A stretch of DNA of 64,000 nucleotides from Myxococcota bacterium (GTDB taxonomy: Bacteria > Myxococcota_A > Bradymonadia > UBA7976 > UBA1532). Under the pieces are notes generated by a model. The model was not told the origin of the DNA, did not search any database, and worked only from the letters and a program-made list of their open reading frames with translations. The position numbers and the translations under genes were made by a program. The stretch lies in the NCBI GenBank assembly GCA_963169045.1, contig CAUJDF010000028.1:186001-250000 (forward strand). The letters run 5' to 3'. Below are positions 1 through 64,000 of the stretch, one piece after another (the stretch's first letter is position 1; each line of letters starts with the position of its first letter).

Positions 1-293
1 CGCAACAGGCCCTCGCGCAAGGCGTCCTCGAGGCGGGTGCCGGTCTCGGCGAGCGCGCGCCGCTGCGCCGCCGCCTGCTGCGCGAGCATCTCGCGGACCT
101 GCGCGGTCTGCGGCGTCTCTTCGGGGAACGGCATCGCCTGCGGTTCGGCCGCCTGCAGGAGCGCCGGATCGACCTCGAACTTCATGGCGATGCGCGTGCG
201 CGCCGGCGTCGTCTTGGGGGGCAGTCGGATCGGCGTGCCGCCGCAGGCCACGAGCACGAGCGCGGCGGCGGCGGCGAAAATCAGGGCGCGCAC
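1..293 (-). CDS. Lipoprotein, 3' end outside window
   Basis: A GTG start at 293 opens a frame that runs off the left edge. The first ~20 residues form a signal peptide ending in a lipobox-like LVLVACGG, so an outer-membrane or periplasmic lipoprotein is expected. The visible part is rich in Gln, Glu and Arg after residue 60 and looks helical. The start overlaps the end of the gene before it by 13 bases, so it is the third member of a tightly packed leftward operon. No family is recognised. The GTG was chosen because it is the only start placing the lipobox at a normal distance. Confidence 0.7.
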   Translation of the reverse strand, partial: MRALIFAAAAALVLVACGGTPIRLPPKTTPARTRIAMKFEVDPALLQAAEPQAMPFPEETPQTAQVREMLAQQAAAQRRALAETGTRLEDALREGLL

Positions 294-1525
294 GGGGGCA
301 CCTCCCGGAGCTGGCGGGCGATCTCGGCGCGCCGCGCCTCGGGCAGCGGCGCGCACGGGGGTCCGTCGTAGATGCGGAAGCCGTCGTGGGCCACCCGGGC
401 GCCCGCCGGCAGACCTTCGAAGCGGTGCAGGCTGCGCGCGAGCCCGGACGGCACCCGACAGGGCGCGGCGGCCTTGCCGAGGGCGCCGAAGTCGCCGGCG
501 ACGACGAGGAAACGCTCCGCGTCGTGGCCGGGCACCGGCAGCGCCTCGAAGCCCGCCGGATCGCCGAGGGGCACCGGCGTGCCCGCCGGCACCGGGCCGG
601 CGTGCAGCAGCAGCGCCTCCCCGTCGCCGTACAGGTCGAACACGCGGACGTCGGCGGGCGCGTCGGACTGCAGCGTGACGTGCGTGCGCTGGCCGCCGCA
701 CAGGCCGCCGCCCGCCGCCCCCTGCACCGCGATGCGCAGCCCCGGATCGCTCGGCGGCCCGGCCGGGAACGCCGCGTCGACGTAGGGCGCGACCGCCGCC
801 GGGAAGACGACGGGCTCGCCGGCGCGCACGACCACGCCGCCGCCCTCGCGCACGCGGCCCTCGATGGCGAGCTCGAGCACGGGCAGCCCGCGCTCGCTGC
901 GCGGCGTGAGCGTGCCGCTGACGACGATCGTCCAGCCGGCGGGGACGCTGCGGCCGTCCCAGCCGGCGGGCGGATCGGTCATCGCGACGCCCGCCTCCTG
1001 GAGCGCGCGCAGCAGGCGCGGCATGAGCCAGCGCACGCGCGTCCCGCCCGGCGCGCCGGCGTCGTCGATGCGGCCGACCTGCCCCCGCGCGCCCTTCGGG
1101 AGGTCCCGCGCGACGGCGCGCGCGGCGCGGGCCAGCGCCAAGTCGAGCGCCTCGGTCGACAGCGCTTCGGCGCGCCACGCCTCGACCGCCGCCTGCTTGA
1201 CCACCGCCATCGCGCACGCGCGGCCGCCGCCCTCGCCCGTCTTCCACAGGCTGAACGACGCCTCGAGCGGACCGCAGTCGGCGCCGCACACCTTCGCGCG
1301 CAGCGCCTGCATCGCCTCGCGCCCCACGCGGTCGACGGCGCCGGGATCGCCGAAGCGCGTCTCCTGCAGGTAGCCGGTGGGCGGCACGAGGTGGCCGGCG
1401 CACGTCCAGGCGGCGGGATCGGCGGGCGGCGGCGCCGGCGGCGCGGCGGCCTCGGGCGCGGGCTTCGGCGGGGCGCCACACGCGGTCAGCGCGAGCGCGA
1501 GGGCGAGGCGCGCCTCAGGGCGCAC
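281..1525 (-). CDS. Lipoprotein with DUF4384-like C-terminal half
   Basis: A 414-residue protein with a GTG start, signal peptide and lipobox (LALTACG), followed by a Pro/Ala linker. The middle (about residues 90-250) has several Cys and an alternating alpha/beta look. The region around 270-350, with VTLQSDAPADVRVFDLYGDG, resembles DUF4384-type domains often found in secreted or kinase-associated proteins; this match is by eye only. The start overlaps the preceding gene by 11 bases and its end overlaps the next gene, so the three lipoproteins are probably co-transcribed and translationally coupled. Function unknown. Confidence 0.75.
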   Translation of the reverse strand: MRPEARLALALALTACGAPPKPAPEAAAPPAPPPADPAAWTCAGHLVPPTGYLQETRFGDPGAVDRVGREAMQALRAKVCGADCGPLEASFSLWKTGEGGGRACAMAVVKQAAVEAWRAEALSTEALDLALARAARAVARDLPKGARGQVGRIDDAGAPGGTRVRWLMPRLLRALQEAGVAMTDPPAGWDGRSVPAGWTIVVSGTLTPRSERGLPVLELAIEGRVREGGGVVVRAGEPVVFPAAVAPYVDAAFPAGPPSDPGLRIAVQGAAGGGLCGGQRTHVTLQSDAPADVRVFDLYGDGEALLLHAGPVPAGTPVPLGDPAGFEALPVPGHDAERFLVVAGDFGALGKAAAPCRVPSGLARSLHRFEGLPAGARVAHDGFRIYDGPPCAPLPEARRAEIARQLREVPPCAP

Positions 1526-2690
1526 GGCCGGCCTCGTCGAGCGCGCGCGCGTCCTCGGGCTTCAGGCGACCCTCGGCCTGGAGCTTCGCGCGGATGGCGG
1601 CGGCGGCGTCGCGCGTGGCGGCGTCGATCTCCGCGTTCGGGAAGAAGACCAGCACCTTGGACGTGAAGTGCGCCCCCTCGGGGGTGTCGATGCGCTCCGC
1701 CGGGCACCACTTCTCGGCGCGCACGCGCCGCGTCACCCCGGCGGCGGCCGTCTGCACGAGCGCCTCGTCCTCGAGGTAGCCCTGCAGCGCGTGGGACTTC
1801 GTCTTCGTCGACGCCGAGACCTGCTCGCCCAGGTAGCGGACCGCCTGGACCTGCGCGTTGCGGGCGGCGAGGTCGCGCGCCTGCGCCTCGCTCGCCGCCG
1901 GCGTCGAGACGCCGACGAAGTACTCGCCGTCGAGGCTCCGCGGCACCGCGTTCGCCCAGCCGCAGTCGCCGCCGGCGTCGGCGGCGGGCGCGGCGAGGCG
2001 CGCGGCCTGCGTGCGGAACGCGAAGTACACGTCCTCGAAGCGCGTCACCCGCTTCCAGGCGGCGCCCTGCTTGAACTCGAGGCCGCCCTCGACGCCGGCC
2101 AGCGGGTTCCGGCCGCCCGCCTTGGCCCCCGCCTCGTTGCCCGCGTACTGGAAGACCTCGCCCGTGCCGCGCAGCATCTCGCCGAGGAAGCGGTTCGAGC
2201 ACTGGTCGGGCGCCGCGCGGCAGCACTGGTCGAACGCGTCGGGGTCGGTGACGATGGCGCGCATCTTCGCGGTGAGCGTGTAGCGCACGCGCAGCGCGCT
2301 GCCCTTCCCGTACGCGGCCTCGACCGCGCCGCCCGGCCCCGACGGCAGCTGCTCGAAGCCGAGCGACGCGCTCACGCCCAGCGCGCTGTTGAGCGTCTCG
2401 TCGAAGCTCCCCGAGGCGGGCACCACCTCGGTCTTCACGTAGCGGCTGCAGCGCGTGGCGGCCGCCTGGTTCTCGTCGGTGGCCTCCCCCGCGAGCCCGT
2501 CGGGCAGGAAGCGTCCGAGGTACGGCGACGGATCGGCGTCGAACGACGCCCGCAGGAAGACCGACTGCGCGGGCGGCGTGAGGCGCACCGGTGTGTCGGA
2601 GGGGACGCCGTGGGCGTCGGTCTTCACGGGCCCGCCGCCGCAGGCGGTGGCCAGGAGCGCGAGGGGGAGGAGGCGCGCGGACGGGCGCAT
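1515..2690 (-). CDS. Cys-containing lipoprotein, LPP20-like C-terminal part
   Basis: A 391-residue lipoprotein: signal peptide with lipobox LLATACGGG. GGAGA lies about 7 nt before the ATG. The C-terminal third (FVGVSTPAASEAQARDLAAR and onward) resembles the LPP20 fold, in which an SxPxxSExxAR-type helix follows a beta strand; this is a pattern-level suggestion. Several Cys pairs (QCCRAAPDQC) could form disulfides in the periplasm. It is first in the overlapping lipoprotein operon running to position 1. Substrate or partner unknown. Confidence 0.75.
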   Translation of the reverse strand: MRPSARLLPLALLATACGGGPVKTDAHGVPSDTPVRLTPPAQSVFLRASFDADPSPYLGRFLPDGLAGEATDENQAAATRCSRYVKTEVVPASGSFDETLNSALGVSASLGFEQLPSGPGGAVEAAYGKGSALRVRYTLTAKMRAIVTDPDAFDQCCRAAPDQCSNRFLGEMLRGTGEVFQYAGNEAGAKAGGRNPLAGVEGGLEFKQGAAWKRVTRFEDVYFAFRTQAARLAAPAADAGGDCGWANAVPRSLDGEYFVGVSTPAASEAQARDLAARNAQVQAVRYLGEQVSASTKTKSHALQGYLEDEALVQTAAAGVTRRVRAEKWCPAERIDTPEGAHFTSKVLVFFPNAEIDAATRDAAAAIRAKLQAEGRLKPEDARALDEAGRAP

Positions 2691-2773
2691 GGGAGGTCTC
2701 CGGGCAGCGTGTGTCTCGGCGTGCGACGTAACACGGCGGGGCGGGATTCACAATCCGCGTAGGCCGTTCGGCG

Positions 2774-4330
2774 TCAGCGCGGCCACAGGGCCTGCGCGCG
2801 CTGGACGAGGCGGACGAGCTCGTCCACGTCGCCGTCGCCCTCGGCGAAGTCGGAGATGAGATCGATGACCTCCTGGAAGCGCGCGCCGTCCGAGTGCCGG
2901 CTGTGGCGCAGGATCTCGGCGAACTCGGCGACGCCCAGCGCGAGGCGCATGCTGTTCGAGATCTCGCTCGCGCCGTCGCGGATGTCCGACACGAGCATGG
3001 GCCACTTCAGCTCCTTGCTCTCCATGTTGCCGGCGGACTTGTAGCGGATGCGCACCTCGGCCACGAGGTCCGTGGGCGCGTGCTCACCGTCGGCGAGGCG
3101 CATCTCGAGCAGGCCAGTGACCGAGTCGCCCGCGCCGAGGTCGCCGGCGTCCACGAAGTCGTTGGCGAAGTCCTCGTCGGCGATGACGCGGTTGTCGTAG
3201 CCCACGATGCGGTAGGCCTGCACGACCTTCGGGTTCAGGTGCACCTGCACCTTCATGTCGCGCGCGACCACCATGAGCGTGCCGACGACGTCCGTCGAGA
3301 GGACCCGCACCGCCTCGTCGAGCCGGTCGATGTGATAGTAGTTGCCGTCGCCGCGGTTCGTGAGCTCCTCCATGAAGGCATCGTCGACGCCCTCGCGGCC
3401 GAACAACAGACCGGTCAGCGTGATGCCTTCGTCGGCGAACTTCTCGACCAGCTGCACGAGCGGCTCGTCGGTGAGTCCCACGTTGAAGTCGCCGTCGGTG
3501 GCGAGGATGACGCGGTTGATGCCATCGGCCACGAAGGCGCCGCGCGCCAGATCGTAGGCCGCGCGGATGCCACCCTCGCCGTTCGTGCTGCCGCCGCTCG
3601 TGAGGCCGCGGATGGCCGCCTCGATCGTCGCGCGATCCGCCACCGGCGTCGGCGACAGGGCCACGCGCTCGATGCCGGCGTAGGTGACGATGCCGACGGT
3701 GTCGCGCTCGTCGAGCGAGCCGAGCAGCACGAGCATCGACTCCTGCAGCAGCGGCAGCTTGTCGGACTGGCCCATCGAGCCGGACACGTCGAGCAGGAAG
3801 ACGAGGTTCGCGGCGGGGCGGTCCTTCACGCCCACCGCGCCGCCCTGGATGCCGAGGCGCAGCATGTGCAGCCCCTCGCCGAACGGGCTCGGCGCGCCCT
3901 CGAAGAAGACCGAGAACGGGTCGGGCGAGCCGGCGTCCGGCGCGGGGTAACCGTAGTCGAAGTAGTTGACGAACTCCTCGACGCGCACGTCGCCCGGCAG
4001 CGGGAGCGCGCTCGCCAGCAGCTCGCCGCGCGTCCGGGTGTAGCTCGCGTGGTCCACGTCGACCGAGAAGGTCGCCTCGCTGTCTTCGCTCGCCTCGACC
4101 CAGTCGTTCTCGACGTACGTGCCGATGGGATCCGTGGCATCGCTCACCGGCACGCCCTTCTCGCCGTCGGGCGCGCCGTCGCTCGGGGTGGCGGGCGGCA
4201 CGGAGACCCCGTCCAGCGGGCTGCCGGCGTTGGGATTGAGGCTGGTGTGGAGCGGCGGCCCGCCGAGGTCGAGGTCGCACGCGGGCAGGGCGAGTGCCAG
4301 AACGGGCATGAGTGTCCGGACGAGACGCAT
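2774..4330 (-). CDS. YfbK-like von Willebrand factor A lipoprotein
   Basis: A 518-residue lipoprotein (lipobox LALPACD). It has the three-part architecture of the YfbK family: an N-terminal domain (FSVDVDHASYTRTR, EFVNYFDYGYP), a vWA domain with an intact MIDAS motif DVSGSMGQSDK at about residues 180-190, and a C-terminal DUF3520-type domain (KVQVHLNPKVVQAYRIVGYDNR). MIDAS domains bind divalent metal and usually mediate protein-protein contacts at the cell surface. A GGAG lies just before the ATG. The family is widespread in Gram-negative bacteria but its physiological role is not settled. Confidence 0.9.
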   Translation of the reverse strand: MRLVRTLMPVLALALPACDLDLGGPPLHTSLNPNAGSPLDGVSVPPATPSDGAPDGEKGVPVSDATDPIGTYVENDWVEASEDSEATFSVDVDHASYTRTRGELLASALPLPGDVRVEEFVNYFDYGYPAPDAGSPDPFSVFFEGAPSPFGEGLHMLRLGIQGGAVGVKDRPAANLVFLLDVSGSMGQSDKLPLLQESMLVLLGSLDERDTVGIVTYAGIERVALSPTPVADRATIEAAIRGLTSGGSTNGEGGIRAAYDLARGAFVADGINRVILATDGDFNVGLTDEPLVQLVEKFADEGITLTGLLFGREGVDDAFMEELTNRGDGNYYHIDRLDEAVRVLSTDVVGTLMVVARDMKVQVHLNPKVVQAYRIVGYDNRVIADEDFANDFVDAGDLGAGDSVTGLLEMRLADGEHAPTDLVAEVRIRYKSAGNMESKELKWPMLVSDIRDGASEISNSMRLALGVAEFAEILRHSRHSDGARFQEVIDLISDFAEGDGDVDELVRLVQRAQALWPR

Positions 4331-4462
4331 GAATGACTCCGTTGTGTTCGGCCGCAGCCGTCGAGGTGCACTCGTACCGACGCGGCCCTCGCGAGTTCAT
4401 TCACGATTTCGTCGAAGCGCGCGCGGCGCGGGCCACCGCGCCCATCGCTCAGCGCCGACCCG

Positions 4463-5203
4463 TCAGCGGATCACGGGGAAGCGGAAGGCCTTCACGCGCC
4501 GCGCCCAGTAATCGGTGATGCCATTGCGGTCGGTCTCGAGCGTCCAGCCGTGGGACGACGGATTGCCCATCACGCCGGCGTACCCGGCGTTCTCGGGGAT
4601 CGTGTACTGGCCGATCACCAGGTTCCCGAGGAGATCGCGGCTCTTGCACCGGTCGCGGCCGTCTTCGCGGTCGATCGACCACCCGGCGTCGCACACGGCG
4701 CGCTTCGGCAGCTCCTCGCAGCGGATGCCGAGGAGGCGATCGCTCCGGCTCTCGATTGCCTTGCGCTCGTAGCCCGACGGGCAGACGACGCCCTTCGACG
4801 CGTCGCCGAGGTAGGGCGGCATCTTCTCGGGGAAGGCGAACGACGCCTCGGTCGAGACGAACTTGTCGGGTCCCGTCGGGTTCACGACGCGGCGGAACGT
4901 GCGGGCCGGCGGGTCGACGCCGGGCACCGGCGGGCGCATCACCGACGGCCGGGTCTCGCCGGTCACGACGGCGAGGCACTGGTCGACGCCGCGCGAGTCC
5001 ATGGTGATGTTGCCGTTCACGCCGCGTCCGAAGACGACGGGCGAACAGATGGACTCGAGCTCCGCGAAGCGCTTGCAGCGCAGGGCGCCGCGCGAGATCT
5101 CGGCCTGCGTGCCGTCGGGGCAGCGCACCCCGTCGCGCTCGGTGGCCTGGGCGGCGGTGGTCAGCGTTCCGAAGGCGAGCAGCGCGGTGATGATCCGGTT
5201 CAT
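4463..5203 (-). CDS. Secreted Cys-rich hypothetical protein
   Basis: A 246-residue protein with a cleavable signal peptide (AFGTLTTAAQA) and about ten Cys spread through short CPDG, CPSG and CDAG motifs. A Cys-Pro-X-Gly pattern recurs at about residues 28, 130 and 170, suggesting three degenerate small disulfide-bonded repeats. AAAGGACA precedes the ATG. Family not recognised; probably extracytoplasmic. Confidence 0.7.
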   Translation of the reverse strand: MNRIITALLAFGTLTTAAQATERDGVRCPDGTQAEISRGALRCKRFAELESICSPVVFGRGVNGNITMDSRGVDQCLAVVTGETRPSVMRPPVPGVDPPARTFRRVVNPTGPDKFVSTEASFAFPEKMPPYLGDASKGVVCPSGYERKAIESRSDRLLGIRCEELPKRAVCDAGWSIDREDGRDRCKSRDLLGNLVIGQYTIPENAGYAGVMGNPSSHGWTLETDRNGITDYWARRVKAFRFPVIR

Positions 5204-5309
5204 GTCCCTGTCCTTTCGTGTGTTGGTTCGTTCGTCGGTCTCGGAACGGGGAGATTGCGAAGGGCATGCCAGCGACGGAGCGCGGTGCCACCGTGCCCGC
5301 CGGAGACAT

Positions 5310-5351
5310 GAAACGTTCCATGTGTGTTCGGTGGAACGTTCCGCGTATCCT
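5310..5351 (+). promoter_or_regulatory. Promoter and double GAAC/GTTC operator of the FHA/sigma-54 activator gene
   Basis: Two near-perfect palindromes, GAAACGTTCC (5310-5319) and GGAACGTTCC (5333-5342), have AACGTT cores 23 bp apart centre to centre. The second lies directly before TATCCT (5346-5351), which is 7 nt from the ATG at 5359. That spacing fits a -10 hexamer of a leaderless promoter, with the proximal palindrome lying in the -35/-10 spacer. The stretch GTGTTCGGTGGAACGTTC (5324-5341) recurs with two mismatches before the kinase gene at 10887, so one regulator probably controls both. Operator in the spacer suggests repression or MerR-like activation. Confidence 0.6.
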
Positions 5352-5358
5352 GCCGCGC

Positions 5359-6679
<1,321 letters not shown>

Positions 6680-6693
<14 letters not shown>

Positions 6694-7570
6694 CGACCAG
6701 GCCGCCCTCGCCGACCGCGAACAGGCGGCCGCCCGGGCTCTCCGTGACGTCGAGGAGCGCGCGCCCTTCGGCGCCGTCGACGTCGATCTCGGCGGTCGCC
6801 TCCGGCGTGACCTGGACGACGACGCGCCCGACCGCGACCACGTCGCCGTCGGCCCGCAGCGCGAGCCCGTGGAGCGCCGCGTCGAACGACGCGATCGTCT
6901 CAAGCCCGGACGCGCCGCCGCCGAGGACGACCGACCCGGCCCCGCGCCGACCCAGCACGCGCACGACCTCGCCGCGGCCGTGCACGTCGAGGAAGGCCCC
7001 GTCGTCGGCGGCGATCGGACGCCACGCCGCGCCGTCGAAGCGCTGGACCGCCGCGCCGACGGCCCACGCGACGTCGGCGCGGTCCGTCCACGTCGCGGCG
7101 AGCGCGGGGCCCGCGTCGAGGTGGCGCGCCCAGCCGCCCTCGCCGCGCCGCAGCACCGATCCGTCGGCGGCGACGGCCCACACCTCCGCCTCGCTGCTGC
7201 CGCACACGCCGGTCAGGTCGACGTCGACGCCCGAGTCCTCGGCCACGAAGCGCGCGCCGTCGAACGAGAGGATCGTCCCGCGGCGGCCCACGGCCCACAC
7301 CCGCTGCACGCCGCTGCCCCAGATGGCGAGCAGGTCCTCGCCGGTCGGGGTCTCGACGCGTCGCCACGTCGCGCCGTCGAATCGCAGGACGATGCCGGCG
7401 TCGCCGGCGGCCCACGCCGTGGCGGGACCCGCCCAGACGCCGCGGAGCGTCTCGGTCGTCGGGGCCGGCATGGCCGTCAGGGCGAGCGCCCCGTCGGCGG
7501 TGGTGTCGCCGGCGGGCGCGTCGCCGCAGCCGGCGGCGAGGAGGGTGAACAGCAGGGCTCGTGTGCGCAT
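6680..7570 (-). CDS. Beta-propeller-like lipoprotein
   Basis: A 296-residue protein with signal peptide and lipobox (LFTLLAAGCGD). The body is made of about six repeats of the type W(A/V)VGxxGxxxxFDGxxW, as in the WD/YVTN-like propellers of many myxobacterial secreted proteins (GVWAGPATAWAAGDAGIVLR, AIWGSGVQRVWAVGRRGTIL). The ATG at 7570 gives the signal peptide. It lies between the FHA activator and the kinase, 32 bases downstream of the kinase stop on the same strand, so it may be read through from that gene. It could be a sensor or scaffold at the envelope; no enzyme motif is seen. Confidence 0.75.
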
Positions 7571-7602
7571 GGGGTCAGGCCTCAGCACCAGTCGTGCCAG
7601 GA

Positions 7603-10600
7603 TCAGGGGGCGGCGATCGCGCGGAGCAGCGCCGCGCACTCGCCTCGTCCGGCGTCCTCCGCGCCCGCCGCCGCGCGCGCCGCCGACTGCCGGACGTCGC
7701 GGTCGTCGAGGCCGGTCGCCGCGAGGCCGGCGAGCGCCGCCGCGGCCCGGGCGCTCGCGTCGTCGAAGTCGCCGAGCGCGACCGCGGCCTCGGCGAGGAA
7801 GACCTCCGCGGCGGCCACATACGGGGCGCGGTGCTGGGCGCGCAGCGCCTCGAGGCAGGCGTAGAGCGTCGTGCGCGCCTCGGCGGCCCGCCCCTGGGCG
7901 AGCGCCGCTAGGGCGAGGTTGACCTCGGCGAACACCGCGTCGCCCGAGCCGCTGGCGAGGTGGTGGGCCACCACCCTGCGGTAGAGCTGCTCCGCGCGGG
8001 CGAAGTCGCCGCCGGCGCGGGCCAGCTCGCCCAGCTCGTTGTCCGCTTCGGCGAGGCCCCACGCGGCGCCGAGCCGCGCGAACGCCTCGCGCGCCGCCTC
8101 GGCGAACGCTCGTGCGGGCGCGAGCTCGCCGCGCTGCCGCGCCACCACGCCGCGGTTCAGCGTGCAGGCCGCCGCCCAGACGGGCTCGCCACGGGCCGCG
8201 TGCGACGCGGCGGCGGCGACGAAGTCGGCGTCGGCGAGGTCCAGCGCGCCGGCGTGCAGGTGCCACAGGCCGCGGAGCCGCAGCGCGTGGGCGGCCTCCG
8301 CAGTGCCCGCGGCGTCCGTCGCGCGCTCGATCAGCGAAGGCGTGGCCGCATCGCCGAGGTTCCAGGCGGCGCGCGCGCGGAGGAGCCGGGCGGCGGGGAG
8401 CACGTGGCCGTCGGTCGCCTCGAGCGCCGCGCGCTCGGCCTCGGCGGCGGCATCGGCGGCGGCGGCGAACTCCCCTCGCAGTCGCGCCGCCTGCGCCTCG
8501 ACGAGGTGCAGCCTCGCCGCCAGGCGCGGCGACAGGACGTCGGACGCGGCCCGGGCCCGCGCGAGCAGGTCGACGATCACCGCGGAGAGCCGAGGCTCGC
8601 CGCGCGCGACGGCCTGCTCCGCGCCGCCGAGGAGCGCCTCGAGCGCCGGCCCCGGCTCGCCCGCTTCGAGCGCCAGGCGTCCGATCTGCCACGCCGGGCC
8701 GCCGTCCGCCCGGAACGCCGCGCCGAGCAGGCGGCACGCCGGAGCGAGGCCCCTCGCCTGCACGAGCGCGCGACGCGCGGCCTCGGCCACGTCGGGCTCG
8801 GCGCACCGCAATCGAGGCCGGTGGTCGTCGTCGAGCTCGATGTCGGCCAGCCGCGCGCGCCGGAGCGCCACCGCCGCCGCGTCCCCCGCCCCGGGCCACC
8901 CCAGCGCGTCGAGGGCCGCCGCCAGCACGGGGAGCGGCGACGCGGCCTCGGCGAGCGCGAGCAGGCCCAGCAGGTCGCGGGCGGCCGGCGCCAGGCATTC
9001 GAGCGCGTCGTCCGCGCGCGGACGCGCGCCCCGCGCCGCGGCGCCGCCCACGATCCGCGCGCGGCAGGCGTCGAGCGCGCGCCCGGGGTTGCCGTCGGCC
9101 ACCTGCTCGACCGCGGCCGCGGCGACACCGGTGAGCTCGCCGTACGTGCGGACGAGCCACGACATCTCGGCGGGCTCGAGGCGGGACAGCGGAAGGCGCC
9201 GGAGCTCGACGGCGGCGGCGAGCCGCTCGATCGCCCGTCCCGTGGGCTGCGCCGGCGTCGTCGCCGCGTCGGCCGCCGCGAACACGCAGAGCACCGCCGG
9301 CGCCTCGGCGTTGGCAAGCAGGAAGCGGAGCGACTCGAGCGCGCCCGGCGCGTGGTGCACGTCGTCGAGCGCGAGCACCAGGGGCCGATCGCGCGCGAGC
9401 AGGCGGAGCAGGGCGCGCACGGTGGCGAACCGCTCGGACACGCTGCGGAAGGCGCCCGTCGTCTCCGTCACGCCCGCCGCCGGGTCGTCGACCAGCGCCG
9501 ACAGCCCCGGCCGCAGCGCGAGCGCGTCGGCGCCACGGGCGAGCAGGGCGGCGTGGAGCTGCCGCCGTCGCTCGGGACCTGTCGCCCCGCCGAGGTGGAG
9601 CAGCCGCACGACGAGGCGCGACGACAGATCGAAGCTGCCGTCGCCCGGCTGGAAGACGAGCCGCACGGCGCGGGCGGCCCCGGTCTCGTGCGCGCGGGCG
9701 GCGAAGGCGGCGAGCAGCCGCGACCGGCCGAGCCCCGGCGCGCCCTCGAGCTGCACGAGCAGGGGGCGCCCCGTCCCGGCGACCTCGGTGAGCGCCGACC
9801 AGAGCGCGGCGCGTTCGGGGCGGCGTCCGACCATCCGCGGCGTGCGGAGCGCCGGCAGGCCGCGCGACGGCCCCTCGGCCACCGGCGCGCCGTCCGGCCG
9901 CTCGGGCCAGTCCGTCCGGAGAGGCGGGGCGAGCGCCGGCGGCGCCGCCTCGTCGACCGGCTCGTGCGCGATGGCGTCGATGGGCTCGAGATCCAGGTCG
10001 GTGGCGTCGAGCGTGCGGGTGAGGTCGGCGCCTGTGGGGGACGTCCGTGTCCCGCACGCGCCCGGCACCGGCGGGCCGAGGCGCTCGAGGGCGTACAGCG
10101 CGTCCGCCGCGCCTTCGAAGCGGCCGTGGGGCGTCTTGCCGAGCAGCCGGCGCACCCACGCGGCGAAGCCCGCCGGCACGTCGAACGGCGCGACGAGCGG
10201 CGGGGGCGGCGCGCTGAGATGGAGCTGGGCGAAGCCCGAGACGGCGGGATGATCGAACGGCGGCGCTCCCGTGCACAGCCAGTGCGCGAGGCAGCCCAGC
10301 GCGTACAGGTCGGTCCAGGGCCCGAGCGGCCCGACCGAAGGCAGGAACTGCTCGGGCGCCATGTACGGCGGCGTGCCGGCGAAGCCTTCGACGGCGGCGT
10401 CGATCGGCCGCGCGAGCCCGAAGTCGGAGAGCGCGATGCGCCGCGGCCCGTCCGGCGCGTCGCGGAACACGAGCAGGTTCCGCGGCTTGAGGTCGAGGTG
10501 GACCAGCTCGGCGGCGTGGGCGTGCGCCAGGCCGGCGAGCGTCGCGCCGAGCACGTCGAAGACGTCCGCAAACCGCTCGGGCGGCGGCTCGTCCGCGAGC

Positions 10601-10887
10601 GTCCCCGCCGCCAGCGGCATCACGAGGTAGGGCTCGCCCTCATCGGTGACGCCGTAATCGAGGAGCGCGACGACGTGGGGGTGGTCGAGCGAGGCGACAC
10701 AGCGGGCCTCGTGCTCGAACGACAGCCGCCATGCGGCGCGCCCGCTGTGTCCCGGGAGCAGCCGCTTGATCGCCACCGGCATGCCCGACGCGCGCCAGAT
10801 GCCGCGGAACACCGCGCCGCCGCCGCCCTCGGCCAGCGGGCCCAGCACGTCGGCGGTCGGCAGGCGCGCCAGCGGAGCTCCGGACAT
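7603..10887 (-). CDS. Large Ser/Thr protein kinase with AAA ATPase and TPR-like helical repeats
   Basis: A 1094-residue protein. Residues 1-~265 are a Hanks-type kinase: glycine loop EGGGGAVFRG, VAIK lysine K41, catalytic loop HLDLKPRN (Leu for the Arg of HRD), DFG ~155-157, APE ~177-179. From ~355 there is a MalT/AAA_16-type ATPase with P-loop GAPGLGRSR (Arg for the expected Lys) and Walker B LVLALDDVHH. The C-terminal ~550 residues are Ala-rich helical repeats of TPR type. This kinase-ATPase-TPR layout is typical of myxobacterial signalling proteins. The ATG at 10887 lies exactly 7 nt after a TATGCT box; an in-frame ATG at 10899 lies inside the promoter. Confidence 0.9.
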   Translation of the reverse strand: MSGAPLARLPTADVLGPLAEGGGGAVFRGIWRASGMPVAIKRLLPGHSGRAAWRLSFEHEARCVASLDHPHVVALLDYGVTDEGEPYLVMPLAAGTLADEPPPERFADVFDVLGATLAGLAHAHAAELVHLDLKPRNLLVFRDAPDGPRRIALSDFGLARPIDAAVEGFAGTPPYMAPEQFLPSVGPLGPWTDLYALGCLAHWLCTGAPPFDHPAVSGFAQLHLSAPPPPLVAPFDVPAGFAAWVRRLLGKTPHGRFEGAADALYALERLGPPVPGACGTRTSPTGADLTRTLDATDLDLEPIDAIAHEPVDEAAPPALAPPLRTDWPERPDGAPVAEGPSRGLPALRTPRMVGRRPERAALWSALTEVAGTGRPLLVQLEGAPGLGRSRLLAAFAARAHETGAARAVRLVFQPGDGSFDLSSRLVVRLLHLGGATGPERRRQLHAALLARGADALALRPGLSALVDDPAAGVTETTGAFRSVSERFATVRALLRLLARDRPLVLALDDVHHAPGALESLRFLLANAEAPAVLCVFAAADAATTPAQPTGRAIERLAAAVELRRLPLSRLEPAEMSWLVRTYGELTGVAAAAVEQVADGNPGRALDACRARIVGGAAARGARPRADDALECLAPAARDLLGLLALAEAASPLPVLAAALDALGWPGAGDAAAVALRRARLADIELDDDHRPRLRCAEPDVAEAARRALVQARGLAPACRLLGAAFRADGGPAWQIGRLALEAGEPGPALEALLGGAEQAVARGEPRLSAVIVDLLARARAASDVLSPRLAARLHLVEAQAARLRGEFAAAADAAAEAERAALEATDGHVLPAARLLRARAAWNLGDAATPSLIERATDAAGTAEAAHALRLRGLWHLHAGALDLADADFVAAAASHAARGEPVWAAACTLNRGVVARQRGELAPARAFAEAAREAFARLGAAWGLAEADNELGELARAGGDFARAEQLYRRVVAHHLASGSGDAVFAEVNLALAALAQGRAAEARTTLYACLEALRAQHRAPYVAAAEVFLAEAAVALGDFDDASARAAAALAGLAATGLDDRDVRQSAARAAAGAEDAGRGECAALLRAIAAP

Positions 10888-10894
10888 CGGGCGC

Positions 10895-10950
10895 AGCATA
10901 CACGGGCGAACGTTCCATGGAACACCGGCGGCGCGACCACGGAACGTTCC
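10895..10950 (-). promoter_or_regulatory. Promoter and operator module of the kinase gene
   Basis: Read on the minus strand, GGAACGTTCC (10950-10941) is followed by GTGTTCCATGGAACGTTC (10925-10908) and then TATGCT (10900-10895), 7 nt from the ATG at 10887. The middle block matches the one before the FHA/sigma-54 gene at 16 of 18 positions. AACGTT cores are 34 bp apart here and 23 bp there, a difference of one helical turn. GTTCCATGGAAC (10912-10923) is itself a perfect 12-bp palindrome overlapping the proximal site. Confidence 0.6.
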
Positions 10951-11038
10951 CTCGTCCCCTCCCCCGGCGGCGGCGCGCGGCCCGCCGCGTGGCACGCGCC
11001 GTGAGACGGTCCCTCCGCAACCACGAAGGAGACAGACG

Positions 11039-11539
11039 ATGCAGACCATCCGCCGGATCGCCGCCCTCGCCGTCCTGACCCTGAGCGGCGCCGCCGCGTG
11101 CGCGCCCGCAGAGGCCGCCGCCGCAGGCCCGGGCGCCGCGCTCTCGCCCGCCGACGCGGCGCGCATCCGGACCGAGCTGCGCCGCGCCCTCGCGGACCGG
11201 CGCCTCGAGTTCGGCCGCAGCACGTCGAACGGGAGCGACGCGTTCGTCACGACCAACGTCGAGCTCGTGCTGTGCGCCTCCGGCCTGTTCGGGCGCCGCA
11301 CGACCGTCTCCTTCAGCTCCAGCGTGGGCGGTTCGCAGTCAGAACGCGCCGCCCTCGGCCGCTGGGACGTCGAGGTGTCGGGCCAGGGCCTGTTCGTCGT
11401 GCTCGACGTCCAGCGCAGCAACGACGACGACGCGGGCCGTGTCGCCCGCCTGCGTCTCGACATCGATGGCCGCGGCGACGGTTTCCTCGATGGGGCGCCG
11501 GTGCGGTCGTTCGATCCGGCCACCGAGGACTGCCGCTGA
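11039..11539 (+). CDS. Small secreted hypothetical protein
   Basis: A 166-residue protein with a signal peptide; the ATG follows AAGGAG by 8 nt. The hydrophobic core ends in AAACAP, which could be a lipobox or an AxA-type cleavage site. The mature part begins with a helix (LSPADAARIRTELRRALADR) and continues as beta-rich sequence with two Cys. It is divergent from the kinase gene, whose operator region lies ~100 bases upstream, so co-regulation is possible. Family not recognised. Confidence 0.7.
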   Translation: MQTIRRIAALAVLTLSGAAACAPAEAAAAGPGAALSPADAARIRTELRRALADRRLEFGRSTSNGSDAFVTTNVELVLCASGLFGRRTTVSFSSSVGGSQSERAALGRWDVEVSGQGLFVVLDVQRSNDDDAGRVARLRLDIDGRGDGFLDGAPVRSFDPATEDCR

Positions 11540-11615
11540 CCGCGCCGTGCGCGCACGCCTCGCCATCGCACGCGACATCGCGCATATTGCCGACCGGACA
11601 TCGACGGGGAGACAC

Positions 11616-13070
11616 ATGGTGGCGAGTCGCGGAGCTGTGTTCCTGGGATTGCTGCTCGGGATGGCGGCATGTGACGACGGCGACGGCTCGTCGGCGGGCG
11701 GTGGAGGCGTCGGCGACGCGAGCGGCGGCGGTGGTGCCGGCGGCGGCGCCGACGATGCCGGTCCCGACGACGGCGGCCACGCCGATGCCTGCGTGCCCGG
11801 CGAACGCGCGCCGAAGGTCGACTTCCTGTTCGTCGTCGACAGCTCCGGCTCGATGTGCGAGGAGCAGTCCGCGCTGAGCGAGGCCTTCGCGCGCATCGCC
11901 GCCACGCTGGTCGAGCGGCGCTTCGACTACCGCATCGCGGTCGCGACGACCGACATGCGCGACCCCGAGGCGAGCGGGCGCTTCAGCGACCGGCCCGCCC
12001 CGCCGCAGCCGGCGATCAACTGCGTCGACGACCAGGGCGTGCCGCGCACGCCCGACACCGCCGACTGCGCGCCGCTGCTCGACGCCGGGGGCCGCCTCGC
12101 GCTCGGGCCCATCCTCGCCTCGGGCCCCGGCGGCAACGTGAGCGACGCCGCCGATCTCGCGCTCAAGTTTCGCTGCCTGAGCACCGTCGGCACCCAGGGC
12201 GACGGCTTCGAGAAGGGACTCGAGGCCATGCGCGTCGCGCTGTCGTGCGACGGCCCGAACGCGGCGGCCTTCGGCCCGTGCTGCCGCGCCGGCCTCTTCG
12301 ACGCGGCCTGCGCGCCCGGCGCCGCGGCGACCCGCTTCTTGCGGCCCGACGCGAGCCTCGCGGTCGTCTTCGTGTCCGACGAGGCCGACTGCTCCGATCC
12401 GGCGTCGAACCCGACCCGCAGCCGCCGGGCGATCTGTCGGCATGGCCCGGACGACGGCGACGGCGATGGCATCCCCGACGGCTTCGGCGATCCGACGCTC
12501 TGCGCCGACGGCCCGCGCGGGTGCTACGAGCGGGAGTGCGGCGCGCGCACGCCCGCCGAGTGCCACGCCCGCTGCGCCATCGCGCGGGACGACAACGCCA
12601 ACTGCGAGTGGTACCGCGACGACCTCACGCCGGTCGCCGACTACCGCGACTTCCTCGCCAGCCTCAAGCCGCGCGGCCTCGAGCAGGTCGTGGTGGGCGC
12701 GATCGTCGGCCGCCGCGCGTTCATGGGGACGCCGTCGGGGCCGGTCGAGGTGACGTACAACCTGCCGGCGACGCCCTCGAACGCGGCGTGCGACCCGGCC
12801 AGTCCCGCCTACGACCCCGACCTCGATCCGCTGGTCTGCTGCCCGAACGGGCGGTGCGAGGGGCCGCCGCAGCCGACGTGCGAGTCGGCGCTCGGCATCG
12901 CCTTCAGCGGCCGCCGCTACGACGAGCTCGCCGCGGAGCTCGGCCCGGCGGGGATCGGCTGCTTCGGTCCGGACGACGACGACTGCCCCCACATCTGCAG
13001 CGACGACCTCGAGCCCGCCCTTCGCCAGGTCGTGGAGAAGTTCGCGGCCGTCCGGATCACCTGCCCCTGA
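11616..13070 (+). CDS. Lipoprotein with von Willebrand factor A-like domain
   Basis: A 484-residue lipoprotein (lipobox LLLGMAACDD) with a Gly/Asp-rich linker up to residue ~65. The vWA-like domain starts at VDFLFVVDSSGSMCEEQ, with an intact DxSxS MIDAS core. The body has more than 20 Cys, many in CC or CxxxC settings. A segment GDGDGIPDGFGDP resembles a Ca-binding loop. This Cys-rich vWA lipoprotein type is common in myxobacteria and presumed surface-exposed; its role is unknown. GGGGAGA precedes the ATG by ~6 nt. Confidence 0.8.
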   Translation: MVASRGAVFLGLLLGMAACDDGDGSSAGGGGVGDASGGGGAGGGADDAGPDDGGHADACVPGERAPKVDFLFVVDSSGSMCEEQSALSEAFARIAATLVERRFDYRIAVATTDMRDPEASGRFSDRPAPPQPAINCVDDQGVPRTPDTADCAPLLDAGGRLALGPILASGPGGNVSDAADLALKFRCLSTVGTQGDGFEKGLEAMRVALSCDGPNAAAFGPCCRAGLFDAACAPGAAATRFLRPDASLAVVFVSDEADCSDPASNPTRSRRAICRHGPDDGDGDGIPDGFGDPTLCADGPRGCYERECGARTPAECHARCAIARDDNANCEWYRDDLTPVADYRDFLASLKPRGLEQVVVGAIVGRRAFMGTPSGPVEVTYNLPATPSNAACDPASPAYDPDLDPLVCCPNGRCEGPPQPTCESALGIAFSGRRYDELAAELGPAGIGCFGPDDDDCPHICSDDLEPALRQVVEKFAAVRITCP

Positions 13071-13165
13071 TCCACCCCGCGTTCGTCAGGGCGCGCGGCC
13101 TCGCGCGCGGCCGCGAGCGACGAAAGCGCTGGACGCTCGCCGTCGCGGTGCGAGATGACGCGAGT

Positions 13166-14955
<1,790 letters not shown>

Positions 14956-14959
<4 letters not shown>

Positions 14960-16131
14960 GCCGTGGCCTCGCCGTCGGCGCGTGGATCCTGCTCGCCTGC
15001 CTGCGGGCGCCGGCGGCGTCGGCGCAGGAGAAGAGCCGCGCCGGGTGCGACCGCGCCGCCGACGCCCTGCGCGCGCCCTCGGCGGCCTGGGACCTGGGCG
15101 CTGCTCAGGCGTGCGTCGCGGCGTGCGACGGCGCCCCCAACCGCGAGGCGAAGGCCGACGAGTGTCGCGGCCACGAGCGTCGCATCCGGAGCTGCGACGA
15201 GGCGCGCCGCGCCGCCGACGAGCGGCCCGGCGACGTGGGGCGCGCCCGCACCTTGATCGCGCGGTGCGGCAAGCGCGGCGCCTGGGCGTCGCGCCTCAAG
15301 GAGGCGCGGCAGGTCGTCGCCGCCTGCGACGACGCCTTCCGCGCGTGGGAGGCCGACGCGTACGCGCTCGACGCCTTCCTCACGGCCTGCGCCACCGATC
15401 CGACCCGCCGCGAAGCGCTCGCGGCCGCCTCGGCGACCGTCGTCGCCCCGCCGCCGCCCCCGATGGCCTGCCGCGACGCCCTCGACAACGACGGCGACGG
15501 GCACGTCGACCACGGCGAGGATCCGGGCTGCGCCTCGCCCGACGACCCGGACGAGTCCGACGACCCGCCGCCGGTCGCTGTGAGCGAAGCGCCGCGGCGG
15601 ACGCCCGTCGTCGACGCGCCCGCCGTCGACGCGCCCGGCGGGCCCGCGTTCGCGATCAACCTCAGCGGCGTCGTCGTGCACGGCAAGGGCGCGGAGGCGG
15701 CGGAGACGTGGCTCGGCCAGTCCGAGCTGACCGCGGGGTGGCGATTCGGCAGTGACTCCGTCTCGTTCACGCCCATGGCGACGCTCGGCTGGCTTTCGAT
15801 CGACACGGTCGGCCGGTCGACCGAGCGCAGCTTCGACGCCGTGCTGCTCGGCGTGCGGGCGCGCCTGGGTCTCCCGGTCGGCGCGTATCTCTTCTCCGGC
15901 GCCGCCCTCGGCGCCCTGAGCGGCGGCATGGTCGACGAGCTCGGCGAAGTGTACGAGACGTCCTCCTTCTCGCCGCTCGGCGCCGTGGCGATGTGGGACT
16001 TCCTGGGCGCGGGGTGGTGTCCGATGGCTGCCTTCGCCTGTCTCGAGTCCCGCGTCTCGCTCACCTTCGTCGGCGGCGACGCGCTCTTTCTGCGGTTCCC
16101 CATCGGCATCACGCTGCGGTGGGAGCCGTGA
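14956..16131 (+). CDS. Secreted protein with Cys-rich N-terminal half and predicted outer-membrane barrel
   Basis: A 391-residue protein with a GTG start overlapping the kinase stop as GTGA. The signal peptide ends near ASAQE. The N-terminal ~160 residues are helical with regularly spaced Cys (CDRAADAL, CVAAC, CDEARRA), followed by an Asp-rich DNDGDGHVDHGEDPGC segment that looks like a Ca-binding loop common in myxobacterial proteins. The last ~170 residues alternate hydrophobic and polar residues and end in an aromatic-rich strand ([11 protein letters not shown]), as in small outer-membrane beta-barrels. Coupling to the kinase suggests a shared envelope pathway; this is inference. Confidence 0.7.
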
Positions 16132-17321
16132 GCGCGCGCCGCCTCCTGCTGCTCGCCGGCCTGCTCGCGTCGGCGTGCGATCCGGGGTGGCGGCGCGTCG
16201 GCGGCGATGAGGGCGCCGTGTGCAACGTCTTCTCGCCCTGCCTCGAAGGCCTCTACTGCCACCAGGGCCTCTGCCAGGACGAGGTGCCGCCGAACGTGCA
16301 TCCCGGGCCGACGGTGAAGGTGCCGGACCTGGCCGGCGTCGAGGCGCTGGCGGCCGACGGCGACTTCACGTGCGCGCTGACCCGCGACGGCGACGTCTAC
16401 TGCTGGGGCAGCCACGTCCCCGACGGCGAGGGGCGCGTCGTCGTCGGCGAGGGCCGGCGCCCGCGCAAGGTCGAGGGCCTGGAGCCCGCGGTGGCGCTGG
16501 CCGCCGGCGGCGGCGAGGCCTGCGCGGTCACCGCCTCGGGCACGCTGCGCTGCTGGCCGGTCCGCGATCCGCCCGAGGAACACTGGATCCCGGTGCAGCC
16601 ACATGAGGCCCCGGAGGCGGGCGTCGCGCACGTCGCCACCGGACGCGCGCACCGGTGCGTCCTCGTGAAGGAGAGCCCCGACCGCAACGGGCGCGTCGCG
16701 TGCTTCGGCTTCAACGACGCGGCGCTCGGAGCGCCCCGCGACGCGCAGGGCCGGGCCTTTCCGCTTGCGGCGCGGGCCACGCTGCTCGCGTCCGGTCCGG
16801 GCCACACGTGCGCCTACAGCACGGAGCGTCTCCTGTACTGCTGGGGCGACAACAGCTACGGCCAGGTCGGCAGCGGGGCCGCGGTCGTCAACCTCGCGCC
16901 CACGGTCCCCGCCACGTTCCGCGCCGATCTCCTCGCGCTCGGCGCGTACCACACGTGCGCCGCGGTGCGGGACGGCGGCGTCTGGTGCTGGGGCGGCAAC
17001 AGCGAGGGCGTGGTCGGCGACGGCTCGCAGTATGGTCAGCGGTTCCCGTCGCCCGTCGGGGACCTCTGCGCCCGCGCGATGGCCGCCGGCGCCGGCCACA
17101 CGTGCGTGCTCTCCTGCGACGGCACGATGAGCTGCTGGGGCAGCAACGCCTACGGCCAGCTCGGCGACGGCTCCACCAACGCGCGGGCGACGCCGGTCCG
17201 CAGCCGCTTCACCGGGGCGCTGCGCTGCGTCGCCGCGGGCGCGCGCCACACGTGCGTGTGCACCGAGCTGGGCGAGGTCTTCTGCTGGGGCGACAACGCC
17301 GCCGGCCAGCTGGGCTTCTGA
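16128..17321 (+). CDS. RCC1-repeat lipoprotein
   Basis: A 397-residue protein with a GTG start overlapping the upstream stop (GTGA). Lipobox LLASACDP. From about residue 65 it holds roughly six RCC1-like blades of the form HTCAxxxxGxxxCWGxNxxGQLGxG ([42 protein letters not shown]), each with Cys that probably pair across strands. Secreted RCC1-like propellers are abundant in myxobacteria and are thought to serve as binding platforms. It is third in the coupled operon with the membrane Ser/Thr kinase, so the propeller may be an extracytoplasmic partner of the PDZ-like domain; this is speculative. Confidence 0.85.
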
Positions 17322-17881
17322 AGGCGCGGCGGTCGTCGGGAGCGGCCGTCTCTCCCCGCCCGGGCGCGCACCGCCTGCGGGCCCGAGGCGACGCGACGAC
17401 GATCCGCGGAGTCGTGCAGGCGCGCTCTACAGTCCGCGCGCCGGCGCCGGTCTTCTCCATCGAGCCCCCGGCGGCGCGACCGCCGCCCGCGCGAGGAGAC
17501 CCGCGAAGAGGCGACGCGCGTCACGATCCGGGTGGGGCCGCCGGCGCTCGTGGAGCCGCCCGCGGCGCCGCGCGACGGGCCGTCGGTGACGTCGCCGCGG
17601 ATCGAGTCGGCATCGCCGTGACCCGGTCGCGGTCGCGCTCCTCGGCGTGGCCTGCCGCTGCGGCGTCGCGTGGCCGGTCGCGCGCGCCGAGGTCTGCTCA
17701 CGGGCCCGCGCCGCGACCGCCGGCCTCGCCCCGCGCGGTGAGCCGTCCCCGCTCCGTCCGGGCCGACCGTCACGTCCGACGTCGGCCCGACACGCCCCCC
17801 CCGCGCCGGTTCGGCGGAAGCTGGCACCGTCGCCGGTCGCGGGGCAGACTCGGCGGGTCGGCGCTGGCGACCGAGGAGCTC
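17322..17881 (+). other. 560-base gap with coding relics, no intact gene
   Basis: No open frame here has a credible start and domain. Two stretches look like gene remains by codon use. About 17490-17622 reads on the plus strand as [20 protein letters not shown] and onward to a TGA, with almost every third base G or C. The following ~60 bases read as a hydrophobic leader-like peptide in another frame. They could be the tail and head of decayed genes. GAGGAG just before 17882 is the ribosome site of the ABC transporter gene. Confidence 0.35.
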
Positions 17882-18844
17882 ATGGCCCACGCGATCGAAG
17901 TCCACGGCCTCGTCAAGTCATTCGGCACGACGCGGGCCCTCGGCGGCATCGACCTGAACATCCGCGCGGGCTCGGTCTACGGGCTGCTCGGGCCGAACGG
18001 CGCGGGCAAGACGACGACCACCCGCATCCTCGCGACGTTGCTGAAGCCGGACGCCGGCAGCGCCCGCGTGCTGGGACACGACGTGGTGCGCGAGGCGCGC
18101 GCCGTGCGGCAGAAGGTGAGCCTCACCGGGCAGTACGCCTCGGTGGACGAGGACCTGACCGGCCACGAGAACCTGGTGCTCGTCGGGCGGCTGCTCGGGC
18201 TCTCCTGGCGCGAAGCGCGCCAGCGCGCGACGGACCTGCTCGACGCGTTCGGCCTGTCCGACGCCGCCGGCCGGCAGGTGCAGACGTGGTCGGGCGGCAT
18301 GCGGCGGCGCGTCGACATCGCGGCGAGCCTCGTGGTCATCCCCGAGCTGCTGTTCCTCGACGAGCCGACCACGGGGCTCGACCCGCGCAGCCGCAACCAG
18401 GTGTGGGAGCTGGTGCGGCGCATCGCCGCCGAAGGCACCACGGTGCTGCTCACCACCCAGTACCTCGAAGAGGCGGACCGGCTCGCCGAGCGCCTCGGGG
18501 TGATCGACCACGGCCGCGTCATCGCCGAAGGCACGAGCCGCGAGCTGAAGGCCTCGGTCGGCACGAGCGCGCTGCACGTGCGCCTCGCCGACGCCGATGA
18601 GCGCCCGCGCCTGCAGGCGCTCATGGCGCGTGTCCTCGGCCGCGAGCCGTCGACCGCCGCCGATCCGGCGGAGCTGACGGCGGGCCTCGACTCGCCGGCG
18701 CAGGCCGCCGCCATCCTCGCGGCGATCGCCGAGGCGCAGCTCGAGATCGAGCACTTCACGCTCGGCAACCCGAGCCTCGACGAGGTGTTCCTGGCGCTGA
18801 CCGGTCGTCCCGCCGAGGACGCCGCGGCGGAGGCGGCCCGATGA
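17882..18844 (+). CDS. DrrA-type ABC transporter ATP-binding protein
   Basis: A 320-residue ATPase with Walker [13 protein letters not shown] (~residue 38), signature LSGG variant WSGGMRRR, Walker [13 protein letters not shown] and the H-loop region replaced by TTQYLEEAD, typical of the daunorubicin-resistance DrrA family, which normally has Gln here. It should power export of a lipophilic molecule with the permease next to it. GAGGAG precedes the ATG. Its stop overlaps the permease start as ATGA. No biosynthetic cluster is visible nearby, so the substrate is unknown. Confidence 0.93.
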
Positions 18845-19668
18845 GCGACGACGCGCTGCCCGGCGACAACCGCACGCACGAGGTCCTCGCCGCGCGGCGC
18901 CGGCCGCGCCCCGCCTCGGCGCTCTCGAGCGTCGTCACGCTCGCCTGGCGGGCCCTGCTGAAGATCAAGCACGTTCCGTTTCAGCTGTTCGACGTGACCG
19001 TCACGCCGATCATGTTCACGCTGCTCTTCACCTACATCTTCGGCGGCGCGCTCGCCGGGACGCCGGCGGAGTACATCCAGTACCTGCTGCCCGGCATCCT
19101 CGTGCAGACCATCGTGTTCATCACCGTCTACACCGGCGTCGGGCTCTGCACCGACATCCGCAAGGGTCTGTACGATCGCTTCCGATCGCTGCCGATGTGG
19201 CAACCGTCGCCGCTCTTCGGCGCGCTGGCCGGCGATGTGTTGCGCTATTCGATGGCCGGCGCGCTCATCCTCGTCGTGGGGCTGATCCTGGGCTTCCGGC
19301 CCGCCGGCGGCGCGCTGGGTCTGCTGATGGCGCTGGGGCTCGTGCTCGTCTTTGCGTTCGCGCTCTCGTGGCTCTGGATCATCGTGGGCATGCTCGTCCG
19401 TACGCCCGAGTCGGTGATGACGACGAGCTTCGTCTTCCTGATGCCGCTGACGTTCGCCAGCGACATCTTCGTGCAGCTCGACACCATGCCCGGCTGGCTA
19501 CAGGCCGTGGTGGGGCGCAACCCGGTGACGTGGCTGTCGAGCGCGTCGCGCGCGCTGATGCACGGGCAGCCCGCCGCGGGCGACGTGGCTTGGGTGCTCG
19601 GCGCCTCGGCGGTCATCGTGCTCGTCGCCGCGCCCGTCGCGATGCGCCTGTATCACCGCGAGCGCTGA
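18841..19668 (+). CDS. DrrB-type ABC-2 transporter permease
   Basis: A 275-residue integral membrane protein with six predicted helices and the ABC-2 family segment ([58 protein letters not shown]). This is the standard partner of DrrA-like ATPases in drug or lipid export. The ATG overlaps the ATPase stop by four bases, so the two are translated together. The next gene is on the opposite strand. Confidence 0.93.
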
Positions 19669-19815
19669 TCCGCAGGCGGCCGCGTCCAGGGCGCGTCCGC
19701 CGCGCGGGCCCCCCGATAGAGCGCCGCGGGCAGCGGCAGCGTCAGGCGCACGGCGCGCGCGTCGGCGGCGGGCCGATCATGGCCCCGCCCGCCGGGGGGG
19801 CGCAAGCCGTTGGAA

Positions 19816-22800
19816 TCACTCGAAGGTCGCGGTGAGCGCCGTGTCGCCGTCGGGCATCAGGACCACGGTGGGATCGGGCGGCAGGCCCTCGAGCGACCAA
19901 CCGGCGAACTGGTAGCCCTCCGCCGGCACGGCCGTGATGGTGACGGGGACGCCGCGGAAGTAGGTGCCGGCGAACGGCGCCTCGACGGTGGCCGCGGTGA
20001 GGACGAACACGCCGCTGCCCGGGGGCTCGGCCTCGAGCTGGAGCTGCCACGTGCCGGCGAGGCCGAAGTTCGTGAGGATGTGTCGGATGGCATGGGTCGG
20101 CCGGTTCTGCAGCCAGTCGCCGATGGCGGCCACCACGCGCTCCCAAGCGGCCATCTGTTCGGCGGGCGCCACGCCCTGCGCGCCCCAGCGCTGCCACTGT
20201 CGCGGCATCTCCGGCCGCAGCGCGGCGGCGGTGCGGTCGAGCACGCCGCGCGTCGCCTCGGGCCGCAGCACGGTGTTGAGCAGGTCCGCGTAACGGTTGA
20301 TGAAGTCGGTGCGGAACGTCGGGTTCCGCATCAGCGTGCGCAGCAGCTCCGTCGACCACGGCGGGTTCGGCCAGCCCGGGCCGTCGGGGCGCAGGCCGAA
20401 GGCGAGCGTGTCGGCGTTCGGGTTCGGGCTGCGCAGCCCGAGGCCGAAGTCGGTGTCGTACAGCAGCCACCGCCAGCGCCCGTCCGGCGTGCGCGGGCGC
20501 CAGAACTTGATGTTGTTCCCCGGCCAGTCGCCGTTGTCATAGAAGATCTGCAGGATGGAGTAGGTCGCGAAGTTGTCGGTGTCCATCATGCCCTGCACGC
20601 GCGCATAGACGTCGGGCTGCGTGACGTCCTCGTCGCGCAGCATCTGCAGCATGGCCTGGTAGTGATCGGCGTCGCCCTCGAGCGGGTTCGCGTTGAGCTC
20701 GAGCAGGTCGATGTCCTCGTGGCCGTACCGCGTCTCGATGTAGTGCCGGTCGTGACGCTCCCGCAGCTCGTAGACGCCCCAGAACTGCCCGTTCAGGTAC
20801 GCGACGACCGGACGGTAGCCCAGCACGTCGACGCCGAGCCCCGCCGCGATCTGGTGCATGACGGCGTCGCGCAGGTGGCCGCGCGCCCCGCACCGCGCGC
20901 CGCCGTTGCAGCCCGCCCAGTCCTGCCCGGCGTTGCGCAGCACGAGCCGCTTGTAGCGGTCGACGTCGTTGCCCTCGAACAGCGGGTACTCGAGCGCCGA
21001 CGTGCCGTACTCGCTCCGCAGGATCAGGCGCAGGCTGCGCTGGTCGTTGGCGCGCGACCAGCCGCCGTGGATCTTGATGCCGCAGTCCACCGAGAACCCG
21101 CGCGCCAGGTCCGCCTCCCAGAAGTCGACGAAGGCCGGCCGCTCCCAGTCCTCCCAGAAGTTCGCGCCGAAGTACGGGAAGTTCGCCTCGTGGGTGTCGC
21201 CGGGCACGTAGATGCCATGGTCGACGTCCCACAGGTTCGCCGGATCGGTGACCACCGAGATCGTCGGGAGCGTCGGCGCCTCGCCGGCGATGTACGTCCC
21301 GGTGACGACGGGGCTCGGCCAGTAGTCGTCGCCGAAGGCCCGGGCGCGCACGATGACCCCGTCCCCCTCGACCACGATCGGACCGTCGGCGATCGGGTCG
21401 TCGCGATCCGGCTCGGAGCCGTCGAGCGTGTAGTGGACGTCGGCGCCGGGCGTGGCGGTGTCGATCGTCACGAAGGTGCCCGCCGGGTAGTAGCCGGGCA
21501 GCGGCGACAGGCGGACGTCGGCGTCGCCGACGCGCCATTCGCCCTCGTTGGGCGCGCCCGCCGTCGGCTGCGCGAAGTACCCGAAGCGCGCGCCGCCGTC
21601 GGGCGTGCGGGCGTACGACGCGTCGACACCCAATGGGCCGAACTCGACGCGGTCGACCTCGCAGCCGTTCGCCTGCGTCAGCGTCAGCGCCTCGCCGACC
21701 GCCGACAGCTCGAAGTCGGCGTGGAGCCACTCGAGGAGCGGCAGGTGCGGCGAGGCGGCGCCCGCCCGCACGTCCGCGAAGCCGAACGTGAGGAGCGGGA
21801 CGAGGGTCGCGTCGTCGCCGTCCCGGCGCTCGTCGTGCAGCTCGACGGCCAGCACGTTCTCGCCGGGGACGAGCAGCGCGCGCGCCGCCGTCAGGTCGAA
21901 CGACTCCGGCCACAGGCCGCGATAGAGCCCCGCCTCGTGGCCGAAGTCGGCGAAGTGCGGGAAGCGCGGCGGCTCCCCGCGCACGCCGACGAGGCTGCGC
22001 GCCACCTCCACGCCGTTCAGGTACGCGACGAAGCCGTCGTCGTAGTCCATGTGGAGCACCAGCAACCGGAGGTGCGCGAGCTCCTCGGCGGTGACCTCCA
22101 CGGTGCGCCGCACGAAGAGCGTGTGGCCCTCGACGACGGTGACGTCGTCGCCGTCGCCATGCCCGAAACCGCTCGGCCCCTCGGCCCACGCGCCGTCGTC
22201 GAAGCCGGGCGTGGCCCAGGCCGGGTCGGGGCGCTCCACCACCGGCAGGTAGCGCCACACGTCGCCGCGGTCGACGCGCGTCTCCCACGTCCCGACCTCG
22301 GGCGGGCGGTCCTTGCCCGAGGCGAGGACGAGCAGGTGGCCGCCCGGCGCGAGCGTGCGGTTGGGCAGCCTGAAGCGGAACGGCTCGTCGTCGTCGTCGC
22401 TCAGCCCCCAATCGCGGAGCGGGACGGGGACGTCGCCGGCGTTGAAGAGCTCGATCCAGTCGGGCGTGTCGCCGTCCTCGTCCTGGATGCCGTCGCGGTT
22501 CGAGGCGACGATCTCGTTGATGACGACGCGCGGGCGCGGATCGCAGACGACGACTGCCGCGTCGGGCGGAGGCGGGATCCGGGCATCGGGCGGGGGCGCG
22601 GCCGCGTCCTCGGCGCCGCGCGCGTCCGGAGCGGCGGCGTCGGGTGGAGGCGGGACGGCGTCCTCGCGGGCGGCGGCGTCGGCGTCCGGCGCCGCGCCGT
22701 CGGGCGGGGCGGCGGCGTCCGGCGCCGCGCCGTCGGGCGCCGCGCCGTCGGGCGCCGCGCCGTCGAGCGGGGCGGAGGCGTCCGGCGCGACCCGCGCATC

Positions 22801-22995
22801 GGGCGTCGGCGAGGCGTCGCGCGCGGCGTGGGCGTCCGGCGCCTGGGCGCCGTCCCGCGTGCTCGCCGCGTCGGCCGCAACCGCCGCGTCATGCGGCGCG
22901 TCGGCGCCGCCTCCGGATCCGCCGCCGCCACACCCCGCCGCCAGGGCGACCAGCGCCGCGGCCCACGCCCTCGGCGACAACGTCCGCGCGACCAT
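19816..22995 (-). CDS. CotH-kinase-like lipoprotein with lamin-tail and chitobiase-type domains
   Basis: A 1059-residue lipoprotein (LVALAAGCGGGG). Residues ~25-155 are a low-complexity Asp/Ala/Pro tract built on PDA and PDGAA. Then follow a lamin-tail-like domain (VVINEIVASNRDGIQDEDGD), a region with a PTPxxx-type jelly-roll look, a chitobiase/FN3-type segment (HYTLDGSEPD) and a large CotH-like domain (~620-960: CGIKIHGGWSR, KRLVLRNAGQDWAG, FWGVYELRERHD, LYDTDFGLG). It ends in an InlB-type B-repeat-like segment. CotH domains phosphorylate proteins in spore coats; here it is presumably a surface or periplasmic kinase-fold protein. GAGGGGGG precedes the ATG. Confidence 0.88.
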   Translation of the reverse strand: MVARTLSPRAWAAALVALAAGCGGGGSGGGADAPHDAAVAADAASTRDGAQAPDAHAARDASPTPDARVAPDASAPLDGAAPDGAAPDGAAPDAAAPPDGAAPDADAAAREDAVPPPPDAAAPDARGAEDAAAPPPDARIPPPPDAAVVVCDPRPRVVINEIVASNRDGIQDEDGDTPDWIELFNAGDVPVPLRDWGLSDDDDEPFRFRLPNRTLAPGGHLLVLASGKDRPPEVGTWETRVDRGDVWRYLPVVERPDPAWATPGFDDGAWAEGPSGFGHGDGDDVTVVEGHTLFVRRTVEVTAEELAHLRLLVLHMDYDDGFVAYLNGVEVARSLVGVRGEPPRFPHFADFGHEAGLYRGLWPESFDLTAARALLVPGENVLAVELHDERRDGDDATLVPLLTFGFADVRAGAASPHLPLLEWLHADFELSAVGEALTLTQANGCEVDRVEFGPLGVDASYARTPDGGARFGYFAQPTAGAPNEGEWRVGDADVRLSPLPGYYPAGTFVTIDTATPGADVHYTLDGSEPDRDDPIADGPIVVEGDGVIVRARAFGDDYWPSPVVTGTYIAGEAPTLPTISVVTDPANLWDVDHGIYVPGDTHEANFPYFGANFWEDWERPAFVDFWEADLARGFSVDCGIKIHGGWSRANDQRSLRLILRSEYGTSALEYPLFEGNDVDRYKRLVLRNAGQDWAGCNGGARCGARGHLRDAVMHQIAAGLGVDVLGYRPVVAYLNGQFWGVYELRERHDRHYIETRYGHEDIDLLELNANPLEGDADHYQAMLQMLRDEDVTQPDVYARVQGMMDTDNFATYSILQIFYDNGDWPGNNIKFWRPRTPDGRWRWLLYDTDFGLGLRSPNPNADTLAFGLRPDGPGWPNPPWSTELLRTLMRNPTFRTDFINRYADLLNTVLRPEATRGVLDRTAAALRPEMPRQWQRWGAQGVAPAEQMAAWERVVAAIGDWLQNRPTHAIRHILTNFGLAGTWQLQLEAEPPGSGVFVLTAATVEAPFAGTYFRGVPVTITAVPAEGYQFAGWSLEGLPPDPTVVLMPDGDTALTATFE

Positions 22996-23067
22996 CTCGC
23001 CCCCCTCGCCTCCCCGGACGCCACACGATACCCCGAAACGTCCCGTCCCGGCGCAGCGACGGCAGGA

Positions 23068-23400
23068 TCAGCGCGCGTGGCTGGCGATCTCGTCGAGACG
23101 CGCCGCGTACACGTCGTGCACACCCGAGATCACCCACTCGCGCTCGCGCTGCACGACGACCGCCGGGGCGCAAAGCGCCCGCAAGCGCTCGAAGGTGTTG
23201 CAGGCGCTCGAAGGACGTCGCGACGACCGCCGCGTCGGCCTCGCCGCGGAGCGCCGGCGGCGACAACGGCAGCACCTCGCCGCGCCGCCGCTCGGTAGTG
23301 TCTCGGGCGCGAGCGGCGAGCGCGCCTCGACGGCCCCCGGCTGCGGCACGGGCCCGCGGGCACCGCCTGCTCGCCACGGCCCGGCGCTGCGCGGCGATGT
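23068..23400 (-). pseudogene. Frameshifted gene remnant
   Basis: The minus strand carries strongly coding-like sequence in pieces. Frame one reads VLPLSPPALRGEADAAVVAT then SFERLQ; frame two reads FERLRALCAPAVVVQ and on to EIASHAR and a TGA at 23068. The switch coincides with two copies of gcgctcgaagg 19 bases apart (23185-23195 and 23204-23214). Removing one 19-base copy restores a single frame, so a 19-bp tandem duplication probably inactivated the gene. Upstream of ~23290 the frame shifts again and fades, and a 39-bp-period direct repeat starts at 23406 and 23445. The protein family is not recognised. Confidence 0.45.
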
Positions 23401-23560
23401 CCAGCGTCGCGCGGACGGCCGGAGCGCGGCGCCGCGCCGATGGCGTCGCGCGGACGGCGGGAGGGCGGCGCCGTGCCGGCGAAGGGCGCCGCGCCCGCGC
23501 CGCCTTCCCCGTGCGCCGCGGTTGGTCCAGACTGCTCGCGCACCCGCCCGGAGCCACGCT

Positions 23561-25630
23561 GTGACCGAAGAGACGCCCGTGCCGTCGCGCCCCCGTTCGC
23601 GACCCTCCCGCGCGCCGCGCCCGCCGGCGTGGCTCTTCGCGACGCTGCTCGCGGCGTGCGGCGGCGATGCGGACGACGCCGCGCCCGCCGACGCGACCCC
23701 CGCCGACGCCGCGCCCGCCGACGCCGCGCCCGCCGACGCCGCGCCCGCCGACGCCGCGCCCGCCGACGCCGCGCCCGCCGACGCCGCGCCCGCCGACGCC
23801 GCGCCCGCCGACGCCGCCCCCGACTGCGGCGCGGCGAGCCTCACGGCGCGCGACGGCGTCCTCCTGCTCGCGGACCCGTGCGGCCGCGTCGAGGTGCGCC
23901 TCGCCCCCGCGGCGCACGCCGGCGGCGCCTGGCAGCGCCCCGAGACGTGCGCGACGACCGGCGACGGCCTCGCCTGCCCCCTCCCCGGCCTCGGCACGCT
24001 CGAGGTCGCGCTCGACGGCGACGTCGCGCGCCTCGCGCTCGTCGCCGAAGCCGCCGCGGAGATCGGCGGCCTCGCGCTCGAGGGCGAGGGGCGCGTCGAG
24101 GGCGCGCGCGCGTGGCTCTCGAACGGCTTCCAGTCGTGGTCGAACAGCGGCGCCGTCGCGCTCGGCCCCACGCTCGAGGACGCGTCGCTGCGCAGCGCGC
24201 TGCGGGCCAACCCCGACGCGGAGGTCCTGCGTCCGGGCCGCTCCGTCTCGTGGTTCTACACGCTGGTCGGCGGCGGCGACGCCGAGCTGTTCGCGGGCGC
24301 GCTGCGGGCGGACCGCTTTCGCCCCTGGGTCCACGTGGGGACGCGCGACGGCGGCGCGCTGCGCGTGTGCCTCGTGTCCGGCGGGACGGGCGAGCGCGTG
24401 CGCGTGGCCCCGGGCGAGCGCCTCGACGCCGAGCCGTGGATGCTGCGCGCCGCCGAGCCGTCGGACACCATGCTCGCGCGGTACGGCGCGGCGATCCCCG
24501 CGCGCCGCGCCGGCGCCCGCGCCGAGGCCGGCTGGAACTCCTGGTACGACCTCTGGGACACCGTCGACGAGGCCGCCGTCCGCGAGAACGCCGCCCGCTG
24601 GCGCGCGCTCGCGGGGCCGCACCTGCCCGACGGCGCGCCGCCCCCGCGCATCGTCGTCGACGACGGCTGGCAGGTCCGCTGGGGCGAGTGGACGCCGAAC
24701 GACAAGTTCCCGTCGGGCCTCGACGGCCTCGCCGCGGACCTGCGCGCCGACGGCTTCGCGATGGGCGTGTGGCTCGCCCCGCTGCTCGTCGACCGCGAGA
24801 GCGCGCTCGTCGCCGAGCACCCCGACTGGTTCGTCGGCGGCGCGGGCTGGACACACCTCGAGGAGGGGCCGATGGCCATCCTCGACCCCACGCACCCCGA
24901 GGCCGCCGCGCACCTCGCCGGCGTGATCCGCCGCCTCGTCGACGCGGGCTACGACTTCCTGAAGATCGACTTCCTGTTCGCGGGCGCGCTCGAGGGCGAG
25001 CGGCACGAGGCCGTGACCGGCATGCAGGCCTACGCGCGGGCGCTGCGCGTCATCCGCGAGGCCGCCGGGCCGGACGTCACGCTGCTCGCGGTCGGCGCGC
25101 CGCCCGTCGCCGGCTTCGAGCACGTCGACGCGTGGCGCGTCGGCGGCGACATCGCCTTCCAGGTCGCCGGCGCGGTGTACGGGCCCATCGGCCACCAGGC
25201 GCGCAGCCTCGGCGCGCGCTGGTTCCTGTGCGAGGCGGTGCTGTGCGACGCGGATCCCGTGTTGTTGCGCGACCTTCGCCGCAGCGAGGTCGACGTCGGC
25301 GCCTGGGTGGTGGCCGCCTCGGGCGGCGCCTGGTTCCTCTCGGACGACCTGCGCCGCCTCGACCCGGCGCGCGTGGGCTGGATCGTCGATCCGCGCCTCG
25401 TCGGCCTCTCGCTCGGCGGCGTGCCCGCCCGCCCCGACCCGCCCTGGCCGGCGGACGTGCCCGAGACGCTCGCGTCGTCGCAAGGCGACCTGCAGGGCGA
25501 CCGCAACAGCGCGCGCGTGCCGCTGCGCTGGCGGCTGCCCGACGGCGGGACGCTGCTGCTCAACACCGGCGACGCGCCCGCCGTCGCGGACGGCGCCGAG
25601 GTGGCGCCGCGGAGCGCGCTCGTGCGCTGA
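23561..25630 (+). CDS. Alpha-galactosidase-like (GH36/GH27 type) lipoprotein
   Basis: A 689-residue protein with a GTG start 6 nt after GGAG. Signal peptide and lipobox (LFATLLAACGG), then about nine APADA repeats. An N-terminal beta domain (~90-300) leads into a TIM-barrel with clan-D hallmarks: GWNSWYDLWDTV, PRIVVDDGWQ, MGVWLAPLLV, HPDWFV, and YDFLKIDFLF, where Asp of KID matches the catalytic nucleophile position of melibiases. A role in hydrolysing alpha-galactosides outside the cytoplasm is expected. The acid/base Asp is probably in the SEVDVGAW or DAWRVGGD segment. No sugar transporter lies nearby, so scavenging or glycoconjugate processing are both possible. Confidence 0.88.
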   Translation: MTEETPVPSRPRSRPSRAPRPPAWLFATLLAACGGDADDAAPADATPADAAPADAAPADAAPADAAPADAAPADAAPADAAPADAAPDCGAASLTARDGVLLLADPCGRVEVRLAPAAHAGGAWQRPETCATTGDGLACPLPGLGTLEVALDGDVARLALVAEAAAEIGGLALEGEGRVEGARAWLSNGFQSWSNSGAVALGPTLEDASLRSALRANPDAEVLRPGRSVSWFYTLVGGGDAELFAGALRADRFRPWVHVGTRDGGALRVCLVSGGTGERVRVAPGERLDAEPWMLRAAEPSDTMLARYGAAIPARRAGARAEAGWNSWYDLWDTVDEAAVRENAARWRALAGPHLPDGAPPPRIVVDDGWQVRWGEWTPNDKFPSGLDGLAADLRADGFAMGVWLAPLLVDRESALVAEHPDWFVGGAGWTHLEEGPMAILDPTHPEAAAHLAGVIRRLVDAGYDFLKIDFLFAGALEGERHEAVTGMQAYARALRVIREAAGPDVTLLAVGAPPVAGFEHVDAWRVGGDIAFQVAGAVYGPIGHQARSLGARWFLCEAVLCDADPVLLRDLRRSEVDVGAWVVAASGGAWFLSDDLRRLDPARVGWIVDPRLVGLSLGGVPARPDPPWPADVPETLASSQGDLQGDRNSARVPLRWRLPDGGTLLLNTGDAPAVADGAEVAPRSALVR
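23681..23820 (+). repeat. 15-bp tandem repeat encoding an APADA linker
   Basis: About nine copies of GCGCCCGCCGACGCC, nearly identical at the DNA level, lie just behind the lipobox codons of the alpha-galactosidase-like gene. Homogeneity at silent positions indicates recent slippage or gene conversion, so copy number probably varies between strains. It encodes a flexible acidic tether between membrane anchor and enzyme. Confidence 0.9.
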
Positions 25631-25640
25631 CGCGCGGCGC

Positions 25641-25726
25641 CGGAAACAAGACGCCGTCGCGAGCGAGCCGACGCAAGCCAGGCAAGGAGCGGGGTGCCGG
25701 CTCGCGCAGCAGGCGGATTGTTTCCG
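25641..25726. repeat. Nested inverted-repeat element between convergent genes
   Basis: An outer perfect inverted repeat CGGAAACAA (25641-25649) / TTGTTTCCG (25718-25726) encloses an inner one, GCGAGCCG (25663-25670) / CGGCTCGC (25698-25705). The 86-base unit begins 10 bases after one stop codon and ends 9 bases before the other. It may act as a bidirectional terminator, a small structured RNA, or a REP/MITE-like element. AT-rich ends are unusual for this genome. Confidence 0.5.
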
Positions 25727-25735
25727 CCGACCCCG

Positions 25736-26848
25736 TCAGCGCACGACGACCGCGACCGGCCAGAGGGATGAGCGGCCGTCGACGGTCGAGACGAGGCCCA
25801 CGACGCACCGCCGCCGCGCGTCCGGCGCGCGCGCCGTCAGCGTGAGGGTGACCGTCTCGCCGGCGGCGACGAACGCGCGGTCCAGCGACGCCTCGACGCA
25901 GCCCTCGCCGGTCAGCTCGACGGTCGAGACGCGCCACGCCGGCGTCGGACGATCGGCCGCCGCGTCGAGCACCACCGTCGTGCGCTCGCCCGGCGCGCGG
26001 AGGCGCACGGTCGGCCGTCGGGGCACGAGCGCGACATAGGGCCGCCCCGTGGCCGAGGGAACGCACGGATCGCGCCCCAGCGACGCGGCGCGGTTCGACC
26101 ACACCCGCTGCACCACGAAGCCGCTCTCCGTCGCGCGGTGCCCACCCATCATGAGGAGCCCGCACGGATCGACGGGCTCCGGCCCCGCCGCGGTGAAGCC
26201 GAGGTTGGCCGAGCCGGGCACGAGCGCGAACCCGCGGGCCGAGGGATCGGGATTGGTGGTGGCCTCGACGATCTCGTGGCTGGCGGTCGCGGTCAGCTCG
26301 GCCTCGTCGCCGCACCGCGGCACGACGGCGTACGCCACCTTCGCCCTCCCGTGTCGGAGCGCGGCGTGGAACGCGCGCGGCCCGCCGTCGCAGTATCGGG
26401 CGCCGGTGGCGGCGGTCAGACCGACGCCCGCGGGCAGGTAGACGAGGAGCAGCCCGTCCGCGTCGGGCGGACCGAAGCGGCCGGCCCGCAGGTGCCAGAC
26501 GAGGAGCGCCTCGACGTCGACCGCGCGCACCGCCCGCGGCAGCGGCTCGTCGAGCCGGACGCCGGTGCCGGCGCGGCCGTCGCCGATGCAGTCGCCCGGC
26601 GCCGCGCAGTGGCCCTCGACCGCGGCCCGCCACCAGGCCGTCCGGACGATGACGTCGCCGAACCGCTCGAGGCGGGCGACGAGCGCGGCGTCGTCGCCGG
26701 CGAACGTCACGGTCACGACGCGCGGATGCCGCAGGAACGGCCCCCCGCGATACACGATCCGCGGCAGGCGGTCGGCGATCGGGCCGCCCGCGTGCGCCGC
26801 CGTCGCGACACACGCGAGCAGCACCGCGGCGCGCCAGGGCCGTCGCAT
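25736..26848 (-). CDS. Secreted protein with HE...E metalloprotease-like motif
   Basis: A 370-residue protein with a signal peptide (VLLACVATAAHAGG). The N-terminal domain has alternating strands and helices (RHPRVVTVTFAGD, RFGDVIVRTAWWRA). Around residue 190 it holds TATASHEIVEATTNP, a motif also seen in EXORDIUM/phosphate-induced-like proteins and minimal zinc-protease folds. The last ~110 residues look like an immunoglobulin-type beta domain. Its ATG overlaps the stop of the upstream gene by one base, so the two secreted proteins are co-translated. Zn-protease activity is only a possibility. Confidence 0.72.
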   Translation of the reverse strand: MRRPWRAAVLLACVATAAHAGGPIADRLPRIVYRGGPFLRHPRVVTVTFAGDDAALVARLERFGDVIVRTAWWRAAVEGHCAAPGDCIGDGRAGTGVRLDEPLPRAVRAVDVEALLVWHLRAGRFGPPDADGLLLVYLPAGVGLTAATGARYCDGGPRAFHAALRHGRAKVAYAVVPRCGDEAELTATASHEIVEATTNPDPSARGFALVPGSANLGFTAAGPEPVDPCGLLMMGGHRATESGFVVQRVWSNRAASLGRDPCVPSATGRPYVALVPRRPTVRLRAPGERTTVVLDAAADRPTPAWRVSTVELTGEGCVEASLDRAFVAAGETVTLTLTARAPDARRRCVVGLVSTVDGRSSLWPVAVVVR

Positions 26849-27825
26849 CAGGGGATCGTATTGAAGATGTGCAGGTTGTTGTTCACCGGCCGCCACACGA
26901 GCGGCGAGGTGGGGATCACCTGGCCCGGCGCCGGCAGCGACCGGGTCGCCGGCCGCTTGGCCGCCGGCACCTCGAAGCCGCCGGACCGGGCGTAGTGGCA
27001 GCGCTCGGTGTCGAGGTAGTACGTCTCGAGCTCGTCCCGCTCCGTGCCGTTGATGTCGTTGAGGGCCGTGCCCGGGCCCTCGTAGCACCACGTCGTCCCC
27101 TCCACGAGCGCGGCGCCGTCCGGGTGCGGGTTGCTGCTGGTGCAGACGCTGACCTGCCCGAAGTTGATCAACGGCGACAGGGTGTTGAAGTCCTGGAGCA
27201 TCGACTCGAGGACGCAGGTGGCCGCGAGCTCCTCGCCCGGCGTCACGTGGCCGTAGGTGTCCTGACCCACGGACGCGACGCACGGCACGGTGCCGTCGGC
27301 GTTCACGCGCGCCGCGACCACCCACTCGCCCCCGGGCTCGCCCGTCGGCGCGATCGCCAGGCCGGTCTTCGCGTAGGCCCCGTCGGCGGCCTCCACCCAG
27401 TCGCCACTGCTGCCGGTGGTGAACACGCACATCGCGGCCTCGGCCGTCTCGACGTGCCGGCACGGCACGTGCCCTTCCTCGATGCGCGCCAGTCTGCTGT
27501 TGCCGTGGAACACATCGCCGTGGAACGTCGCGACCGTGACCGGCGCGCACGTCGAGTACGCGACCTCGGGCGGCGGCGGCGGCAAGGGCGGGCACTCCCC
27601 CGCCGTGTCGTCCCGGTGGCGCCGGAGGTGCGCCCGCGCGGCCCCGCACGGGAGACACAGGGTGTGCGCGTTCTCCGGGTTGCCATGCGGGACGTGACAG
27701 ACCGGCGTACACGGCGGCGGGGCGCGCCGCCGCCCGTGACTCTCGGCCGGTCCGGAGCCGACCAGCAGCGCGATGACCGAGGCCGCCCCGATCCGGAGGA
27801 GCGTCGAGGCACTCGAGAGGCGCAT
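26848..27825 (-). CDS. Secreted protein with CHVPHGNP metal-site-like motif
   Basis: A 325-residue protein. The ATG at 27825 follows GAGGGGG and gives a clean signal peptide ending at ESHG. Just after it comes CTPVCHVPHGNPENAHTLC, a compact Cys/His motif seen in many secreted bacterial proteins. CTPVC-H has one residue too many for a standard CxxCH haem site, so a structural metal is more likely. The rest is beta-rich with several Cys and an aromatic C-terminus. It is upstream of and coupled to the HE-motif protein. Function unknown. Confidence 0.72.
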   Translation of the reverse strand: MRLSSASTLLRIGAASVIALLVGSGPAESHGRRRAPPPCTPVCHVPHGNPENAHTLCLPCGAARAHLRRHRDDTAGECPPLPPPPPEVAYSTCAPVTVATFHGDVFHGNSRLARIEEGHVPCRHVETAEAAMCVFTTGSSGDWVEAADGAYAKTGLAIAPTGEPGGEWVVAARVNADGTVPCVASVGQDTYGHVTPGEELAATCVLESMLQDFNTLSPLINFGQVSVCTSSNPHPDGAALVEGTTWCYEGPGTALNDINGTERDELETYYLDTERCHYARSGGFEVPAAKRPATRSLPAPGQVIPTSPLVWRPVNNNLHIFNTIP

Positions 27826-27996
27826 GTGTTCCCCCTCGTCCGTGTGAGTCCGAGTGACAGATGGGGGAGCGCAGGGCGGAGTTCCCGAAATCGCCCCACG
27901 CGCGCGAGGCCCGTGCGGTCTCAGCGCCCCATCACCCGTCGAGGCGGACCCCATCGCGCGAGGCGTCGTCACGGACGTGCGGCACCGGCGGCGGCC

Positions 27997-30562
<2,566 letters not shown>

Positions 30563-30565
30563 GCC

Positions 30566-30652
30566 ATCCCCGCCGGCCCGGCCGCCAACGCCGGCCCGGC
30601 CGCCCCCGCCGCGCCCGACGCCCCCGCCGCCGAGCCCGCCGCCAACGGCTGA
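30566..30652 (+). pseudogene. Orphan 3' tail of a plus-strand gene abutting the brxD break
   Basis: On the plus strand the frame ending at TGA 30650-30652 reads IPAGPAANAGPAAPAAPDAP and then AAEPAANG. Nearly all codons end in C, unlike random GC-rich sequence, and the composition is typical of an Ala/Pro-rich protein tail. No start or upstream body exists: to its left lies brxD in the opposite direction. The simplest reading is a deletion or recombination junction at about 30562-30569; a misassembly cannot be excluded. Confidence 0.4.
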
Positions 30653-30665
30653 CCCGCCGCCGCGG

Positions 30666-30694
30666 TTGACTCCCGCCCCGCCGCGGTGCACCTT
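30666..30694 (+). promoter_or_regulatory. Candidate -35/-10 promoter of the 5'-nucleotidase gene
   Basis: TTGACT (30666-30671), a 17-nt spacer, then CACCTT (30689-30694), which stands 7 nt before the GTG at 30702. Spacing matches a housekeeping promoter driving a leaderless transcript; there is no ribosome site before this GTG. Confidence 0.45.
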
Positions 30695-30701
30695 CGCCGC
30701 C

Positions 30702-31685
30702 GTGGCGGTCGACCTCTCGAACACCCTCGTCGTCGGCATCTCCTCGAGCGCGCTCTTCGACCTCCGCGAGGCCGAGCGCGTCTTCGAGGAGCGCGGCATC
30801 CGCGCCTACCGCGAGTACATGCTCGGGCAGGAGAACTCCCCGCTCCTGCCCGGCACCGGCTTCGCGCTCGTCCGCGCGCTGCTCGACCTGAACCGGCACG
30901 GCCCCCACCTCGTCGAGGTGGTGGTGATGTCGCGCAACAGCGCCGAGACGGGCGTCCGCATCATGAACGCGGTGCGCGCCCACGGCCTGCCGATCAGCCG
31001 CTTCGCCTTCACCGGCGGCGAGCCCCTGTCGCCGTACGCCGAGGCGTTCGGGCTCGACCTCTTCCTCAGCACGAGCGAGCGCGACGTCCAGAAGGTCGTC
31101 GATGGTGCGGTGTGCGCCGCGGCGCGCCTCTACGACCCGCCCGCCGGTTACGAGCCGCCGTCGAACCAGGTCCGCTTCGCGTTCGACGGCGACGCCGTGC
31201 TCTTCGCCGAGGACTCGGAGGTCGTCTACAAGACCGAGGGCCTGCGCGCCTTCCACGCCGCCGAGGACGCCTCGCGCGCCGTCCCGCTGTCCGCCGGCCC
31301 CTTCGCCGCCTTCCTGCGCAAGCTGGCCCGCCTCAAGGAGGGCCTGCCCGAGGGCGCCGAGTACTCGCCGGTGCGCATCGCCGTCGTCACCGCGCGCAAC
31401 GCGCCCGCCGCCGAGCGCGTGATCACGACGCTGCGCGCCTGGGACGTCTACGTCGACGAGGCCTTCTTCCTCGGCGGCCTGCGCAAGGACAAGGTCGTCG
31501 CCGCCTTCCGGCCGCACATCTTCTTCGACGACCAGGACATCCACGTCCAGCCGGCGTCGGGCGTCGTCCCCGCCGGGCGCGTGCCCTACCGCACCGGGTC
31601 GCCGCTCCAAGAGGTCCGCCCGCTCGAGGAGCCGCCCGACCTCGTGCCGCTCTCGCGATCGCCGGCCGACGCCCGCGCGAAGTGA
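30702..31685 (+). CDS. Cytosolic 5'-nucleotidase I-like protein
   Basis: A 327-residue protein matching the bacterial 5'-nucleotidase family related to vertebrate NT5C1 (PF06189). Features are an N-terminal AVDLSNTLV with the catalytic Asp, VVVMSRNSAETGVRIMNA, RFAFTGGEP, FLSTSERDV, VRFAFDGDAVLFAEDSE, and a C-terminal FFDDQDIH. It should dephosphorylate nucleoside monophosphates such as AMP in the cytoplasm. The GTG at 30702 was chosen because it begins the conserved domain and fits a promoter 7 nt upstream; longer in-frame starts would translate the Pro-rich junction sequence. It stands alone next to the BREX remnant. Confidence 0.88.
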   Translation: MAVDLSNTLVVGISSSALFDLREAERVFEERGIRAYREYMLGQENSPLLPGTGFALVRALLDLNRHGPHLVEVVVMSRNSAETGVRIMNAVRAHGLPISRFAFTGGEPLSPYAEAFGLDLFLSTSERDVQKVVDGAVCAAARLYDPPAGYEPPSNQVRFAFDGDAVLFAEDSEVVYKTEGLRAFHAAEDASRAVPLSAGPFAAFLRKLARLKEGLPEGAEYSPVRIAVVTARNAPAAERVITTLRAWDVYVDEAFFLGGLRKDKVVAAFRPHIFFDDQDIHVQPASGVVPAGRVPYRTGSPLQEVRPLEEPPDLVPLSRSPADARAK

Positions 31686-31704
31686 GCGCGCCGGAGGTCT
31701 CGTG

Positions 31705-32460
31705 ATGTGCCTTCGCCTCGTCGTCGTCGCCTGGCTGATCGCGACGTCCGCCTGCGTGTCGATCGACGTCACGCGTCCCTCGGCGACCGAGGTCGAGTTC
31801 GTGACCGCGGAGCAGGCCGCGGCGCTGCCGGGCACCTGGGTCCCGCTCGAGATCCCCTTCGGTGAGGGTCAGGACGGGACGGCGCTGGTGATGCAGTTCC
31901 TCGAGCAGGCGAGCGCGCGGGGCGCCCGCCACGCGACCGACCTCGAGATCCACCTCGTCGACGGCGGCGCCACCCCGCCCGCCGTGTGCGTCACCCGCGC
32001 GACGCCGCAGCTGCGGACGCGCACGGAGACCGAGACGGTCATGCGGCCGGGCGGCGTCCAGCCGCGCTCGGAGCTCGTCCCCGTCACCCAGTGGGTCACC
32101 GAGAGCCGCCACCACTGCCAGCTCGTCACGAAGCCCGTCCAGCGGATGGAGACGACCTACCAGTCCCTGTACGACAGCGTGCAGAAGCGGTCGCGCAGCG
32201 TGCCGATCACCCGGATGGTCACGCGCTACGAGACGCAGAACGAGTGCACCTACCGCCCCGAGACGAAGATGGTGACCCGCTACGAGTGGCAGTTCCGCAA
32301 CCAGTACGCGCCGCCGCGGTGGGAGACGATCACCCGCGAGCGCGCCGAATGGGAGATGGTGGAGTCGCCCCCGGTGTGCCGGATGGTCGACGCCGGCGAA
32401 GCGCCGCCGGGCAACCGCCTCGTGGGCCGCATCCTGCTCCCGGCGATCCCGACCCCCTGA
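31705..32460 (+). CDS. Lipoprotein with VTRYE-type repeats
   Basis: A 251-residue lipoprotein (LIATSACVS). The ATG is 7 nt after GGAGG; a GTG directly before it is less likely. The central part has four related segments centred on (M/V)(T/V)(R/T)YE and (R/T)ETETVM (LVPVTQWVTESR, SVPITRMVTRYETQ, RPETKMVTRYEWQF), with a Cys near each, implying a repeated beta structure. Seen in uncharacterised myxobacterial lipoproteins; function unknown. It is 19 bases downstream of the nucleotidase, possibly co-transcribed. Confidence 0.72.
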   Translation: MCLRLVVVAWLIATSACVSIDVTRPSATEVEFVTAEQAAALPGTWVPLEIPFGEGQDGTALVMQFLEQASARGARHATDLEIHLVDGGATPPAVCVTRATPQLRTRTETETVMRPGGVQPRSELVPVTQWVTESRHHCQLVTKPVQRMETTYQSLYDSVQKRSRSVPITRMVTRYETQNECTYRPETKMVTRYEWQFRNQYAPPRWETITRERAEWEMVESPPVCRMVDAGEAPPGNRLVGRILLPAIPTP

Positions 32461-32475
32461 GCGCGACCGCCGCTG

Positions 32476-33195
32476 TCAGCCGGGCGCGACGACGATGAGG
32501 CCGACGTCGGCGGCGAAGGCCATCGCGCGCAGCGCCGCCTCGGCGGGCTGCCCGATCGACGCGGCGGCCGCCACCGGGTCGAGGCCCTCGGCGGCCACCT
32601 TCAGCGCGAACAGCAGGTCGTCGGTCGCCACCTGGTACATCACGCGGCCGGTGCGCGGGTGCCGGAACAGGAAGGTGAGCTGCGGCGTGGCCAGCGGCGC
32701 GGGGGGCGGCTCGCGGCGGCCGGCGTTCCACGCCTTCACGAAGCCGGCGACGGGGTGCGCGAGCTGCAGCACCGCCGCGGTCGGGTTGGGCGCCGGCGCG
32801 GTGGGATGCGCGGGCATCTCCGCCGGGTGCGCGTAGGCGGCGAACTCCTCCCACTCGAACGACGCGAGGTCGACGTGGAACGGCAGCAGGCCCTCGTGCC
32901 GCCCGACCTGCGTCTCGAGCCACGCCGGGAAGGACTCGGCGGCGGCGTTCAGCTCCCAGTGGCCGGGCGGGACGTCGCGGAAGTAGGCGTCGCTCAGCGC
33001 CGGCCAGACGGGCGCCAGGAGCTCGCGCGTGACGACGAAGTTCTTGTCGAGCGCCGTCTGCACGTGGCCGCGCACGAAGTCGCGGTAGATGGCGAGGCGG
33101 CGCGGGTCGCAGCCGAGCGCCGCCGCGCCGGCCTCGACCGCGTCGTCGCCGCGCAGCACGCGGTGGAACGTCGCCTGGAGCGCCGCGAGCTTCAC
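32476..33195 (-). CDS. bufC: BufC/HvfC-type DUF2063 partner of the MNIO enzyme
   Basis: A 239-residue protein of the DUF2063 family. The N-terminal domain has the typical AALQATFHRVL, RRLAIYRDFVRGHV, LAPVWPALSDAYFRDVPP and SFPAWLE segments; the C-terminal half has the RRE-like region (LTFLFRHPRTGRVMY). In bufferin and Hvf systems BufC binds the precursor and presents it to BufB for Cys oxidation. The GTG start overlaps the bufB stop as GTGA, so the two are made in step. Confidence 0.88.
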   Translation of the reverse strand: MKLAALQATFHRVLRGDDAVEAGAAALGCDPRRLAIYRDFVRGHVQTALDKNFVVTRELLAPVWPALSDAYFRDVPPGHWELNAAAESFPAWLETQVGRHEGLLPFHVDLASFEWEEFAAYAHPAEMPAHPTAPAPNPTAAVLQLAHPVAGFVKAWNAGRREPPPAPLATPQLTFLFRHPRTGRVMYQVATDDLLFALKVAAEGLDPVAAAASIGQPAEAALRAMAFAADVGLIVVAPG

Positions 33196-34028
33196 GACCG
33201 GGCCCTCGCCGCCGTCTCGCGGATGCGCGCGTTCTCTTCGAGCAGGCGATCGAGGGGCGGCACGTCGTGGTCCCACTCGAGCAGCGTCGCGACGGGGCCG
33301 GTGCGCGCGATCGTGTGCGCATAGAGGTCGTAGACCTCGTCGCAGATGGCCGCGCCGTGCGTGTCGATGATCACGTGGCCGAGGTCGCGGTGGCCCGCGA
33401 GGTGGATCTGGACCACGCGCTCGTGCGGCACCGCGTCGATGAAGGCGCGCGCGTCGTACCCGTGGTTGCGGGCGTTGACGTACACGTTGTTCACGTCGAG
33501 CAGGAGGCCGCAGTCGGCGCGCTCGACGACGGCGCGCAGGAACTCGGCCTCGGACATCTCGGCGCCCGCGTACCGCACGTAGTAGCTCGGGTTCTCGAGC
33601 AGGAACGGGCAGTCGACGCGCGCCTGCAGCTGCCGCACGCGCGCCGCGACGTGCTCGACGGCCTCCTCGGTGAAGGGCAGCGGCACGAGGTCGTGGTAGT
33701 CGACGCCGAAGGCCGAGCTGAAGCAGAGGTGGTCGCTGAACCAGCGCGGCCGGATCTCGTCGACGAGCGCCGCGATCGCCTCGACGTAGTCCTCGCGCAG
33801 GGGATCGACGCTGCCGATCGACAGCGCCGTCCCGTGGAGCACGAGCGGGAACTCGGCCGCCGCGCGCCGCAGCACGTCGCGCGGCCGGCCGCCGAACGCC
33901 ATGAAGTTCTCGGTCAGGATCTCGAGGAAGTCGACTTGCGCGCGCCGGTCGAAGATCTCGTCGAAGTGCTGCCGCCGCAGGCCGAGGCCGAAGCCGAGGT
34001 CGGGCAGGGCGCGCCAACGATCGGTCAA
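33192..34028 (-). CDS. bufB: BufB/HvfB-type MNIO (DUF692) oxidative enzyme
   Basis: A 278-residue TIM-barrel protein of the multinuclear non-haem iron family (DUF692). Seen directly: GFGLGLRRQHFDEIF, DFLEILTENF, LHGTALSIGS, FSDHLCFS, FLLENPSYY, LLLDVNNVYVNARNHG, QIHLAGH and DTHGAA, the His/Asp/Glu/Asn residues that ligate iron. Relatives (MbnB, TglH, BufB) oxidise peptide Cys into heterocycles or thiol-derived groups. The TTG start was chosen because GGAG lies 7 nt upstream and the family begins here. The precursor gene ends 52 bases upstream and bufC overlaps the end. Confidence 0.92.
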   Translation of the reverse strand: MTDRWRALPDLGFGLGLRRQHFDEIFDRRAQVDFLEILTENFMAFGGRPRDVLRRAAAEFPLVLHGTALSIGSVDPLREDYVEAIAALVDEIRPRWFSDHLCFSSAFGVDYHDLVPLPFTEEAVEHVAARVRQLQARVDCPFLLENPSYYVRYAGAEMSEAEFLRAVVERADCGLLLDVNNVYVNARNHGYDARAFIDAVPHERVVQIHLAGHRDLGHVIIDTHGAAICDEVYDLYAHTIARTGPVATLLEWDHDVPPLDRLLEENARIRETAARARS

Positions 34029-34080
34029 GGCGGGACTCCGGTGTCGGAGCGCGGCGCCCGCCGGGGCAGGCGCCGGAAGG

Positions 34081-34347
34081 TCAACCGCCGCAGGAGCCGG
34101 CGCCGCAGCTGTGCTCGCCGCCCTCGGCCGGCTTCGCCTCGCCGCCCTCGGCGGGCGTCGCCTCGCCGCCCTCGGCGGGCGTCGCCTCGCCACCGCAGGC
34201 CTTCGCCGCGCCCTCGGCCGCGGCCGCCGCGGGGGCCGCCTCGGCCTCCGGCGCCTTCGGGGCGCCGCCACAGGCGGCCAGCGTCAGGCCACCGAGCGCG
34301 ATCGTGAGGGCAGCCGTCGACACGGACATCTTGTTGCCACGCTTCAT
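34081..34347 (-). CDS. Bufferin-like lipoprotein precursor peptide
   Basis: An 88-residue peptide: lipobox signal (LGGLTLAACGGA), an Ala/Glu-rich stretch, KACGG, two to three 8-residue GGEATPAE repeats and the Cys-rich end HSCGAGSCGG. Size, signal sequence and a C-terminal CG-X2-CG pattern match precursors modified by DUF692 enzymes (DUF2282/HvfA/BufA types, which often carry EGKCG repeats). Unusual here are the lipobox instead of a simple cleavage site and Ser in place of Lys. The ATG at 34347 has CAGG about 9 nt upstream. A metal-sequestering lipopeptide is the likely product. Confidence 0.7.
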   Translation of the reverse strand: MKRGNKMSVSTAALTIALGGLTLAACGGAPKAPEAEAAPAAAAAEGAAKACGGEATPAEGGEATPAEGGEAKPAEGGEHSCGAGSCGG

Positions 34348-34555
34348 ACCGCACACCTGCTCTCAAGGGGCGCCGTACACACGGACGCCGGGGTTCGACC
34401 GAACGCGCGCGCCAGGCGCCGTCGGGACTGCCAGCTTCTACGCAGTCAGGTGGAGAGGGTTACACCATCGAAGGCCGACGCGTCGCAAATATTTTGTCCG
34501 GGGCGCGGTTGATCGGCGGGTCGCGGCGGGGCGAGGATGGCGCCCGGAGGTGCCG
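34348..34555. promoter_or_regulatory. Divergent promoter region of the buf cluster and secB
   Basis: These 208 bases separate the precursor gene from secB. They include the only clearly AT-rich run nearby, CGCAAATATTTTGTCC (around 34484-34499), suitable as a -10 region on either strand. A short palindrome GTTCGACCGAAC lies at 34393-34404. GGAGG before 34556 is the secB ribosome site. Metal-responsive control would be expected for the buf side, but no Fur, CueR or sigma-ECF box can be named with confidence. Confidence 0.35.
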
Positions 34556-34981
34556 ATGGCCCGTTCGCGGCTCTCGATCGAACGTCAGTACGTGCGCTCG
34601 CTCTCCTACGAGGCGCACGACGTCCCGGCGGTGTTCGCCGAGGTCGAGGGCCACCCCGACGTGATCGGCAAGGTCGGCGTCGACGTCGCGCTGCTCGACG
34701 ACGACCTGTACGAGGTCGTCCTGCGGCTCGTGGTGGCGAGCGGCCCCGAGGACCAGCCTCTCTTCGAGATCGATCTGGAGTACGCCGCCGTCGTGCGCGT
34801 CGACGACGTGATCGGCAGCGCCGCGTCGTCGCTGCTGCGGGTCGAGGTGCCGGCGCTGCTGTTCCCGTTCGCGCGCAACCTGGTCGCGAACATCACCGCC
34901 GAGAGCGGCTTCCCGCCCGTCCTGCTCGACCCCATCCGCTTCGGCGCGTCGTTCGACGGCCCCGAGCCCGCCGAGGCCTGA
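34556..34981 (+). CDS. secB: SecB-like export chaperone
   Basis: A 141-residue protein with the SecB pattern: RQYVRSLSYEAHDVPAVFAE at the start, VGVDVALLDDDLYEVVLRLV in the middle, FEIDLEYAAVVRVDDV, then LLFPFARNLVANITAESGFP and LLDPIRF at the end. SecB tetramers hold preproteins unfolded and pass them to SecA. Length is slightly below the usual ~155. The ATG follows GGAGG. It is divergent from the bufferin-like cluster, whose precursor is itself exported; a functional link is only suggested. Confidence 0.88.
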   Translation: MARSRLSIERQYVRSLSYEAHDVPAVFAEVEGHPDVIGKVGVDVALLDDDLYEVVLRLVVASGPEDQPLFEIDLEYAAVVRVDDVIGSAASSLLRVEVPALLFPFARNLVANITAESGFPPVLLDPIRFGASFDGPEPAEA

Positions 34982-34988
34982 CGCGCGG

Positions 34989-36014
34989 CTACAGACGCCG
35001 CTGCCAGCGGACGGCGCCGGTCGCGTCGTCGAACGCCACCAGCCAGCGCTCGTACCAGAGGATGGCGAGGCCGTCGGCGCGCCACACGACGCGCTGGCAG
35101 CAATCGGGGCGCACGTCGTCGAGGGTCGTCGTCCAGCCCGGCGCGGGCGGCGTCGCCCCGGCGTCCCAGCGGGTGACGCGCACCTTCGCGGTCTGTCGGT
35201 CGAGCGAGCTCTGCGACACCACGAAGCCCACGGCGGGATCGACGTCGCCGCCGACGTCGTACACCGGCACGACCACGGGCTCGAGGACGTCGCGCAGGCC
35301 CTCGACGTGCTTCTCGAGCGCGGCCGGGCCGCGCGGGGCGCCGGCGCGCGCGATCTCGTCGAGCTCGTCGCCCTCGGGCGACAGATCGCGAACGGCGAGC
35401 TTCGCCGGATCGAGCGCCAGGAACGGCCCCGACGTCAGGCGGAAGAAGAGCTCGCGCCCGGACACCGCCACCGGGCTCGCCGAAGCGCCGCGCTCGATGA
35501 ACACCCCCGGCGCGAGCGCGGGGACGCGATCGACGAGCGCGCGCTGGTCGATCGCGTCGGCGAGGCTCACCGGATCGACGGCGTGCAGGCCCACCGCCGG
35601 CTCGGTGCTCATCACCCAGACGCGCCCGCCCTCGCCGGCGAGCGCCCGCACGGCCGTGTCGACGTACTCGAAGCGGAAGTAGACGGGCGCGTACTGCCGC
35701 GTCGCCACGCGCTCGCCGTCGCGCGCCCGGTAGGTGGTCAGCCGCGGGTAGTCCGTCGTGCTGACCGAGCGCTTCTTGTCGCTGCGCTCCGTCGTCTTCT
35801 CGGAGTTGCCGGAGACGGTGATGTAGACCTCGCCGTCGCGGCGCACGGCCACCGCGCCGGTGACCTGCTCGCCGTCGGCGCGCCAGGCCGTCCAGGCCGA
35901 CGTGCCGAGCCAGGTGGCGACGCCGCCCACCGGGAGGCCGACGACGAGGAGCACGATGAGGACGCGGCGGGCGAGGGCCCCGCGCGGCCGCGGCTCGGCG
36001 GGCGACAGGGTCAT
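34989..36014 (-). CDS. Membrane-anchored PQQ-like/PA2928-type protein
   Basis: A 341-residue protein with one N-terminal membrane helix (VLIVLLVVGLPVGGVATWL) and a large periplasmic part made of repeated strand motifs (VAVRRDGEVYITV, GGRVWVMST, SGRELFFRLTSGPFLALD, WRADGLAILWYERWLVAFDD). The layout resembles PA2928-family or PQQ-type propellers. The ATG overlaps the stop of the upstream lipoprotein as ATGA. Function unknown; co-production with that lipoprotein is likely. Confidence 0.7.
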   Translation of the reverse strand: MTLSPAEPRPRGALARRVLIVLLVVGLPVGGVATWLGTSAWTAWRADGEQVTGAVAVRRDGEVYITVSGNSEKTTERSDKKRSVSTTDYPRLTTYRARDGERVATRQYAPVYFRFEYVDTAVRALAGEGGRVWVMSTEPAVGLHAVDPVSLADAIDQRALVDRVPALAPGVFIERGASASPVAVSGRELFFRLTSGPFLALDPAKLAVRDLSPEGDELDEIARAGAPRGPAALEKHVEGLRDVLEPVVVPVYDVGGDVDPAVGFVVSQSSLDRQTAKVRVTRWDAGATPPAPGWTTTLDDVRPDCCQRVVWRADGLAILWYERWLVAFDDATGAVRWQRRL

Positions 36015-36796
36015 GGCAGGGGATGACAGCAGAACAGGGTGCGCGTCACCCCGCCGCAGTCGAGGTCGCCGGGGCGCACGTGCCACGTCTCGATGCCATC
36101 GAAGTAGGCGTCGTCGTCGAGGTGCCACGTCGCCGCGCCGCCCTCGCCGAAGGCCACGTACTCGCCGTCGGCGAGGTGGTTGCCGGTGAACGTCCAGTCG
36201 ATGCAGTTGCCGCCCTGCCCCGGGGGCGACTCGGTGCCGTTCACGAGCTCCGGCGTCGTGCGCTGCACCCAGGCGGTCGTGCCCGGCGGCACCGCGGCGA
36301 GCTCGCCGTTGGCCTCGGCGGCGCGCAGCTCGGTGTAGTCGCAGACGTGGTCGGCGCCGAGGGCGCGGCAGTGCGCGTGGCCCGCCGCGAGCCCGACCTG
36401 GCCCATCGCGTTCGGGAGCGTGTGCCAGTCGGAGGAGACGCCGTCGGTCGAGCCGGCGATGTAGCGGTGGGGCGGCGCGGCGTCGGGCGCGGCGTCGGGC
36501 GCGGCGTCGGGCGCCGGTGCGGCGTCGGGGGATGCGTCGAGCGCGGGCGGTGCCCCGTCGGCCGCCGGCAGCGCCCCGTCGGCGGCCGGCGGCGCCGCGT
36601 CGGCGCACGCGCACGCGCCGAACGTGCCGTCGGCCAGGCAGACCTGCGTCCCCTCCGCCGCGCCCGGGCAGGGACACTCGATGACCTGGCCCGTGACACA
36701 GGTCGACGCCCCGCCCCCACCGTCGTCGTCGCACGCGGACAACGCCGCCGCCAGGAGCCACGCGCCCCGCACCGTCCACCGCCGCGCTCTGTTCAT
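36011..36796 (-). CDS. Lipoprotein with lectin-like C-terminal domain
   Basis: A 261-residue lipoprotein (LAAALSACDDDG) with an EGF-like Cys cluster (CVTGQVIECPCPGAAEGTQVC) and an Asp/Ala/Pro linker containing repeated PDAAPDAA. The C-terminal ~150 residues (GLAAGHAHCRALGADHVCDY, WVQRTTPE, NCIDWTFTG, CGGVTRTLFCC) resemble DUF1554/C-type-lectin-like domains of myxobacterial secreted proteins. GGAGG precedes the ATG. The downstream membrane protein is coupled through ATGA. Confidence 0.72.
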   Translation of the reverse strand: MNRARRWTVRGAWLLAAALSACDDDGGGGASTCVTGQVIECPCPGAAEGTQVCLADGTFGACACADAAPPAADGALPAADGAPPALDASPDAAPAPDAAPDAAPDAAPPHRYIAGSTDGVSSDWHTLPNAMGQVGLAAGHAHCRALGADHVCDYTELRAAEANGELAAVPPGTTAWVQRTTPELVNGTESPPGQGGNCIDWTFTGNHLADGEYVAFGEGGAATWHLDDDAYFDGIETWHVRPGDLDCGGVTRTLFCCHPLP

Positions 36797-36848
36797 GGAG
36801 CCTCCGCGACAGACGGTGGAACAGAGCGCGAGACGAGTCAAGACAGCG

Positions 36849-38306
36849 TCAGTTCACCAGGTCCCGACGGACGGCGTAGCCGATCACGTCGGCGAGCGAC
36901 GCGGTCTCGTGGGGGCGCAGCGCGATCTCGACGTCCTCGGTGCGGATCTCGCTCGGGTGCGCGTGGCCCATCGCGTGGGTCAGCTCGAGGATCTCGGCGC
37001 GGAGCGTGCGGACGTAGTTGTCGAAGCGCACCGACTTCAGCGTCGGATCGAGGCCGCGCTGCAGCCAGCGGCTCTGGGTGGCGATGCCGGTGGGGCAGTG
37101 GTCCGTGTGGCACTGTTGCGCCTGGATGCAGCCGATCGAGAGCAGGCCCTCGCGCGCCACGTTGACGAGGTCGCAGCCCATGGCGAAGGCGACGATGGCG
37201 CGCGCCGGGAAGCCGAGCTTGCCCGAGCCGATCCACACGACGCGTCGCTCGAGGTCGACCTCGCGGAAGGCGGCGTAGATGCGCGGGAATCCGGCGCGGA
37301 ACGGCAGCGACACGTGGTCGCTGAAGGCCAGCGGCGCCGCGCCCGTGCCGCCCTCGCCGCCGTCGACGGTGATGAAATCGGGGCCGGCGCCGCGGCGCGC
37401 CATCGCCCGCGCGAGGTCGCGGAAGAAGTCGACCTGGCCGACGGCGGTCTTGATGCCGACGGGCAGGCCGCTGACGTCGGCGAGCCGCTCGACGAAGTCG
37501 ATGAGGCTGTCGGCGTCGCGCACCTCGGGGTGGCCCGGCGGGCTGATCACGGTCTGTCCGACGGCGACGCCGCGGATGGCCGCCACCTCGGGCGTGACCT
37601 TGCGGCCCGGCAGCACGCCGCCGTGCCCCGGCTTGGCGCCCTGCGACAGCTTGAGCTCGATCATGCGGACGCCGGGCGCGGCGGCGAGCGTCTCGCGCAG
37701 CTTCTCCGCCGAGAAGCGGCCCTCGGCGTCGCGGCAGCCGAACTTGCCGGTGCCGATCTGGTAGACGAGGTCGGCGCCGCCCTTGTGGTAGGGCGAGATG
37801 CCGCCCTCCCCCGTGTTGTGCCAGCAGCCGGCGAGGCGCGCCCCCTCGTTGAGCGCCCGCACCGCGTGCTCGCCGAGCGAGCCGAAGCTCATCGCGCTGA
37901 GGTTGACGATCGAGCCGGGGCGGTAGGGGTGCCGGCGGCCCGGGCCGACGACGCGGGCGCAGGGCACGTCGTCGTGGGGCGCGCCGTCGGGCGCGTGGTA
38001 CGGGATGGCCGCGTGCTTCAGGAGCGGGTGCGCGTCGGCCTCGATGTCGGAGTCGGTGCCGAAGCCGAACAGGTTGTTCTCACGCTTCGACGACGCGTAG
38101 ATCCAGCGGCGCTGGTCGCGGTTGAACGGGCGCTCCTCGTCGTTGTCGGCGACGACGTACTGGCGCAGCGGCGGGCCGAGCGCCTCGAAGAGGTAGCGCA
38201 GGTGCCCGACGACGGGGAAGTTGCGCAGGAGGGCGTGCTTGCGCTGCACGAGGTCGTAGACGGCGAGCGCGGCGAGCGCCGCGGCGAGCAATCCCAGCCA
38301 GATCAT
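36849..38306 (-). CDS. Membrane-anchored FMN-binding glutamate synthase-like protein
   Basis: A 485-residue protein with an N-terminal membrane helix (MIWLGLLAAALAALAVYDLV) and a GltB FMN/iron-sulfur domain: IVNLSAMSFGSLGEHAVRAL, NTGEGGISPYH, MIELKLSQGAKPGHGG, GVAVGQTVISPPGHP, FITVDGGEGGTGAAPLAF, IGSGKLGFPARAIVAFAMGCD, and CIQAQQCHTDHCPTGI, the 3Fe-4S Cys cluster. It lacks the glutaminase and GXGXG domains of full GltB, as in the GltB-like family found widely as stand-alone genes. It probably acts as a redox enzyme on the membrane; its substrate is unproven. Confidence 0.92.
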   Translation of the reverse strand: MIWLGLLAAALAALAVYDLVQRKHALLRNFPVVGHLRYLFEALGPPLRQYVVADNDEERPFNRDQRRWIYASSKRENNLFGFGTDSDIEADAHPLLKHAAIPYHAPDGAPHDDVPCARVVGPGRRHPYRPGSIVNLSAMSFGSLGEHAVRALNEGARLAGCWHNTGEGGISPYHKGGADLVYQIGTGKFGCRDAEGRFSAEKLRETLAAAPGVRMIELKLSQGAKPGHGGVLPGRKVTPEVAAIRGVAVGQTVISPPGHPEVRDADSLIDFVERLADVSGLPVGIKTAVGQVDFFRDLARAMARRGAGPDFITVDGGEGGTGAAPLAFSDHVSLPFRAGFPRIYAAFREVDLERRVVWIGSGKLGFPARAIVAFAMGCDLVNVAREGLLSIGCIQAQQCHTDHCPTGIATQSRWLQRGLDPTLKSVRFDNYVRTLRAEILELTHAMGHAHPSEIRTEDVEIALRPHETASLADVIGYAVRRDLVN

Positions 38307-38342
38307 GTCCTCCCCTTTTTGCCGAGAGGATACGCGATCCGG

Positions 38343-38615
38343 TCAGCCCGTGGCCCACAGCCAGCGGAGCTCGGCCACGCGCACCGGTCCGACGTAGACG
38401 CGGTCGGCCAGGTGCTCGCTGTTCCGGGCGGCCAGGTCCTCGGAGCGCGCGGCGTCGTCGGCGACGAAGGGGCCCTCGGCGCGCCAGTCGGCGGCGGCGC
38501 GACCCACGACGATGGTGGCGAAGCCGGTGGCCGGGCGCTCGGCGGTGCTCCGCAGCAGCCATTCGATGTGGTCGAGCGCTTCGTCGGGCACGTCACGGAT
38601 GGCGTCGATGGACAT
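38343..38615 (-). CDS. Small hypothetical protein
   Basis: A 90-residue soluble protein preceded by GGAGGAG. It is acidic at the N-terminus (IDAIRDVPDEALDHIEWLL) with a central hydrophobic strand (GFATIVVG) and a Trp-rich end (LRWLWATG). No family recognised. It lies upstream of the GltB-like gene on the same strand (36-base gap), so it may be co-transcribed. Confidence 0.6.
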   Translation of the reverse strand: MSIDAIRDVPDEALDHIEWLLRSTAERPATGFATIVVGRAAADWRAEGPFVADDAARSEDLAARNSEHLADRVYVGPVRVAELRWLWATG

Positions 38616-38679
38616 GGCGTCTCCTCCCGCGCCCAACCATCGGCGCACGACGCGCGGGACTGTAGCCACCGGCGCGGGG

Positions 38680-38685
38680 TAGGCT
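38680..38685 (+). promoter_or_regulatory. Candidate -10 box of nth
   Basis: TAGGCT stands 8 nt before the ATG at 38694, with no ribosome site between. Spacing matches the other proposed leaderless promoters in the window (5346, 10900, 39381). No clear -35 hexamer is visible. Confidence 0.4.
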
Positions 38686-38693
38686 GCGCGGCG

Positions 38694-39374
38694 ATGACGA
38701 CGAACACCAAGGCGGCCAAGGCCGCGCGCATCCTGGCGATCCTCGACGCGCTCTACCCGGACCCGGCGATCCCGCTGACGCACGAGGACCCCTTCACGCT
38801 GCTCGTGGCGGTGATGCTCAGCGCGCAGACCACCGACAAGAAGGTCAACGAGGTGACGCCGCACCTGTTCGCGCTGGCGAAGACGCCGGCGGCGATGGCG
38901 GCGCTGGACGTGGAGACGATCCGGCAGACCATCCGCGAGATCGGCCTCGCGCCGACGAAGGCGAAGAACCTGCGCGAGGCGTCGCGGCTGCTCGCGGAGC
39001 GCCACGGCGGCGAGGTGCCCGCCGATCTCGAGGCGCTCGAGGCGCTGCCGGGCGTGGGCCACAAGACGGCGCAGGTGGTGCTGGCGCAAGCGTTCGGACT
39101 GCCGGCGTTTCCGGTCGACACGCACATCCACCGGCTGGCGGCGCGCTGGGGCCTGTCCTCGGGCAAGAACGTCGAACAGACCGAGCGCGACCTGAAGCGC
39201 CTCTTCCCGAAAGAGCGCTGGAAGGACGCGCACCTCAAGATCGTCCTGTTCGGGCGCGAGCACTGCCCGGCGCTGCGTCACGACCTCGCGGCCTGCCCGA
39301 TCTGCGGGTGGGCGGCGACGAAGAAGCGCATCGAGCAGGAGCGGCAGCGGCCGCGCGCGGCGAATCCCGCCTGA
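38694..39374 (+). CDS. nth: Endonuclease III-type DNA glycosylase/lyase
   Basis: A 226-residue HhH-GPD protein. Seen: LLVAVMLSAQTTDKKVN, the hairpin LPGVGHKTAQVVL containing the catalytic Lys, and FPVDTHIHRLAARWGL with the catalytic Asp. It removes oxidised pyrimidines and nicks at abasic sites in base excision repair. The C-terminal cluster region reads C-x9-C-x2-C with no fourth Cys, unlike the usual C-x6-C-x2-C-x5-C, so the 4Fe-4S cluster may be altered or absent. The ATG fits the TAGGCT promoter. Confidence 0.93.
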   Translation: MTTNTKAAKAARILAILDALYPDPAIPLTHEDPFTLLVAVMLSAQTTDKKVNEVTPHLFALAKTPAAMAALDVETIRQTIREIGLAPTKAKNLREASRLLAERHGGEVPADLEALEALPGVGHKTAQVVLAQAFGLPAFPVDTHIHRLAARWGLSSGKNVEQTERDLKRLFPKERWKDAHLKIVLFGREHCPALRHDLAACPICGWAATKKRIEQERQRPRAANPA

Positions 39375-39380
39375 CGGGTG

Positions 39381-39386
39381 TATGCT
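39381..39386 (+). promoter_or_regulatory. Candidate -10 box of the SirB1-like gene
   Basis: TATGCT lies 8 nt before the ATG at 39395 and starts only 7 bases after the nth stop. The hexamer and the GCGC after it are identical to the kinase promoter at 10900-10891. It suggests an independent leaderless transcript rather than read-through from nth. Confidence 0.5.
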
Positions 39387-39394
39387 GCGCGGGC

Positions 39395-40228
39395 ATGGCG
39401 GCGATGGACCTCTGGACGGAGCACGACGCGGCGGCGCTGCTGGCGCTGAAGCAGGCGATCGAGGGCGAAGACCTCGCGGCGGCGCTGCTGGCGATCGAGG
39501 GCGCGCCGGCGGCGCGGCAGGCGGCGGTGCGGGCGTCGCTCTCGGCCTGGGGCCGGCGCGTGGCCGATCGCCTGGCGCGGCGGCCCGGCGACGCGCACGC
39601 GGCGATGCAGGCGGTGCTCGTCGGCGAGCTGGACCTGCAGGGCGATCCCGAGCACTACGACGACCCGCGCAACAGCCACCTCTCGGCGGTGATGGAGCGG
39701 CGACGCGGCCTGCCCATCCTGCTGTCGTCGGTGTGGATGCTGGCGGGGACGGCGGCCGGGGTGCCGGTGGCGGGCGTGGGCCTGCCGTTCCACTTCATCG
39801 TGCGCGTCGGGGTCGGCGATCCGCTGTACGCCGATCCGTTCCATGGCGGGCGGGTGCTGAGCCGGGGCGACTGTCGCGCGCTCGTCGGGCGGCTGTCCGG
39901 CGACACGCTGCCCTGGAACGACGACTTCCTGGCGCCGGCCTCGGCGGCGAGCATCGCCGAGCGCGTGCTGCGCAACCTGTCGAACCACTTCGACCGCGCC
40001 GGCCGCCCCGAGCGCCAGTACCGGGCGGCGCGCTTCCTCGCGGCGCTGCGCCCCTACGACGCGGCCCCTCAGCTGGCGCACGCGCGCGTGGCCGACACGC
40101 TCGGCGCGCGCACCCTCGCCCTGTCGCTCTACGCCGACGTCGCCGAGCGCTTCCCCGGCACGCGCGAGGCGGCCTGGGCGCAGCGCCGCGCCGACGACCT
40201 CGGCCGCACGCCCGTCATCCTCCACTGA
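39395..40228 (+). CDS. SirB1/transglutaminase-like family protein
   Basis: A 277-residue protein of the SirB1 family (transglutaminase-like core 2 plus C-terminal TPR-like helices). Seen: YDDPRNSHLSAVMERRRGLP, ILLSSVWMLAGTAAGVPVAG, GLPFHFIVRV, LYADPFHGG, and a C-terminal helical repeat (RNLSNHFDRAGRPERQYRA). Family members are often near heme or protein-release genes, but their activity is not established. The ATG was placed by the adjacent TATGCT promoter; the longer frame overlaps nth. Confidence 0.85.
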   Translation: MAAMDLWTEHDAAALLALKQAIEGEDLAAALLAIEGAPAARQAAVRASLSAWGRRVADRLARRPGDAHAAMQAVLVGELDLQGDPEHYDDPRNSHLSAVMERRRGLPILLSSVWMLAGTAAGVPVAGVGLPFHFIVRVGVGDPLYADPFHGGRVLSRGDCRALVGRLSGDTLPWNDDFLAPASAASIAERVLRNLSNHFDRAGRPERQYRAARFLAALRPYDAAPQLAHARVADTLGARTLALSLYADVAERFPGTREAAWAQRRADDLGRTPVILH

Positions 40229-40279
40229 AGACCACTGACGGCGATCGTCCGCCGGCTGCGCGAACCGCTGCTGGCTGTC

Positions 40280-40297
40280 TGCGCCCGCGGGGGCGCA
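40280..40297 (+). terminator. Hairpin after the SirB1-like gene
   Basis: TGCGCCC-GCGG-GGGCGCA, a perfect 7-bp stem with a 4-nt loop, 51 bases after the stop at 40228. There is no T-run, so if it terminates transcription it must do so without the classical U tract. Confidence 0.4.
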
Positions 40298-40423
40298 CCG
40301 ACCGGGCCAGGAGGTCCGGCCGCCGAAGGCGGAGCAGACGCGATGTCGCAGACCTGCGGCGGCGAGCGTCCGCTCCGCCCCCGCAGCGAGGAGAGGCGAA
40401 GCCGCAGACTTGCGGCGGCGAGC

Positions 40424-40441
40424 CTCGGGCAGGCGCCCGAG
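40424..40441 (-). terminator. Hairpin after the HAD-family gene
   Basis: CTCGGGC-AGGC-GCCCGAG, a perfect 7-bp stem with a 4-nt loop, 16 bases beyond the stop of the leftward gene at 40458. It mirrors the hairpin at 40280-40297. Between them, CGCAGACYTGCGGCGGCGAGC occurs twice (40348 and 40403, 55 bases apart), each copy holding a small CGCA...TGCG hairpin. Confidence 0.4.
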
Positions 40442-40457
40442 TGCGCGTGTCGATCCG

Positions 40458-41525
40458 TCAGTAGGACGCTTCGACGAGGTCGGGATGGCGACGGACGTGG
40501 TCGACGGCGTCGGCCTCGGACAGGCCGCCGGCGCGCAGGGCCTCGACGGCGTGCCGGCCGAGCGCGGTGTAGGGCAGATAGGCCCGCGCGAACCGGACGT
40601 CCTCGGCGCGCGCCCAGGCGAGCGACGCCTCGATCTCGGCGACGACCGCCGGGAGCGACGCCGCCTGCGCCTTCTGCGCCGCCTCGTCGCCGCCGCACAC
40701 GTCGGGCGCCCGGAGCTTGGGGAAGATCCGGGTGTTGCGCAGATGGAAGATCCGCGTCGGGTTGTCGTCGACGATGATCACGCGCTCGAGCTTCTCGTCG
40801 AAGAGGCGCAGGTCCTTCGACGGCGTGACGACCGGGTCGCCGTCGGCCTTCTCCTGCAGCACGAGGTAGCTGTTGGTGAGGATGCCGTCGACGAGCGGGC
40901 TCTCGGCGAGCGGCTGGCCGTCGACCTGCCACGCGCGCAGGTTCGCGAAGGTGACCTCGTCGCGGTTGGCCGAGAAGAGCACCACGCGCACGCCGAGGCC
41001 GCGCAGCTTGCGCAGGGCCTCCTCCCAGCCGGGCGCGAGCTTGATGTGCTTGGGCTTGCCGTTCGCCTGCTCGAACGTCAGGTCGTGGCAGGCGGCGGAC
41101 GCGCGGTACTGGTCGTAGAGCGTGTCGTCGAGGTCGAAGACGACGATGGCGTCGGCGGCCTCGAGCGCCGCCGGGTCGAGGCGGCTCTCGCGTCTGCCCG
41201 CCTTCACCGCCGCGAGCGCCTCGCGGAAGGCCTCGCCGCGATCCACGTCCGCGTCGGCGCGCGTGCGGTCGCGATAGTGGTTCTGCACCTCGACCGCGTC
41301 GAGCCGCGACAGGCCGTGCGCCTTCATCAGCGCGTCGACGCGGAAGAAGCGCGCGTCGCCCGTGTCGCTCGCGCGGTACTTGTCGGCCCAGTCGGGCAGC
41401 GTCGGGATGGTCACCGCCGCCAGGTCCGCGTCGTCGGTGGGCGGCGGCGCGGCGGCGGGCGCCGCGCCGCACCCCGCGAGCAGGATCGTGACCGCGAGCC
41501 GTCTTTTGCCGAGTGCGTTGGTCAA
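40458..41525 (-). CDS. HAD-superfamily phosphatase-like lipoprotein
   Basis: A 355-residue protein. A TTG start overlaps the upstream stop as TTGA; it gives a signal peptide with lipobox (TILLAGCGAAP). The HAD core is clear: motif I VVFDLDDTLYD at ~residue 128, motif II LFSANRDE, a conserved Lys in TPSKDLRL, and motif IV VIIVDDNP. It should be a periplasmic phosphohydrolase acting on an unknown phosphate ester. It is coupled to the alpha/beta hydrolase gene before it. Confidence 0.8.
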   Translation of the reverse strand: MTNALGKRRLAVTILLAGCGAAPAAAPPPTDDADLAAVTIPTLPDWADKYRASDTGDARFFRVDALMKAHGLSRLDAVEVQNHYRDRTRADADVDRGEAFREALAAVKAGRRESRLDPAALEAADAIVVFDLDDTLYDQYRASAACHDLTFEQANGKPKHIKLAPGWEEALRKLRGLGVRVVLFSANRDEVTFANLRAWQVDGQPLAESPLVDGILTNSYLVLQEKADGDPVVTPSKDLRLFDEKLERVIIVDDNPTRIFHLRNTRIFPKLRAPDVCGGDEAAQKAQAASLPAVVAEIEASLAWARAEDVRFARAYLPYTALGRHAVEALRAGGLSEADAVDHVRRHPDLVEASY

Positions 41526-43471
41526 GGCCGAGGCCTCCCGAGCTCGGCGAAGGGATCGATGATCGTCGCCGTGCCCTGCTCGAGCCACGTGTCGAAGAAC
41601 CGCAGGAGCTGGTGGATGGTGTGTCGCCCGGCCACCAGGTTGTCGTGGGTGGCCGGCTGCGGCGAGCCGCCGTTGTAGGGCACCATCACGTCGTACTGGA
41701 ACAGGCCGGCGGTCGCGGCGCCGAAGTTGCCGCGGACGGGCGCGCGGCCCACCACCTCGAGCAGCGGCACGTCGGCGAGCACCTTGGGGACGAGCGGCAC
41801 GCGCATCGCCCGCGCGAGGGCGTCCGTCGACGAGTTGGGCACGATGGCATCGTCGATGGCTTCCTGCAGGAGGGTGTTCGGCGCGTCGCCGGTGCCCGGC
41901 AGGCGCTCGGCGAACACATGCGGGCCGTAGTTGACGGGATCGCCGCGCTCGAGGCCCGTCTGCAGCACGGCGAGCGTCTGTTCGACGTCGTCGGGCGACA
42001 TGCCGCGGGTCACCGTGCCGACCAGCGCCTCGAAGCTCGGGCTCTCGGCCACCGTGCGCGCGAGGCGTCCGCCGGGCATGGAGAGCGCCGCCGCGCCGAA
42101 GCCGCGCCCCACCGCCAGCAGCTCGGGTCCCATCAGGCCGCCGAGGCTCGCCCCGAAGTAGGCGAGGTGGTCGGTGTCGAGGTCGGCCGCGCCGTCGCCG
42201 TCGACGTCGGCGTGCGCGCGCAGCAGCTGGACGAGCTGCAGCTTGTCGTAGGTCGACTGCCGCCAGTTGTCGCGCAGGTGCAGCACGTCGATGACCTTGC
42301 GGCCGATGTCGATCTCGAAGAAGTCGGTCAGCACGCCGATCTGCGTGCGGTTGGTGTGGGTCGGGTGGTCGCCGTGTCCCACCGCGTCGATGGCGACGAA
42401 GGCCGCCTGGCCGTTCATCACCTCGGCGAGGACGCCGCCGAGGCTGCGGTCGCCGCCGAGGCCGTGGCCGACGACGATGACGGGCCAGGGTCCCTCGCCC
42501 TCGGCGGGCAGCCACAGGCTCACGGGGAGCTCGTAGTCCGACTGCGGCGTCGTGCCCGCGAGCACGCCGTCGATGCGGTACTCGTGGGCGGCCATGCGGC
42601 CCTCGCACGGGCGCACGCCGCGGCGCGCGCTTCGGCAGGTCGGCGGCTCGGCCCACGCGATGGAGCGGCCGGCGACGTCGGCGGCGACGGCCAGCGACTC
42701 GTCGGCGATCGACTGCGTGGTGAACAGCACCGCCGCCGAGATCAGGTCGCGCGGCCAGCCGAGGCGACCGGGCAGCTCGAGATAGCGCTGCTGCAGGGCG
42801 GCGAGGCGCTCGTCGGCCGCGGTGCCGGTGAGGAGCGCCGCCAGCGTCTCGCTCGGCGCGACGCAGTCCCCGTCGGCGGCGAGGAAGTCGTTGGTCATCA
42901 CGACCGCGTGCTCGGCGCCGGGGCGCAGCGGGACGAGCGGCCACAGGAAGACGCGGCGGCCCTCGTCGAACGCGCGCACCTCGAAGGGCACGCGCACCGG
43001 CTCGCTGCCCCCGAGGTCGAAGATCGCGAGGCCGGCGTCGGCGGGCACGGGCCCCGGCTCGAACGCGGGCAGCGGCGCCGAGAAGCGCAGCGAGATCGCG
43101 GCGGTGGTGCCCCAGCCGTCGAGCGTGGGCAGCGCCGCGTACAGATGGCTGGCGATCGTGGGCTGTCCCTCGAGCCAGGGCGCGTTGCCGGTGTCGAGGG
43201 CGATGCGGCGCCCCGTCGGCGTCTCGGCGGGCGCCGTGTAGTAGTCGTCGGGGAACGCGTGCAGGGCGTCGCCCGCCGTCGGCTCGTAGACGAACTTCGT
43301 CGCGCCCTGACACCAGTCCGGCGGCGCCTCGGGAGCGGGCGGGGGCGCGGCGTCCGGGCCGGCGTCGGGGACCGCCCCCTGTTGCCCGGGATCGGCGGGG
43401 TCGTCGCCGACGGTCGTCTCGCCGCAGGCCGGGAGGGAGAGCGCGAGCCACAGGAGCGAGCGGATGCGCAT
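41522..43471 (-). CDS. Alpha/beta-hydrolase-fold lipoprotein
   Basis: A 649-residue lipoprotein (LALSLPACGE) with a Pro/Asp linker. The hydrolase fold shows in VIVVGHGLGGDRS (oxyanion strand region), a GASLGG nucleophile elbow at about residue 455, and a later DAIVPNSSTDAL segment that could supply the acid. An Asp-rich DVDGDGAADLDTDHL loop looks Ca-binding. This large lipase/esterase-like lipoprotein type is common in myxobacteria; the substrate is unknown. The TGA overlaps the TTG of the HAD gene. Confidence 0.8.
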   Translation of the reverse strand: MRIRSLLWLALSLPACGETTVGDDPADPGQQGAVPDAGPDAAPPPAPEAPPDWCQGATKFVYEPTAGDALHAFPDDYYTAPAETPTGRRIALDTGNAPWLEGQPTIASHLYAALPTLDGWGTTAAISLRFSAPLPAFEPGPVPADAGLAIFDLGGSEPVRVPFEVRAFDEGRRVFLWPLVPLRPGAEHAVVMTNDFLAADGDCVAPSETLAALLTGTAADERLAALQQRYLELPGRLGWPRDLISAAVLFTTQSIADESLAVAADVAGRSIAWAEPPTCRSARRGVRPCEGRMAAHEYRIDGVLAGTTPQSDYELPVSLWLPAEGEGPWPVIVVGHGLGGDRSLGGVLAEVMNGQAAFVAIDAVGHGDHPTHTNRTQIGVLTDFFEIDIGRKVIDVLHLRDNWRQSTYDKLQLVQLLRAHADVDGDGAADLDTDHLAYFGASLGGLMGPELLAVGRGFGAAALSMPGGRLARTVAESPSFEALVGTVTRGMSPDDVEQTLAVLQTGLERGDPVNYGPHVFAERLPGTGDAPNTLLQEAIDDAIVPNSSTDALARAMRVPLVPKVLADVPLLEVVGRAPVRGNFGAATAGLFQYDVMVPYNGGSPQPATHDNLVAGRHTIHQLLRFFDTWLEQGTATIIDPFAELGRPRP

Positions 43472-43593
43472 GGACGGCGAGACTAAACCACGTCTCGCGC
43501 GCGGGGCCAGGGGTGTGCGCGCCGGCCCCTTGACGGTGACGGCGCGTTTCCGTTCCCCTGCCTCGCGAGGGAAGTGTTCCCGGGGACCAATCG

Positions 43594-45759
43594 ATGAAGC
43601 GATACGGATGGTTGGTGGCGCTCGCCCTGGTGGCGGGCTGCGACGACGGCGGCGGCTCGGACCCGATCCCGGTCGGCGGCGCCGGCGGCGGTCAGGGCGG
43701 CGGCGGCGGTCAGGGCGGCGACGGCGGCGACGGCGGCGGGGCCGGCGGCAGCGGCGGTCAGGGCGGCAGCGGCGGTCAGGGCGGCAGCGGCGGTCAGGGC
43801 GGCAGCGGCGGTCAGGGCGGCAGCGGCGGTCAGGGCGGCAGCGGCGGTCATGGCGGCAGCGGCGGTCAGGGCGGCAGCGGCGGTCAGGGCGGCAGCGGCG
43901 GTCAGGGCGGCAGCGGCGGTCAGGGCGGCAGCGGCGGTCAGGGCGGCGAGGGCGGCGGCTGCACGCCGAACTGCGAGGGCCGCGAGTGCGGCAGCGACGG
44001 CTGCGGCAGCACCTGCGGTCGCGGCTGCGACGACGGCGAGGTCTGCGCCGACGGCCAGTGCGCGCGCGAGGGCTGCCCCGACGACCAGATCCAGTGCGGC
44101 GACGAGTGCTCGACGTTGCTCGACGACGTCCGCCACTGCGGCAACTGCCGCACCGTGTGTCCGCAGGCGCCCGAGGTGGGCGCCGTGGCGACCTGCATCG
44201 ACGCCGAGTGCTACCTCACCTGCCCGGGCATGGAGAACCGGCCGTTCAGCGTCGACTTCGACCGCGACCCGGAGAACTGCGGCCGCTGCGGCAACGAGTG
44301 CGAGGGCGCCGTCGGCGGCGAGCCCACCTGCGCCGGCGGCCGCTGCCAGAGCCCGTGCGAGCGCGACGAGGAGCTGTGCCAGGGCCGGTGCCTGAACACC
44401 GGCTTCGAGATGGGCGAGAACTGCGACGGCGCCTGCTGTCCCGTCGTGCGGCCGGGCGTGACGCGGGGCGAGCGCCTGCGCCCCGACCAGCAGCACGCCT
44501 ACACCTTCGTCACCGACGGCGCGAAGCACGTCCGCGTCCGCTTCAAGACGAGCGACGGCAGCTGCCCCGGCTTCGACCCGTTCGACAACGACAACGAGAA
44601 CATCTACGTCTCGGTCTACACGAGCGACGACCTCGGCAACCGCTTCCCCATCGCCCGCGGCCGGCCGGCGCTCGGCGACGGCGACTGGTGCATCGCGGTC
44701 GACACCGAGGTGCGCGGCGGCGCCTACGAGGTCGTGGTCCGGACGAACCTCGACCTGCCCGGCTACGAATTCGACCTCGACGTCGAGGCGCCGACGCCGG
44801 TGCGCAACAACGCCCAGCGCATCGACCGCAGCGGCATCTATCCGAAGCGCATCCCCGAAGACGGCGCCGCCGAGCTGCCGCTGCACCTCGAGGCGCCGAC
44901 GCGCGTGCTGCTGCAGCCGCTCATGAACGAGCCGAACAACGACTCGCCCGAGGCCTGCCTCTACGGCGAGGTCAACATCCACATCCGCGACAACCTGTAC
45001 TGGGACAGCAGCGACTCCAACTGCCCCGTGATGGACACCATCATGCCGGCGGGCGACTTCACGGTCCTGGCGGACCGGACGTTCGGCGACGAGGAGCCAT
45101 CGTTCCGGCTCGTGGCGATCCTCACGCCGATCGGCGGCCCGGCGCCCCGCGCGCTCGAGGACGTGTTCGTGAACGGCGGCGCCGTCGGCGAGCTCGCCAT
45201 GGATCGCTTCACCTTCACCCTCGAGAGCGAGCAGCAGGTCTCGATGGCGCTCGAGGGCGAGGGCTGCGAGCGGGCCACGTTCACCGTCGCGGCGGATCCG
45301 TTCCACTATCGGGGCGACACGCGGGAGGGCTGCGCGACGCTCGACGTGCGCCTCCCCGCCGGCAACTACGAGATCTGGGTGCACGGCAAGAGCTGGAACT
45401 CGCTGCCCGGCTACACGCTGCGCGCGAACCTCGGCGGCGGTGGCGCGGTGCAGGGCGCCGGCCGCTTCGAGCGGCCCGCCATCCCCAACAACGGCGCCGA
45501 CCACATCCGGTGGCGGAACGACCGCCAGCGCCGCGTCACCTTCTCGACGAGCGACGGTCGCGGCGGCTGCCCCGCCGACATGGTCATGTCGCTCCTCGAC
45601 GCCAACGGCGAGCGACTCGCCTACGACGACGACAGCGGCGCGGGCGGCCGGTGCCCGCGCATCACGCGCGACCTCCCCGCCGGCGACTACGAGGTCGTCG
45701 CCGGCGGCTACGGCGGCGCCGCCGTCCCCGCCTACGTCCTCGAGATCGCCTACCAGTAA
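43594..45759 (+). CDS. Gly-rich repeat lipoprotein with Cys-rich and pre-peptidase-like domains
   Basis: A 721-residue lipoprotein (LVAGCDDGGG) with ~11 GGSGGQ repeats to residue ~120, then a Cys-rich region (CTPNCEGRECGSDGCGSTCG, CGDECSTLLDDVRHCGNC) and three to four beta-sandwich repeats resembling bacterial pre-peptidase C-terminal domains (DGSCPGFDPFDNDNENIYVS, DWCIAVDTEVRGGAYEVVV, FSTSDGRGGCPADMVMSLLD). Its first ~30 residues closely resemble those of the convergent gene ending at 45814. GGGGA is 6 nt before the ATG. Probably surface-exposed; partner unknown. Confidence 0.78.
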   Translation: MKRYGWLVALALVAGCDDGGGSDPIPVGGAGGGQGGGGGQGGDGGDGGGAGGSGGQGGSGGQGGSGGQGGSGGQGGSGGQGGSGGHGGSGGQGGSGGQGGSGGQGGSGGQGGSGGQGGEGGGCTPNCEGRECGSDGCGSTCGRGCDDGEVCADGQCAREGCPDDQIQCGDECSTLLDDVRHCGNCRTVCPQAPEVGAVATCIDAECYLTCPGMENRPFSVDFDRDPENCGRCGNECEGAVGGEPTCAGGRCQSPCERDEELCQGRCLNTGFEMGENCDGACCPVVRPGVTRGERLRPDQQHAYTFVTDGAKHVRVRFKTSDGSCPGFDPFDNDNENIYVSVYTSDDLGNRFPIARGRPALGDGDWCIAVDTEVRGGAYEVVVRTNLDLPGYEFDLDVEAPTPVRNNAQRIDRSGIYPKRIPEDGAAELPLHLEAPTRVLLQPLMNEPNNDSPEACLYGEVNIHIRDNLYWDSSDSNCPVMDTIMPAGDFTVLADRTFGDEEPSFRLVAILTPIGGPAPRALEDVFVNGGAVGELAMDRFTFTLESEQQVSMALEGEGCERATFTVAADPFHYRGDTREGCATLDVRLPAGNYEIWVHGKSWNSLPGYTLRANLGGGGAVQGAGRFERPAIPNNGADHIRWRNDRQRRVTFSTSDGRGGCPADMVMSLLDANGERLAYDDDSGAGGRCPRITRDLPAGDYEVVAGGYGGAAVPAYVLEIAYQ
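43744..43941 (+). repeat. 18-bp tandem repeat encoding GGSGGQ
   Basis: Eleven consecutive copies of GGCGGCAGCGGCGGTCAG, almost without silent variation; one copy carries CAT for the final CAG. The perfection at wobble positions implies recent expansion by slippage. The encoded linker is a long flexible tether behind the lipid anchor. Confidence 0.92.
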
Positions 45760-45787
45760 CGGCGCCGACGCCCGTGCACGAGCACGA

Positions 45788-45810
45788 GGCGCGGAGCGGG
45801 ACGCCGCGCC
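45788..45810. terminator. Hairpin between convergent lipoprotein genes
   Basis: GGCGCGG (45788-45794), a 9-nt loop and CCGCGCC (45804-45810) form a perfect 7-bp stem in the 54-base gap between two convergent stop codons. It could serve both transcripts. No T-run is present. Confidence 0.4.
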
Positions 45811-45813
45811 GCG

Positions 45814-47415
45814 TCAGGGGTAGTAGGACCAGTACGCCCGCCCGATCCGCGCGTCCGCGTCCGGCAGCTCGTCGTCGCGGAAGAAGACGAGCGCGGGGCA
45901 CGGATCGGCGAGGCGCATGACGGCGTGGCCGCGCGTCGCGGGGGCGTTGGCCGACTGGTCGTCGCCGTCGGCGAGCGGGACGGGCAGCGACCACCGCGCG
46001 GCGTCGGGCGCGAAGCCGTCGCCGGTGTTGGGGTAGGTCAGCCAGAAGGCGCGGCCGTTGCGCGGGTCGTCGTCGGGGCCGAAGCCGGGACGGTAGACGA
46101 GCAGGTCGGCGACCTCGGCGGCACCGAGGCTCGAGAGCTGGTGCCAGAAGGAGCCGGGGCCGAACGAGCCGCCGTTCTCGTCGACGAGCGGGAACGGCAG
46201 CGACCACTGCTCGGCGTCGCTCGCGAAGCCGTCTCCGGTGTTCGGGTAGCGCAGCCAGTACGCGCGGCCGATGCGGTTGTCGGGCCGCGGAATCTCGTCG
46301 TCGGAGAAGACGAAGAAGTCCGGGGCGGCGCCGTCCGCGCGCAGGCGCAGGATGGCGTGGTCGCCGGTGGCCGGGTCCGAGAAGTCGGCGACGTCGCTGA
46401 CGAGCGGGTACGGCAGCGACCAGCGCGTGGCCTCGGTCGAGAAGCCGTCGCCCTCGTTCTCGAAGCGCAGCCAGTATGCGCGGCCGACGCGGTTGTCGAG
46501 CTGCGGGAGCTCGTCGTCGCGGTGCGCGACGAACTCGAGGCGCCCGTCCCCGTCCAGGTCGAGGAGCGCGTGGGCGCGCGTCGCCACGTCCGAGAAGTCG
46601 CTGCGGTCGCTGACGAGCCGGTAGGGCAGCGTCCAGCGCGCGCCCTGCACCGCGAAGCCCTCGCCGGTGTTGCGGAAGAGCAGCCAGTGGTTGCGGCCGA
46701 CGAGCGGGTCCGGCCGGCCGAGCACGTCGCCGCGGTGCACGAGCAGGTCGGGGCGGCCGTCGGCGTCCAGGTCGAGGATGGTGTGCGCGCGGCCGGTGAA
46801 GATGCCGCGGTCGCCGCTCAGGAGTGGGAACGGAAGAGACCAGCGCAGCGGCTCGTCCGCGAAGCCGCGGGCGCCGCCGGGGTACACGAGCCAGTAGCCG
46901 CGGCCGACGCGCGCGTCGTCCTCGGGGAGGACGTCGTCGTCGAACACGACGAGGTCGATGATGCCGTCTCCCGTGAGGTCGAGGACCGTGTGGGAACGAC
47001 CGCCGGGGCCGCTCTCGTCCTCGAGCGGGAACGGGAGCGCCCAGCGCTCCGGATCGGGCGCCCAGCCGTCGCCGCAGTCGACCGGGGCGCCGCCGCTGCC
47101 GCCGCTGCCGCCCTGACCGCCGCCGCTGCCGCCCGCGCCGCCCTGACCGCCGCCGCTGCCGCCGCCCCCGCCCTGACCGCCGCCGCCGCCGCTGCCGCCC
47201 TGACCGCCGCCGCTGCCGCCGCTGCCGCCCTGACCGCCGCCGCTGCCGCCCGCGCCGCCCTGACCGCCGCCGCCGCCGCCTTCGCCGCCCGCGCCGCCTT
47301 CGCCCCCGCTGGCGCCGACGCCGCCGGCGCCGCCGACCGGCGTCGGATCGCCGCCTCCGCCGTCGTCGCACCCCGCCATCGCCGCCGCGACCACCACCAA
47401 CCACGCACCGCGCAT
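45814..47415 (-). CDS. Gly-rich lipoprotein with FG-GAP/VCBS-like repeats
   Basis: A 533-residue lipoprotein (AAMAGCDDGG) preceded by GGGGAG. Residues ~20-110 are Gly/Ser/Gln-rich (GGSGGGQGG units). The rest consists of about seven repeats, each with a RWSLPFPL-type opening, a DLDGDGxxDL Ca-binding loop (DLTGDGIIDLVVFDD, DLDADGRPDLLVH, DLDGDGRLEFVAH) and a RVGRxYWLxYPN ending, i.e. an FG-GAP/VCBS-like propeller. Expected at the cell surface, binding Ca. N-terminus is paralogous to the gene at 43594. Confidence 0.82.
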   Translation of the reverse strand: MRGAWLVVVAAAMAGCDDGGGGDPTPVGGAGGVGASGGEGGAGGEGGGGGGQGGAGGSGGGQGGSGGSGGGQGGSGGGGGQGGGGGSGGGQGGAGGSGGGQGGSGGSGGAPVDCGDGWAPDPERWALPFPLEDESGPGGRSHTVLDLTGDGIIDLVVFDDDVLPEDDARVGRGYWLVYPGGARGFADEPLRWSLPFPLLSGDRGIFTGRAHTILDLDADGRPDLLVHRGDVLGRPDPLVGRNHWLLFRNTGEGFAVQGARWTLPYRLVSDRSDFSDVATRAHALLDLDGDGRLEFVAHRDDELPQLDNRVGRAYWLRFENEGDGFSTEATRWSLPYPLVSDVADFSDPATGDHAILRLRADGAAPDFFVFSDDEIPRPDNRIGRAYWLRYPNTGDGFASDAEQWSLPFPLVDENGGSFGPGSFWHQLSSLGAAEVADLLVYRPGFGPDDDPRNGRAFWLTYPNTGDGFAPDAARWSLPVPLADGDDQSANAPATRGHAVMRLADPCPALVFFRDDELPDADARIGRAYWSYYP

Positions 47416-47945
47416 CGCCGCTCCCCGGTCCGGTCCGAAGCCGCCGAGGGTAGGGCCGACGTGCCGTCCGAGACAACGCCACGCGACGCCCGCCTCGCGG
47501 TGCCGACACGCGCCGATCCATGCCGGACGGGCGATCGCCCCCCGACCAGCCCCGAACCGGTCATCGGCCCCGCGCCCGAGCTGCGCCATCCGCGACCTCG
47601 CCGGCCGTGCGACGCGGAGGCGTCTCGTCGACCGGGAATCGGAGCCGTTCTGCCGCACGCCCTGCAACGGCGAGGACGACGCCGAGTCCGTCCTGTGCCC
47701 TGCGCTCGTCGTCGAACGTTGACGCGCACGTCGTCGCGTTTCGGCGTCCCGCGGCCGCGTCCGTCCGGGCGAGGCGCGGCGCTGATTCCGCGCGGCGCCC
47801 CGGAAGCGCCCGCCGACGCAGACCGTTGCCACGCGCGGTCGCTCACGACACGAAAGATTCGCCATTCGGCGGAGCGCGCAGCGGCTCCTTGGCACGCTGT
47901 CTCATTGCCGTCAGCTTTTCCCTGACCGGGGAGATCGGGGGAACC
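47416..47945. other. 530-base gap, no intact gene; possible coding relic
   Basis: No credible gene is seen. On the plus strand, about 47590-47723 reads AIRDLAGRATRRRLVDRESE then PFCRTPCNGEDDAESVLCP and ends in a TGA at ~47723, with balanced codon positions, but no start or domain is visible. The last ~60 bases should carry the promoter and GGGGGA ribosome site of the gene at 47946. It is somewhat less GC-extreme than its neighbours. Confidence 0.3.
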
Positions 47946-50144
47946 ATGACGGCAAGGTCACGAACGCGCGCGTTCCTGGCGGCAGTGCTCGTGTCGGCGG
48001 GCATTCCGTCGGCCTGGGCGCTCCCGAACCAGATCATTCAGGAGGGCGTCGCCATCGGCGCCGACGGCGACGGCATCGGCGGCCAGCATTCCGTGCGCAT
48101 CCGCCTGTGGAGCGCCGCCCAGGGCGGCAACGTCCTCTTCGACGAGACGCACCCCAACGTCCCGTTCGTCGAGGGCTATTACGCCGTCTACGTCGGCAGC
48201 GTGCAGCCCCTGAGCGGCTCGATCTTCGCCGGCAACGTCTTCCTCGGCATCTCGATCGACGGGGCCGCCGAGATGACGCCGCGCACGCGCATGGGCAAGG
48301 TGCCCGCCGCGTTCCTCGCCGACGTGGCGACCGACGCCACCGGCGACATCCACCCGCGGACGGTGAGCATCGGGCAGCGTCTCGTGGTCGACGCCGACGG
48401 CCGCTGGGTGGGCGAGCCCACCGGCCTGCAGGGCCCCGCCGGTCCCGCCGGCCCCGCCGGTCCGCAGGGCCCCGCCGGTCCGCAGGGCCCCGCCGGTGGC
48501 AACGGCAGCCCCGACACGCCGGCCCAGGTGCTCGGCAAGGTCACGCAGGTCGACGGTGCCGGCAGCGGCCTCGACGCCGACGCGCTCGACAGCCTGACGT
48601 CGGCGCAGTTCATGCGCGCCGACGCGAACACCGGCACGACCGGCTCGGTCAACATCGCCGGCACCGCGACGGTGGCCGGCGCGACGAGCGTCGGCGGCAC
48701 CCTGACGTCCGGCGGGGACGCGACCGTCGGCGGCACGCTGACCGTCAACGCGCGCACCGGCGCCTCGTCGATGCAGTTCACGCGCGACGCGAACAACGCG
48801 TGGGGCTTCAACGGCAACGGCGCGATCAACCGCCTGTGGAGCCGCGAGCCGCTCGTCTTCGACGCGGCGAACTTCGGCCGGATCGGCACGACGGGCAGCC
48901 TGTCGGTCGGCGGCGGCGCCAACGGATCGCTCGGCGACCTCTCGGTCAGCCGCGACACCTCGGTGGCGCGCAACCTGACCGTCGGCGGGGGCGCGAACAT
49001 CGCCGGCGCGCTCGTGGTCAACGGCGCGGCGACGTTCAACGGCGCGACGACGCTCAACGGCGGCATGACGCTCAACGGCGACCTGCGGGCCAACAACATC
49101 ACCGCCAACTCGTCGTTCCAGACGAACGGCGTCATCATCCAGGGCTCCGCGGGCCGCAACTACTTCCGCGACAGCGAGAGCGGCAACCTCGTGCGCGTCG
49201 GCACGGCGTGGGGCATCCCCGGCGTGTACTCCGAGAACACGACGCTCGTCCTCGGCGCCTCGAACGGCGAGGTCTGGGTCGGCCCCGACGGCAACGGGCA
49301 GAACCTGCGCGTCAACGGCGCCCTCCGCATGCGCGGCACGAACGTGATCGACTCGGGTGGCAACTGGATCGGCCCGGTGATCGCGCCCGAGCGCGTCAGC
49401 GTACGCGGCGGCGCCTGTCCCGCCGGGCAGTTCGTCAGCAGCGTGCAGGCGGACGGCACCGTCGTCTGCGGCGAACCGCCGGCCGGAGGCGGCGGCGAGC
49501 AGTGCGCGGTGGGCAGCTTCGGCGGCGTGTGCGTGACCCACCTCAGCACGCCGTGTGTCGCTGGCTCCGCCGTCGACTACTGCGCCGCGGACAACCGCGG
49601 CCGCCTCGTCACGTTCGCCGAGTTCCAGACCGTCACGCGCAACGGGTGGAGCGCGCCCGACGGCAACTACCACACGATGGCGGTGAACAACTACGCCAAC
49701 TGCGGCAACGGCGTCGGCCAGGTCGGCATCCCGGGCTGGGGCGACCTGACCCACTTCAACTGCGGCGACAACCAGAACTACTGCAATCGCGCGATCATGT
49801 GCGTGTCGAACGCCGCGCCGCCCCCTGCCGGGAACTGCGACGTGGGCCGCTTCGGCGGCGTGTGCGTGAGCCACCTCAGCGCCGCCTGCGTGGCGGGCTC
49901 GGCGGTCAACTACTGCACCGCGAACAACCGCGGCCGCCTCGCCACCTTCGCCGAGTTCCAGACGATCACGCGCAACGGGTGGAGCGCGCCCGACGGCAGC
50001 TACCACACGATGGCGGTGAACAACTACGCCAATTGCGGCAACGGCGTCGGCCAGGTCGGCATCCCGGGCTGGGGCGACCTGACCCACTTCAACTGCGGCG
50101 ACGACCAGAACTACTGCAACCGCTCCATCATTTGCGTGCGCTGA
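47946..50144 (+). CDS. Secreted collagen-like/beta-helix adhesin-type protein with duplicated C-terminal module
   Basis: A 732-residue protein with a signal peptide (PSAWA). Residues ~25-155 are a beta domain (SVRIRLWSAAQGG, YYAVYVGSVQPLSG, RMGKVPAAFLADV) found at the N-terminus of many myxobacterial surface proteins. Residues ~160-182 form a short collagen-like triplet run (GPAGPAGPAGPQGPAG). Residues ~220-430 carry short repeats like VGGTLTV, LTVGGGANI, TLNGGMTLNGDL, typical of a trimeric beta-helix or fibre. The end holds two ~100-residue Cys-rich copies, about 86% identical. It resembles phage-tail-fibre-like adhesins. GGGGGA precedes the ATG. Confidence 0.8.
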   Translation: MTARSRTRAFLAAVLVSAGIPSAWALPNQIIQEGVAIGADGDGIGGQHSVRIRLWSAAQGGNVLFDETHPNVPFVEGYYAVYVGSVQPLSGSIFAGNVFLGISIDGAAEMTPRTRMGKVPAAFLADVATDATGDIHPRTVSIGQRLVVDADGRWVGEPTGLQGPAGPAGPAGPQGPAGPQGPAGGNGSPDTPAQVLGKVTQVDGAGSGLDADALDSLTSAQFMRADANTGTTGSVNIAGTATVAGATSVGGTLTSGGDATVGGTLTVNARTGASSMQFTRDANNAWGFNGNGAINRLWSREPLVFDAANFGRIGTTGSLSVGGGANGSLGDLSVSRDTSVARNLTVGGGANIAGALVVNGAATFNGATTLNGGMTLNGDLRANNITANSSFQTNGVIIQGSAGRNYFRDSESGNLVRVGTAWGIPGVYSENTTLVLGASNGEVWVGPDGNGQNLRVNGALRMRGTNVIDSGGNWIGPVIAPERVSVRGGACPAGQFVSSVQADGTVVCGEPPAGGGGEQCAVGSFGGVCVTHLSTPCVAGSAVDYCAADNRGRLVTFAEFQTVTRNGWSAPDGNYHTMAVNNYANCGNGVGQVGIPGWGDLTHFNCGDNQNYCNRAIMCVSNAAPPPAGNCDVGRFGGVCVSHLSAACVAGSAVNYCTANNRGRLATFAEFQTITRNGWSAPDGSYHTMAVNNYANCGNGVGQVGIPGWGDLTHFNCGDDQNYCNRSIICVR
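49503..50141 (+). repeat. Tandem duplication of a ~300-bp coding module
   Basis: Copy one (49503-49805) and copy two (49836-50141) encode CxVGxFGGVCVxHLS...CNRxIxCV modules with 14 differences in about 100 residues. The second half of each (from the ITRNGWSAPDG region to NCGD) is nearly identical at DNA level, including silent sites, which points to recent duplication or gene conversion. The offset is 333 bases. Each module has eight Cys at matching positions. Confidence 0.9.
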
Positions 50145-50224
50145 CGCTGCCTCGTCCACGACCTACGACCCCATCACGAGATGCGGGCGCCCCCCCGGCG
50201 GGGCGTCGCCTCCGGAGGAACGAG

Positions 50225-52243
50225 ATGCGCGAAGTTCGCCGACTCCTGGTTGCGTTCGCCCTCGGTGCGTCGCTCTCCGCCTGCGGCGGGGGCGGCGACG
50301 GGGACGGGGACGGTGCGGGCGGCGGCGGCGGCAGCCCCGGCGCCGACGCCGGACCGGGCGGAGGCAGCGGCGCCGGCGGTGAAGGCGGCGCCGGTGGCGA
50401 AGGCGGCGCCGGTGGCGAAGGCGGCGCCGGTGGTGCCGGCGGCGCCGGTGGTGCCGGTGGTGCCGGCGGCGAAGGCGGCGCTGGCGGCGAGGGCGGCGCC
50501 GGTGGCGAGGGTGGCGCCGGTGGTGAGGGCGGCGCCGGCGGCGAAGGCGGCGCGGGCGGCGCGCCCATCGAGGACGGCGACGGCGACGGCATCGCCGACG
50601 ACAGCGACAACTGCCCCGCCCTGGCCAACCCCACCCAGGACGACGCGGACGCCGACGGCATCGGCGACGCTTGCGAGGAGCCCACGCCGCCAGCGGACGC
50701 GGACGACGACGGGGTGCAGGACGGCCTCGACAACTGCCCGGACGTGCCGAACCCCGACCAGGCCGACGTCGACGTCGACGGGATCGGCGACGCGTGCGAC
50801 GCGCCGCCGCCGCCGGCGGACCGCGACGGCGACGGGGTCCCGGACGCCGGGGACAACTGCCCCGACTTGCAGAACGCCGGTCAGGAGGACGCCGACGCCG
50901 ACGGCATCGGCGACGCCTGCGAGGACGTCGGCGATCCGAACGACATCGACGGCGACGGCGTGCCGAACGGGCGCGACAACTGCCCGGCGGCGCCCAACCC
51001 CGACCAGCGCGACGCCGACGGCGACGGCTTCGGCGACGCCTGCCAGCCGGGCGCGCGGGACACCGACGGCGACGCCACGCCCGACGGCGACGACAACTGC
51101 CCCGAAGATCCGAACCCCGACCAGGAGGACCTCGACGACGACGGCATCGGCGACGCCTGCGACGGCGACAGCGACGCCGACGGCGACGGCGTGCAGGATG
51201 TCGAGGACGTCTGCCCGCTGGTGGCCGATCCCGACCAGCGCGACTTCGACGGCGACGGCCTCGGCAACGCGTGCGACCCCGACAGCGACGCCGACGGCGA
51301 CGGCATCCAGGACCTCGTCGACAACTGCCCGAGGACGCCCAACGGCGGCCAGGGTGACCGCGATCGCGACAACATCGGCGACGCATGCGACGTCGTCTCC
51401 GGGCTGCTCGACACCGACGGCGACCGGGTGCCCGACGCCGAAGACAACTGCCCGTTCATCCCCAACCCGGACCAGACGCCGGCGGGGCCGGGCCCCTTCC
51501 CCGACCTCGGCGCGGCGTGTCTCGCCAGGGCCGACAGCGACGGCGACGGCGTGCCGCTGGCCGACGACAACTGCGCCCTCGTGCCCAACCCGGACCAGCG
51601 CGACACCAACGCCGACGGCCAGGGCGACGCCTGTCAGGGAGACACCGACGGCGACGGGCTGATCGACCAGACGCAGGCCGGCGCCCTGCCCGACAACTGC
51701 CCCGGGGTCGCCAACCCGGGCCAGGAGGACACCAACTTCGACGGCACGGGCGACGCCTGCGCGATCGCGGTGCCCGGCGCCGATCCCGACGAGGACCGCG
51801 ACGGGGTGCTCGACGGGCGCGACAACTGCCGCGTGACGCCGAACCCCAGCCAGCGCGACACCGACGGTGACGGCCTCGGCGACGCGTGCGACCCGGCGAT
51901 GGGCATCTACGACTGGGACGGCGACGGCGTCCCGGATCCGCTGGACAACTGCCCGCTCGTGCCCAACGCGCAGCAGCAGGCCGTGGCGTGCGCCCCGATG
52001 AGCGACGGCGACGGCGACGGCGTCTCGCTGGCGAACGACAACTGCCCGCTCGTGGCGAACCCGGCCCAGATCGACGCCGACCGCGACGGTCGCGGCGACG
52101 CCTGCGACGACGACACGGACGGCGACGGCGTGCGCGACACCGGGCCGGACGCCGACAATTGCCCCGGCGCCCCCAACCGCGAGCAGACCGACACCGACGG
52201 CGACGGCAACGGCGACGCCTGCACGGTCGTGCGAGGGACGTGA
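50225..52243 (+). CDS. Thrombospondin type 3 repeat lipoprotein
   Basis: A 672-residue lipoprotein (GASLSACGGGG) preceded by GGAGGA. Residues ~25-120 are GGEGGA-type repeats. The rest is 14 thrombospondin type 3 repeats of the form DxDGDGxxDxxDNCPxxxNPxQxDxDxDGxGDAC, each with two Cys and Ca-binding Asp positions; repeats 6, 9 and 11 deviate at the NCP motif. Such arrays form extended Ca-loaded rods. The stop overlaps the start of the following Pro-rich membrane protein as GTGA. Confidence 0.93.
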   Translation: MREVRRLLVAFALGASLSACGGGGDGDGDGAGGGGGSPGADAGPGGGSGAGGEGGAGGEGGAGGEGGAGGAGGAGGAGGAGGEGGAGGEGGAGGEGGAGGEGGAGGEGGAGGAPIEDGDGDGIADDSDNCPALANPTQDDADADGIGDACEEPTPPADADDDGVQDGLDNCPDVPNPDQADVDVDGIGDACDAPPPPADRDGDGVPDAGDNCPDLQNAGQEDADADGIGDACEDVGDPNDIDGDGVPNGRDNCPAAPNPDQRDADGDGFGDACQPGARDTDGDATPDGDDNCPEDPNPDQEDLDDDGIGDACDGDSDADGDGVQDVEDVCPLVADPDQRDFDGDGLGNACDPDSDADGDGIQDLVDNCPRTPNGGQGDRDRDNIGDACDVVSGLLDTDGDRVPDAEDNCPFIPNPDQTPAGPGPFPDLGAACLARADSDGDGVPLADDNCALVPNPDQRDTNADGQGDACQGDTDGDGLIDQTQAGALPDNCPGVANPGQEDTNFDGTGDACAIAVPGADPDEDRDGVLDGRDNCRVTPNPSQRDTDGDGLGDACDPAMGIYDWDGDGVPDPLDNCPLVPNAQQQAVACAPMSDGDGDGVSLANDNCPLVANPAQIDADRDGRGDACDDDTDGDGVRDTGPDADNCPGAPNREQTDTDGDGNGDACTVVRGT

Positions 52244-52818
52244 GCCCCGTCAGACGCGCCGCGGCGATCGCGCTCGCCGTCATCGCGTTGGCGGCGACGG
52301 CGTGGTGGCTCCGGCCGGCGCCCTCGCCGACGCCGCCGGCCGCGACGGCGCCCGCGTCCGCGGCGCCGGTCACGCCCCCGCTCCCACCGATCGCCGCGCC
52401 CGACGAGGCGCTGCCGGCGACGGCGCGCGGCGTCGTCGTGCCCGACACGCCGGCCTTCCCCGGCGAGGTGGTCGATCCCGCGCCGCTCACCGCCCGTCCG
52501 GGGGCGACCCCGCCGCCCGACACCGCGCCGCTGCCGGACCGCCCCTTCGAGCGATACGACCCCGATCCGGTCACCGCGCGGCCCGGCGCGCCGGCGCCGC
52601 CCGACACGCCCTCGCAGCCCGGCGCGATCCTCGATCCGAACCCGGCGACCGCGCGGGGCGAGGTACCCGCCGACACGAGCCCGCTCGCCCGCAAGCCGCG
52701 GGAGGTCGAGGATCCCGCACCGCTGACCGCCGTGCCCGGGGCCCGGCCGCGCCTCGCCGGCGACGAGTCGGGCGCCCTGATCGTCGACGATCCGGCGCCG
52801 GCGACGGCAAGCCGCTGA
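52240..52818 (+). CDS. Membrane-anchored Pro-rich repeat protein
   Basis: A 192-residue protein with a GTG start coupled to the thrombospondin-repeat gene (GTGA). One N-terminal helix (AAAIALAVIALAATAWWL) is followed by Pro/Ala/Thr-rich sequence containing five related units of ~25-30 residues around DPxPxTARPGAxxPPDT (VDPAPLTARPGATPPPDT, YDPDPVTARPGAPAPPDT, LDPNPATARGEVPADT, EDPAPLTAVPG, DDPAPATASR). No enzyme motif. It may anchor or space the Ca-binding rod protein; this is inference from coupling only. Confidence 0.7.
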   Translation: MSPVRRAAAIALAVIALAATAWWLRPAPSPTPPAATAPASAAPVTPPLPPIAAPDEALPATARGVVVPDTPAFPGEVVDPAPLTARPGATPPPDTAPLPDRPFERYDPDPVTARPGAPAPPDTPSQPGAILDPNPATARGEVPADTSPLARKPREVEDPAPLTAVPGARPRLAGDESGALIVDDPAPATASR

Positions 52819-52868
52819 ATCGGTCACGCGCAGCGGAGCGGGGGCGCCCTCGGCAGGCGCTGAGCCGG

Positions 52869-55652
52869 TCAGTCGAAGCGGAGGACGGGCGCCATCGGCA
52901 GGCGCGCGTCGCCGGCGCGGACCTCGAGGCGGACGGCGCCGGGGACGCCGGGGTGCGGCACGGTCGCCGAGAGCGCCCCGTCGGCGTCGCGGACGAGCGG
53001 GAGCGGCGAGCCGTCGATGCGGAGGCTCCACGCGTCGTCACCGGGCGGGGGCTCGAGCCGCACGACGGCGGCGCCGCCGGACGGCACGCGCTCCGGCGCG
53101 ACGGTGAGCCACCGCGGCTCGACGACCTCGACGACGCCGGCGTCCGGATCGGCGGGCGGCGGCACCTGCTGCGCCCAGCCGCTGGCCCAGCGCACCTCGA
53201 CACGCTCGAGGCGGCGCGCCGCGCCGAGGGGGACCTCGAGGACGTTGTCGCCCTGGCTGCGGGTCTGGCCGCCCGCGGTGACGAAAGCCGCGTGGGTCCA
53301 CCCGTCGGCGGTCGCGAGGACCCGCGTGCCGACGGCGGCGGGCCCGCTCAGCGTGCCGCGCAGGCGCAGGCGCAGCGTGCGTCCCGTCCGCTCGGAGTCG
53401 TTGCGCAGGATGCGGAAGGGCCCGTACATCGCCGACAGCAGGAAGTCCCGGTCGCCGTCGCCGTCGAGGTCGGCGGCCACCGCGCCGCGGCTCCACAGGT
53501 CGCGGGCCCGCGTGGGGTTGAACGCCCCCCAGTAGTGCAGGCCGGCGTCGGCCGTCGCGTCGACGAAGGCGGCGCCGCGGTCGTTGCGCATCACGTACGG
53601 CACCTGGAAGTAGGTGACCCGCCCGAAGAAGCGCGCGACGGACCCGTTGACCACGAGCAGGTCCTCGAAGCCGTCCCGGTCGAGGTCGGTGAACTGCGCG
53701 CCCCACCCCCACAGGTTGTGGTGCAGGTCGGGCTGGTCGACGTCGGCGATCGTGGCGTTGGCCACGCCGAGCGCCGCCGCCCGCTCCGGCCAGGGCGTGC
53801 CCTCCCACAGGTCGTACAGCCGCTTCGGCTCGACGTCGGTGAGGTAGAGCTCGGGCCGCAGGTCGGCGTCGGGATCGGCGATGACGGCGCCCATGCGGTA
53901 GGTCCGCGCGTCGAGGCCAAAGGCCTCGCGCGCCGCCGGCACGAACCGTGGCACGCCGTCCGGCGCGCGCGGCTGCTGCAGCCAGAGCGTGTCGGCGGGC
54001 CCGCGGGCGAAGACGTCGTTGCAGTCGTAGACGTCGAGCAGGCCGTCCCCGTCGAAGTCGAAGACGATGCTCGCGTGGCTCGACGCGGAGACGGCCAGCA
54101 GGCCCGCCTGCGCGGTCACGTCGGCGAACGTGCCGTCGCCGCGGTTCAGCCAGAGCGTCGGCCGCGGCGGCAGCGGGTCGTCGACCGGGTGGTTGCGGCG
54201 CGTCGAGACCTCGGTCGTGAAGCCGGAGACGTAGACGTCGTCGCGGCCGTCGCCGTCGAAGTCGGCGAACGCCGCCTGCGCGGTGCGCGCGCGCCAGCCG
54301 CCGCGCAGCCCCGCCGCGAACGTGACGTCGGTGAGCGTGCCGCCGTCATTGCGGTAGAGCCGGTCGGTGCCGTCGATCCCGAACCAGACGTCGGCGTCGC
54401 CGTCGCCGTCGTAGTCGCCGAACGCCACCGAGTAGACGGCCTCGCCGGCGAGCGGCGGGACCATGCGGTCGTCGCGCCGCACGAAGCGCGCGAAGCCGCC
54501 GTCGCCGGGGCCGGCGTTCTCGTAGACGCCGGCCACGGTCGGCTCGGGCTGGTAGAGCGCGCCGTCCGTGCCGGCGACCACGAGGTCGGCGTCGCCGTCG
54601 CCGTCGAGATCGGTCGCCGCGGCGCCGATGCCCATGCCCGCCGCATCCCCGCTCGCGCGCGGCACGCCCTCGCCGAACGCCGCCGCGGTGGCGTCCTGGA
54701 GGCGGATGCGGCCGGCGCCGAGCGGCGGGCGGCGGGTGACCGTCCGCCGGACCTCGGCGCGGTTGCCCGCCCAGTCGGTGCCCTCGACCACGAGCGAGAG
54801 CGTCCCGCCGGGCGGCTCCTCGATTTCGACGGCGAAGCGGCCGCCGATCGCGGGGTGCTCGCGCCCCGCGACCACCACCGAGCACGGGCCGCTGCCCGTG
54901 TCGGCCAGTGTGCCCGTGACGCGCAGGGTGGTGCCGTAGACGACCTCGCCCTCGGCGGGTGTCTCGACGACCAGCGCCGGAGGCTCCCCGTCGTCGGGTG
55001 GCGCGCCGACGTGGACCGCCCGCTCGACCGCCGCGACGTTGCCGGCGCCGTCGGTGGCGCTGACGGCGAGCACGACCGGCCCTGCGCCGACCTCGACGAC
55101 GCCGGCGAAGCGCCCCTCGCCGTCGACGGGGAGCGGGACGCCCTGGACCTCGACGTGGACGGGGCCCCGCGGCGCCCCGTCGGGATCGACGTCGCGGGCG
55201 AGGCCCTCGACGGCGACGGGGCCGGCGGGCAGCACCGCCATCGCGGCCGGCGCCGCGAGCTCGAGGCGCGGCGGCAGGGTGTCGGCGATCGCCGGCGGCG
55301 GCGCCTCGGGGGCGAGCGCGGCGTCGGGCGGGGACGGCAGCGCGCGCGGCCGGGTCGCGCCGTCGGCGGGCCGGCCCGCGGCGTCGGGCGGCGCGGCATC
55401 GGGGAACGCCGTCGCCGCCGCGTCGGCGAGGGCGAGCGCGACGTCGGGCGGCACGGGCCCGGCATCGGCGACGGCCCGGCCGGCGTCCGGCGCGGCGGCC
55501 CCGCAGGCGTCCGGCGCGGCGGCGCAGCCCGCGTCGGCGTGGACGGCGTCCGGCTCGCCGGGCGCGCCGCACGCGGACAGCCACGGCGCGGCCAGCCACA
55601 GCGCGGCGAGCGCGGCCCAACAGCGCCGTTCCGGAGCGCCGCCGTCCTTCAC
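52869..55652 (-). CDS. FG-GAP/ASPIC-UnbV (CRTAC1-type) lipoprotein
   Basis: A 927-residue lipoprotein; GTG at 55652 gives a lipobox (PWLSACGAP). After an Asp/Ala/Pro linker come two Ig-like domains (~120-290), then FG-GAP repeats with DLDGDGDADLVVAG, DYDGDGDADVWFGID, DFDGDGRDDVYVSG, DFDGDGLLDVYDCND, DLDRDGFEDLLVVNG and DLDGDGDRDFLLSAM, and an ASPIC/UnbV-type region (GRTLRLRLRGTLSGPAAVGTRVLA, DNVLEVPLGAARRLERVEVRW). Known CRTAC1-type proteins are extracellular Ca-binding propellers. It is divergent from a multihaem cytochrome-TPR gene, a pairing known from other phyla. Confidence 0.88.
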   Translation of the reverse strand: MKDGGAPERRCWAALAALWLAAPWLSACGAPGEPDAVHADAGCAAAPDACGAAAPDAGRAVADAGPVPPDVALALADAAATAFPDAAPPDAAGRPADGATRPRALPSPPDAALAPEAPPPAIADTLPPRLELAAPAAMAVLPAGPVAVEGLARDVDPDGAPRGPVHVEVQGVPLPVDGEGRFAGVVEVGAGPVVLAVSATDGAGNVAAVERAVHVGAPPDDGEPPALVVETPAEGEVVYGTTLRVTGTLADTGSGPCSVVVAGREHPAIGGRFAVEIEEPPGGTLSLVVEGTDWAGNRAEVRRTVTRRPPLGAGRIRLQDATAAAFGEGVPRASGDAAGMGIGAAATDLDGDGDADLVVAGTDGALYQPEPTVAGVYENAGPGDGGFARFVRRDDRMVPPLAGEAVYSVAFGDYDGDGDADVWFGIDGTDRLYRNDGGTLTDVTFAAGLRGGWRARTAQAAFADFDGDGRDDVYVSGFTTEVSTRRNHPVDDPLPPRPTLWLNRGDGTFADVTAQAGLLAVSASSHASIVFDFDGDGLLDVYDCNDVFARGPADTLWLQQPRAPDGVPRFVPAAREAFGLDARTYRMGAVIADPDADLRPELYLTDVEPKRLYDLWEGTPWPERAAALGVANATIADVDQPDLHHNLWGWGAQFTDLDRDGFEDLLVVNGSVARFFGRVTYFQVPYVMRNDRGAAFVDATADAGLHYWGAFNPTRARDLWSRGAVAADLDGDGDRDFLLSAMYGPFRILRNDSERTGRTLRLRLRGTLSGPAAVGTRVLATADGWTHAAFVTAGGQTRSQGDNVLEVPLGAARRLERVEVRWASGWAQQVPPPADPDAGVVEVVEPRWLTVAPERVPSGGAAVVRLEPPPGDDAWSLRIDGSPLPLVRDADGALSATVPHPGVPGAVRLEVRAGDARLPMAPVLRFD

Positions 55653-55678
55653 CGAAGTCGACTCCCGGAGAAACGTCC

Positions 55679-55685
55679 TATCATA
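55679..55685. promoter_or_regulatory. Overlapping divergent -10 candidates
   Basis: The stretch TATCATA reads TATCAT on the plus strand (55679-55684) and TATGAT on the minus strand (55685-55680), between the FG-GAP and cytochrome genes. Each could serve one direction; being the same bases, only one can be occupied at a time, which would make the two genes mutually exclusive in initiation. Confidence 0.35.
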
Positions 55686-55726
55686 CACCGCCGCGCGCGA
55701 TGCCCGGCGCCCTTCGAGACGGTGCG

Positions 55727-58258
55727 ATGACCGAACTTGTCCGGAAGACGTGGGGGCGGGCGGCGCTCGCTGCCGCGCTGACCCTGTCGGCGCTCGCCGC
55801 GTGTCGGCGCGAGCCCGCGGCGTCCGCCGACGCGGCTGCCGGCCCGCCGCCCGCGAGCGCGCCGCCGCCGACCTACGAGGCCCGCCTCGCGCTCGCCGGC
55901 TGGGTGGGCTCCGCGCCCTGCGCCGACTGCCACGCCGACATCGCCGAGTCGTTCGCGCGCAGCGCGATGGCGCGTGCCCTCACCCGCCCGCGGGACCACG
56001 CCGCGCTCCCGCCCGGCCGCGCGGCGCACGCCGGCGACGGCCTCGTCTACGCGGCGGCGACCGTGGACGGCCGCCTCCGACAGGTCGAGACGCGCGCCGA
56101 CGCCGCCGGGCTCGAGGTCTTCCGCGACGCGCGCGACGCCGACCTCGTGATCGGATCGGGCGCGCACACGATGTCGTTCCTGGCGTTCGACGGCGGCGCG
56201 TCCCTCTTCCAGCTCCCGCTGACGTGGTACCGGCAGTCGGCGCGCTGGGACCTCAGCCCGGGCTACGCCGAGTTCAACCGGCGCTTCGAGCGCCGCGCGG
56301 GCCCCGAGTGCCTCTTCTGCCACAACCTCACGCCGGTCCCCCACGCCGAGGTCCGCGCCGGCGGCGGGGCCTCGTGGCTCGGCATCGGCTGCGAGCGCTG
56401 CCACGGCCCCGGCCGCGACCACGTGGCCGACCCCGAGGTGAAGCCGTACAACCCCGGCCGCGCCTCGCCCGAGGACGAGCAGCGCGTCTGCGACCAGTGC
56501 CACCTGACCGGCGCCGCGCGCGTGTTCGCCGCGGACTGGGACCTGCTGCCGCCCCACCCCGCCGCGCTCGACCGCGCGCTCAGCGTATTCGTGCCCGCCA
56601 CCCCGCCCGAGGGGAGCGGGACGGCGACGATCGCCGGGCAGGGCGACCGCCTGCGCCGCAGCGCGTGCTTCACGGCGAGCGCCGGCGCGATGCGCTGCAC
56701 GACGTGCCACGATCCGCACCGCCCCGCCGACACCGGGGCCGCGTGGTACCACGCCCGCTGCCAGTCGTGCCACGCCACCAGCGCATGCGGCGACCCGGCA
56801 GGGCGCGCCGCCGACGCCGACTGCGTCGCCTGCCACCTGCAGCGCGCCGCGTCGGGCGACGTCCCGCACACCCGCTCGACCGACCACTGGATCCGCCGCC
56901 GGCTGCCCGCCGTCTCCGACGCGCCGAGGAGCGCCGGCGAGGAGCGCGCGCCGGTGAGCGATCCCGCCGCCGGCGTCCGCTTCGCCCACGAGCCGCGCGG
57001 CCTCGCGGCGGCCGAGGCGCGCGCGCGGCTGGGGACGGCGCGCCTGCGCGTCGCCGACGAGCATCGCTTCGCTCCGCTGCTGTTCGAGGCCGAGGCCGAT
57101 CTCAAGGCCGCCGTCGCCGAGCAGCCCGACAACGCGCTCGCCCTCGCCGGTCTCGGCCGCATCGCCGTCCTGATGCACCGCTGGGACGAGGCCGCGGGCC
57201 TGCTCGAGCGCGCGATCGCGCGGGCGCCGCGCCTCGTCCAGGCCGGCCGCGACCTCGGTGCGGCGCGCGTCGAGCAGTCCCGGCCGGCGGAGGCGGCGGC
57301 GACGCTGGCCGCGCTCGCCGACGACGCCCCCGAGCCCGCCGAGGTGCTGCTCGAGCAGGGCCGGGCCCACGCCCGGGACGGCGCGGCGGAGGCGGCGGTC
57401 GAGGCGCTGCGGCGGGCGATCGCGCGCCGGCCGTCCCTGGGCCTGCTGCGCCGCGAGCTCGCGATGGTGCTCGCGCAGATCCCCGATCCGCGCGGGGCGC
57501 GAGACGAGCTCGTGGAGGCGTGCCGCCGCACCCGCTGCGCCGTCGAGACGTTGCGCGAGGACGCCGCGCTGCTCGCGACCTTCGGCCACGCCGCCGAGGC
57601 CGTGGAGGTGCTCGAGGCCGGCGGGCGCGACCACCCGGACGACGAGACGCTGACCGCCGAGATCCTGCGCCTGGCCGACGAGCACGGGCTGACGGAGGCG
57701 AAGGTGCGTGCGCGGGGGCGCGCCTTCGAGCGCCGCCCGGGCGACGTCGACGCCGCGCTGGCGTTCGGCGGGCTGCTCTTCGAGGTGGGGCAGGCCGAGA
57801 AGGCGGGCGAGGTCTATGAGCGGGCGATCGCCGTCGCGGGCCCCGAGGTGCCGCTGCTGCGGCGGCTCGGCGTGGCGCGCGGCGTCGCCGGCCGGATGGC
57901 CGAGGCGGCGGACCTGCTGCGCCGCGCGGTCGACCTGGACGGGGGGCGCGACGCCTCGCTCCTCAACGAGCTGGGCCTGGCGCAGCGTGGCCTGAACCGC
58001 CGCCGGGAGGCCATCGCCACCTTCCGGCGCGCCACGCGCGTCGATCCGAAGCTCGCCTTCGCGTGGTTCAACCTCGCGCTCGACCTGCAGGCGGAGAAGC
58101 GCCACGCCGAGGCCCTCGCCGCGGTCGAGCGGGGGCTGCGGGAGGCCCCCGGCGACGAGCGCGCGCTCGCGCTGCGCCGCGACCTGCTCATCGCGGTGCA
58201 CGGGACCGCCGTCGATCCCGTCCGGCTCGATGGGCCGCCCGCGCCTCGTCGCCCTTGA
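55727..58258 (+). CDS. Seven-haem c-type cytochrome with TPR domain, lipoprotein
   Basis: An 843-residue protein. The ATG at 55727 gives a compact lipoprotein signal (LTLSALAACRRE); an in-frame ATG at 55700 would lengthen the n-region. Seven CxxCH sites lie in the first ~390 residues: CADCH, CLFCH, CERCH, CDQCH, CTTCH, CQSCH, CVACH. The region after ~430 is helical TPR (ALAGLGRIAVLMHRWDEAAG, AFAWFNLALDLQAEKRHAEA), about ten repeats. Multihaem-TPR fusions probably move electrons at the envelope while docking partners. It is divergent from the ASPIC/UnbV protein. Donor and acceptor are unknown. Confidence 0.9.
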   Translation: MTELVRKTWGRAALAAALTLSALAACRREPAASADAAAGPPPASAPPPTYEARLALAGWVGSAPCADCHADIAESFARSAMARALTRPRDHAALPPGRAAHAGDGLVYAAATVDGRLRQVETRADAAGLEVFRDARDADLVIGSGAHTMSFLAFDGGASLFQLPLTWYRQSARWDLSPGYAEFNRRFERRAGPECLFCHNLTPVPHAEVRAGGGASWLGIGCERCHGPGRDHVADPEVKPYNPGRASPEDEQRVCDQCHLTGAARVFAADWDLLPPHPAALDRALSVFVPATPPEGSGTATIAGQGDRLRRSACFTASAGAMRCTTCHDPHRPADTGAAWYHARCQSCHATSACGDPAGRAADADCVACHLQRAASGDVPHTRSTDHWIRRRLPAVSDAPRSAGEERAPVSDPAAGVRFAHEPRGLAAAEARARLGTARLRVADEHRFAPLLFEAEADLKAAVAEQPDNALALAGLGRIAVLMHRWDEAAGLLERAIARAPRLVQAGRDLGAARVEQSRPAEAAATLAALADDAPEPAEVLLEQGRAHARDGAAEAAVEALRRAIARRPSLGLLRRELAMVLAQIPDPRGARDELVEACRRTRCAVETLREDAALLATFGHAAEAVEVLEAGGRDHPDDETLTAEILRLADEHGLTEAKVRARGRAFERRPGDVDAALAFGGLLFEVGQAEKAGEVYERAIAVAGPEVPLLRRLGVARGVAGRMAEAADLLRRAVDLDGGRDASLLNELGLAQRGLNRRREAIATFRRATRVDPKLAFAWFNLALDLQAEKRHAEALAAVERGLREAPGDERALALRRDLLIAVHGTAVDPVRLDGPPAPRRP

Positions 58259-58290
58259 AAACCATCGGTCGTTCACCGACGCTTGGCGCC

Positions 58291-58959
58291 ATGTCGAACG
58301 CGAATCCTCCCCTCGCGCCCGGCGCCCAGCCGCCGGCCCCCACGCCCCAGACGCCGCCGCCGGAGCGCATGACCCCGCTGCAGGTGCTGGCCGAGCTCGA
58401 GCTGATGCGCAAGAAGTCGGAGCTGCTCGAGCGCCGCGTGGCCGCCTGGGAGGCGGGCCTCAACGAGGTGCGCAAGGCGGTGCAGCGCCTCGAGGCGCAG
58501 GTGGCCGGCCCCGGCCCCGCCCCCAACATGGAGGAGGTCGCCGAGCTGCGCCACCGCGTCGGCCGCCTCGAGAAGCGCCGCGAGGTCGAGGCGAGCGCGC
58601 CGCCGCCGCCCCCGCGCGCGCCCATGCGCCCGCTCAGCGGCCGCATGGCGGTCGACGAGGACACGGTCGCCGTCGTCTGGGCCCGCTGGAACCCGATCGA
58701 TCCGGCGCCGGGCGACACCGTGAAGCTGACGGCGCGCACCGACGGCATCGAGGCCGGCACGGTGCTGCCCGTCGTCGTGCGGTCGCTCGTCTCCGAGGAG
58801 CCCCTCGTCGAGCTGCAGGGCCGCTGCGACGGCGAGACGGTCCAGGCCGAGTGGAAGATCCCCGATCAGGTGCCCTACCCCGAGCTCGTCTTCGAGGTGC
58901 GCCACGGCGGCGCCATGGCCCGGTCGCCGGTCCTGGTGCTGCCCATCCGAGCGAGGTAG
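58291..58959 (+). CDS. Coiled-coil protein preceding the VgrG-like cassette
   Basis: A 222-residue protein: Pro-rich start, a coiled coil at ~30-110 (VLAELELMRKKSELLERRVA, EVAELRHRVGRLEKRREVE), and a C-terminal beta domain of Ig type (VVWARWNPIDPAPGDTVKLTA, EWKIPDQVPYPELVFEVRHG). It ends 3 bases before the first VgrG-like gene, so it is the first gene of the cassette. Such domains could bind spike or effector; the exact role is unknown. Confidence 0.7.
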   Translation: MSNANPPLAPGAQPPAPTPQTPPPERMTPLQVLAELELMRKKSELLERRVAAWEAGLNEVRKAVQRLEAQVAGPGPAPNMEEVAELRHRVGRLEKRREVEASAPPPPPRAPMRPLSGRMAVDEDTVAVVWARWNPIDPAPGDTVKLTARTDGIEAGTVLPVVVRSLVSEEPLVELQGRCDGETVQAEWKIPDQVPYPELVFEVRHGGAMARSPVLVLPIRAR

Positions 58960-58962
58960 CCG

Positions 58963-60000
58963 ATGGCCGACGAACTGCTCGCCGACCGGCTCGCGACGCC
59001 GGAGCGGCTCGACCACCGCAACCGCCCCGCGGGCGCGGTCGTGGGCCTCGTCACGAACATCACCGATCCCGAGGGCTGGGGCCGGGTGAAGGTGAAGTTC
59101 CCGTGGCTCCACGACGACGTCGAGAGCCACTGGTGCCGCATCGCGCAGCCGTACGCCGGCGGCGGCCGCGGCTCGTTCTGGCTGCCCGAGATCGGCGACG
59201 AGGTGGTCGTGGTCTTCGACCGCGGCGATCCGAACCACCCGTACGTGCTCGGCGGCGTGTGGAACGGCCAGGACGCCCCGCCCCCGCCCGGCAACCCCGA
59301 CGGCAAGAACAACCACAAGATCTGGCGCACACGAAACGCCCACCAGATCGTGTTCCAGGACACCGACGGGGGCGAGAAGATCACCATCACCGACGGCAAG
59401 AACCAGCGCCACCTGGTGATCGACGTCGCCGGCGACAGCATCACGCTCACGGCCGATCCCGGCGACATCACGTTCGAGGCGCCCGCCGAGTCGATCTCCA
59501 TCCGCTGCGTGAACCTCGAGATCGAGGCCACGAACAACAGCACCTGGAACGTCGACACCACGATGAGCGACTCGTGCACCGACCGCACCGAGACGATCAC
59601 GGGGGCCGACAAGCTCACGGTGGGCGCGGCGTGGAACGTCGCCACTAAGGCCGCCTCGATCAAGGCCGGCACGTCGAGCGTCACCGTCGACAAGGCCTCG
59701 GCCAGCGTCTCGGCGGGCATGACGCTCACGAACCCGGGCAAGCGCACGACCAAGTCGACGACGGTGAAGAAGAAGAGCGGCCCGGAGACGACGACCGCCG
59801 GCATGGTGGAGATCCACGCCGACCAGACGATCGCCTTCGTGACGAACGGGCCGGCGACGATCACGTCCGGCATGGTCGAGATCAAGGCGCCCGACATCCG
59901 GGTGAGCAGCGGCGCGATGCTCACGGTGATGGGCGGCCTCGTCAACGTGCAGGGGAAGACGGCGGTGACCGCCAAGGCCTCCCTCGTCACGGTCTGCTGA
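58963..60000 (+). CDS. VgrG/gpV-like baseplate spike protein 1
   Basis: A 345-residue protein with a gp5/gpV OB-fold at ~25-105 (VVGLVTNITDPEGWGRVKVK, FPWLHDDVESHWCRI, FWLPEIGDEVVVVFDRGDPN, VLGGVWNGQDAPP) and a beta-helical tail of short repeats (ITLTADPGDITFEAPAESIS, MVEIHADQTIAFV, MVEIKAPDIRV). It lacks the gp27-like domain of full VgrG, as in eCIS or phage baseplate V proteins. It would form the trimeric tip spike of a contractile apparatus. The next gene, 10 bases on, is a paralogue. Confidence 0.85.
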   Translation: MADELLADRLATPERLDHRNRPAGAVVGLVTNITDPEGWGRVKVKFPWLHDDVESHWCRIAQPYAGGGRGSFWLPEIGDEVVVVFDRGDPNHPYVLGGVWNGQDAPPPPGNPDGKNNHKIWRTRNAHQIVFQDTDGGEKITITDGKNQRHLVIDVAGDSITLTADPGDITFEAPAESISIRCVNLEIEATNNSTWNVDTTMSDSCTDRTETITGADKLTVGAAWNVATKAASIKAGTSSVTVDKASASVSAGMTLTNPGKRTTKSTTVKKKSGPETTTAGMVEIHADQTIAFVTNGPATITSGMVEIKAPDIRVSSGAMLTVMGGLVNVQGKTAVTAKASLVTVC

Positions 60001-60010
60001 GGAGGCGGCG

Positions 60011-61099
60011 ATGGCGAAGGTCTCCGAGGTCCTCGACGGGCTGTACCCGGCGGTGGTCACGAGCAGCGAGGACCCGCTCAAGATGGGGCGGGTCAAGGTG
60101 CGCTTCCCGTGGCTCGACGACTCCGCCGAGAGCTGGTGGGCGCGCGTCGTGCAGCCCTATGCGGGCAAGGAGCGCGGCATGTTCTTCATGCCGGAGGTCG
60201 GCGACGAGGTCGTCGTCTGCTTCGAGCTGGGCGACGTGCACCAGCCGCTCGTCATCGGCATGACCTGGAACGGCGCCGACGCGACGCCGGAGCCGGGCGA
60301 CGCCGATGGGCAGAACCACTTCAAGATCATCGAGACGCGCAGCGGCCACAAACTGCAGTTCGGCGACGAGCCGGGCGCGGAGTTCATCCAGCTCAACGAC
60401 AGCTCGCTGAACAACATCGTGCGCTGGGACAGCGTCTCGAACACGATCAGCATCACCGCCAAGACCGGCAACATCTACATCAAGGCCCCGACGGGCGCGA
60501 TCAACCTCAAGGCGCGCGAGATCTTCGTCAACGCCACCGACTCGGCGAAGCGCACGGTCGGCGCCAACGAGCAGATCACGGTCAAGCAGCACGCCGTCGA
60601 GGTCGCCAAGAACTCGAAGAACCAGACGTCGTCCACGTCGTTCAGCGTCTCGGTCCCCAACACGACGATCGGCGCGAGCTCGAGCATGTCGTTCAGCGGC
60701 GGCTCGGCGAAGGTGCAGCTGACCGCCCAGGAGAACGACAAGGTCACCGTGGCGGGGGCGACGACCGAGGTCACCGGCAACCTCGAGGTCACCTCGACCG
60801 AGGTGTTCGAGAAGGCGCCGACGCGCACCTGGACGACGGGCGTGGCCAACCTCAACGCCCAGTCGGTGATGTTCGACGCCTCGGCCACGGTCACCGTGAC
60901 CGCCGGCATGTTCAACTGCACCGCCCAGGGCGAGGTGTCGTTCATGGGCAACATGGTCGCCACGTTGGGCGGCCTGATGCTCTACAAGGGCGGCCAGATC
61001 GCGATGAACCCGTCGCCGTCGCCGCCCATCCGCGGCGCCGGCAACAACGCGGGCGCGCAGGGCGTCGCGCTCGGCATGCAGCACGGCGGAGCGGGCTGA
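60011..61099 (+). CDS. VgrG/gpV-like baseplate spike protein 2
   Basis: A 362-residue paralogue of the preceding gene: OB-fold (GLYPAVVTSSEDPLKMGRVK, FPWLDDSAESWWARVVQPYA, FFMPEVGDEVVVCFELGDVH, VIGMTWNGADATPEPG) followed by a longer beta-helix (ISITAKTGNIYIKAPTGAIN, ITVKQHAVEVAKNSKN) and a Gly/Pro-rich tail (NPSPSPPIRGAGNNAGAQ). GGAGG precedes the ATG. Sequence similarity to spike 1 is clear in the OB-fold and weak in the helix, so the two may carry different cargo or cap proteins. Confidence 0.85.
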   Translation: MAKVSEVLDGLYPAVVTSSEDPLKMGRVKVRFPWLDDSAESWWARVVQPYAGKERGMFFMPEVGDEVVVCFELGDVHQPLVIGMTWNGADATPEPGDADGQNHFKIIETRSGHKLQFGDEPGAEFIQLNDSSLNNIVRWDSVSNTISITAKTGNIYIKAPTGAINLKAREIFVNATDSAKRTVGANEQITVKQHAVEVAKNSKNQTSSTSFSVSVPNTTIGASSSMSFSGGSAKVQLTAQENDKVTVAGATTEVTGNLEVTSTEVFEKAPTRTWTTGVANLNAQSVMFDASATVTVTAGMFNCTAQGEVSFMGNMVATLGGLMLYKGGQIAMNPSPSPPIRGAGNNAGAQGVALGMQHGGAG

Positions 61100-61102
61100 G
61101 AC

Positions 61103-62296
61103 GTGCAGATCCGCATCCCGACGCCCGACGCGCCGCGCCACTTCATCCGCCACGACGGCTACCAGGTGCAGTTCCTGCCGGAGTGCGACGACAAGGGGCT
61201 CGTCGCGTTCCACTTCGTCGTCAAGCGCACCTACGATCTCGAGCCGAACGCGCCGGCGCGCCCGGCGACGCAGCAGCGGCCGCTGCACCTGTCCGACCAG
61301 TACTGGGACGAGACCGACCCGCTCAACAGCGGCATCCGGCACGAGACGGAGCTGCTGCCGCCCAAGCCGGCCTGCGACGTCATCGTCAACGGGCACGTGT
61401 ACGCGCCGGGTGGCGAGGCCGTGCAGTGCGTCGCCAGCGTGCGCGTGGGCGAGAACCCGGCGAAGCGGGTGCGCGTGATCGGCGACCGCTCGGCGTGGCT
61501 CGAGATCGGGTCGAAGCGCGCGGAGATCCAGGCGGCGCGGCCGTTCAGCGTCAAGCCGCTGCTCTGGCAGCTCAGCTACGGCGGCGTCGACCCGCTCTAC
61601 TCGGCGGGCCCGGTGCCCTACCCCGCCAACCCGATCGGCGTCGGCTTCTGGGCGAAGGAGCACCAGTGGGCGCCGGAGCGCGAGCGTTTCGGCCCGCTGC
61701 CCAACTTCGAGGACGCCGACCGCCCCCTGCAGGCCGACGACCTGCTCGTCGACCTGGCGCAGGTGCAGGACGGCCCGCGTCCGGCCGGGTTCGGCTGGGT
61801 GCCGCGGCACTGGGAGCCCCGCGCGGGCAAGGCAGGCATCGACCCGAAGATGCGCTCGATCTGGGAGCGCCTGCACGCCAACCCGCCGCCGGGCGCGCCC
61901 AAGCTGCCGGTCAAGGAGATGGACCCTGGCTTCCTCAACGGCGCACCCGCCGGCCAGGTCATCCCGTGTCCGCAGGGCGGCGAGAACGTCGTGCTCGAGC
62001 ACCTGCACCCGACCGAGCAGCAGCTCCGCTTCCGGTTGCCGATGGACGCGCCGCGCCTGCGCTTCGACTGCGGCCCCGGTCTGCAGCCGGTGAAGGTGCG
62101 CATCGACACGCTGACCATCGAGCCGGACGTGATGCTGCTCGACGTGGTGTGGCGCGGCACTCTGCCCGCGCCCGAGGGCGTGCGCATCGACAAGCTGGCG
62201 AAGGCGTTCGTCGAGGTCGACGGCGCCTACGCGCTGCCGGCGCCGCTGCTCGACACCGGCTTCCCCCTGCAGCTGCTGACCGGCGGCCTGCCCTGA
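61103..62296 (+). CDS. DUF2169-family protein
   Basis: A 397-residue protein starting at GTG, 3 bases after spike 2. It shows DUF2169 features: LVAFHFVVKRTYDLEPNA, LHLSDQYWDETDP, ETELLPPKPACDVIVNGHVY, RVIGDRSAW, FSVKPLLWQLSYGGVDP, NPIGVGF, and LPNFEDADRPL. DUF2169 genes are habitual neighbours of vgrG, PAAR and pentapeptide genes of type VI secretion and are suspected adaptors for effector loading. No effector or PAAR gene lies between here and the next gene. Confidence 0.88.
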   Translation: MQIRIPTPDAPRHFIRHDGYQVQFLPECDDKGLVAFHFVVKRTYDLEPNAPARPATQQRPLHLSDQYWDETDPLNSGIRHETELLPPKPACDVIVNGHVYAPGGEAVQCVASVRVGENPAKRVRVIGDRSAWLEIGSKRAEIQAARPFSVKPLLWQLSYGGVDPLYSAGPVPYPANPIGVGFWAKEHQWAPERERFGPLPNFEDADRPLQADDLLVDLAQVQDGPRPAGFGWVPRHWEPRAGKAGIDPKMRSIWERLHANPPPGAPKLPVKEMDPGFLNGAPAGQVIPCPQGGENVVLEHLHPTEQQLRFRLPMDAPRLRFDCGPGLQPVKVRIDTLTIEPDVMLLDVVWRGTLPAPEGVRIDKLAKAFVEVDGAYALPAPLLDTGFPLQLLTGGLP

Positions 62297-62302
62297 AGGG
62301 GG

Positions 62303-63352
62303 TCAGCCCGCGAGCGTCGTGAGCGCGGGATCGGCGTCCTCGGGCGGTTGCAGCGGCGCGACGAGCGTCGTCCGCACGCCCAGGCCCGGCGCGGTCACCG
62401 TCTCCATCCGGCCGCCGAGCGCGGCGAGGCGCTCGTTGACGCTGAACAGGCCGAAGCGCCCGCCGTCCCCGTCGCGCCGGGCCACCTCCGCCGGATCGTA
62501 GCCGACGCCCCGGTCCTCGACCGTGAGGCGGACGACCGCGCCGTCGCAGCTCATGGAGACGGACGCCTCGTTCGTGGCCGCGTGCTTGGCGACGTTGAAG
62601 AGCAGCTCGCGGACGCAGTGGAAGAGCAGGACCCGGACCTCCTCGCTCGCCGGATCCGCCTCGTCCTCGCCGCGCACCGTCACGCGCAGCCCGAAGCGCC
62701 GCTCGAACTCGGACGCCGTCCAGCGCAACCCGGCGAGCAGGCCGAGGTCGCCGAGCACCGGCGGACAGATGTCGGCGGTGAGGTTGCGGGTGAACTCGAT
62801 CGCCTGCGCGAGCAGCTCGTCGGTCTGCTCCGCCGCCGCGCGCAGCGGGCCCGGCTCGGCCTTCTGTCTGACGAGGGCCATCTGCATGCGGCTCGCGATC
62901 AGGAGCTGCTGCAGGTGGTCGTGCAGGCCGTGCGCGATGCGCCGCCGCTCGCGCTCCTCGCTCCGCGTGAGCGCCGTCGTCAGGCGTCGCAGCATCTCGG
63001 CATGCGCCCGGCTGCGCTCGAGTCCGCGCAGACGCGCCTCGAGGATGGCGCTGAGGACGACGCCCTGCCCGAGGAACGACGAGGTGTGGAGCGCGCCCGA
63101 CGTCTCGAGCCAGGCGAGCGAGCGCATCGGCGGTGCGAAGAGGGCGAGGCCGGCGATCGCGCCGAGCGCCGTCGCGAAGAGCCCCGGCCACAGCCCGCCG
63201 TACCAGGCGCCGAGCAGGATGGCGAAGTGGAACAGCAGAAAGGGCGTGACGCCGTCGACGCGGTCGATCACGACGAGCCGCGCCGCCAGCGCCGCGCCGA
63301 GCGCGATCACCACGAGCGCGTAGGCCGCGACCGGCCGGCGCGTCGACGTCAA
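62303..63352 (-). CDS. NarL-type sensor histidine kinase with membrane domain
   Basis: A 349-residue protein; TTG start with GGAGG ~11 nt upstream. Four predicted membrane helices (~10-110) in DUF4118/KdpD-like layout (FHFAILLGAWYGGLWPGLF, FATALGAIAGLALFAPP) lead to a HisKA_3 domain with the phosphorylated His in EERERRRIAHGLHDHLQQLL and a HATPase_c domain (ELLFNVAKHA, VEDRGVGYDP, GGRFGLFSVNERL, GGRMETVTAPGLG). It should autophosphorylate and signal to a LuxR/NarL-type response regulator, which is not in the window. Confidence 0.9.
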   Translation of the reverse strand: MTSTRRPVAAYALVVIALGAALAARLVVIDRVDGVTPFLLFHFAILLGAWYGGLWPGLFATALGAIAGLALFAPPMRSLAWLETSGALHTSSFLGQGVVLSAILEARLRGLERSRAHAEMLRRLTTALTRSEERERRRIAHGLHDHLQQLLIASRMQMALVRQKAEPGPLRAAAEQTDELLAQAIEFTRNLTADICPPVLGDLGLLAGLRWTASEFERRFGLRVTVRGEDEADPASEEVRVLLFHCVRELLFNVAKHAATNEASVSMSCDGAVVRLTVEDRGVGYDPAEVARRDGDGGRFGLFSVNERLAALGGRMETVTAPGLGVRTTLVAPLQPPEDADPALTTLAG

Positions 63353-63386
63353 GCCCTGCCCTCCACGTGCGACTCCCCCGCCCGCG

Positions 63387-63989
63387 CTATTCTCCGCCGA
63401 AGAAGAGGTCGCGCGCGCCGTCGAGCCAGCGCGGGTCCTCGCCCTGCTCGACGAGCCAGGCGTGGTAGGCGTCGAAGGTCTCGATCGAGGGCTCGACCTC
63501 GTCGTCGGCGAGCGCCGAGAAGAGGGCGAGCTCTTCGTCGCTGCGGATCCACACCCCGACGTCGCGGACGCCGACGGTCGCCAGCAGGTGCGCCGCGTCG
63601 TGGTCGAAGAGCGACAGCAGGTGGGCGGCGCCGGTGCGCTCCTCGTCGGACAACCCATCGTCGCCGGCGTCCTCGACGAGGCGGCCGCGGATGCGCTCGT
63701 GGAGCTCGGGCGTCAGCGCGCGGCCGGCGGCGTCGATCGACGCGCGCAGTCGCGGCTCGAGCTCCGCGTCGGCCAGACCCTCGGCCACCATCGCGGCGGT
63801 GGTCGCCGCCAGGAACCAGGCGTACTCGTCGCCCGTCAGCAGCGGCGGCACTTCGCCGGCCTGCACGCTCTCCTCGACCACCTCGTATGCCGCGGCGAGC
63901 CCCGGCTCCGGTTCGCCCTCGTCGAAGAGGCGCCGGCGCAGATCGAGCTCCTCCTGCAGGGCCTCGGCGTCGAACGACTCGTCGAACAT
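63387..63989 (-). CDS. Acidic helical hypothetical protein, start near window edge
   Basis: A 200-residue, very acidic and mostly helical protein (FDAEALQEELDLRRRLFDEG, PSIETFDAYHAWLVEQGEDP). An ATG at 63989 lies 12 bases from the end of the window, so an earlier start is possible. No family is recognised. It ends 34 bases upstream of the histidine kinase on the same strand and may be co-transcribed. Confidence 0.65.
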   Translation of the reverse strand: MFDESFDAEALQEELDLRRRLFDEGEPEPGLAAAYEVVEESVQAGEVPPLLTGDEYAWFLAATTAAMVAEGLADAELEPRLRASIDAAGRALTPELHERIRGRLVEDAGDDGLSDEERTGAAHLLSLFDHDAAHLLATVGVRDVGVWIRSDEELALFSALADDEVEPSIETFDAYHAWLVEQGEDPRWLDGARDLFFGGE

Positions 63990-64000
63990 CAGCTCGTCGA

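Follow-up and report, generated by a model that had tools for sequence, protein, structure and literature searches.

A three-gene operon for a probable lipidated captophorin with a Ser-Cys-Gly core in a Myxococcota bacterium

Gene organization and genomic neighborhood

The window analyzed here (the whole stretch of 64,000 nucleotides from a Myxococcota genome) contains three consecutive genes on the minus strand, arranged in A-B-C order: a gene for an 88-residue RiPP precursor of the BufA/HvfA-like type (ATG start; 34081-34347, including the stop codon), a gene for an MNIO (DUF692) enzyme of the BufB type (TTG start; 33192-34028) and a gene for a partner protein with DUF2063 and RRE domains (PME1, BufC/HvfC type; GTG start; 32476-33195). 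The MNIO gene begins 52 bases past the stop codon of the precursor gene, and the GTG start of the DUF2063 gene overlaps the TGA stop of the MNIO gene. A first-pass annotation of this DNA had named the same elements, and the open reading frames bore out its coordinates, all on the minus strand. Planctomycetota was rejected as the source phylum, since the planctomycete hallmark PSD1 is missing from the genome.

The gene downstream of the DUF2063 gene is convergent, and no same-strand gene is present there. A DoxX gene is frequent, though not universal, in bufferin and oxazolin operons. We found none in the operon, as the first pass had noted, and a search of ten genomes gave no DoxX match on their MNIO contigs; the DoxX genes of the window's genome lie on other contigs. 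The operon has no linked copper or stress genes, either in the window or in most of the relatives checked, and a search for conserved neighboring genes around the operon found none. An AhpC/TSA peroxiredoxin gene comes after the operon in one relative of the same class (G019). Promoter and terminator scans at the operon returned nothing.

A SecB gene (34556-34981, plus strand; PF02556, E = 1.8e-31) lies divergently and directly upstream of the Sec-exported precursor. Its role as a dedicated export partner or part of the cluster was rejected, because no SecB match was present near the operon at any other locus fetched. A conserved hairpin between the precursor and MNIO genes is not claimed either: the window has a 10-bp stem with a z-score of only -1.7, and values beyond -3 were seen only in G011 and L060.

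The precursor peptide and its core motif

The precursor (given here in two parts, MKRGNKMSVSTAALTIALGGLTLAAC and GGAPKAPEAEAAPAAAAAEGAAKACGGEATPAEGGEATPAEGGEAKPAEGGEHSCGAGSCGG) is composed of a signal peptide that ends in a lipobox, a low-complexity spacer and a cysteine core with the C-terminal end EHSCGAGSCGG. The n- and h-region of the signal peptide (MKRGNKMSVSTAALTIALGGLT; 34282-34347, on the minus strand like all features of the precursor) is followed by the lipobox Leu-Ala-Ala-Cys (LAAC; 34270-34281), in which Cys26 is the predicted lipid anchor, with Gly at +2. The core has three cysteines, each followed by Gly and none preceded by Lys: Cys51 (AKACGG; 34195-34197), Cys81 (EHSCGA; 34105-34107), whose Glu at -3 and Gly at +1 match those of EGKCG, and Cys86 (AGSCGG; 34090-34092). 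The alignment columns of Cys81 and Cys86 are invariant.

A Cys-free 24-bp tandem repeat (34114-34191; 3.2 copies, 96% matches) encodes GGEATPAE units of the spacer. The first pass had listed this repeat among the distinguishing traits of the precursor. It is indeed present, but it is no feature of the family, being absent from the relatives, which carry extra Cys motifs in the same region. This could mean that the window copy is decaying, most of its modifiable cysteines having been lost to the tandem spacer with little functional product left, and the number of core cysteines (three versus four to seven in most relatives) would agree with such a loss. However, all three open reading frames are intact, the enzyme and partner genes overlap in translation, the alignment columns of the last two cysteines do not vary, and three-Cys cores also occur elsewhere (L056 and Myxococcus L062); decay is thus very unlikely.

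No Pfam or NCBIfam model matched the window precursor. The DUF2282 and HvfA models failed, and neither the precursor nor its seven relatives had a Pfam match, PF10048 (DUF2282) included, in agreement with the earlier statement that a DUF2282 domain is missing. The model NF050137 (KCGExKCG_twice) reached E = 0.078 in only one of the eight members of the precursor family. The nearest NCBIfam match of the window precursor was LptM (E = 0.063, below the cut-off), and it covered the signal peptide only.

Nearly all precursors of the family have a lipobox and three to seven core cysteines that follow the pattern E-[K/G]-[S/K]-C-G, and the core cysteines with their flanking Glu and Gly are conserved and multiplied in orthologues. 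Of 55 core cysteines from eleven precursors, 36 have Glu at -3 and 54 have Gly at +1, and the residue at -1 is Ser for 29 and Lys for 13; some relatives (G012 and G006) carry EGKCG. In FonBC, Ala, Arg and Thr are tolerated at the Lys position and Phe and Glu are harmful, a small residue is needed after Cys, and an NVCGG repeat was modified once (PMC12668002). Judged from the sequences, the family core follows the published EGKCG code except that the Lys position is relaxed and often holds Ser, and the window sites EHSCG, AGSCG and AKACG fit the FonBC rules, though two of the three lack Glu at -3. The replacement of KCG by SCG that had been pointed out for this precursor is therefore real in the window, but it is better described as a shift within the known code, because most sites in the family retain Glu at -3 and Gly at +1 and FonBC tolerates Ala and Thr in place of Lys.

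The MNIO enzyme and its partner protein

The MNIO enzyme matched PF05114 with 358.6 bits (E = 2e-107) and passed the curated bufferin-maturase model of NCBIfam (NF050167, MNIO_BufB; 338.3 bits, cut-off 310), whereas its score was below the cut-off of HvfB (PRK05409; 290.8 bits, cut-off 360). Alignment showed that it retains the conserved blocks of the di-iron enzyme 3BWW, a close HvfB relative. The residues whose roles in FonB are described in PMC12668002 were mapped via this alignment and that description, not via the FonB sequence itself. On this basis, Arg18 and Arg19 are kept as the counterparts of FonB Arg15 and Arg16, and the enzyme has EWD-His (Trp before and His254 after the catalytic Asp) where FonB-type (Lys-Cys) enzymes have ERD-Phe; the enzymes of the relatives have Asn or Gln after the Asp. 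In a maximum-likelihood tree of 89 MNIOs, the window enzyme fell in a 10-member clade with support of 100/97. Another pairing of core motif and enzyme residue was seen at L067-L086 (Melainabacteria and relatives), where many ERD-Gln MNIOs lie beside unlipidated precursors of repeated KEGSCKG units.

With His for Phe and Trp for Arg, the product could differ from 5-thiooxazole. The enzyme pair may modify the peptide and yet give another product or role, such as a different Cys modification, binding of another metal, redox stress or surface signaling. Besides the residue after the catalytic Asp (His here and Asn or Gln in relatives, not Phe), such a reading could draw on the absence of linked copper genes, the peroxiredoxin gene after the operon in G019 and the many reactions that the MNIO family catalyzes (PMC12452194). 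We nevertheless regard it as rather unlikely, given that the enzyme belongs to the BufB equivalog, that all characterized MNIO-PME1 pairs give 5-thiooxazole and generally bind copper (PMC12668002), and that FonB still yielded thiooxazole when its Phe was changed to Asp or Ala (PMC12668002).

The partner protein matched PF09836 above the cut-off (51.9 bits, E = 9.5e-14) and stayed below that of the HvfC model (61 bits, cut-off 142). Its AlphaFold2 model (pLDDT 96) has a C-terminal strand/helix domain and was matched by Foldseek to TglI (2.9e-6) and to 3DEE, a PME1 (7.5e-6); by sequence search alone, 3DEE reached only E = 0.065. Its predicted structure shares the fold of 3DEE and TglI, both known partners of MNIOs. 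Every DUF2063 match in the genomes searched adjoins an MNIO.

Distribution of the operon and of the lipobox

Orthologous precursors of the lipoprotein type were found directly upstream of MNIO and DUF2063 genes in five genomes of the same family (G005, G011, G012, G002 and G006) and in G019; in G009, the contig stops short of the precursor position. The comparison of DUF692 neighborhoods proposed by the first pass thus recovered the A-B-C order with an orthologous precursor in all six genomes, so the arrangement in the window is not due to chance.

Lipoboxes were called by pattern. Eight of the nine clade members with a precursor found have one, the exception being L056 with an SPI-type signal. 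Since the lipobox is kept across the clade of the enzyme, its presence in the window is no chance trait of a single precursor. The earlier reading of the locus as a RiPP operon that pairs an MNIO with a DUF2063 protein and has a precursor of the lipoprotein type was upheld. A related set of lipobox-bearing precursors, with EGSCGAGSCGG cores, is present in Myxococcus, Archangium and Corallococcus. Many other MNIO-linked precursors in the phylum sample, CKG-type among them, also carry lipoboxes, so that lipidation, as predicted from these patterns, is common in this lineage and no peculiarity of the window. In the same phylum, lipobox precursors upstream of MNIOs were also observed at L170, L171, L172, L179, L180, L183 and L186, several with CKG or CCKG cores, so that predicted lipidation in this lineage extends to more than a single type of precursor.

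The lipobox was found in 22 of the 27 rows with EWD enzymes versus 3 of the 37 others. A coupling of the enzyme Trp with the lipobox was rejected, and the association is at present read as shared ancestry, because it comprises just four independent pairs on the tree and the sign test was not significant. At three acidobacterial loci (L125, L134 and L135), a membrane protein of about 330 residues with a Gly/Ser/Cys-rich tail (GCGGGCGGGCS type) precedes the MNIO; these proteins resemble the description of TIGR04222.

The signal peptide as a probable leader

A leader profile was built from the signal peptides minus the lipobox, leaving out the tested sequence each time, and was compared with 314 control signal peptides, the lipoprotein controls being taken from the fetched loci. 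The window signal peptide scored 32.1 bits versus 11.1 for the best control. Eight of the nine left-out groups scored above every control, including L056 with its SPI end, and G045 fell short. A signal peptide that also served as the RiPP leader should be conserved in this way. Shared ancestry may account for part of the score, but the spacer that follows the signal peptide is barely conserved. Removal of the Sec signal of HvfA largely abolishes modification (PMC13419390), and according to work cited in the same paper, the bufferin signal peptide doubles as a leader. The signal peptide of the window precursor is a probable RiPP leader.

Stand-alone precursors

The precursor profile matched in 13 of the 379 genomes of the phylum sample, and all 13 have an MNIO, compared with 205 of the 379 overall. 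The matches include stand-alone copies in two genomes that also have an MNIO-linked precursor. In one of them (G226, contig C415, 5376-5615; L156/L160), an SPI site replaces the lipobox while the rest of the signal peptide is kept; the other (G019, contig C370, 2444-2689; L143/L155) has a lipobox. Further matches in G137 and G323 lie near contig ends and are little informative. By eye, an ECF-type sigma factor gene was noticed near the stand-alone precursors at L143 (G019) and L153 (G323); Buf1 operons are also sigma-linked.

The genome of the window (G000) encodes, outside the window, a Cys-repeat peptide (contig C28, 60496-60771; locus L159, 5497-5784) that contains KKCGGEKACGGEKACGG, has an SPI-type signal (ATAAE) and the end AEKKCGGEKACGGEKACGGDHK, and has neither a lipobox nor an MNIO neighbor. 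Its signal peptide did not fit the leader profile (2.3 bits, with 42 of 360 controls as high). This peptide is a possible second, soluble, stand-alone precursor and a candidate substrate of the same enzyme. The first pass had named homologs without DUF692 neighbors as evidence that would speak against a RiPP cluster. Such homologs do exist in G226 and G019 and, less surely, in G000, but they do not refute the RiPP reading, because an MNIO is encoded in all 13 matching genomes and bufferin precursors that stand alone have already been reported.

It could also be argued that the 88-residue protein is an ordinary small lipoprotein and that the true substrate lies elsewhere, for example in the stand-alone soluble paralogue of the same genome. 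The sole near-match in NCBIfam is LptM, though below the cut-off, non-RiPP (e.g., LptM-like) lipoproteins occur beside some bufferin clusters (clusters V-IX in PMC12636315), and the second Cys-repeat peptide of the genome has no lipobox. However, the LptM-like match does not extend beyond the signal peptide, the core cysteines and their flanking Glu and Gly are conserved and multiplied in the orthologues of a gene that stands first in the A-B-C order, and the signal of the stand-alone peptide misfits the leader profile. We consider this explanation highly improbable.

Discussion

The operon probably encodes a lineage-specific version of a captophorin and of its lipidation, both of which were described in 2024-2026. 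The genomic features of this peptide family are all found at the locus: an MNIO gene adjoining the precursor gene, a partner of the DUF2063 and RRE type, and an upstream Cys-rich precursor with a Sec signal. The lipidated precursor as such, which had been put forward as a novelty, is not one, since lipidated MNIO RiPPs have already been described (PMC12452194, PMC12636315): about 16% of the Buf2 bufferins have been predicted to be lipoproteins (PMC12452194), and the lipidated EGKCG oxazolin NedA has been isolated in triacylated form, carrying modifications at three sites (PMC12636315).

The operon resembles those of the oxazolins or EGKCG captophorins (HvfABC, FonABC, NgoABC and NedABC) in its A-B-C order, the Sec-type signal as leader, the Arg-Arg pair of the MNIO, the PME1 partner, the repeated Cys-Gly core and the Glu three residues before Cys; as in NedA, the precursor is an SPII lipoprotein, here by pattern. 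It differs from them in having Ser (or Ala) instead of Lys before Cys and EWD-His/Asn/Gln instead of ERD-Phe in the enzyme, in the absence of DoxX and of an HvfA model match, and in HvfB and HvfC scores below the cut-offs. Regarding the residues typical of oxazolin and HvfB enzymes, Arg-Arg is present, whereas Asp-Phe is replaced by Asp-His. With the bufferins Buf1 and Buf2 (BufABC), it shares an enzyme that passes the BufB equivalog, a signal peptide and a PME1 partner, and some Buf2 are likewise predicted to be lipidated. In contrast to Buf1, the precursor has no DUF2282 (PF10048), and in contrast to Buf2, it lacks the six conserved cysteines and the CKG pattern and has three core cysteines, each followed by Gly; unlike in bufferins, the operon has no DoxX or sigma/anti-sigma genes. 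The DAG-RiPPs (DybA/DybH, chryseobasin type) also combine a RiPP core with a lipoprotein signal peptide and an N-terminal Cys predicted to be triacylated, and their SPII lipobox is found here by pattern (LAAC; eight of nine clade members). However, DybH is a ChrH-type MNIO that works without a partner and forms a macrocycle at CPACGMG, a motif absent here.

With a probability of roughly 74%, we interpret the locus as a minimal A-B-C operon that makes a lipidated captophorin, an envelope-tethered, copper-buffering 5-thiooxazole metallophore RiPP of the bufferin/oxazolin kind. The gene order, the family membership of the enzyme and its partner, the conserved lipobox, the signal peptide and the E-x-[S/K]-C-G core come from the computation presented here; the chemistry, the binding of the leader by the RRE, the lipidation steps, copper binding and a role in stress are proposed by analogy with characterized relatives. 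The signal peptide, acting as the leader, would first be bound by the RRE domain of the partner in the cytoplasm, and the di-iron MNIO would then oxidize Cys51, Cys81 and Cys86 to 5-thiooxazoles in four-electron steps (-4 Da each), as relatives do (PMC12668002, PMC13419390). The modified peptide would then be exported by Sec, receive diacylglycerol on Cys26, be cut by signal peptidase II and become anchored in the envelope; Lgt/LspA/Lnt processing was shown for DybA and NedA (PMC12636315). There, the thiooxazole thiols may bind and buffer excess Cu(I). The proposed copper role draws on knowledge of the family, since no copper gene was linked to the operon in the neighborhoods checked.

It is also conceivable, though rather unlikely, that one enzyme pair serves two precursors, an operon-encoded lipid-anchored one and a stand-alone soluble periplasmic one (G000 contig C28, 60496-60771, and G226), giving tethered and free thiooxazole copper buffers, and that the EWD-His/Asn clade recognizes Ser-Cys-Gly rather than Lys-Cys-Gly sites.

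In the main texts consulted, we found no description of the Ser-Cys-Gly precursor subfamily with its EWD-[His/Asn/Gln] enzyme clade; the subfamily may stand in a published supplement that lists hundreds of unclassified Cys-bearing open reading frames before MNIO genes. What appears new is this unmodelled precursor subfamily, its enzyme clade and the possible soluble stand-alone second precursor in the same genome. Our results thus add to the captophorins a subfamily of putatively lipidated E-x-Ser-Cys-Gly precursors and an enzyme clade that current genome-annotation models miss. They also offer a natural test of how the residue accepted before Cys depends on the one that follows the catalytic Asp, and of whether a conserved signal peptide acts as leader with either an SPII or an SPI end. 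If the lipidation is true, copper buffering at the membrane face would be common rather than exceptional in this lineage.
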